38,097 nucleotides of DNA from Ignavibacteria bacterium. GTDB lineage: Bacteria; Bacteroidota; Ignavibacteria; Tepidaquicellales; OLB5. The stretch's first letter is position 1, and the number at the start of each line of letters is the position of its first letter. The notes beneath the pieces were generated by a model, which was not told the origin of the DNA, searched no databases, and was given only the letters and a program-made list of their open reading frames with translations. Below, piece after piece: positions 1 through 38,097 of this stretch. The stretch covers positions 1 to 38,097 of the forward strand of contig JAUQWQ010000227.1 of assembly GCA_030835085.1 (NCBI GenBank), given 5' to 3'. The translations under genes were made by a program, and so were the position numbers.

Positions 1-1376
1 GCAAAACCTGTCAAATTATTTATGAATTGTACGTCCTGGTAATTTTCTCCGGTAAAATGTGAATTTGTTACCCAATTAATTCCCGCATTGGTTGTTTTCA
101 AATAGTAACCATATTTCGTGAAAGCATACCCCGTATCAATTGAAGGAAAACTCATTCCATGCAAATGATCATAATTCCCTGTCTCAAATACTTCCCAGTT
201 TTGGCCGCAATTAGTAGTTTTGGCAACTCTCCCTCCGTCAATTCCTGCATAACCTGTATTTTCATTGGGAAACATTATATTTTCAACATTTGAAAAACCG
301 GATTGAATGTTCAGGTTTGTTACAGTCCAATTAATACCGGAATTTGTGGTTTTATAAATTTTGTTATCACCTACGGTAAACCCGGTTAGAGAGTTAAGAA
401 AGGTAACATCTAAAAGTACATCGTTGAAACCTGTCGTAATACTGGTCCAATTCGCTCCTTTATTTGTAGTTTTGTATAAAAAGTTGTAATTATTCAAAGC
501 CCCTTTTCCTAAACCTGCATTTATATTCTTTAAAAACGTTGTATGAAAAGTTACTACTTCCGTCCAGTTTATTCCCTGATTTGTAGTATATAAAATACGC
601 TGCTGATTCTTCAAGTATCCGCTAAAATCATCAAAAAATATTATTTGATTATACTGATCACCCGGAGTATAAACAGAATCCCAGTTTAAACCGCTGTTAG
701 TTGTTTTTAATATTTTGTTATCAGTGTTGGCAAAACCGGTATTTTGATTTATGAAAAAAACAGATCTTACCTGGTATCTGGATATCAACGGCACTGTATC
801 CCAGCTCGACCCAGCATTAGTGGTTTTATAAATTCTCGCACTGTTAAGAATAGCAAGTTTGCTGCCACCTGCAAAACCTGTATTGTTAACAGGGAAATGA
901 ACGGCATTAATTGTATTATTGGTCAGCGGAGTCAAGCTTAAACTCCAGCTTTCACCAAGGTCACTGCTTATGTAAACCTTGTTATCTTTTAATCCATAAA
1001 GAATAGTTTGCGGAGTTGAACTGAAATTATAAACATAATCTACAGGTGCAGGAATATACCTCCAGTTATTTCCGCCATTGGTGGTCTTTAGAATGCCGCC
1101 GGTTGAACTTGAAAAACCTGTGATATCATTTATGAAAGTTAATGTCCCGCCGCATTCGCGGTTTGCCATTATTACAAATGAATTTCCTCCATCGGTGGAT
1201 TTCATGAGTGTATTACCAGCTGCAGAAACATATACTGTGTTATTTGCAGTGAATTCTACATCTATGTATGAATTTCCCTGCGGCAAAGGATTCAGCCAGA
1301 ACCAGCCATCCTGTGTATAAACACTTACAGAAAATGATAAACAATTTAAAGAAAGGATTAAATATAATTTTTTCAT
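1..1376 (-). CDS. Secreted repeat protein with Ycf48/BNR-like repeats (C-terminus beyond window)
   Basis: Minus frame is open from ATG at 1376 to the window edge and is missing from the ORF track because it has no stop in the window. Reads MKKLYLILSLNCLSFSVSVYTQDGWFW (signal-like), then about 10 repeats such as KTTNGGNNW, KTTNAGSSW, KTTNSGLNW, KTTNKGANW, KTTNSGINW. Confidence 0.8.
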   Translation of the reverse strand, partial: MKKLYLILSLNCLSFSVSVYTQDGWFWLNPLPQGNSYIDVEFTANNTVYVSAAGNTLMKSTDGGNSFVIMANRECGGTLTFINDITGFSSSTGGILKTTNGGNNWRYIPAPVDYVYNFSSTPQTILYGLKDNKVYISSDLGESWSLSLTPLTNNTINAVHFPVNNTGFAGGSKLAILNSARIYKTTNAGSSWDTVPLISRYQVRSVFFINQNTGFANTDNKILKTTNSGLNWDSVYTPGDQYNQIIFFDDFSGYLKNQQRILYTTNQGINWTEVVTFHTTFLKNINAGLGKGALNNYNFLYKTTNKGANWTSITTGFNDVLLDVTFLNSLTGFTVGDNKIYKTTNSGINWTVTNLNIQSGFSNVENIMFPNENTGYAGIDGGRVAKTTNCGQNWEVFETGNYDHLHGMSFPSIDTGYAFTKYGYYLKTTNAGINWVTNSHFTGENYQDVQFINNLTGF

Positions 1377-1579
1377 AACAAATTACATTAGGTTATTTTT
1401 AACATATTAAATTAATAGTATATTAACAATACAATTTTCAAAAATTATTAATTTGCTCTTTCATCTGAAAACTTGATGTAATCCGATGAAAACGCATATT
1501 TTCCCCGGGTTTCATTTCCCCAAAATTAGCATACTAACTTTCATAAATAAACGCTAAATTACCAAATATATACGTTATA

Positions 1580-2746
1580 ATGAAGAATATCGCTGTTTTA
1601 GGCTCTACAGGTTCAATAGGAAGAAATACGCTGGAAGTTGTCAGAAATCTGAACAGGAATGGATTTCCGGTTTCTGTTAAATATATTTCGGCAAACTCAA
1701 ATGTTGAGCTTCTTATACAGCAGATAGAAGAATTCAAGCCAAAAGCCGCGGTTATTTTCAATGAAACAAGTTTTAACGATCTTAAGTCACGTTCTTTAAA
1801 TCATAAATGTGAAATTCTCTGCGGACAAGCGGGCGTTAACGAAATTGCTTCCCGTGATGATTTTGAGCTTGTTGTAAATGCGCTCGTAGGTTTCAGCGGC
1901 CTGATACCAACAATAGAGGCTATTAAGCATGGTAAAGATATTGCGCTTGCCAACAAGGAATCACTTGTAGTAGCAGGTGAGCTTATTTATTCAATGCTCC
2001 GTGAGAGCAAATCACACCTGCTGCCTATTGATAGCGAACACAGCGCAATACTGCAATGCCTGCAGGGCGAACCGCTAGAGGAAGTATCGCGGTTAATTTT
2101 AACCGCTTCAGGGGGACCCTTCAGGGAGCTTTCAAAAGAAGAAATGAATTCTGTAACAGTTGCCCAGGCATTAAAGCATCCTAACTGGGTGATGGGCAAT
2201 AAGATAACCATAGATTCCGCCACATTAATGAACAAAGGCTTTGAAATTATTGAAGCTAAATGGTTGTTCAATATAGAAGCGGAAAACATAGATGTTTTGA
2301 TACACCCGCAGTCAATTATCCACTCAATGGTGGAATTCACTGATGGCTCTGTGAAAGCGCAGCTTGGCGTGCCTGATATGAAAGTGCCGATTCAGTACGC
2401 GTTAACTTATCCGGGCAGAATTAAGTCAGATTTCCCAAGGATAGATTTTAAACAACTGAAAAATCTGACATTTGATGAGCCTGACCTCGAAAAATTTGAG
2501 TGCTTAAAGCTTGCATATGATGTAATAAAATCGGGCGGCTCTTATCCAATAGTATTGAACGGGGCAAATGAGGCTGCAATTGACCTCTTCCTGAAGGAAA
2601 AAATAAGGTTCACCGATATTCCCGCGCTTATAAAAAGCGCAATGGATAAACATGAAAATCATGTTTCGCCAAGCCTTGAAAACATTGTAAGTATCGATAG
2701 CTGGTCGAGGAAGTTCGTTTATGATTCAGCTACTGAGCTTGTTTAG
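1580..2746 (+). CDS. dxr: 1-deoxy-D-xylulose 5-phosphate reductoisomerase
   Basis: MKNIAVLGSTGSIGRNTLEVV Rossmann start; ALANKESLVVAG, LPIDSEHSAI, LTASGGPFR, HPNWVMGNKITIDSATLMNKG motifs. Confidence 0.97.
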   Translation: MKNIAVLGSTGSIGRNTLEVVRNLNRNGFPVSVKYISANSNVELLIQQIEEFKPKAAVIFNETSFNDLKSRSLNHKCEILCGQAGVNEIASRDDFELVVNALVGFSGLIPTIEAIKHGKDIALANKESLVVAGELIYSMLRESKSHLLPIDSEHSAILQCLQGEPLEEVSRLILTASGGPFRELSKEEMNSVTVAQALKHPNWVMGNKITIDSATLMNKGFEIIEAKWLFNIEAENIDVLIHPQSIIHSMVEFTDGSVKAQLGVPDMKVPIQYALTYPGRIKSDFPRIDFKQLKNLTFDEPDLEKFECLKLAYDVIKSGGSYPIVLNGANEAAIDLFLKEKIRFTDIPALIKSAMDKHENHVSPSLENIVSIDSWSRKFVYDSATELV

Positions 2747-2847
2747 AATAAAAACTTGAGTTAAATAAATAAGATTATTTAAATAGTAACATTGCGCTGT
2801 AACTTTTTCATCGGTTATAGTTTGCAAAAGGAGAAAAACAAAATAAT

Positions 2848-4173
2848 ATGGATGTAGTAAGCACAATTCTTTATTTTCTTATAACGATCGTGATACTGGT
2901 TTTTGTACACGAGTTCGGTCACTTTGCCGCGGCAAAGCTTTGCAAAATGAAGGTGGATAAATTCTATCTGTTCTTCGATTTCTTCAATCTCCGAATCTTT
3001 AAATTCGTTAAGGGTGATACTGAGTACGGACTCGGTATATTCCCCTTAGGCGGATATGTTAAGGTTGCAGGCATGATTGATGAAAGCATGGATAAGGATT
3101 TCGTAAACCAGCCGCCGCAGCCGTGGGAATTCCGTTCAAAGCCCGTTTGGCAGAGAATGTTCGTAATCACAGCAGGCGTTATCATGAACACGCTGCTTGC
3201 GTTCGCAATATTCTATACTATCAACCTTGTTGAAGGCAAACAAAAAATGGAAACCAACACAGTTGGTTATGTAACGCCTAATTCAATTGCTGTAAAATAC
3301 GGCATTCAGCCCGGCTCACAGATAATTTCCGTGAACGGCAACCCGGTTAATTACTGGGATGATGTAAGGGGATATGTATTTATTGAAGCTATGGGTGAAG
3401 ATGTTACGCTTAGGGTTAGAACCAACGGTACAGAAAAAGATATCTTTATACCCAAAAGTGATCTGTCTGAGCTAAGCGAGCGTTCTTTCGGTATTTTCCC
3501 TTCGCAAATGGAACCAATGATACAGCAGGTTGCTGAAACGGGTCCCGCAAAGAACCTTGGTTTGCAAAAAGGTGATGTGATCACTGAAGCAAACGGAAAC
3601 CCGATAACTCACTCACAGCAGTTCGTTGATATCATAAAAGGCAATGCCGGAAAAGATATAGCCGTTAAATGGAACAGGAATGGTTCTGTGATGAATGGCG
3701 TTGTAAAACCCGCTGCCGATAGCACTATTGGCATTGGCATCGGCAAATACACCGGTACTGTGAAGACTATCAATTATAATGTGATTTCTGCAATACCACA
3801 GGGATTTAACGACCTGTGGCACTACGGCGTAGTGCTGTTTGTTAAATCAATGTGGAAGATAATAAAAGGTGATATTGCTTTCAGCAAAGCAGTAGGCGGA
3901 CCCGTTAAAATTGCGCAGTATGCGGGACAATCAGCCGAAGGCGGCTTCCTTTCATTTCTTGGCTTTATGGCAATGCTTTCAATTACGCTTGCAATAATCA
4001 ATATCCTGCCTTTCCCCGCGCTTGATGGCGGGCATTTTATGTTCCTGCTGTATGAGGGAATTTTCCGAAAGCCTGTTTCACATAAAATACAGATAGTTGT
4101 ACAGAATGTAGGCTTTATAGTACTTATGGCTTTTATGGCATTTGTAGTTTATAATGATATTATTAACATATAA
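2848..4173 (+). CDS. rseP: RIP metalloprotease RseP (site-2 protease)
   Basis: HEFGH zinc motif in the first TM segment, PDZ-like regions, C-terminal NILPFPALDGGH. Confidence 0.95.
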   Translation: MDVVSTILYFLITIVILVFVHEFGHFAAAKLCKMKVDKFYLFFDFFNLRIFKFVKGDTEYGLGIFPLGGYVKVAGMIDESMDKDFVNQPPQPWEFRSKPVWQRMFVITAGVIMNTLLAFAIFYTINLVEGKQKMETNTVGYVTPNSIAVKYGIQPGSQIISVNGNPVNYWDDVRGYVFIEAMGEDVTLRVRTNGTEKDIFIPKSDLSELSERSFGIFPSQMEPMIQQVAETGPAKNLGLQKGDVITEANGNPITHSQQFVDIIKGNAGKDIAVKWNRNGSVMNGVVKPAADSTIGIGIGKYTGTVKTINYNVISAIPQGFNDLWHYGVVLFVKSMWKIIKGDIAFSKAVGGPVKIAQYAGQSAEGGFLSFLGFMAMLSITLAIINILPFPALDGGHFMFLLYEGIFRKPVSHKIQIVVQNVGFIVLMAFMAFVVYNDIINI

Positions 4174-4194
4174 TTTAAATTAATTTTTTTATTT

Positions 4195-4227
4195 AAAATG
4201 ACCGGCACTATTAAAGCTGGTCATTTT
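4195..4227 (+). terminator. Probable intrinsic terminator after rseP
   Basis: AAAATGACC (4195-4203) pairs with GGTCATTTT (4219-4227), followed by a T-rich tract. Confidence 0.65.
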
Positions 4228-4233
4228 TTATTT

Positions 4234-6126
4234 ATGAAAACTGACCGCTATTTTATTATTGATTTCGATAGTACGTTCATAAAGGTTGAAGCACTTGATG
4301 AATTGGCTGAGATATCTTTGAAGTCCCGCCCTGAGCAGGAAGCCTTATGTGCACAGATACGCGGGCTGACCGATGCTGCAATGAACGGCGTGATGAAGTT
4401 TCCCGAATCACTGGCTAAACGTATTGCGTTATTGAATGCAGATAAAAAACATATTGAAAAGCTTGTAAAGAAGCTTAATAAAATGGTATCGCAATCAGTT
4501 ACATCAAATAAAGATTTTTTCAGGAAGTACGCTGAAAGTATTATTGTTATATCAGGGGGATTCAAAGAATATATCATTCCGGTTGTTAGCAGGTTTGGCA
4601 TTCCGGAAAAGAATGTTTATGCAAATTCATTTGTTTACGGCAATAAGGGTAAGATCACAGGATTTGATAGAACCAGCCTGCTGGCCCAGGCGGGAGGAAA
4701 GGTCAAACAGCTGCGTAAGCTTAAGTTAAAGGGCGAGCTTATTGCAATTGGTGATGGCCACACTGATTATGAGCTTAAAGAGTCCGGTTTAATTTCAAAA
4801 TTCTACGCCTTCACTGAAAATATTGAGCGCCTTGCTGTTATGAAAAAAGCTGACCACGTAACACCGAGTTTTGATGAATTTTTATATATATCCAAATTAC
4901 CAATGAGTATATCATACCCGAAGAACAGAATAAAAGTACTGCTGCTTGAAAATATACACAAAGATGCAGTTCAGCTTTTTAAAGCCGAAGGCTATACGGT
5001 GGAGTCAGTTGCCGGCAGCCTTAGTGAAGAAGTGCTTGCCGAAAGAATAAAGGATGTTTCAATTCTGGGCATTCGTTCAAAAACCATTGTATCAGAAAAA
5101 GTGCTGACCAAAGCTAAAAAACTTCTTGCAGTTGGCGCGTTTTGCGTTGGTACAAACCAGATCGATCTTAATGCCTGCTTAAGCAGGGGAATTATAGCTT
5201 TCAATGCGCCTTTCAGCAATACAAGGAGTGTTGTTGAGCTTGTTGTGGGTGAAATTATCCTGCTTATGCGCGGCATATTTGATAAGAGCCGCAATCTGCA
5301 TAACGGTGTGTGGGATAAATCCTCACAAGGCAGCTTTGAAGTGCGCGGCAAGAAGCTTGGTATTATTGGTTACGGTAAAATTGGTTCACAGCTATCAGTA
5401 TTAGCCGAAGATATGGGTATGGAAGTATATTATTATGATGTGCTTGAAAAGCTGGCGCTTGGCAATGCACGGAAATGCCACTCACTGAAAGAGCTGCTTA
5501 AGAAAGCGGATATTGTGACTGTACATGTTGATGGCAGTGAGCAGAATACCAATATGATAGGGGAGAAAGAATTCCGCCAGATGAAAGAAGGCGTAATCTT
5601 CCTCAACTTAAGCAGGGGATTTGTGGTTGATATTGATGCATTAGTAAACAGCATAAATTCAGGTAAAGTCAGGGGAGCATCCGTTGATGTTTTCCCATAT
5701 GAGCCTGTAAGCAACGACGAAAAATTTATAAGCAGGCTTCAGGGACTGCCGAATGTTGTGCTCACGCCGCACATCGGCGGCAGCACTGATGAAGCGCAGA
5801 AGGATATCGCTAATTTTGTGCCGCGCAAGATGATAGATTTTATCAACAGTGGTAATTCATATTACAGCGTTAATTTTCCTAATATCCAGCTTCCATCGTT
5901 TGAAAATGCGCACAGGCTGATACATATTCACCACAACATGCCGGGTATACTGGCAAAGATAAACGCCGTGTTTGCAGGGAATAATATTAATATTATAGGA
6001 CAGTATCTTAAGACCAATGAGCTAATTGGGTATGTTATAACCGATATCAGCAAAAAGTATGACCCGAAAGTGATAAATGAGCTGAAGGGAATTGATCATA
6101 CAATTAAGTTCAGGATATTGTATTAG
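4234..6126 (+). CDS. Fused phosphoserine phosphatase (SerB-like HAD) and D-3-phosphoglycerate dehydrogenase with C-terminal ACT domain
   Basis: HAD motif DFDSTF, VISGGF, AIGDGHTDYE; then 2-hydroxyacid dehydrogenase motifs (GTNQIDL, LGIIGYGKIGSQ, LNLSRGFVVD, TPHIGGST) and ACT HHNMPGILAKINAVFAGNNINI. The track start at 4198 lies in the terminator hairpin; in-frame ATG at 4234 preferred. Confidence 0.92.
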   Translation: MKTDRYFIIDFDSTFIKVEALDELAEISLKSRPEQEALCAQIRGLTDAAMNGVMKFPESLAKRIALLNADKKHIEKLVKKLNKMVSQSVTSNKDFFRKYAESIIVISGGFKEYIIPVVSRFGIPEKNVYANSFVYGNKGKITGFDRTSLLAQAGGKVKQLRKLKLKGELIAIGDGHTDYELKESGLISKFYAFTENIERLAVMKKADHVTPSFDEFLYISKLPMSISYPKNRIKVLLLENIHKDAVQLFKAEGYTVESVAGSLSEEVLAERIKDVSILGIRSKTIVSEKVLTKAKKLLAVGAFCVGTNQIDLNACLSRGIIAFNAPFSNTRSVVELVVGEIILLMRGIFDKSRNLHNGVWDKSSQGSFEVRGKKLGIIGYGKIGSQLSVLAEDMGMEVYYYDVLEKLALGNARKCHSLKELLKKADIVTVHVDGSEQNTNMIGEKEFRQMKEGVIFLNLSRGFVVDIDALVNSINSGKVRGASVDVFPYEPVSNDEKFISRLQGLPNVVLTPHIGGSTDEAQKDIANFVPRKMIDFINSGNSYYSVNFPNIQLPSFENAHRLIHIHHNMPGILAKINAVFAGNNINIIGQYLKTNELIGYVITDISKKYDPKVINELKGIDHTIKFRILY

Positions 6127-6134
6127 TTGTTTTT

Positions 6135-6179
6135 GTCATTCCCGGTTTACCCCTTTGGGGCGAAAGCGGGAATCTATAG
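6135..6179. repeat. Dispersed hairpin repeat (GTCATTCCCG...AAAGCGGGAATC type)
   Basis: GTCATTCCCGGTTTACCCCTTTGGGGCGAAAGCGGGAATC: nested inverted repeat. Confidence 0.6.
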
Positions 6180-6335
6180 TTTAATAATCATATGTTTGTA
6201 TGGTAAACAGATTTGTTGAGAAGAAAATTAAATCTAAAGAGTCATATAGCCTTTTTTGAATTATATTTAGTTTCCGGCTTTAGTAAATTTGTAATATGCA
6301 TAAGACTTTTGTGAACTTGATGTAAGAGAAGCAAA

Positions 6336-6361
6336 CATTCCCAAACTGGAGTTTGGGAATG
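6336..6361. repeat. 12-bp perfect inverted repeat
   Basis: CATTCCCAAACT-GG-AGTTTGGGAATG. Confidence 0.65.
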
Positions 6362-6422
6362 AGGAGTGAAGTGAGACTTTTGAAGTCGTATACTCACAGA
6401 TAATAATTCAATAGAATATAAT

Positions 6423-7712
6423 TTGTTAATCCAGGCATTATTCATAGTAATTTTAATATTTGTTAACGCAATTTTTGTGGTAACTGAGTATGCCATCATC
6501 CGTGTTCGCTCTGCTGAAATAGATGCGCTTGCCGCAAAAGGCAACTTAAGGGCAATGCGGGCAAAAGGGGTTATCGGTGATCTTGATAAATATATTTCAG
6601 CTACGCAGCTTGGTATAACATTTGTCAATCTGCTCTTGGGCTGGGTTGGAGAAGATATTTTTATTCATTTACTTCAGCCAGCGTTCATAACTTTGGGTAT
6701 TTCAGATTCATTCAGCCAGACACTTGCTGTAATTTTCGGATTACTGATAATTACATACTTTACTATTACTATTGGTGAGCTTGCCCCGAAAGCATTCGCC
6801 ATTAGAAAATACATGAGCGCAACATTGTGGCTTTCATACCCGCTGACAATTTTCTACAAAATATTCAAACCGTTCATTTGGCTGCTTAATGTATCCGCTG
6901 CGCTTATTATCAGGATGATAGGTATCAAACCGCTTGAAAATGACAGCGGGATTCACAGCCAGGATGAAATAAGGCAGGTCATTTTGCAGGGCAGAAAAGC
7001 CGGGGTAATAGATAAAACCGAGCAGCAGCTCATTGAAAAAATATTTGATTTCAACGATAAGCTTGCCAAGGAAATCATGGTTCACCGAGGTGATATGATA
7101 GTGCTTAATATCAGCGATAGCCGCGAGAAAATATATGAAGTAGTAACTGAAGAAGGTTATTCAAGGATCCCGGTTTACAAAGATACCGTGGATAATATTA
7201 TCGGAATAATTTACACAAAAGACCTTATCTCTGCATCAGAGCACAGGCAGCTTATTGCGCTGCATGATATCATACGCCCCGCATATTTTGTTTCTGAAAC
7301 TAAAAATATCGGGATACTGCTCAGGGAATTTCAGAAAAACAAAGTCCATATGGGAATAGTTGTGAATGAATACGGCGGTGTAGAGGGACTGGTTACAATG
7401 GAAGATATCATTGAAGAAATTACCGGGGAGATAATGGATGAGTATGATACCGAGTCACCAGATATAATTAAAGCAAAAGACCAGGAGTATCTTGTCAATC
7501 CGTTTATTCCTGTAAATGAATTCAATGAAAAATTTAAAGCCTCTATCCCATTGGATAAAGGCTATAATACTTTAGGCGGATTTTTGTATCATGTCACCGG
7601 TCACATTCCTTCATTGTATGAACGTATCGATTATTCCGGGTTTACTTTTATCATAACCTCAAAGCAGCGTAACACAATAAAGCAGGTTAAGGTGATAAAG
7701 AATAAAGCGTAA
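6423..7712 (+). CDS. CNNM/CorC (DUF21-CBS) transporter-like membrane protein
   Basis: DUF21 TM region, CBS segment GYSRIPVYKDTVDNIIGIIYTKDL, VVNEYGGVEGLVTMEDIIEEITGEI, CorC-HlyC C-terminus. TTG start. Confidence 0.92.
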   Translation: MLIQALFIVILIFVNAIFVVTEYAIIRVRSAEIDALAAKGNLRAMRAKGVIGDLDKYISATQLGITFVNLLLGWVGEDIFIHLLQPAFITLGISDSFSQTLAVIFGLLIITYFTITIGELAPKAFAIRKYMSATLWLSYPLTIFYKIFKPFIWLLNVSAALIIRMIGIKPLENDSGIHSQDEIRQVILQGRKAGVIDKTEQQLIEKIFDFNDKLAKEIMVHRGDMIVLNISDSREKIYEVVTEEGYSRIPVYKDTVDNIIGIIYTKDLISASEHRQLIALHDIIRPAYFVSETKNIGILLREFQKNKVHMGIVVNEYGGVEGLVTMEDIIEEITGEIMDEYDTESPDIIKAKDQEYLVNPFIPVNEFNEKFKASIPLDKGYNTLGGFLYHVTGHIPSLYERIDYSGFTFIITSKQRNTIKQVKVIKNKA

Positions 7713-7715
7713 AAC

Positions 7716-8084
7716 TTACTTCACTCTCACAGGCAGCTCGCTGCCGATAAAGAATTGTCCGTTAATACCCTGTATATCCACCGGAATTTTATCACCAAAT
7801 ACACTCCTGCCGTTCACTGAGCTTATATCAACCCTCAGGTTCTTGCTTGAGCTTCCGTCAATTCTTTGCAGGTCAATTGGCAAATAACCTCCTGATATTG
7901 AGTACCCGTTGATTGTCTTCAGGTTAACATCCTGAACTGTGTCATAAGCATTTGCATCCCCGGGACCAAAGTATATGTTTACTGTAATAAGCAGCAGGCA
8001 TACTGCAATTACCGTCAAAACGCTTTTGGAGTACTTATCCAGGTTTACGGTTGTTTTTACTGTGGTTGTATTGGTTTCAGTCAT
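7716..8084 (-). CDS. Small TM-anchored protein with about 17-aa ING...LPVDLQ repeats
   Basis: In-frame ATG at 8084 preceded by AAAGGAAG; the track's 8249 start is an N-terminal over-extension. TM SVLTVIAVCLLLITVNIYF. Confidence 0.75.
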   Translation of the reverse strand: MTETNTTTVKTTVNLDKYSKSVLTVIAVCLLLITVNIYFGPGDANAYDTVQDVNLKTINGYSISGGYLPIDLQRIDGSSSKNLRVDISSVNGRSVFGDKIPVDIQGINGQFFIGSELPVRVK

Positions 8085-8243
8085 TTTCAGGCTTCCTTTC
8101 GTTGTTTGCACAGAAATAAAAGTGCAGTGTATTTTGATGAGTATATTTGTTATATTTACAGTGAAAATAATGTATTTAAGGTAAAAAAAGTGAGTAAAAG
8201 TTCGGTTTTTTGTGTAAATTTTTGTAAAGTTAATACCCGGTAA

Positions 8244-9548
8244 ATGCATCTTGAAAGTGTACTATTTGAGTTAATTCTTGTTTTACTTATAATATTTGCA
8301 AATGCGTTTTTTGTGGCAGCAGAATTTGCAATAGTAAAAGTCCGTACCACACAAATACAGCCTCTTGCAGATAAGAACAATAAACGCGCCAAGATAACAG
8401 TTAAGATACTTGCCAATCTGGACGCGTATCTATCGGCATCACAGGTTGGTATTACAATGACCTCTCTGGGTTTGGGCTGGGTAGGCGAGCCCGTTACAGC
8501 GAAGCTGTTGAGTCCGATATTTACCTGGTTTGGCATGACCAATGAGCAGACCATCCATACACTTTCAATTATAGTCGGATTTATTTTCCTCACATTCCTG
8601 CATATATCTCTTGGCGAGCAGGCACCCAAAATGCTGGCTATTAAGTCACCAAAATCAGTATCACTTATTGTTGCAATCCCGCTTAATTTATTTTACATCA
8701 CATTCAAACCCATAGTATGGATGCTGAATCATGCCGCGAATTTTATATTAAGGCTTATCGGCATTCAGCAGGTACCTGATTCCGAACGCATCAATTCCGA
8801 AGAAGAATTGCGGCTGTTAATATCCGAAGGACGTAAATCAGGCGCAATCGATCAGACTGAACATCAGCTGATAGAAAAAATATTTGAGTTCAACGATAAG
8901 CAGGCAAGTGAGATTATGGTGCCGAGGAACCATATGATAGCCATAAATCTCGAGGATTCCCGCGAAGAGATTTTCCAGAAAGTTACAGAAGAAGGATTTT
9001 CAAGGATTCCGGTTTACAAAGAGACAATTGATAATATTGTAGGGATAATATACACCAAAGATCTTATTTCAGCATCAGAACACAGAGAGCTTATAGCTTT
9101 GCAGGATATAATCCGCCCCGCTTTTTTTGTTTCATCAACCAAACAGATAGGCAATCTGCTTAAAGAAATGCAGCGCAGTAAGGTTCACATGGCTATTGTA
9201 GTTGATGAATACGGCGGAGTTGAAGGCTTGGTGACGATAGAAGATATCATTGAAGAAATTGTTGGTGAAATACAGGATGAATATGATGTTGATGAAACAC
9301 AGGAAGTAGTAAGTGAAAAAAGCGGTGTATATCTTGTAAACCCGATAATTTCAATAGAGAATTTTAATACCAGGTTCAAAACAAATCTGCCAGAAGACCC
9401 TGATTACCAGACGCTAAACGGATTTTTGCAGAAAGTTACGGGTCACATTCCGGAAGTATACGAAAGAATTGATTTTAAAGGAATGAGCTTTGTGATTACT
9501 AAAAAATCCGGTAACAGGGTTATGCAGGTAAGAGTACAGAAGATTTAA
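8244..9548 (+). CDS. CNNM/CorC (DUF21-CBS) transporter-like membrane protein, paralogue of 6423-7712
   Basis: Same architecture; near-identical stretches (RIPVYKETIDNIVGIIYTKDLISASEHRELIAL; VVDEYGGVEGLVTIEDIIEEIVGEI). Confidence 0.93.
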   Translation: MHLESVLFELILVLLIIFANAFFVAAEFAIVKVRTTQIQPLADKNNKRAKITVKILANLDAYLSASQVGITMTSLGLGWVGEPVTAKLLSPIFTWFGMTNEQTIHTLSIIVGFIFLTFLHISLGEQAPKMLAIKSPKSVSLIVAIPLNLFYITFKPIVWMLNHAANFILRLIGIQQVPDSERINSEEELRLLISEGRKSGAIDQTEHQLIEKIFEFNDKQASEIMVPRNHMIAINLEDSREEIFQKVTEEGFSRIPVYKETIDNIVGIIYTKDLISASEHRELIALQDIIRPAFFVSSTKQIGNLLKEMQRSKVHMAIVVDEYGGVEGLVTIEDIIEEIVGEIQDEYDVDETQEVVSEKSGVYLVNPIISIENFNTRFKTNLPEDPDYQTLNGFLQKVTGHIPEVYERIDFKGMSFVITKKSGNRVMQVRVQKI

Positions 9549-9553
9549 AATAA

Positions 9554-11044
9554 TTATGCCGGATTTTCCGGCAGATCATCCGGTACAAAAGCTGCTTCGG
9601 CAGCTTTATTTTTTGAACCCATACTTTTGATCTTCTTTATTATCATTTTCATTTCATCGGAATTTTTGAGGTTCAGGTACAGGTATGTTCCTGCAGATAT
9701 GAAGTATACAGCTCCAAGTATTATCCTTATAGAAAGTTTCAGATCAAAATAATAACTCACAGCAACTATAGCGGCCGCAGGCAGAAATAACGCGGCAATT
9801 TTAAAATATCCGTAATCAACCGGGTAGAGCTTCTGTGAAACCGAAAGTGTAAGCAGGAATATCAGGAAATTCGCGGTCATTATGGATAAAGCCGCTCCCA
9901 CAGCCCCAATAGCCGGGGTTAGAAGGAAGTTCATAATAATATTCACCGCAGCTGCTGTCAGGGTTATCCATATAGTATGCTGTGCTTTTTTGGTTATGGC
10001 AATACCTATTGATACAATAAAATATCCGCTGAAAAATACAACGCTCATACACAGGAAAGGCACCACAGCTTTTGCGGAGTAATAAGCCGGCTGAGTGAAT
10101 ACTTTCAGCAGATCAATCGAGAACATCGAAATAAAAAATACTGCAAGTATATTAACAACAAAATATATAAAGAAAACTTTTGCATATATTTTTTTCGCAT
10201 TAGGTTCGTACTGTATATCCATTGCGTAGGGTGACCAAGCCATTTGAAGCGCGCCTGAAACCAGGCCGAGGAATGATGCCAGTTTGAACCCTACAGCATA
10301 TATGCCGATATCGGCAATATTGCGGTAGTGGGCCAGGAAATAACGGTCGGTGGTAGTAAGTATCCATACTGCGAATGCAGTTCCTATCAAAGGACTGCCG
10401 TATGCCAGTATCTTCTTAGCCCACCTCCCTGAAAAATGGAATCCATATCTTGTGAAAACATAAATTACGGTAAATCCGGCCATCAATCCATAAGAAATAA
10501 CACTTGCCATAATTGCACCCCATACACCTTTTCGCAGTATAAGTATGAAATATATATTCAGACCTATGTTAACAAGCAGGTTAGTAATTGAAACAAAAGT
10601 AAAAACCCAGGGTCTTTTTTCGAATCGAATCAAATCAGTAAAGAATGAATATATAGACTGAACAGCCAATGATATCCCTGTTAATATCAGAAAAAGTGAA
10701 TAATCTTTACCAAAGATAACAAAGGTCAGCTTATGTGAAAGTAATCCAACAATCAAAAAAGCAGCAGATGCGAACGTAAGCCTTATTATCAGGGTTGATG
10801 ATACCATTACCGGTCGCTCTTCGCTGTGTTCCTTCCTGAAGAAATAGTAGCTTAGTGATGAGTCGGTACCTGATACAACCAGGTAAATGCTGATTATTGC
10901 TACTGTACCAAGCAGGTCAAGAATACCGTAATCTTCCGGGGTAAGTAAAGCAGTATACAGCGGCAGCAGGAAAACCCCGATGAATTTCTGTATGTATGTG
11001 CTTAACCCGTATATTAACGATTCTTTGAAGAACCTCTTAAGCAA
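9554..11044 (-). CDS. Polysaccharide flippase (Wzx/MVF-like)
   Basis: Multi-TM protein; N-term LKRFFKESLIYGLSTYIQKFIGVFLLPLYTALLTPEDYGILDLLGT. Confidence 0.88.
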   Translation of the reverse strand: MLKRFFKESLIYGLSTYIQKFIGVFLLPLYTALLTPEDYGILDLLGTVAIISIYLVVSGTDSSLSYYFFRKEHSEERPVMVSSTLIIRLTFASAAFLIVGLLSHKLTFVIFGKDYSLFLILTGISLAVQSIYSFFTDLIRFEKRPWVFTFVSITNLLVNIGLNIYFILILRKGVWGAIMASVISYGLMAGFTVIYVFTRYGFHFSGRWAKKILAYGSPLIGTAFAVWILTTTDRYFLAHYRNIADIGIYAVGFKLASFLGLVSGALQMAWSPYAMDIQYEPNAKKIYAKVFFIYFVVNILAVFFISMFSIDLLKVFTQPAYYSAKAVVPFLCMSVVFFSGYFIVSIGIAITKKAQHTIWITLTAAAVNIIMNFLLTPAIGAVGAALSIMTANFLIFLLTLSVSQKLYPVDYGYFKIAALFLPAAAIVAVSYYFDLKLSIRIILGAVYFISAGTYLYLNLKNSDEMKMIIKKIKSMGSKNKAAEAAFVPDDLPENPA

Positions 11045-11049
11045 ATTGT

Positions 11050-12075
11050 TTATTTCCTTTCGAGAAGTTCATAATATTGCCCGGCTATTATTTTTGCATT
11101 ATGATATTTTTCTGCGTATTCCCTTGAGCGGGAGCCAATTTCAATGAGTTTGGTTGGTTCGGTCAAAATTCCTTTTAATACGATATATAAATTATCGGGA
11201 TTTGCATTAATTACGGGTATTTCTGCAGGAGAGCCTGATGCAACATCTTCCCTTATATAGCATACTACAGGCTTACCCATTGCCATACTTTCAACAGATA
11301 AGAGCCCGTAAAATCCTACAAGCATCTGGTCAATAACCAGGTCAGATGCTGCAATTTCATCATAAAGCTCCTCGGCTTTTACATTTTTTATTACTTTAAA
11401 ATCAAAATCAAATTCTTTTTTTAATCGCTCAATTGCGGTTAAAATATATTTAGTTCCTTTATATTCAGGGTTAGAAGGAGCATGAAGTATCTTCAGCTTT
11501 TTTCCCGGATTTGAACCGGTATATTTGAACTTTTCAATATCAACCGGGAATAAAGCAGGATAGTAATTTTTACTTAGAGAGCCAGCGGCTTCCTCAGCGC
11601 TTAGGATAATATCAAAGTTTTTTTCGGTCTCGCTAATTTTTCCGGGTTTTGTTTCAATAACGCAGCCTACAAAACCTTTGTAATCATCTGTGCAGTCCCT
11701 GCAGGGGTTCCATTTGTATTTGGATACTTTATCAGGAAGCCTGATATCGCATCCTGTAAATATCACCATTGTTTTTTTACCAAAAAACCTGAGCAATTTT
11801 ACATCATTGAATCCCGGAAATAAAGTTCCTGTTGAATCGAATATGAAATAATTGTATTTGAATATAAGCTTGAAAATTAAAAAGAATTTCTGGAATTTTC
11901 TTACGAAGGAATTTGATGAATATGCAATGATCTTATCTGTTTCATACCCGAATACATGCTCATTGAGTGAATAAAAATCAGCGGAAATGCCGTTCTGCTC
12001 AAATCCTTTCTTTAAGCTCGTGAAAATTCCCGCAATATTTTCGAGACCCAGGAAAACCTTTTTGTTTGAATGCAT
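11050..12075 (-). CDS. Glycosyltransferase-like protein
   Basis: C-terminal KILHAPSNPEYKGTKYILTAIERL and GFYGLLSVESMAMGKPVVCYIRED (GT-B-like). Confidence 0.75.
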   Translation of the reverse strand: MHSNKKVFLGLENIAGIFTSLKKGFEQNGISADFYSLNEHVFGYETDKIIAYSSNSFVRKFQKFFLIFKLIFKYNYFIFDSTGTLFPGFNDVKLLRFFGKKTMVIFTGCDIRLPDKVSKYKWNPCRDCTDDYKGFVGCVIETKPGKISETEKNFDIILSAEEAAGSLSKNYYPALFPVDIEKFKYTGSNPGKKLKILHAPSNPEYKGTKYILTAIERLKKEFDFDFKVIKNVKAEELYDEIAASDLVIDQMLVGFYGLLSVESMAMGKPVVCYIREDVASGSPAEIPVINANPDNLYIVLKGILTEPTKLIEIGSRSREYAEKYHNAKIIAGQYYELLERK

Positions 12076-12130
12076 TTGGTAAATTTAAAAATTCAGATAG
12101 CAAAGGGTAGTAAATTGCAAAATAATGAAC

Positions 12131-13117
12131 TTACCAGTAATGTTCTTTGTACTTTTTGTAATATTCAATTGTTTTTTTGATGCCTTCATCGATTGATATT
12201 TTGGGAGACCAATTGATGGTTTTTTTAATTTTAGTTATATCAGCATAATAATCGCCTGGTTCAAGCGCTTTTCGCTCAGTTGTGAATTCAGTATAATCAA
12301 CCCTGCCTGAACCGGAAATTTCAATTATCTTATTTGCAAGATCAACAAAGCTAAGAGGTACACCTGAGCCAACATTATACACTTCGCCATAAGCACCATC
12401 ACTATCAGCAATTGTTATTAATGATTCTGTGAGGTCATCTATATAAAGGTAATCTCTAAGTATTCTGCCATCTCCAAATATCGGTATAACCTCATTATCC
12501 ATCGCTTTTCTAATGAACCAGTTGAATACTCCGTATTCATCATGCGCCATCTGGTGGCGCGGACCGAAAGTATTAGTTATCCTTAAACAAAGCGATTTTA
12601 TGTGATGCAGGTTATGGTAAGTCAATACTATCCTTTCAGCAGCAAAATTTGTTATTGCGTAAATACCTATTGGATTAATAGCATGATTTTCAGCAACCGG
12701 AAGAGTTAATGAAGAGCCATATTCACCCCTTGTGCCGGTAAAAATAACTTTTGCATCCGGATTATTCATGCGCAGCGCCTCCATCAAAACCAGTGTACCT
12801 TCAACATTGATAGACAGATCATTGAGAGGGTCTTTAACGCTGTCAACATGGTTAACCTGTCCGGCTATGTGATATATGTAATCCATTCCTTTTACAAGGT
12901 GATTCATAGAGGTCGGATTCCTGATATCAGAGATATTGATCTTTACTTTATCTTTTACAGGCTCAATGTTAAATACATTTCCGCCCTGTCGGGGAAGCAT
13001 GTTATCAACTATTAAAACATCTGCACCAAGCTCTGCGAGCTTAATACTGAGGTTACTGCCAACGAAACCCAGACCGCCGGTAATTAATACTTTTTTTGAT
13101 TTGAAATTTTTTTTCAT
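12131..13117 (-). CDS. NAD-dependent epimerase/dehydratase (extended SDR)
   Basis: VLITGGLGFVGSNL, RITNTFGPRH, FGDGRILRDYLYIDDL. Confidence 0.9.
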   Translation of the reverse strand: MKKNFKSKKVLITGGLGFVGSNLSIKLAELGADVLIVDNMLPRQGGNVFNIEPVKDKVKINISDIRNPTSMNHLVKGMDYIYHIAGQVNHVDSVKDPLNDLSINVEGTLVLMEALRMNNPDAKVIFTGTRGEYGSSLTLPVAENHAINPIGIYAITNFAAERIVLTYHNLHHIKSLCLRITNTFGPRHQMAHDEYGVFNWFIRKAMDNEVIPIFGDGRILRDYLYIDDLTESLITIADSDGAYGEVYNVGSGVPLSFVDLANKIIEISGSGRVDYTEFTTERKALEPGDYYADITKIKKTINWSPKISIDEGIKKTIEYYKKYKEHYW

Positions 13118-13130
13118 ATAAAAATTTAAT

Positions 13131-13847
13131 TTACATTAATCCTTCAGCCAGGCAGGTATATGCAATATCCTTTAACTTATGAGTTGTAAGTTCTTTTTCA
13201 TTGCATCGCTTAAGCAGGTTCATAAGCAGATCCCGTGTTCCGGGAACTTCACTGTTCCTGTATTCCAGTAGTTTTTTCGGGTCACTTAAATAATTTTTCG
13301 CTTCATTATACCTGTATTTGTTTTCTGTATTAAGGTAAATATGTATGGGGTGGAAGTCGAATATAACCAGTTCATCAGTATCAATTTCCATACGTGCATC
13401 TTCAAAGCTGTAACCATAAGCCCAGTGAACATCATCTTCCCAGTTAAATGGTATTCTGACCATATTGTTCCACAATTTAAATGCTTTTAATCCGTATTGA
13501 TACGGCATAAAAGTATTAGCTTCATATAGTAGTTTTTTATCTGAGAATTTCTGTAATATTGCAACGCTTTGCATCATTGTATGTGTTCTTACCCCAACGG
13601 CTTCGGGGTGGATATCAAGTATTTCGTCAAGAATATCTTCATAAGAAGTATTACTGTTACCTCTTAATAACGGATGAAAATTTGGATGTATGCCAATTTC
13701 AAACAGTTTCCTGTTTGATTTGGTCAGTTCAAGAGAATGGTGAGTTGAAAACAAAGTACATTTTACTCCGAAAATCTCAAAGATATTCAGTGTATCCGCA
13801 ATAACTTCTTCCGGTGCCCAGTCTATATCACATGTAAATGCCAGCAA
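13131..13847 (-). CDS. Polysaccharide deacetylase-like (WbmS-type) protein
   Basis: LAFTCDIDWAPEEVI...CTLFSTHHS...GIHPNFHPLL...FDFHPIHIYLN. TTG start. Confidence 0.7.
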   Translation of the reverse strand: MLAFTCDIDWAPEEVIADTLNIFEIFGVKCTLFSTHHSLELTKSNRKLFEIGIHPNFHPLLRGNSNTSYEDILDEILDIHPEAVGVRTHTMMQSVAILQKFSDKKLLYEANTFMPYQYGLKAFKLWNNMVRIPFNWEDDVHWAYGYSFEDARMEIDTDELVIFDFHPIHIYLNTENKYRYNEAKNYLSDPKKLLEYRNSEVPGTRDLLMNLLKRCNEKELTTHKLKDIAYTCLAEGLM

Positions 13848-13934
13848 GAATTTATTCTCCTTTAATATATTACATTTTATAGTTAAATTACTAATATTTT
13901 ATAAAAATAATAAGGGGATAATTTCTTATAACAT

Positions 13935-14618
13935 ATGCCAAGTTCAGATACCGCACAGATATCTACTATAATAGATCTGGTACAGATCATTAACCCGGGT
14001 TCAACATTAGATGTTGGCTGTGGATATGGAAAATATGGTTATTTAATTAAAGAATCTCTTATGGAGCATGTTTGGGATAAAGATAAAAATATTGTTAATG
14101 CTGTTGAAGGATATGAAGCTTATATAGCTGATACCCAAAGAGCAATTTATAACAATATATTTATTTGCAATGCAATGAGTTTTGAAAAATATCTACAAAT
14201 GAATTATGACCTTGTCACCATTATAGACGCATTTGAACATTTAACTGTTGAAAACGGTAAATTATTTATTAAAGAGATACTTAAGAAAAGTAATTATCTC
14301 TTAATTTCCGTGCCAAGATATGTTACCGCGCAATCAGGATTGACTGATGACCCGGATAAACTGGAAGAACACAGGGCATTCTGGACAAGGGGAATGTTCA
14401 AAAAGATGGGTAACTGCATGATCATTCCTAACAGTGCAAGGAAAACCATTATTTTATATTCACAGAACGGAAATTTTACTCCTGCAATAAAGAAATTCTG
14501 CTCAAAAAAACTACTTCTTAAATTTGTGCCTTATATTTTTATTGATATATTTAACTATATGCTTTGGTTCATAAAAAGGAATAATCCTGATCATTTTATA
14601 AGAAGATCGAAGTTTTGA
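13935..14618 (+). CDS. Class I SAM-dependent methyltransferase
   Basis: TLDVGCGYGKYGYLI (motif I), YDLVTIIDAFEHL; AAGGGG upstream of ATG. Confidence 0.8.
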   Translation: MPSSDTAQISTIIDLVQIINPGSTLDVGCGYGKYGYLIKESLMEHVWDKDKNIVNAVEGYEAYIADTQRAIYNNIFICNAMSFEKYLQMNYDLVTIIDAFEHLTVENGKLFIKEILKKSNYLLISVPRYVTAQSGLTDDPDKLEEHRAFWTRGMFKKMGNCMIIPNSARKTIILYSQNGNFTPAIKKFCSKKLLLKFVPYIFIDIFNYMLWFIKRNNPDHFIRRSKF

Positions 14619-14713
14619 TATATCAGTATTATTGTAAAGAGTTTTTCTTTTCTGATGATTAACAGTTTGTTAAAATCTGCTTTGTTTCATAACTTTCCGT
14701 ATTAATTACCTGC

Positions 14714-15415
14714 CTAATTATCTTTTTGGGTATTTGCATTCAGTAGTACTTCCAGAGATTTGGGTCCGCAATTAAATAAAAGGTCCAGGATATTCATATA
14801 TGGCTGAAATTCAGGTGAATTAAACTGGGTATATACCGGGTGAGTATATTTTTGAAAAATTATCTTTAAGCCTGTACTGTTCCACAGATCCATATCAAGA
14901 TAATTTATACCTTCAGCGCCTGAAATATAAGTATCGGCATTAACATTTCTTGTGATATCAATTAAAGCTTGTGTACTGGTAGAATCGAGTTCGGGTAATT
15001 CAGAGCATTTTATGAATTTTGTTTTAATTCCCAGTTGCCCGGCTGCTGCAAGAATTATACTTATATTCAGATCTGCAATAAATTCCTGTTTTGAGTTGAA
15101 GATCTCTTCATAAGCGGGAGAATATTCTTTGAAAAAAGGTGCTCTTCCGTAAATAACTTTTATTGAACGCCAGTTCTTCATCAGGTTTTTTTCCGGGTCT
15201 TTGATTCTTACTTCCATTATTTTCTGTCCGAAATCATGAAGAATAGGCATCGAAATCCACTGCCATCCCCCGGGAATACATAATTTATTCCGGTTTTGCC
15301 AGTCGTTTTTTTTGAATTGAGTGGTATCATACAGAACAAAAATATCACTGTTAAATGCTTTTTCAAAAAAACCAAGGTACGGCAGGTAATTTGGCTGATG
15401 TACAGTACAGATCAA
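14714..15415 (-). CDS. WbqC family protein
   Basis: ICTVHQPNYLPYLGFFEKAFNSDIFVLYDTTQFKKNDWQNRNKL; TTG start. Confidence 0.88.
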   Translation of the reverse strand: MICTVHQPNYLPYLGFFEKAFNSDIFVLYDTTQFKKNDWQNRNKLCIPGGWQWISMPILHDFGQKIMEVRIKDPEKNLMKNWRSIKVIYGRAPFFKEYSPAYEEIFNSKQEFIADLNISIILAAAGQLGIKTKFIKCSELPELDSTSTQALIDITRNVNADTYISGAEGINYLDMDLWNSTGLKIIFQKYTHPVYTQFNSPEFQPYMNILDLLFNCGPKSLEVLLNANTQKDN

Positions 15416-15416
15416 T

Positions 15417-16022
15417 TTATTTAATTACTTTAATTATATCAAAACCTTCGACATATTTATCATTCAATAATATGTCAAAAGCCCTGTATTCAGCTAAACC
15501 TCTTACAGCTCTGTCTGCCATGTAACCTTTGCCGCCCTGGGAATTATGAATTTTAACAGCTTTAATTTTCAGCTCCATAAAGTCTGTAATATCCACAAAA
15601 TAATTAGGTGCAAAATTTCTCGATGTACTTGGTGTTTCATAAGCGTATATTTCTTTAACGGGCCTGCATCCTACCAGGGCCGCATTAAATGTGGCCCGGT
15701 GATCCTGGTGAGTATCATTTCCGGACGGAATAAATACTGCATTAGGTTTTAACAGCTCAACATACTTTTCAATAACAGATATTGTTTCAGGTCCCTCACT
15801 GATAAACCTGTCAGGTAATGTTTCAAAGAATAGTTTTGCGCCTATTAACCCGGCTGATTCTATGGATTCAAGAGTACGATCACCTTCCAGGATCCCGCCT
15901 TCACCTTTCGTTAAAATTAGAAAGTTAACATTATCACCGGCTTTCTTGAACCTGCTCATAGTACCAAAACAGCCTAATTCTATATCATCCGGGTGTGGTC
16001 CTATTGCTAAAATTGTTTTCAT
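15417..16022 (-). CDS. PIG-L/LmbE family deacetylase
   Basis: ILAIGPHPDDIELGCFGT and PSGNDTHQDHRATFNA. Confidence 0.9.
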   Translation of the reverse strand: MKTILAIGPHPDDIELGCFGTMSRFKKAGDNVNFLILTKGEGGILEGDRTLESIESAGLIGAKLFFETLPDRFISEGPETISVIEKYVELLKPNAVFIPSGNDTHQDHRATFNAALVGCRPVKEIYAYETPSTSRNFAPNYFVDITDFMELKIKAVKIHNSQGGKGYMADRAVRGLAEYRAFDILLNDKYVEGFDIIKVIK

Positions 16023-16034
16023 AATATATTTATG

Positions 16035-17228
16035 TTAATTAATATTATATTCCTTAAATAAATTTTCGAATATCAATTTGGATTTCTCTGCAACTTTATC
16101 GTATGAATAATACATCTCAATGCTGTTTCTCATATTAGTATATTTCTCAGGATTTTTTAAAACTTTAATTGTTGCTTTAATATATTTTTCAATTGTATCC
16201 GGTACCTCACATATTTCATCAATATTTTTGCCAATATAATTTCTCATGGAATAACTAACTACTGGCGTATTACAGGCAAGGCTTTCTAGTGGTGCTATAC
16301 CGGGTCCCCCAAAATAATCATTTCTTAATGCTACCAGTAAATATACATCTGATGCAGAATAATAGATGTTCAGGTCCTTATTAAGTACCCTGCCTATAAT
16401 TTTAGCACCGGAATTCAAAACAAAATCATAGAATTCATCCTGCAGTGAGTTACCGATAATTATTAACTCAGTTTCCGGTAACTCTTTTTTTACTTCCTGC
16501 CATATCTGAACCATTTCTACCGGCTGTTTATAGTTGTATAACTTTCCAACATATAATATATATTTTTTTTTATGGTCCCAACTTAAAAGATCCCTTGCTT
16601 CAGTTTTGTTTATGACGGGGAAATTTGTGATATTTAAACCTGTACTGCTGATATCAATTTTACTTTTCTCAGCGACTTTTCGTATATATGGAATTTGATT
16701 GAAGTCGCAGACTAAAAACTGATCAATATTTTTCATGACAAGTTTTTCTATACAAATATCAATTATATCTTTTATTTTTCTTAAACCGGACCGGTTTTTG
16801 TATCTGAAATAAGGCGAAAAATCACCATGATGACTTGTAACAATCGGTGAACTTTTAAAAAAAAATGCTATTTGATACATCAGCCAGTAATGAGTATGTG
16901 AAACAAATAACAGCGGATGACTTTTTTTTACCTCTTTTTTAAGTTCATTAATAAATTTTAACGAAAAATCTCCAATTTTTGGAATTCTGAATCCTGGAAA
17001 AATCCGGAACTTAACATTTTGTACAGTTTTCTCATAATATTTATCTGTAAATGAATCAAGCCTCCACATTTCAACATCAAAACCATCTGAATATTTTTTA
17101 AAGTTTCTGGCAAAATTACTGCCGAAACCATATGTAAAAAACCTGTCTTCCGGATCAGGTGAAACGGGAAATTGTTCCGGTTCGTAATTATTATGAATAT
17201 AAATAATCTTTTTCAATAAATAATACAA
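16035..17228 (-). CDS. Glycosyltransferase (family 4-like)
   Basis: KKYILYVGKLYNYKQP, YYSASDVYLLVALRNDYFGGPGIAPLESLACNTPVVSY. Confidence 0.87.
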   Translation of the reverse strand: MYYLLKKIIYIHNNYEPEQFPVSPDPEDRFFTYGFGSNFARNFKKYSDGFDVEMWRLDSFTDKYYEKTVQNVKFRIFPGFRIPKIGDFSLKFINELKKEVKKSHPLLFVSHTHYWLMYQIAFFFKSSPIVTSHHGDFSPYFRYKNRSGLRKIKDIIDICIEKLVMKNIDQFLVCDFNQIPYIRKVAEKSKIDISSTGLNITNFPVINKTEARDLLSWDHKKKYILYVGKLYNYKQPVEMVQIWQEVKKELPETELIIIGNSLQDEFYDFVLNSGAKIIGRVLNKDLNIYYSASDVYLLVALRNDYFGGPGIAPLESLACNTPVVSYSMRNYIGKNIDEICEVPDTIEKYIKATIKVLKNPEKYTNMRNSIEMYYSYDKVAEKSKLIFENLFKEYNIN

Positions 17229-17242
17229 TTCAATGTTTTAAT

Positions 17243-17908
17243 TCACAGTTTTAACTGGTATACAACAAATGCTTCAGCGTATTCAAAACCAAACTGTGCG
17301 CCTCTGGCCCTCATTAAACCTTTCATAACATCAGAAGCAAAATAGTAACCGCCGCTTTTGGTGGTTGAAAATTGCGACTTATAACATTGAGATGCTTTGA
17401 TCTTTAAATCAACAATTTCTTTGCTCAAACTTACATGCATGTTCGGCATAAATTCGTAACCGCTTCTTATCACTTCATAACCAAAGATCGTTTTTTCACG
17501 AAATATTCTGATTACTTCATCAGCTAAAATGATATGATCCTGGTGAATATCATGTATAGGAGGCGTGAAAACGATATCAACATCTGTTGTAGTTGCAATA
17601 TTATATAAAATATTTCTGATTCGTGAACGGTAATCATGAAATATCCTTGTCGGGATATCGAAAACTGTAAACGGTACTTTACCCATTTTCAGTATCGATA
17701 AAGATTTATCCATTTCTTTAAGGTTTCTCATTGTGCCATTTTCATACCTGTCAGACATTACCACGATCTTAAGATTGATTTCTTTGAAATATTTCAGAAT
17801 TGTTCCCGAACATCCAACTTCGAAATCATCCGGATGAGCCCCGAAAACGACAACATTTGTTTTTTTCTTTTTGGAATTGATACCTCTGGATAAAATATTA
17901 TTGATCAT
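17243..17908 (-). CDS. PIG-L/LmbE family deacetylase
   Basis: VVVFGAHPDDFEVGCSGT and PPIHDIHQDHIILADE. Confidence 0.9.
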   Translation of the reverse strand: MINNILSRGINSKKKKTNVVVFGAHPDDFEVGCSGTILKYFKEINLKIVVMSDRYENGTMRNLKEMDKSLSILKMGKVPFTVFDIPTRIFHDYRSRIRNILYNIATTTDVDIVFTPPIHDIHQDHIILADEVIRIFREKTIFGYEVIRSGYEFMPNMHVSLSKEIVDLKIKASQCYKSQFSTTKSGGYYFASDVMKGLMRARGAQFGFEYAEAFVVYQLKL

Positions 17909-19097
17909 TTTTTTTCCTGGGTTTTTTTACTATAAAAAGTCTCCGAATTAAAACGAACATTACTGAATTAATGTATAAAATAATTAAAATGAAATACATA
18001 AAAGTTTTTAGTCCAAAATAAAACAAGCCATTCTGTATTGGCGGAAAATTATTTGAAAAACTGTACGATGTATAGTTGAATTTAGAGTATAATAATCTGA
18101 TCACTTTTTTAAATAATTTGTTTTCGATTATTAAATTCCCAAATATTATATTTTCGTAATATTTAAAATAATCTTTGCCAACTACGGTTTTCTGTGTTGA
18201 TAACACTGAATCCTGGAAGATTGAATCGGTTGATTTGAAAGTATGTTTATTGCAGATTTCAACTGCGTTTAAATAAGAATCATTGCTCTTATCTGCGAAC
18301 CTGAAGCCGTATGACGGGTCAACAACATACCATTTTTTATTTTTACTGGAGTAGACTTCACATATTACATGCTGGGGATAACCAATATAATCATAATAAC
18401 CCTTTTGATCTATATCACCTCCCTGAAGCCATACAAGTCTGCAAGGCAGGTCGAATTTATCACATATTTTTTTAAATATTATACAATTTGTACCGCACTC
18501 GGCCAAACCTAAAGTATCTTTATTATCATTAAAGTATCTAAATACTGAATTTATCAAGGTATCATTATTCAGTAAAATATTTTCAGGTACTAAATTATCA
18601 TAATTAATACGGAATTTTGAAACATCACTGCTAAACTTATTCAGATTATTTATAGTAATTGTACTGAAAAAAATCTGTTTATAATATAAACTTTGGTCAT
18701 ATGATTTAGAGATCACTAAAAAAATTGAATCGACGGAATGAGATTTCTCGAATTCAAGATATATTTTATTGAGCAGCTCAAAACTGTTAGCCGGGTAATT
18801 AATGCTGACAGTATCGTAAAAATTAAAAGAAGACTTATTATTTTCTAAAATCCTGAACTTGGTGTTTCCTTCTATTTCAACTCTATTTTTAGAAATCAAT
18901 CTTAAATTGATTTTTTCAATATTATCATACTGCTGAGGAGGATTGTAAACATCATTAATATTTGTAATAGGAATTGAAGTATCACTTTCCCATAATTTAT
19001 CAAATATTTTACTGGATACGAAAATCACAGCTATTACCAAAACTGTAATTATTGAAAGTACTCTGAAGGAATATGAACTTAAAACAAACTTGAACAA
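17898..19097 (-). CDS. Membrane-anchored transglutaminase-like protein
   Basis: LAECGTNCIIFKKICDKFDLPCRLVWLQGG...PQHVICEVYSSKNKKWYVVDPSYGFRF (Cys-His-Asp order); N- and C-terminal TM segments. Confidence 0.7.
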   Translation of the reverse strand: MFKFVLSSYSFRVLSIITVLVIAVIFVSSKIFDKLWESDTSIPITNINDVYNPPQQYDNIEKINLRLISKNRVEIEGNTKFRILENNKSSFNFYDTVSINYPANSFELLNKIYLEFEKSHSVDSIFLVISKSYDQSLYYKQIFFSTITINNLNKFSSDVSKFRINYDNLVPENILLNNDTLINSVFRYFNDNKDTLGLAECGTNCIIFKKICDKFDLPCRLVWLQGGDIDQKGYYDYIGYPQHVICEVYSSKNKKWYVVDPSYGFRFADKSNDSYLNAVEICNKHTFKSTDSIFQDSVLSTQKTVVGKDYFKYYENIIFGNLIIENKLFKKVIRLLYSKFNYTSYSFSNNFPPIQNGLFYFGLKTFMYFILIILYINSVMFVLIRRLFIVKKPRKKNDQ

Positions 19098-19129
19098 GTT
19101 TTATAATATTATTTGTTGTAAATATTAAT

Positions 19130-21094
19130 TTAATTACTATGCAAATTTACAAAGTTATTGTTTGTAAATTGATTCAGAAAATATTCTAAACTGAGCAATC
19201 TCCATATTTCCCAACTGAAATCTTTTTTACCCGAAAAATGGTCAGTAAGATTTATCCGGAGCCTGTTAATATTAATATATTTGCATATTTGTGAATCCGG
19301 ATTCAGTAAATTATCCGAAATCATTTCTTTTAATATTCCTCTTGTCCAGCTTGAAAATGGAGTTGGAAATCCAAGCTTATCTTTTCTTGTAACTATTTCA
19401 GCGGGTAAATATTTCTCCAGTGCATTTCTGTATAATGGACGTGATAAACCTTTATATGATAAATGGTCGGGCTTTAAATTAATACCCAGCTCAACCAGTC
19501 TGTAATCTAAAAAAGGAACTCTGCTTTCAATGGAATGAGCCATTGATGACCTGTCTTCGTAATGAAGTAAAGATGGTAGGGTTTGCAAATATATAAACTG
19601 GTAAGAAACATTATTTAAAAAATTATTATATTTTCCGGCCGGATTTTCCGGTTTTAATAATTCTGTTAATTCATTTTCATTAAAGTTATCCTGATTTAAA
19701 ATCCGGAATTTATTACTATATTTTGATCTGTTTAAACTTAGGTATTGATTTGGAAATATCCAGCTTAAAAATGAATGAATACCGTTTTTCATAAAAAACC
19801 GGAAAAATTTATCAGGACTAGTAACAGTTCTGAAAATCCTTTTGTCTTTCACAAGACTCCTTAAGTAATGTCCCGTCAAAAAATAACCACCGAATACTTC
19901 ATCACCACCCTGACCATCCAGTAATACTTTGACTTTAGAACTTGCTTCCTGCATTACGTACCATTGAGGATACAAACCCGGGCCTTCAGTCGGAATTTCC
20001 TGGTAATAATTCAAATTATTAAATATTCCTTCAAATTCTTCAGCTTTTGGTTTGATTTTGTGCGGTATACATCCATACTCTTTGTTTACTATATCTATAT
20101 ATACTGATTCATCACAATTTCTTTCATCCCAAACAGCAGAAAATGTGTTTAAATTATTACCGCTGATATTTTTAGATAGCGATACAATGCTTGATGAATC
20201 AAAGCCACCGCTTAAACATGCTCCAACTGCAACATCACTTCTGTATCTTAACTTGATAGAATCTGATAAAATATCAACAATTTTATGCTTAAGTTCTTCT
20301 TCGCTATCACTTTGCAGGTTGTTAACGGGTAAATCATAATACCTTTTTACGTTTATCCTGTTATCCTTAAAGACGAGGTAATGAGAAGCAGGTAAAGAAT
20401 GTATATTTTTAAAATATGTTTCATCAGTATTCAGCCTGTTACCATATATAATATAAAAAGGTATCTTTTCCCGGTTTACTTGCGGAGCATTTTGAGAAAA
20501 ATAAAGTAATGGTTTTAGTTCAGAAGAAAAAGCAAACGAACTTTCTGAGGTACTGTAGTAAAGTGGTTTAACCCCGAATCTATCACGGGCTAAAAATAAC
20601 TCTTTTTTATTGCTGTCCCATATTGCAAAAGCCCACATACCATTGAATTTATTTAAACATTCAATTCCCCAGAATTTATACGAATTGATTATGACTTCAG
20701 TATCTGTTTTAGTTCTGAAAATGAAACCGTTTTGTTCTAATTCAGTACGTAGTTCAATATAATTGTATATTTCACCGTTATAAGTGATCCATAACTGATT
20801 ATCTGCACATCCCATGGGTCCATGACCGTTTTCGGATAGATCAATGATTGAAAGTCTCCTGTGTGCCAGAATTACATCAAATGGGTCAAAGTTAATTAAA
20901 CCGATATTTTTGAATTTTTCTTTAACATAAGAGATTGAATCATTGCCGCTGCAGTGTTCAAAATGATTCGTTTTGGAATTAATAAGTACATAACCCTCAT
21001 CATCAGGTCCCCGGTGTTTAACCAGGTCATTCATTTTCGTTATCCTGTGTTTAGAATTTTCATCGTTAGTTACAATTCCATTAATTCCGCACAT
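19130..21094 (-). CDS. Asparagine synthase (glutamine-hydrolysing), AsnB-like
   Basis: MCGINGIV N-terminal nucleophile Cys, RGPDDEGY, AHRRLSIIDLS, ITYNGEIYNY, LSGGFDSSSIV, LLDGQGGDEVFGGY. Confidence 0.94.
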   Translation of the reverse strand: MCGINGIVTNDENSKHRITKMNDLVKHRGPDDEGYVLINSKTNHFEHCSGNDSISYVKEKFKNIGLINFDPFDVILAHRRLSIIDLSENGHGPMGCADNQLWITYNGEIYNYIELRTELEQNGFIFRTKTDTEVIINSYKFWGIECLNKFNGMWAFAIWDSNKKELFLARDRFGVKPLYYSTSESSFAFSSELKPLLYFSQNAPQVNREKIPFYIIYGNRLNTDETYFKNIHSLPASHYLVFKDNRINVKRYYDLPVNNLQSDSEEELKHKIVDILSDSIKLRYRSDVAVGACLSGGFDSSSIVSLSKNISGNNLNTFSAVWDERNCDESVYIDIVNKEYGCIPHKIKPKAEEFEGIFNNLNYYQEIPTEGPGLYPQWYVMQEASSKVKVLLDGQGGDEVFGGYFLTGHYLRSLVKDKRIFRTVTSPDKFFRFFMKNGIHSFLSWIFPNQYLSLNRSKYSNKFRILNQDNFNENELTELLKPENPAGKYNNFLNNVSYQFIYLQTLPSLLHYEDRSSMAHSIESRVPFLDYRLVELGINLKPDHLSYKGLSRPLYRNALEKYLPAEIVTRKDKLGFPTPFSSWTRGILKEMISDNLLNPDSQICKYININRLRINLTDHFSGKKDFSWEIWRLLSLEYFLNQFTNNNFVNLHSN

Positions 21095-21153
21095 TAATAT
21101 TTATCTGTTAATTGGATAAAATTAGAGAATAAAATACTCACCCTAAAAGAAGT

Positions 21154-21702
21154 TTAATTAATTGAATTATAGCAAAGTTTCAGGGTGTTAGATGAATCAG
21201 ATATAAGAAGTATATCCTTATTATTTCTTATAGCTTCAATTTCAAAGCCCATTTTTAAATAAAGGATCAATGCACCATTGTTGTTATTTTGACAATACAA
21301 TTCTAATTTATTAATATTATTTTCATATGCGGTTATTGCAGTTTTTAAAAGCATGAATTTTGAAAGTCCTGATTTGCGGTATTCTTTTTTTACTAATACA
21401 GTGTGCAGATGTATCCGGTTACTATACCTTGAATTTATACTTATCATGCATATATTTCCTTTATTGTTCAGTATAGCATAACTGTATTTCCATTTATCAA
21501 CGAGGGGATTTAAAAAATACTCATCATTTTCTTCTTCCCATCCATATATTGTATTGAATTCTTTTCGAATAGTATTAACAAACAGCTTAACAGCAGTTAA
21601 ATTTTCACTCATGTAATCTTTGTCAACTAATACGATCTTAAATCCGTTTAAAGCCAGTTTGCTTTCAACGAATTTATGGTAATCGAAATTAATATTTGTC
21701 AT
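21154..21702 (-). CDS. GNAT-family N-acetyltransferase
   Basis: IHLHTVLVKKEYRKSGLSKFMLLKTAITAYENNINKLELYCQNNNNGALILYLKMGFEIEA. Confidence 0.8.
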   Translation of the reverse strand: MTNINFDYHKFVESKLALNGFKIVLVDKDYMSENLTAVKLFVNTIRKEFNTIYGWEEENDEYFLNPLVDKWKYSYAILNNKGNICMISINSRYSNRIHLHTVLVKKEYRKSGLSKFMLLKTAITAYENNINKLELYCQNNNNGALILYLKMGFEIEAIRNNKDILLISDSSNTLKLCYNSIN

Positions 21703-21726
21703 AATTTATCAAACTGGGAAGAATAA

Positions 21727-22014
21727 CTATGAGCCGAAATTTTTCAGCAAAACCTGCCTGATGATATATGCGGATGCAACAACTAAAATTATATAAAATA
21801 TCAAGGTTATGAATGAATATTTATTAACGCTGTATTTTAACAGCATCCCCCTCCAGCCGCACTCCCTGCATTTATACAGGTTCGCAACTCGGGATAGTTT
21901 AACTGATGATTCGAAGAAATTTTTTGTCCTGCTTCTCCGTATAGTTCCAATTTTTCCACAGGAAGGACACTTTGAAGTTTCAGGAAAAGTTTTGAAAAAT
22001 ATCCTTAACTGCAA
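21727..22014 (-). CDS. Small zinc-ribbon membrane protein
   Basis: CPSCG...CRECGW pair followed by one TM segment; TTG start next to the upstream stop codon. Confidence 0.6.
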   Translation of the reverse strand: MQLRIFFKTFPETSKCPSCGKIGTIRRSRTKNFFESSVKLSRVANLYKCRECGWRGMLLKYSVNKYSFITLIFYIILVVASAYIIRQVLLKNFGS

Positions 22015-22015
22015 A

Positions 22016-24343
22016 TTAATTAGGTTTAATTATCTTTTCTTTCTGGTTTCCTTTACTGCCGATTCCGTTCCCATTGGTTGAAGAACCGTTTGTACCTGAT
22101 GCAGCATCTTTACCTTTTTCAGAGCCGTAATAATAATAATAATATTTATAATAGCTGCCGTAAGTTGCCTGGTAATCAAAATTATTTAGTATTACACCTA
22201 TAAATGTATCATTTATTTTGTTTAATGTATCGATTGTATTTACTAAGAGGTCCAGCCTTGTTTTGCTTGCCAGACTCACTACAACAGTGCCATCAACATA
22301 AGAAGAAAGAAGCTCAGCATCTGTTACAGTTGCAAGCGGCGGAGAATCGATCAAAATGTAATCATACTTGGGTTTCATCATATTTAAGAAGGTTTGCATA
22401 TGTTTTGATGCAATAAGTTCTGCAGGATTTGTTGGTATAGTACCGCAAGTCATAATATGCAGATTAGGGAATGAAGTCTCTCTTACCGCTTCTTCAATTG
22501 GTACAGTGCCGAATAAATAATCACATAATCCGGGATATCGTTTCATGTTGAAGATGTTGTGCATCCTGGGTTTCCTGAAGTCACAATCAAGTAATAAAAC
22601 TCTAGAAGAAAGCGCAAAACTTGCCGCGAGATTTGAAGAAATAATAGTCTTACCTTCCCTGGGAATTGAGCTTGTTATAAGTATAGTTTTGATCGGTTCC
22701 GGTTCCAGTTTGGAAAATTGCAGCCTCGTTCTGAGGGTTCTGAATGCCTCTGCCGGAACTGAATCACTGTTATAAGCAAGGACAAGTTCCTGTTCAGTAT
22801 GTGTATGCCTGCCTGCTTTTGGCTCGCGCATGAATGTAGGTACCCACCCGATAAGTGATATACCGATATTTTCCAGATCTTCCGGTGATTTAACTGATAC
22901 ATCAAGAATATTCCTGAGGAGGGCGAATCCATAACCAAGCCCAAGACCGATCAATAATCCAATTGTTATGATAAGAAAACGGTTCGGTTTGCTGGGAGCT
23001 TTCGGAACTTTTCCATAATCAATAATTTTTACATTATTTGGCTGTGATTCTTCGTTTATGAGCGCTTCCTGGTATTTTTCAAGCAGCATCAAATAAACTT
23101 TTTCATTGGCCATTCTTTCACGCTCTAAATTCGCGTATTCTATGCTTTGAGCGGGAAGTTTGTTGAATTTTTCCTGGTATTTGTTCAGGTAACCCTTTAA
23201 AAGGTTCTCCTGTATCCTGTTTTGATTATTAATAACTTTAGTTTCAAAATATTTATTAGTAAGGCTTCTTAGTTCATCTGGTGTATTGGATTTTGCGCCA
23301 TCCATCATGATGGCAATTTTTTCATTTAGGTTCTTTTTTAGTTCAGCTATTTTGTTATTTGTTTCAATTAAAGATTTATTATTCTTTAAATATTGTTCAT
23401 TGCCGGTTTTTGCCAGGTCACGCTGTATTTCAAGCTTAGCTATTTGCGATTGTAATTCACTTATATATGGGTCAGTGAATTTGCTTTCAAAATAATCAGT
23501 CGATTTTGGGTCGTATTTATCCAATTCATTTTTTATATCAGTTAATGCTTTGTTTGTAGACTGGAGCTCAATTAAAGCTGCATTATACGAACCTTCAATT
23601 CCCGAAAGCTGGTTAATTATTGAATTTGCCTGTGCATTAAGTTCTACAACATTTTCAGTTCTTAAAAAATTTGTTAGTTTATCTTCTGTCTGAAGCAGTG
23701 AATTGTATTTTTCCTGAACCTGTTTTTCAAGGAATTCGCGGTTTAATGTTAAATGGCCGCGGTTGAATTTGAGTGAATAATCTGCATATGCTTCAGCGTA
23801 GCAGTTTGAAATTAAAGCTGCTTCCTGAGGAGAAGGGCTTTCGGTCTTAATACTTACTATATCAAGACCTCTTTTTTGGGAAATTTCTGTTACAGTTTGA
23901 AGTACTGTTGCGATCTGGTTTTTGCTTTTGGGATCAACAGGGTTTTCGGGGTTAGCAACAAGCAAATAGAATTGCATTTTACCCTTTAAAACCTGGAATG
24001 AATCCAACAGTGAATTCGCAGTTTTTTCGCGGATTGCGAACGATTTTAAAATTTCTACTTCATTATTGATATACCTTTCAGGCAGCTCACCTTCAATATC
24101 GCTGAATATCTTATTTTCAAGGACATTTTCCTTAGGCTTTGAAAGCCTCATTGAAGATGCAGATGCATATATATCTACCTGTGAATAAGCATAAAAATAT
24201 GAAACAACAAGTCCTACAGCAAGGCTTAACAGTATAGGCACCTTGTTACGCAAGATCAGATTGAAATAGAACCTAATACTATGTGATGATTTAATATTAG
24301 AATCTATTGTATTGAATTGTTTCCCGTTTGACTGTGATTCCAT
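22016..24343 (-). CDS. Polysaccharide co-polymerase/tyrosine autokinase (Wzc/GumC-like)
   Basis: Wzz-like N-terminus, coiled coil, ITSSIPREGKTIISSNLA Walker A, LLLDCDFRKPR, DYILIDSPPL, C-terminal Tyr cluster YGSYYKYYYYYYGSEKG. Confidence 0.93.
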   Translation of the reverse strand: MESQSNGKQFNTIDSNIKSSHSIRFYFNLILRNKVPILLSLAVGLVVSYFYAYSQVDIYASASSMRLSKPKENVLENKIFSDIEGELPERYINNEVEILKSFAIREKTANSLLDSFQVLKGKMQFYLLVANPENPVDPKSKNQIATVLQTVTEISQKRGLDIVSIKTESPSPQEAALISNCYAEAYADYSLKFNRGHLTLNREFLEKQVQEKYNSLLQTEDKLTNFLRTENVVELNAQANSIINQLSGIEGSYNAALIELQSTNKALTDIKNELDKYDPKSTDYFESKFTDPYISELQSQIAKLEIQRDLAKTGNEQYLKNNKSLIETNNKIAELKKNLNEKIAIMMDGAKSNTPDELRSLTNKYFETKVINNQNRIQENLLKGYLNKYQEKFNKLPAQSIEYANLERERMANEKVYLMLLEKYQEALINEESQPNNVKIIDYGKVPKAPSKPNRFLIITIGLLIGLGLGYGFALLRNILDVSVKSPEDLENIGISLIGWVPTFMREPKAGRHTHTEQELVLAYNSDSVPAEAFRTLRTRLQFSKLEPEPIKTILITSSIPREGKTIISSNLAASFALSSRVLLLDCDFRKPRMHNIFNMKRYPGLCDYLFGTVPIEEAVRETSFPNLHIMTCGTIPTNPAELIASKHMQTFLNMMKPKYDYILIDSPPLATVTDAELLSSYVDGTVVVSLASKTRLDLLVNTIDTLNKINDTFIGVILNNFDYQATYGSYYKYYYYYYGSEKGKDAASGTNGSSTNGNGIGSKGNQKEKIIKPN

Positions 24344-24360
24344 ATGTTTTTATTTAAAAA

Positions 24361-24894
24361 TTAATTACGCGATATTGTTACAAGCAGTGTTGCAATTGAA
24401 ACCAGCGATGTAATAATAGGTATGTATATCTGCAGATAGTCCCGGAAAGTATACCGTTTTTCTCTTAATACAATAACTAAATCACCGGGCTGAAGAACTG
24501 GATTAGGTTTTGTTTTGGTTGATACCTGTTCTTCCCATAACAGATCTTCATAATTTATTTTCATGACTGTAGCTTTTTTGGTAGAGTCGTTCAGATTCCG
24601 CAAAATCCTGATATCCTCTAGATTAGAATCCTCGATGGGTCCCCCAGAAAATGTTAAAAGATCCAGAAATGTAGTATTGACAGGAACCCTGTATCTCCCC
24701 GGATATCTTACAAAACCCCACAGATTCACTTCCATATTAACTCCGGTCGGGTCGCTCAAATCGAACACAGAAACAGTTATGCTTTTTTGAGATAGACCAA
24801 GTATAAGGCTGCTGTCAATTTGCGACTTCGCTGTACCGGAAAATACTACTAAAAATGAAACAACAAATATCAGGCTCGTTAAAAATTTCATCAA
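24361..24894 (-). CDS. SLBB-domain polysaccharide export-related protein
   Basis: Signal peptide, VNLWGFVRYPGRYRVPVNTTFLDLLTFSGGP, LQPGDLVIVLREKRYTFRDYLQIYIPIITSLVSIATLLVTI. Confidence 0.75.
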   Translation of the reverse strand: MMKFLTSLIFVVSFLVVFSGTAKSQIDSSLILGLSQKSITVSVFDLSDPTGVNMEVNLWGFVRYPGRYRVPVNTTFLDLLTFSGGPIEDSNLEDIRILRNLNDSTKKATVMKINYEDLLWEEQVSTKTKPNPVLQPGDLVIVLREKRYTFRDYLQIYIPIITSLVSIATLLVTISRN

Positions 24895-25115
24895 ATTTCG
24901 ACTATATTTAAAAGAAAATTACAAATAAATATGTTATTTGCAATACTATATACCGTAATAAAATAATGATTTTTTGCCGTTTTTACAAAGTTATTATAAA
25001 CCCCTTTTGTCATATACAACTCAAATATATCATAATAAATTCTCTTAATTTTTTTTAAAAATTAGATAATAAATACAATTTTTAACAAGTTAATCAGTTA
25101 TCAGGCATTTGGATT

Positions 25116-25144
25116 TTGACATTTATCAATTTCGTGTATATTTG
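25116..25144 (+). promoter_or_regulatory. Bacteroidota-type promoter candidate (TTG-N18-TATATTTG) at fabD
   Basis: TTG 25116-25118, 18-nt spacer, TATATTTG 25137-25144, close to the -33/-7 TAnnTTTG consensus. Confidence 0.55.
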
Positions 25145-25150
25145 CATCAT

Positions 25151-26068
25151 ATGAGTACAGCATTTGTTTACCCGGGTCAAGGGTCCCAATATGTAGGGAT
25201 GGGACAGGATTTATATGAAAATTACCCTGAAATCAAAGATCTATACATTCAGGCAAACGAAATACTTGGAATTGATATATCTTCAATTAGTTTTACGGGA
25301 CCTGAAGAAAAATTAAAACAAACATTTATTACCCAACCGGCAATTGTTCTGCATTCAGTAGCTGCAACCAGGCTTGTTAAAAATAAAGAAGCGAATTACA
25401 CTGCAGGTCATTCACTGGGCGAATTTTCTGCTTTAATTAAAGCCGGGGCTTTAAGTTTTGAAGATGGTTTAAAACTTGTGCAGCTTAGGGGTGAACTGAT
25501 GCAGAAAGCCGGTGAAAAGAACAAGGGTACAATGGCTGCAATTATCGGGCTTGATACAATAAAAATAATTGAAGTCTGTCGTGATGCATCTGAATACGGA
25601 ATTGTACAGGTTGCAAATTTCAACTCACCCGGGCAAATAGTAATTTCGGGTTCTATCGAAGGTGTTCAAAGAGCTATGGTTATTGCCAAAGAGCGCGGTG
25701 CAAAGATGGCAAAAGAATTGGTCGTTCACGGCGCATTTCATTCACCGCTGATGGAATCAGCCAGGGAAGACTTTGAAGTTGCCCTGGATTATACGGAATT
25801 TAAAAAAGTTCAGATACCTGTTTACACCAATGTTCATGCAACCCCCATTACTAAAGATACCGAACTTGAGTTTATTAAACGAACTTTGTATGACCAGCTT
25901 ACTTCTTCAGTTCGCTGGGATGAAAGTGTAATGAATATGATAAATGACGGGGCAAAAGAGTTCATAGAACTTGGTCCCGGTAAGGTACTGCAGGGCTTGA
26001 TAAAAAGAATTAACAATACAGTTGTTATCAAAGGTGTAGATAAAGCAGAAGATTTAAATAAATTATAA
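25151..26068 (+). CDS. fabD: Malonyl-CoA-ACP transacylase
   Basis: FVYPGQGSQYVGMG, AGHSLGEFSAL, GAFHSPLM. Start moved from TTG 25109, which overlaps the promoter motif, to ATG 25151. Confidence 0.95.
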   Translation: MSTAFVYPGQGSQYVGMGQDLYENYPEIKDLYIQANEILGIDISSISFTGPEEKLKQTFITQPAIVLHSVAATRLVKNKEANYTAGHSLGEFSALIKAGALSFEDGLKLVQLRGELMQKAGEKNKGTMAAIIGLDTIKIIEVCRDASEYGIVQVANFNSPGQIVISGSIEGVQRAMVIAKERGAKMAKELVVHGAFHSPLMESAREDFEVALDYTEFKKVQIPVYTNVHATPITKDTELEFIKRTLYDQLTSSVRWDESVMNMINDGAKEFIELGPGKVLQGLIKRINNTVVIKGVDKAEDLNKL

Positions 26069-26086
26069 TATAACCGGAGTATAGAA

Positions 26087-26836
26087 ATGGGAAATTTGCT
26101 GCAAAATAAAAACGCAATTATTACCGGCGGTGCCAGGGGAATAGGACGCGCAATTGCCGAAGATTTTATTGCTGAAGGCGCTGATATTGTAATTCTTGAT
26201 AAATTCTTCCCGGATGATTTTGAAAGCTGGGTACAAAGCAAAGCATCAAGCGGCAGAAAAATATTATCACGCTCGCTGGATGTGACCAGTACTGCTGAAA
26301 CCGAACAGGTTTGCACAGAGCTTGCCAGAGAATTAGGCAGAATTGATATACTGGTTAATAATGCCGGTATTACAAGAGATAAGCTCATTATGCGTATGGC
26401 TGAAGAAGATTGGGATGCGGTTCTTACGGTTAATCTAAAAGGGTCATTTAACATGATGAAGGCTCTTTCTTCTATTATGGTGAAACAAAAAGGCGGTAAA
26501 ATAATTAATATAAGTTCTGTAGTCGGCTTAACCGGAAATGCAGGGCAATCCAATTACTCTGCTTCTAAAGCGGGACTCATCGGGCTTTCCAAATCAATTG
26601 CCAAGGAGCTTGCATCACGAAACATTAATGTGAACTGTGTAGCACCCGGTTTTGTTGAAACAGAAATGACTGCTAAACTGAATGCTGATCAAAGAACTGC
26701 AATGCTGAGCGTTGTACCTTTAAAAAGAACATCCCAGCCTTCAGAAATTGCCGGGGTTGTAACATTTCTTGCTTCTGATAAGGCTAATTATATTACCGGG
26801 CAGGTTATAGCTGTTGATGGCGGAATGGTAATGTAG
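26087..26836 (+). CDS. fabG: 3-oxoacyl-ACP reductase
   Basis: AIITGGARGIGRAIAEDF, NNAGITRD, NISSVVGLTGNAGQSNYSASKAGLIG, GQVIAVDGGMVM. Confidence 0.95.
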   Translation: MGNLLQNKNAIITGGARGIGRAIAEDFIAEGADIVILDKFFPDDFESWVQSKASSGRKILSRSLDVTSTAETEQVCTELARELGRIDILVNNAGITRDKLIMRMAEEDWDAVLTVNLKGSFNMMKALSSIMVKQKGGKIINISSVVGLTGNAGQSNYSASKAGLIGLSKSIAKELASRNINVNCVAPGFVETEMTAKLNADQRTAMLSVVPLKRTSQPSEIAGVVTFLASDKANYITGQVIAVDGGMVM

Positions 26837-26846
26837 CCGGTCCATT

Positions 26847-27200
26847 TCATTGAATCTCAATTTTAGGAAGTCTCTTCGGAACTTCCTTTTTTATTAACCT
26901 TTTCTTTATGCTCCTTATTTGTTTTAACAATTTCGACAGGTCAATTCCATGAAAAACCCCGGGAAATTTCATGAGTTTTTCTTCTGCTTTTGTTAACTGA
27001 ATAACTGTACCTTTGAAATTATTTTTCTTTGTAAGATGGTAAAAGCCTACTGCTATGTGAAGCAACCCCTGGTAAAGACCCCTGGTGCTGCCACGAACAT
27101 CGAACCAAATATCTTCAAGAATTTCGTGGCACTCAAAATAATCTTTCCGGTTGAATTTATTTATTGCTGCCAACAATCTAGAGCGGTTATAGTCACTCAT
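26847..27200 (-). CDS. DUF309-like protein
   Basis: FNRKDYFECHEILEDIWFDVRGSTRGLYQGLLHIAVGFYHL; internal ATG at 27200 preferred. Confidence 0.8.
   Translation of the reverse strand: MSDYNRSRLLAAINKFNRKDYFECHEILEDIWFDVRGSTRGLYQGLLHIAVGFYHLTKKNNFKGTVIQLTKAEEKLMKFPGVFHGIDLSKLLKQIRSIKKRLIKKEVPKRLPKIEIQ
26865..26892 (+). terminator. Probable fabG terminator inside the antisense 3' end of the DUF309 gene
   Basis: AGGAAGT(26865-26871)...ACTTCCT(26881-26887) followed by a T run to 26892. Confidence 0.55.
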
Positions 27201-27210
27201 AGGATTGTTA

Positions 27211-27744
27211 TTAAGGATTGATCTTTTCTTCTTCTTTAACCTCAGTTGACGGTTCCACAATTACTTCAGCAGTAATTGTTTTCGTTTCTGAAAGATTATT
27301 TTTATCGATCGGTTCAATTACATTCTTTTTCTTCCTGCGGTCAAGCAGTGCGTCAAAACTGATTATTCCGGCACCTGCAAACAAGGTGGTTAAGAAACAA
27401 ACCAGGAACAGCATATCTTTATTGAAGGGGATACCTTCAGTGGGGAATAAGCCGCGGGAAGCCATTTTCATTATGGAAACCAATGCAAGAGTGAAGCTTG
27501 TCAGCGGAGTAAAAAACCCCATGATGTAAAGTCCGCCAAAGATTATCAGCAAAAAAGGTGTAATGAAACCAATAATGAAAGCAGTGTTTTCACTGAAGAA
27601 CTGGAGCGCTTTAACTTTATTGATGTAATCTTCGATGTTGCTTGCCTGCATGATGCCAAGGGACATTGTGTAACTGCCGACAACTAACCGGATAAGAAGT
27701 AATCCGATGGATGGTTTTCCGTGGGCCTTAAAAAATAAACTCAT
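27211..27744 (-). CDS. DoxX-like membrane protein
   Basis: LLLIRLVVGSYTMSLGIMQ..., IGFITPFLLIIFGGLYIMGFFTPLTS, four TM-like segments. Confidence 0.7.
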   Translation of the reverse strand: MSLFFKAHGKPSIGLLLIRLVVGSYTMSLGIMQASNIEDYINKVKALQFFSENTAFIIGFITPFLLIIFGGLYIMGFFTPLTSFTLALVSIMKMASRGLFPTEGIPFNKDMLFLVCFLTTLFAGAGIISFDALLDRRKKKNVIEPIDKNNLSETKTITAEVIVEPSTEVKEEEKINP

Positions 27745-27800
27745 AATTTGCAGAGTTTAGTTTATGGAATATTTTTACTGAACGGTGAAACAAAAACCTG

Positions 27801-27874
27801 AGGCGACGATCGGATTCGAACCGATGAATAAAAGTTTTGCAGACTTTCCCCTTAAGCCACTTGGGTACGTCGCC
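27801..27874 (-). tRNA. tRNA-Cys (GCA)
   Basis: Reverse complement GGCGACGTACCC...AAAGT-CTGCAAA-ACTTT...ATCGG-TTCGAAT-CCGAT-CGTCGCC-T; cloverleaf by eye, anticodon GCA. Confidence 0.93.
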
Positions 27875-27931
27875 TTAATGATGATAAAATTAAATGAACA
27901 ATTTTTTGAAACTCAACTAATATTGGCGGAA

Positions 27932-27984
27932 TTTCCCCTTTGCCGGTCATGTCCCGCTGAAAGCGGGATGGGTACGTCGCCTTA
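27932..27984 (-). pseudogene. Partial tRNA-Cys copy interrupted by a hairpin repeat
   Basis: gggtacgtcgcctta (27970-27984) is identical to the tRNA-Cys 5' end plus flank; tttcccctt (27932-27940) also matches; TCCCGCT-GAA-AGCGGGA hairpin (27952-27968) lies between. Confidence 0.55.
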
Positions 27985-28042
27985 TAAAAAGTACATTTTT
28001 GAGCTAAAAAAAGCCTTAAATAGCATTCAAGGCTTTCAATTG

Positions 28043-28115
28043 AGCGGGAAACGAGGCTCGAACTCGCGACCTCAACCTTGGCAAGGTTGCGCTCTACCAA
28101 CTGAGCTATTCCCGC
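28043..28115 (-). tRNA. tRNA-Gly (GCC)
   Basis: Reverse complement GCGGGAATAGCTCAGTTGGTAGAGCGCAACC-TTGCCAA-GGTTGAGGTCGCGAGTTCGAGCCTCGTTTCCCGCT. Confidence 0.95.
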
Positions 28116-28201
28116 TTGTTATGAATGCAATAATAGCATTTTTACTCATTTATTTCAAGGAACACATTTTTCCACAAATAATATTGTTTTTCTGCGGTAT
28201 T

Positions 28202-31045
28202 TTAAAAATCCCATCCAAAAAAGAACTGCTGAAATATCCCGCTCTGGAAATTTTTAAAATTATTTTCAATTCTTTTACCGATATCATAACGCAAAGCAAT
28301 AATATAAAACAAATTTATACGCATGCCAATTCCAACACTCCCTTTGGTTTCTCCGTATTCTTTATCCCACGCATTGCCTGCATCAAAGAATGCAGCACCG
28401 CGGATATAAGGGAAAAAGAAATTGATACCGAATGGGAAACGGACATCCACAAGATCAACAAGAGGGAAGCGCAGTTCATTGCTTACTATCAAAGCCTTCT
28501 TACCCCGCAAACCGAAGCGCGGCCAGCCGCGCAGGTCCCAGCTGCCGCCAATTGCCCAGCGGCGTGCTTCATCGCCCTCATTCATCAAATACGCAAACCG
28601 TGAACCGACTGCGACGGTATTGCTTAGACGTGTATACCTTCTGTAATCAAAAATGAAAGTAAAATAATTAACATTGCCGAACTGAATATCTGTGGTGTAA
28701 CCCAAAGTAATATTCAGCCTGCTGCCATCAAGCGGACCGGTTGGACCCCAAATGGCATTATCTTTTGTATAAGCTATTGAGTTAGTTAAAAGCAGCGCCC
28801 GGCGGTTCACTTTTTCTTCAGTCACGCTGCGTTTGCTGTTTGCCAGAGATATGCTTGCATCTATACGCCTGAAATATGAGAGCGGGTAACTTAAGGCAAA
28901 ATAACCGCCAAAAGTTCTTTCGTAATAAGAAAACGCATCGCCGTAGTCATACCTTCTGCCGGATAAATGAAAAATTCCGTATGCGTAATTCAAACGTTGA
29001 CCCCGTGAAACTTTGGATATAGCAACATTAAAGCTTTTAAAGAATTCCTCACCCGTTTCTGAATTATTGTATACCAGGAAATAATACTGGTCATTGCCAA
29101 GAAGGTCGCTCATTGCAAGTATTCCGCCTGCAGTAGCCCCAAACACAGGGTCAGCGGAGATATTTGTCGTAGCTATATCGAGTGAATATTCTTTTTTATA
29201 TTTCAGATCGTTCTTTTTACCGAGACCTTTAATTTTATTAAATGTCCAAAGGTCATTGGCATCACCAAATGTTAGTATTCTGGTGGTAACCGGTGTATCA
29301 ATTAATTTCGGCACATCGTTAAGCAATCTAACCGATATACCGCCTTTTTCGTAAGAAGCGAAAACCAGCTTATCATCTCCTGCCCACTTGGGGTCAAATG
29401 ATGCAGTTGTATAGTTGGTTAATTTTTCAGTACGGCTGCTATCTGCGGTGATAATTACGCTGCCATCTGCATCAGTTGTGCGGATAAGTTTTGTGAGCCA
29501 AATATTCTGCAGGCCGCCTGAAGTTGAAGTGTAAACAACTTTATTGCCATCCGGCGAAAACTGCGGCGAAAAATCGACCTGTTTACCCGAAGTTAAGTAA
29601 TTTATAGTTTTTTTATCAATATCGTAAATGAAAAGATTATACATATTGTTCACACCTTCTGATGTTCTATCAGATGAGAAGACTATGTATTTTCCGTCTG
29701 CTGATATATCCGGGTCACGGTCATCGTAATAATCATTGGTAAGGCGCGTTAAGTTCTTATCGGTTAAACTGAAAATGTAAAGGTCACTCTTACCGCCTTT
29801 ATCCAGCGCAGGGAAAACCAGGCTGTTCCCGTCAGCGGTAAATGCAGGCGAGCCAATCTGGACTAAGTTATCAAAATGAAAACTTGTTATCAGCTTATTG
29901 GTTTTTACATCAAACAGATGCAGTGCATCGGATTCACCTGATTTTGTTGCGAATGCAAGCACTCCTTTTGATGATATATCCAGACCCGTTCTGAAGAAAT
30001 GGAATTCCTCAAAATCTTCAGTACGCTCTCCTTCAATTACTGTAATTAATTTGCTGCGCTTCTTCAGGTTTACTTTAAATATACTTGTATATCCTGATTC
30101 ATTACCTATGAAATAAACCTCTTCCGTATCACCATTCTTATAATATGCCGGTTTATGACCGAAGCCGCCGGAATAAACAGCGGTTGTTTTCACCGATGCC
30201 GCATCTTCTGTTGAGAGCTCAGGGTAATATTGTTTCTTAAGGGCGTAAAGATACTCCCTGTCAAATTCTTCGTAACCTTTGCCGATGGTTTTTTCCATCA
30301 CCACAGAAAAATCATCATTCATCCAGATATTTTCTATAAGCAGTAATATTTTTTCGGGTCCGTATTTATTGCCGATATATGTAAGAACATTCTGTCCGAA
30401 CTTGTACATAAAAAATGTTCCGTAAAAGCGTTCCCAGTCATCAAGCCCGACCATATAGTCATTAAGAACTGCATCTTTAATTACCATCTCGGCTGTGGCG
30501 TCCCAGTCATTAGACCAGTATTCAGCAAGTCCTTCGGTGAACCATAGCGGCATCTGCCGCTCCGCCGGCTGGCGGTGCAGCCGCAGGATATTTGCTACTT
30601 TGGCTGTCATGAACACATGGCAAAGCTCATGTCTTATTACATGCTTAAAGTTACCCAATGAGCCGTCAAAGGGAATAACAACTCTTCCTTTTATGAACTC
30701 AAAAAAACCGCCGACACCATCGGGAATCAGCCCGGGAGTTGTATTTGTTTCCCTGAAGTGGGTAGGGGATGAATAGAAAATTATGGGAACGGTATCAATT
30801 AACGAATAGTCAAAATTCTGCTGGTGGATGCGGTACGATTCTTCCGCATATGCGGCGCCAATTTCGGCAAGCTCTTTCATTTCAGGGTAATAGTATATCT
30901 TGAAGTGCTCGGTTGAAAGTGTGTGCCAGTCAAAATCGTTATACTGTACTTTATTCCGCCCAAAACCAACATACTGCGCATGAGTTATGCTGCAAACGAA
31001 TATAATTAAAGCGAACAGGATCCTGGTAAATTTTACAATCTGCAT
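28202..31045 (-). CDS. Peptidase-MA-like gluzincin, TolB-like beta-propeller and BamA-like C-terminal barrel in one polypeptide
   Basis: HELCHVF with WFTEGLAEYWS; PD40-like repeats (FTADGNSLVFPALDKGGKSDLYI, DPDISADGKYIVFSSDRT, SPQFSPDGNKVVYTS); C-terminus RWAIGGSWDLRGWPRFGLRGKKALIVSNELRFPL...FFFGWDF. ATG 31045 preferred for the signal peptide. Confidence 0.82.
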   Translation of the reverse strand: MQIVKFTRILFALIIFVCSITHAQYVGFGRNKVQYNDFDWHTLSTEHFKIYYYPEMKELAEIGAAYAEESYRIHQQNFDYSLIDTVPIIFYSSPTHFRETNTTPGLIPDGVGGFFEFIKGRVVIPFDGSLGNFKHVIRHELCHVFMTAKVANILRLHRQPAERQMPLWFTEGLAEYWSNDWDATAEMVIKDAVLNDYMVGLDDWERFYGTFFMYKFGQNVLTYIGNKYGPEKILLLIENIWMNDDFSVVMEKTIGKGYEEFDREYLYALKKQYYPELSTEDAASVKTTAVYSGGFGHKPAYYKNGDTEEVYFIGNESGYTSIFKVNLKKRSKLITVIEGERTEDFEEFHFFRTGLDISSKGVLAFATKSGESDALHLFDVKTNKLITSFHFDNLVQIGSPAFTADGNSLVFPALDKGGKSDLYIFSLTDKNLTRLTNDYYDDRDPDISADGKYIVFSSDRTSEGVNNMYNLFIYDIDKKTINYLTSGKQVDFSPQFSPDGNKVVYTSTSGGLQNIWLTKLIRTTDADGSVIITADSSRTEKLTNYTTASFDPKWAGDDKLVFASYEKGGISVRLLNDVPKLIDTPVTTRILTFGDANDLWTFNKIKGLGKKNDLKYKKEYSLDIATTNISADPVFGATAGGILAMSDLLGNDQYYFLVYNNSETGEEFFKSFNVAISKVSRGQRLNYAYGIFHLSGRRYDYGDAFSYYERTFGGYFALSYPLSYFRRIDASISLANSKRSVTEEKVNRRALLLTNSIAYTKDNAIWGPTGPLDGSRLNITLGYTTDIQFGNVNYFTFIFDYRRYTRLSNTVAVGSRFAYLMNEGDEARRWAIGGSWDLRGWPRFGLRGKKALIVSNELRFPLVDLVDVRFPFGINFFFPYIRGAAFFDAGNAWDKEYGETKGSVGIGMRINLFYIIALRYDIGKRIENNFKNFQSGIFQQFFFGWDF

Positions 31046-31338
31046 ATCTATAAAATATTGTTTCAAATGATGAAAATCAACGGAAAAGTTAGAAATTATT
31101 AAAAAAACAAAATGTCAAATTTCAAACTCTTAATGTCAAAAAAGTAAGGAATCTTCCTTGCTCCAACTTAGCTGAATTAAAACGCGGCAATTAGTGCTGT
31201 AAAGCGGTACGTAAATCTACAAAAATAAAAGCCCTGCAGGTTTGAATTGTTTTGAAGCTGAATTTTTACTTGTCTCTGCTCCTTGCCGGCAAACTGAACA
31301 CCCGGAATTTCCAAAAATTCAGATGTTTTTTTTTTAAT

Positions 31339-31436
31339 GTTGACCGATTGGAATGGGAATTCTGTGCTGTTTTGCAGGGAATTCCAGTCTTCTCATGATT
31401 TTGGAAATGCTATTTCCAGTCGTTGAACGATTGGAA
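31339..31436. repeat. Direct and inverted 15-bp repeats at the 3' end of the 31440 gene
   Basis: gttgaccgattggaa (31339-31353) and gttgaacgattggaa (31422-31436), 14/15 identical; an inverted near-copy ttccagtcgttgaac makes a near-perfect palindrome. Confidence 0.6.
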
Positions 31437-31439
31437 AAT

Positions 31440-32345
31440 CTAATCAACTTTCATAACTTTATTGCTTTTTATAAACCGCACAACATCTTCGCGGGTTGTG
31501 TTGGGCGAAAAATGACTGACCGCCATGTGAATATCATCAAGGTTATAACCGCCTTTTGATTTATTTTTTTCGTTTTCGGGCGAAGTTTCCGCAAGGCTTT
31601 TACGCACAGATTCAAGCTGTTTTATCCAGCCGGGTGCAATATATACTCCTCGTCTGTACATATCTGATTCATTTAGAAGGATGGTCTCCATGTTGAACCG
31701 GAAGATCTCATCCTTGCTTTTACCGCCTGTTTCACCGGATGCAGCCATGATATCAAAAAAGCTTTTTATTAGACCTTTGTTCACGGGGAAAACATTGCCT
31801 TCCATATCAATCCTGATGGTTCTATCCTTACTAATATTTGCAATATGTGAAAGCCTGTAAAAGAACTTTCGTATGTTGCCTTTGAACTTTACAGGCTCTT
31901 TGAGGTTTTGCTTTGCAGGCAATTCCCCGTTTCCTTCGGAGTTAACATCGGTTTCGTCCTCATTAAGTATTAACGGGTTTAAAGGTTTACCGTTAGAGCT
32001 GAGTATATATTTAACTTTGTTAAGCCTTATTGTTGAATAACTGAAACCAAGCTCAACTGTCATATGGTTCTTGATGAAATCAATTGTTTTACCCGCTTTA
32101 AGGAGCTCATTTACAGCATCAACTTCTTTGCGGCTGATCTCTACAGTGCGGCCTTTGGATTCATAATCTTTGTACGAGCCGGGTACTTCTTTGGAAAGCT
32201 CATTATAAAGTGTGGATCTTGAAATTCCGTGGAACTGCATAATACCGTTTAATACCTTTGTGTATCCGGAGGTTCCTTTGGCATGTGCAATTGATTTGAG
32301 CAGAAGAATATCTTTGTGAAGCTTTTTATTGAAAGGTTTTTGCAT
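31440..32345 (-). CDS. Uncharacterised protein with HTH-like segment
   Basis: 301-aa ORF; HTH-like GISRSTLYNELSKEVPG; no family recognised. Confidence 0.65.
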   Translation of the reverse strand: MQKPFNKKLHKDILLLKSIAHAKGTSGYTKVLNGIMQFHGISRSTLYNELSKEVPGSYKDYESKGRTVEISRKEVDAVNELLKAGKTIDFIKNHMTVELGFSYSTIRLNKVKYILSSNGKPLNPLILNEDETDVNSEGNGELPAKQNLKEPVKFKGNIRKFFYRLSHIANISKDRTIRIDMEGNVFPVNKGLIKSFFDIMAASGETGGKSKDEIFRFNMETILLNESDMYRRGVYIAPGWIKQLESVRKSLAETSPENEKNKSKGGYNLDDIHMAVSHFSPNTTREDVVRFIKSNKVMKVD

Positions 32346-32404
32346 GGTTTTTCAGGGTTATTTTGTAAAAGTGTATGCCCTCAAGTATGCTTAGGGCATT
32401 TACG

Positions 32405-32435
32405 CAAATATAATATATGCAAAATGCATATGCAA
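32405..32435 (-). promoter_or_regulatory. Bacteroidota-type promoter (TTG-N20-TATATTTG) overlapping an inverted repeat
   Basis: Minus strand TTG (32435-32433), 20 nt, TATATTTG (32412-32405); TATGCA-AAA-TGCATA at 32416-32430. Confidence 0.5.
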
Positions 32436-32501
32436 GGGGTGAAATAGTTGTCTTTTAGGCAGAATATAGCGTTTTTACCTGCTAAAGGGGATTTTTAATG
32501 C

Positions 32502-33503
32502 TTATATACTTAACAATGGTGCGTATTTCTGATAACTGATATTGCCTTTATCTGCAATATTATCCTTCCAGCCTGTCTCGTTATGACTTAGGTCTATCAA
32601 TTCCTGTGTTTTCTTAAACTTGAAGTCTTTACTTATTTGTTTTAATATTTCTATTTCATCATTGCTGAATAATGTACTGTCAAAATCTCTTATTGGAACA
32701 AACTTATCTACTTCTTTATCACCAAGATTACAAGTTTTATTCTCTACGTATTCTTCCTCCCACAATTCGCCAAACAATCTTTTATAATTATCCAGGACAG
32801 GTCCATTTTCTATCGCGCTATATGAATAACCGCTTATTGGACTGCCCAGTAATTTAAAACTAAGAAAATCTGAATAGAATAAATATTTATTTAATCTTAC
32901 AGTAAAAGCTCTTTCGTTTTCTTTTAAAAAGAAGACGATCATGTTCGCCAATTTTGCAAAATGACGAAATGAATATCCAGTAAACTGATCTATTTCGTTG
33001 CTGTAATTCCTTAATAAACTCTTTAGGATTTCTTTTTCGCTTTTATTTTGAATGCCTACTCCAATAAATTTAAGATCATTTATTTCTCTATCAGAAAAAA
33101 GTTTGGATTTTTCTGCAAGATCAATGAAGTTATCGGGATTTGTAATCAAATCTAATGTCTTTGCATTTGATTTGCTTGGTATTTCACCTTTTTCATAATT
33201 TCTGTAAACATTTTCGCCAAAGCCTAATACTTCACTCATTTTTACGGGAGTAATACCATACTGTTCACGCAATTGTTTTATCTGTTCAGGAAATAAAATA
33301 TTGTTTTTTTCCCTGTATTGGTTATACAATTGTTTTAATGTCAGGTCAGTTGCATCCGCAGTTGTGAATTCTTTTTTCGTTTCATCGCAAACATAATAAT
33401 AATCATATACATCAAATTCTTCTTTACGGAATGACATTTTTTTAGGTGTAACATGCAGCACCGCATTGCAGTTTGCAAACGGACTTTCTATAGTCTTTTT
33501 CAT
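32502..33503 (-). CDS. Antitoxin: degenerate MqsA/YgiT-like N-terminus, HTH, C-terminal Panacea/SocA (DUF4065)-like domain
   Basis: HTH LREQYGITPVKMSEVLGFGENVYRNYEKGEIPS; then FRHFAKLANMIVFFLKENERAFTVRLNKYLFYSDFLSFKLLGSPISGYSYSAIENGPVLDNY. Confidence 0.85.
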   Translation of the reverse strand: MKKTIESPFANCNAVLHVTPKKMSFRKEEFDVYDYYYVCDETKKEFTTADATDLTLKQLYNQYREKNNILFPEQIKQLREQYGITPVKMSEVLGFGENVYRNYEKGEIPSKSNAKTLDLITNPDNFIDLAEKSKLFSDREINDLKFIGVGIQNKSEKEILKSLLRNYSNEIDQFTGYSFRHFAKLANMIVFFLKENERAFTVRLNKYLFYSDFLSFKLLGSPISGYSYSAIENGPVLDNYKRLFGELWEEEYVENKTCNLGDKEVDKFVPIRDFDSTLFSNDEIEILKQISKDFKFKKTQELIDLSHNETGWKDNIADKGNISYQKYAPLLSI

Positions 33504-33548
33504 TTTGTTGCTTTCTTTATTTGTCCTTTTTTTTGAGCAGTATTGAAC

Positions 33549-33896
33549 CTATGCCAGTGGGAATTTCATTTCATATTCAGCAAAATGAAATGAAATTAAA
33601 ATACACGGTTTACCCGATAAACCATAATTTATTTTAATGTAAATCTGTTTAGAGGATATTTCTGTACCGAACTCCCAATAATCGCCGCTATTTTGAGCAT
33701 CAGTAACCGGACCTCTAAAATAATTTTTGTATGTTAACTTGTTAATTTCATCAATATAAAAGGATTTAGAGCTCAGGATCTCCAGCTCAGCCAGTGTTTC
33801 AAGATTCTTTTCTCTTCTTTCAATTACCATATCAAATGTAGTGATCTTAGTTTTCAAATCACTTAAAAATCTCTCAACCTCATCTGCCGTAGCCAT
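33549..33896 (-). CDS. Putative MqsR-like toxin
   Basis: 115 aa; pattern EINKLTYKNYFRGPVTD...GDYWEFGTEISSKQIYIKINYGL resembles the MqsR C-terminal region; directly upstream of the antitoxin; AGGAGG just before ATG 33896. Confidence 0.6.
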   Translation of the reverse strand: MATADEVERFLSDLKTKITTFDMVIERREKNLETLAELEILSSKSFYIDEINKLTYKNYFRGPVTDAQNSGDYWEFGTEISSKQIYIKINYGLSGKPCILISFHFAEYEMKFPLA

Positions 33897-33920
33897 ATAC
33901 CTCCTGATACTATTGATACA

Positions 33921-33949
33921 ATAATACACTATTTAACATAATTTGTCAA
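33921..33949 (-). promoter_or_regulatory. Canonical sigma70-like promoter TTGACA-N17-TATTAT of the toxin-antitoxin operon
   Basis: Minus strand TTGACA (33949-33944), 17-nt spacer, TATTAT (33926-33921), about 25 nt before the toxin ATG. Confidence 0.7.
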
Positions 33950-34151
33950 GAGAAAAGTGGGAAAAATTCAAAAAGGATGATTATTTAACGGAATATCACA
34001 CTTTATAGTGTTAATATAGGCTTATTTTGATACACGGTGGAGAGAATGCGATGCGGAATTATTTTACGGGTAAACTGAAGGGGTGCAGTTGAGGCTCTGC
34101 CAAAGCATACGTAGCCAACTAAGGCGACAAGAAACTTATGAATTCTATTTC

Positions 34152-34940
34152 TCATTCTGAATCTTTATATTTTTCATTCAATTTATCCAATATTTTTGAT
34201 ACTAATGGGTAATTGACTATTTTTTTTTCTGATATCCTTACAATCAAATCATCTTTCAGTTTATCTTGTCTTAATAAACAATCTTGAAGTTTTGTTTGGA
34301 AATCAGCGTTTAAGACAAATGCTTTATATTTTGTTTCCCATTCCCCGTATGATTTCAAGATCAGACATATAATCTCATTAATCATACCAAGTATATCTCT
34401 GGTATAATCATGAATGTAATTATCAAATACTTGGGTCTTTATTCTGCCATCTATAATACTTACATTATATCTAGTTGAAAATATGTTGCCATGGGAGTAA
34501 TATGCATTTATTATTTGCTTATAGCCTTCCACAATCTTTGATTTTTCAGGGTATTCTGATTTAAAAAAGACATATGCCTTATCAGCCAATAAGTTACTAT
34601 CGAAATCTACAATATCATTCTCTTCGCGGATTATTTTGTATTCCTTTTCTTTTGGGTGTACCAATGAATATGCAAAAAGCACAAAATTCTCTAAAGCATG
34701 TCTTAATAAAAGGTGTGTAACTAAAGTATGGCGACGTATACAATTTAGAATTATCAAATGAAAATCTTTAAATATCTGAGTTTCAAAATAGTAACAAACT
34801 TCATGGTTAACTGAAAAGGAGTTAATAGATTGGAGCAATTTTAACAAATCAAGGGACAAATAATAATTGTCTCCGAGCTCAAATTTAGCTTTATCGGTAA
34901 GTTTGTTTTCTTGTTCTATTATCCAATTAAGATCTATCAT
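34152..34940 (-). CDS. Uncharacterised alpha-helical protein, third gene of the RM operon
   Basis: ATG at 34940 overlaps the upstream TGA (TGATG); helix-rich, RRHTLVTHLLLRHALENFVLFAYSLVHP. Confidence 0.7.
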   Translation of the reverse strand: MIDLNWIIEQENKLTDKAKFELGDNYYLSLDLLKLLQSINSFSVNHEVCYYFETQIFKDFHLIILNCIRRHTLVTHLLLRHALENFVLFAYSLVHPKEKEYKIIREENDIVDFDSNLLADKAYVFFKSEYPEKSKIVEGYKQIINAYYSHGNIFSTRYNVSIIDGRIKTQVFDNYIHDYTRDILGMINEIICLILKSYGEWETKYKAFVLNADFQTKLQDCLLRQDKLKDDLIVRISEKKIVNYPLVSKILDKLNEKYKDSE

Positions 34941-35659
34941 CAATTGATTTCCTCTATTTTGATTTCATTTTTAAGCATTGTCTTTTCATCATCATTCCAA
35001 AAACCAGTAAATTCCATCTTGTACCTTCTGCTAATAGGTTTTCCGTTTTCACAGCCTGCAGTTACTTCAAAAGTATAACAACCGCTTTTTAGGATATGTC
35101 TTTTATCATTTGTCTTCCAATATACATTAAAAGCAAATAAACATTCGTATTCTTCTAAAACAAAATCTTGGTTATCTTCTCCAGGATTCATTCTTCTAAA
35201 TTCCGGTTCCATGATATAGCCCAAATTACAGTATTGATAAGTATTTGGAGAAATACTTTTCCAATACATCCTTGGTACATAATTTCCACTTTCGGTCAGA
35301 AAGAGGGTACTCCACTCTAGATTATCTAATGGTAAGTTTATACTTTCTCCAGTTTCTTTATGCACATCTTTTAATATTAACTCTACATTTTTTGCGCTAA
35401 TTCTACCATTATTTAAAATTTGAAATCTAAAATAATATGTCTGCCACTTTTTTATATGTCGATTTTTGAATCTATCTTCAATAACCTGCAAAGAGGTAGC
35501 ACGATGACAATGGGGAGGTTCAACTGTCATTTTTATATCTAATTTTGGTCCTCTAATTTTTTCTCGTATGCTATCTTGAAAAGCAGCTACAATCGCTAAT
35601 AGAATTGTAGCAATTGTCAATCCTGCTGTCCACCAAACCATTGCCCAATCAGCTGACAT
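34940..35659 (-). CDS. Uncharacterised membrane-anchored protein, second gene of the RM operon
   Basis: N-terminal TM WWTAGLTIATILLAIVAAF and a soluble domain; ATG 2 nt after the RM stop codon. Confidence 0.7.
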   Translation of the reverse strand: MSADWAMVWWTAGLTIATILLAIVAAFQDSIREKIRGPKLDIKMTVEPPHCHRATSLQVIEDRFKNRHIKKWQTYYFRFQILNNGRISAKNVELILKDVHKETGESINLPLDNLEWSTLFLTESGNYVPRMYWKSISPNTYQYCNLGYIMEPEFRRMNPGEDNQDFVLEEYECLFAFNVYWKTNDKRHILKSGCYTFEVTAGCENGKPISRRYKMEFTGFWNDDEKTMLKNEIKIEEIN

Positions 35660-35661
35660 TT

Positions 35662-38097
35662 TTACACCCCTTCCACAATCTTTATTTCTTCATCCGTCAA
35701 ACCGTACAACTCATACACCAATGCGTCAATTTTTTTATCGGTGTAGGTTATGCGCTGCTTTAACCGTTCCTGCTCCTCGCCGGGTTTTGACTTTTGCAAC
35801 TCTTTGTTCAGCTCAAGCATCGTTTCAACATGTTTAACTATTTCATCATGTTTTTTCTTTTCTGACAGATTGGTGAAGTCGATTGTGCGAATTGGTAAAT
35901 TAGATATTTGGACTCCTTTAATTTTGGGAAAAGTGGTTTTTCTATCTGAAAAGACTTTACTGAAATAATAGAACATCAAGCGTGAATTTATTAAACCTAA
36001 AATGTACTTCAATGTGAGATCCTTTCGTAAAGGCAACAATATGTATACACTCTGATCTACATAATATTGATTTTCGTCATAAGTGCCATAAATTTTTGTC
36101 TTACCCATTACTTGGCGTACTAACAGCTTTTGAGGCGCTACAAAAATTGATTCGTCTCTAAATGCTTGATTTGTAAACTTAATTTCTAGTTTTTTATCAT
36201 AACAAACCCACTTATTATAATAATCAATTGCAAAGGGTTTTACACTAGCACCCAATAGAAATCTCTTATAAAAATTATTCACCTTTTTATTGGTGACAAA
36301 ATCTTTACGTACTTTCATACCATTTTTAATAACGCAGCATTCCTCTAATTTCAATGAATTTTTCAAAATAGTGTCAAACATAGAAATGCTAGTGGTATCT
36401 AAATTAGTATTGAAGTTATAATCCTGTATATTGAATAACTGTGATTGTGTAATAATATTTGAAGGCGTAATGACAGTTCGCAAGATTTTGCTGGGTACTT
36501 CACCGATAGATATTCTTTGATTAAGGATTTGTTTTAAATCCATTTCCCGTCTTAGAATAAATATTGATGTATCAACGGAGGCTCCTTCAAAAACATTATC
36601 CTTTAGGTCAGCTATTACTTCAATTGCTGTGTTTTCTAAAACATATTTGCGCAATCTAGAATAATACGTATTTGTTAATATTCCATTAGGTATTATAAAA
36701 CCCAAACAACCTTGGTTTCTAAGCAAAAGAATACCCTTATTAAGAAAGAACGCAAACGTATCTGGTTGATAAGAAGCTGATTCATATTTGTTAACTAAAT
36801 AATTTTTAATATTATCTTCCAAGTGTTGACTTCTTATATACGGTGGATTACCAATTACGCAATCAAATCCACCCTGTTTAAAAACTTCAGGGAATGCGGC
36901 TTGCCAGTTGAAAGGCTTAATTTTTCGTTCTGTACCTGCAAATTCAAGCTCACCTTCATAAAAATCCAGGTCAATCAGTGAATTACCGCTTTTGATATTA
37001 TTTTCAAGCGTTGGTAAAATACGCTCATGCATAAAGCTCATTGTTTGCTGGACTGATGCAAGTGTTTCACCTTCCATGCACTTTAACAGCAGGCTAAGTT
37101 TTGTAACTTCCGTTGCCTGTGTATCAATATCAACACCGTATATGTTATTGATGAGTATTTTTTTCTTCTCAGCGGTTGTTAGCCTGCCATCTGGGGTTAA
37201 GGTTTTTTCTTTTCCTCCCTTACCCATGTAATAACTCAAATGCCAGTCAAGCAAGTATTGGTATGCACCTATAAGAAAGCTTCCGCTTCCGCAGGCAGGG
37301 TCAACAATTTTTATCTTCTCTACTTCTTTCGGTGTTTTACCTTCAATAAGTTTGCCAACTGTATTTTTTACAATGTAATCAACAATGTATTGCGGAGTGT
37401 AATATACTCCTCCTGCTTTTCTTACCTCCGGCTTTTCTTCAATCTTGGCTTTATGGCTTGGTGTAAGCCTGATGACTTTGCCCAGAAATTGCTCATAAGC
37501 TGAGCCGAGTATTTCAACGGATAAAACTGAAAATTCATAAGGAGAAACGGGGTAATACAGCTCTTCGATAATTTTCTTTAATACTTTGTTGTCAATATTC
37601 AGTTTACTTGTGGTATTATCCTTGGCAAGATCAAATAGACCTGAATTATATTTTTTATCTGCTTCTTCGAAATATACAAAGAGATTTTTGTACACACCCC
37701 ATTCCTTTAGCGGGCCATTTAAGCAATATTTTAGTTTTTCATATGGCTCAACGCCTCTATCTTCGCATATCCTTAAGAAAATAATTCTGTCGAGTGTCTG
37801 CTGTACCGCATAGTTAAGCTGGTCTTCATTCAGCTTTACATTATTTATGCTTATTGTTTCAGCCAGTAGTTTACGCCACTCGTTAAGTGATTCCAAAAAT
37901 TCCTTATCGACAGTTGCTGTTCCTTTTTTGCCGGTATCACTTAATACGAACTTATCAAAGCTGCCTTTTAAAACCCGCTCTTTTGAAAATGTATCCCACA
38001 GGAAATCAAATTCAGTAATGTATTCTTTGTAATTCAGGTATTTTATTCTTGCAGCAGATGCTTTATCGGTGGCTTTGGGTTTTTTGGTGCAGTCATA
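35662..38097 (-). CDS. Type IIG (Eco57I-like) restriction-modification enzyme, N-terminus beyond window
   Basis: DPACGSGSFLIGAYQYL, DCVIGNPPYIRSQ, C-terminal TaqI-like specificity region. Frame stays open past the track start (37896, TTG) to the window edge: YDCTKKPKATDKASAARIKYLNYKEYITEFDFLWDTFSKERVLKGSFDKF. Confidence 0.92.
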   Translation of the reverse strand, partial: YDCTKKPKATDKASAARIKYLNYKEYITEFDFLWDTFSKERVLKGSFDKFVLSDTGKKGTATVDKEFLESLNEWRKLLAETISINNVKLNEDQLNYAVQQTLDRIIFLRICEDRGVEPYEKLKYCLNGPLKEWGVYKNLFVYFEEADKKYNSGLFDLAKDNTTSKLNIDNKVLKKIIEELYYPVSPYEFSVLSVEILGSAYEQFLGKVIRLTPSHKAKIEEKPEVRKAGGVYYTPQYIVDYIVKNTVGKLIEGKTPKEVEKIKIVDPACGSGSFLIGAYQYLLDWHLSYYMGKGGKEKTLTPDGRLTTAEKKKILINNIYGVDIDTQATEVTKLSLLLKCMEGETLASVQQTMSFMHERILPTLENNIKSGNSLIDLDFYEGELEFAGTERKIKPFNWQAAFPEVFKQGGFDCVIGNPPYIRSQHLEDNIKNYLVNKYESASYQPDTFAFFLNKGILLLRNQGCLGFIIPNGILTNTYYSRLRKYVLENTAIEVIADLKDNVFEGASVDTSIFILRREMDLKQILNQRISIGEVPSKILRTVITPSNIITQSQLFNIQDYNFNTNLDTTSISMFDTILKNSLKLEECCVIKNGMKVRKDFVTNKKVNNFYKRFLLGASVKPFAIDYYNKWVCYDKKLEIKFTNQAFRDESIFVAPQKLLVRQVMGKTKIYGTYDENQYYVDQSVYILLPLRKDLTLKYILGLINSRLMFYYFSKVFSDRKTTFPKIKGVQISNLPIRTIDFTNLSEKKKHDEIVKHVETMLELNKELQKSKPGEEQERLKQRITYTDKKIDALVYELYGLTDEEIKIVEGV

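Follow-up and report, generated by a model that had tools for sequence, protein, structure and literature searches.

The window, that is, the whole 38,097-nucleotide stretch of Ignavibacteria DNA analyzed here, corresponds to the complete contig C145 and ends in a run of minus-strand genes formed by a Type IIG restriction-modification (RM) gene, two genes for uncharacterized proteins (P2 and P3), a toxin-antitoxin (TA) pair, and an uncharacterized gene at the outer edge of the island (Table 1). For the full RM gene, the window was joined to contig C22, which begins with the same 141 bases in which C145 ends, a sequence without a further copy in the genome. Through this overlap, the 5' end of the gene, the upstream sequence called for in the initial annotation, was recovered, giving a protein of 946 aa. 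The join is supported by the continuous 961-aa orthologue found in G272, a genome of the same genus, which is 71% identical over its full length.

The frames of RM, P2, and P3 all lie on the minus strand at the positions first given for them, and the close coupling originally described is seen directly. The TAA of the Type IIG gene (35664-35662) is separated by a gap of 2 nt from the ATG of P2 (35659), and the TGA of P2 (34942-34940) overlaps the ATG of P3 (34940-34938) as TGATG (34942-34938). P3 had been placed in the range of 263 aa; the frame is present, being of 262 aa from its ATG, whereas the value of 263 includes the immediately preceding TTG codon. A purine-rich, Shine-Dalgarno-like stretch for the P2 start sits within the 3' end of the RM gene (GGAAGGGG), and GAGGAAA is found immediately upstream of the P3 start. 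Both genes are AT-rich, with a GC content of 32% for P2 and 28% for P3 versus 36% for the window, and relatives with 43-49% identity to P2 and 44% to P3 support that they are truly coding. Gaps of 10 nt or less are common locally, being found in 10 of the 34 pairs of neighboring ORFs on one strand across the joined 52 kb, so the spacing of RM, P2, and P3 argues for a shared transcript and not for a shared mechanism; co-transcription or read-through expression of the three genes is probable.

Table 1. Features of the island, in coordinates of the window
Feature	Positions	Strand	Basis or remark
301-aa uncharacterized protein, outer edge of the island	31440..32345	-	Relatives beside RM in G272 and G304
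Antitoxin: MqsA-type/HTH N-terminal part plus SocA/Panacea domain	32502..33503	-	Pfam and NCBIfam scans
Predicted 115-aa toxin paired with the Panacea antitoxin	33549..33896	-	No family match; 99% identical protein in G272
Promoter-like site of the TA pair, TTGACA-17-TATTAT	33921..33949	-	11/12, best in region
Exchanged segment: P2, P3, and about 185 nt	33967..35660	-	DNA alignment with G272; family scans
P3, 262 aa, soluble, predicted all-helical	34152..34940	-	ORF, alignment, low-confidence model
P2, 239 aa, strand-rich domain behind a single TM helix at the N terminus	34940..35659	-	ORF, TM prediction, alignment, model
Type IIG RM gene, 3' 811 of 946 aa	35662..38097	-	PADLOC, Pfam, motifs; first 135 aa are C22:546 down to 1
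RM specificity half, unrelated or weakly related to the G272 orthologue	35895..36838	-	DNA and amino acid alignment

A complete Type IIG enzyme

The Eco57I-like Type IIG identity proposed for the RM gene is borne out by PADLOC (REase_MTase_IIG, E=5e-157), by Pfam (Eco57I and N6_Mtase), and by the motifs PD..ExK at residue 79, DPACGSG at 401, and NPPY at 552. Endonuclease and N6-adenine methyltransferase are fused in one chain, as defines the type, and a TaqI_C domain (Pfam, E=1e-19) provides the protein with its own target-recognition domain. The enzyme shares with Eco57I-like Type IIG enzymes the single chain, the N-terminal PD..ExK, the N6-adenine methylase motifs, and the TaqI-like specificity domain, and nothing notable differs in the enzyme itself. 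Upstream, between RM and the ruvB cluster, genes for a 276-aa outer-membrane-like protein and a histidine kinase (L003 875-3412, about 38831-41368 in joined coordinates) are present here and in G301 and absent from G272 and G309.

P2 and P3

In agreement with its description as a membrane-anchored protein, P2 has one predicted TM helix (residues 6-24), whereas its close relatives in G272 and G319 have two. Its strand-rich domain carries a conserved R-MYW--ISP-TYQYCNLG motif. Positively charged residues flank TM segments on the cytoplasmic side (the positive-inside rule), and the stretch REKIRGPKL follows the TM of P2, so this domain is probably cytoplasmic. The structural model, with one TM helix and strands, reaches a pLDDT of 55, a modest value, and its best Foldseek matches, generic Ig-like beta-sandwiches, have E>0.005, low TM-scores, and no significance. 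Both proteins had been described as unfamiliar, and this holds: Pfam, PADLOC, NCBIfam, and PHROGs contain no usable match for P2, and for P3 there is none in Pfam or PADLOC, none above the NCBIfam cut-off, and nothing usable in PHROGs. Also, PDB sequence searches with the profiles of both proteins gave no meaningful match.

Relatives of P2 are mostly solitary beside ordinary genes; in G319 the relative lies between housekeeping genes, and the Chlorobia-like ones are solitary. In G272, a gene for a 212-aa helical-looking protein, with no detectable homology to P3, lies 7 nt after the P2 relative (L013 9165-10569), and the membrane-plus-helical layout is repeated there. Among the distant P2 relatives, one precedes a GmrSD Type IV restriction gene by 63 nt (L017 1594-4341), and another comes directly after an Unstab_antitox gene, in the usual place of the toxin gene (L014 7871-9178); an Unstab_antitox-like gene is also located upstream of the one in L015.

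For P3, no TM helices are predicted, and the AlphaFold model obtained from the single sequence is all-helical, as the initial annotation had expected, its pLDDT of 42 being too poor for a fold search. P3 as a query retrieved nothing from genome contigs, viral contigs, plasmids, or phages. The relative from G337 used as a query gave a weak plasmid match in Caulobacter henricii pCB4 (E=7e-3; E=1e-5 in the profile comparison), and the three proteins share the conserved residues RRH, LRxxxE, and K..IN....H. The plasmid relative is found near an AbiE-type gene, and the G337 relative lies 206 nt upstream of an MjaI-type RM pair. These neighborhoods point to defense by guilt by association, which is not proof. 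The region around the G337 relative (L036 2267-9424) contains two methyltransferase systems, an MjaI-type endonuclease, an HNH gene, and a 421-aa protein without an assigned family. A profile match to P3 in G148 was rejected because the gene in which it lies is unrelated and lipoprotein-like, and marginal matches in G317 and G327 were rejected as well.

Exchange of P2-P3 in a relative of the same genus

The same locus is present in G272, with the RM gene, the TA pair, a 298-aa relative of the 301-aa gene, and a 954-aa gene. A comparison of both loci at the DNA level reveals that homology stops at the stop codon of the RM gene (35661, equivalent to L037 7518) and restarts 70 nt before the toxin start, in the promoter region of the TA pair (33966, equivalent to L037 8671). 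Between these breaks there are 1,694 bases here, with P2-P3, versus 1,152 in G272, where the replacement is a 341-aa gene with PD-T4-1-like (E=1e-10) and HNH or Type IV-like features. This swap of P2-P3 for a different predicted nuclease gene, seen in one genome pair, argues for an exchangeable slot and not for a fixed three-part machine. At the orthologous site of four other genomes of the genus there is no RM island, the flanking genes being about 2.3 kb apart, with about 1.5 kb of that interval not readable.

The RM proteins of both genomes are 94-100% identical in most 50-residue blocks up to residue 550 (about 97% over the N-terminal 550 aa), whereas from residue 550 to about 850, in the specificity half, identity falls to 12-50%, being about 90% again in the last 78 residues; outside the specificity half, the DNA of the gene is 88% identical. 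As judged from these alignments, both the specificity half and the cargo differ between the two relatives, with the N-terminal part of RM and the TA pair in common. At four-fold degenerate sites, the differences amount to 36% in the N-terminal part of RM and to 47% in the 301-aa gene, whereas the flanking core genes reach 51-63%. In contrast, the TA pair (32502-33896) differs at 3-5% of these sites, with 98-99% protein identity, which points to a recent and separate exchange.

The TA pair had been presented as adjoining the module. The pair is present, but it lies 255 nt beyond P3, with a history of its own, and is best kept apart from the P2-P3 unit because it has its own promoter-like site, the best in a region where the total of such sites is near the shuffle expectation. 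The antitoxin matches Pfam SocA_Panacea (E=3e-17) and TIGR03830 (E=2.5e-14, below its cut-off). An antitoxin with HTH and Panacea domains and a small upstream gene for a predicted toxin are the features shared with PanTA systems (PMC8832971), although the present 115-aa predicted toxin has no recognized family and the pair is separate from the P2-P3 coupling. Beyond the pair, the family of 279-301 aa at the outer edge recurs beside RM in three genomes (31440-32345 here, L037 10288-11184, and L038 745-1584).

Neighbors of the RM gene in other genomes

Among 44 genomes of the order, RM relatives are present in eight others, P2 relatives in G272, G319, and G328 (a fragment), and a P3 relative only in G337. 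Twelve other RM loci were opened, 10 of them with a readable 3' flank, and neither P2 nor P3 is found beside RM in any of the 12. Conversely, this RM gene is beside none of the three close P2 relatives nor the one close P3 relative; in G272, the RM orthologue and the P2 relative are on separate contigs, and five distant P2 relatives from another family of the phylum are all away from this RM gene. The co-occurrence of the three genes, proposed as a check in the initial annotation, is thus restricted to the present locus in the genomes surveyed.

The 3' side of the RM relatives holds different genes. For example, a Shedu SduA gene (E=1e-32) is located 47 nt away in G310, an AAA+ gene 109 nt away in G328, and two YhcG/DUF1016 genes, at 7 nt, in G160. 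In G303, G014, and G184 C2, the neighbors are proteins without an assigned family; in G304 there is an opposite-strand gene, and nothing is close in G184 C1. In G323 about 420 bases of the flank can be read, and the contigs of G393 and G264 stop there. Nuclease genes are the 3' neighbors in three of the 10 evaluable loci and look over-represented in this small sample. The defense setting first suggested for the locus is upheld. The slot genes include Shedu, YhcG, and HNH/PD-T4-1-like genes. About 5 kb downstream of the RM relative in G328, a Cas9-like N-terminal frame was recognized by eye (L042 10548-11000).

Discussion

The gene layout, the complete Type IIG gene, the exchange of the slot with one relative, and the lack of a conserved trio are all observed. 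We favor, with moderate confidence, a modular defense island in which an exchangeable slot lies behind a self-sufficient Type IIG gene and P2-P3 would be cargo acting independently of it. Going by its domains, the Type IIG enzyme would be the self-sufficient core, methylating its own recognition site and cutting unmodified DNA. The slot would start behind the RM stop codon, with its genes expressed by read-through from the RM transcript. P2 would be an inner-membrane protein whose beta domain faces the cytoplasm, and a tentative guess is that P3 could be a soluble helical protein, either an effector or an adaptor, for which P2 acts as a holder or a sensor, leading to a second, infection-limiting layer. 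That P2-P3 are defense cargo is probable, following a trend in a small sample; against it, several slot genes have no known function, the relatives of P2 are mostly solitary, and no homology puts P2 or P3 in a known defense family.

A rather unlikely alternative is that P2 and P3 are independently mobile neighbors by chance that do not work together and may have no role in defense. P2 relatives without P3, a P3 relative without P2, and the solitary P2 genes of G319 and the Chlorobia-like genomes would agree with this; nonetheless, the TGATG overlap implies co-translation at least, and the P2 of G272 again has a helical-looking gene of similar size next to it, although not detectably a P3 homologue. 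It is less likely that P2 serves as a membrane platform for helical effectors that can be exchanged (P3 in this genome and the 212-aa protein in G272), the two genes forming an anti-phage module carried as cargo behind restriction genes.

The composite three-gene system of the initial annotation, in which P2 and P3 would be partners of RM, for example, a membrane death switch held by the intact RM enzyme and freed when a phage disables it, is more doubtful still. The tight coupling of the three genes, the position of the G337 relative of P3 upstream of another RM pair, and the precedents of PrrC-PrrI and at least 16 RM-linked HEPN clades (PMC3710099; PMC3506569) are in its favor. However, the linkage is conserved in none of the 12 other RM loci (10 with a readable 3' flank), RM and P2 are apart in G272, where P2-P3 is replaced at the RM locus, and tight spacing is common locally. 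Homologues occurring mostly without the RM gene had been named at the outset as the finding that would tell against a composite system, and the relatives of P2 and P3 do lie away from it. PrrC, an anticodon nuclease latched by the PrrI Type Ic RM system (PMC3506569, PMC3710099), resembles the present case in being an accessory gene inside an RM transcription unit and a possible second line of defense; nonetheless, PrrC has an ABC NTPase, a HEPN domain, and a conserved linkage, whereas neither such domains nor such linkage are detectable for P2 and P3. Least probable is the suggestion that P3 is a HEPN ribonuclease toxin: the all-helical prediction, an R-x5-H in P3 (RHTLVTH), and an R-x4-H in the G337 relative recall the conserved Rx4-6H motif of HEPN proteins, whose genes often accompany RM systems (PMC3710099), but this spacing is unconserved among the P3 relatives, with the histidines in different columns and none there in the Caulobacter protein, and neither Pfam nor PADLOC links P3 to a HEPN family.

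The exchangeable slot that we favor shares with the modular defense islands of E. coli (PMC10121019) and Pseudomonas (PMC12629846) the interchangeable defense genes at one chromosomal site and the islands that only some of the relatives possess. It differs from them in that the exchanged piece extends from the RM stop codon to the TA promoter and that the host is of the Ignavibacteria type. Since accessory toxins in RM loci are an old precedent (PMC3506569, PMC3710099), the kind of arrangement is known, and the P2 and P3 families are the new part. What had been a vague composite operon is narrowed to a cassette of two genes whose borders are defined and which trades places with a gene for an HNH nuclease, and the case indicates that close coupling to an RM gene says little about a joint mechanism. 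Moreover, two uncharacterized protein families, P2 and P3, are named as candidate defense cargo.
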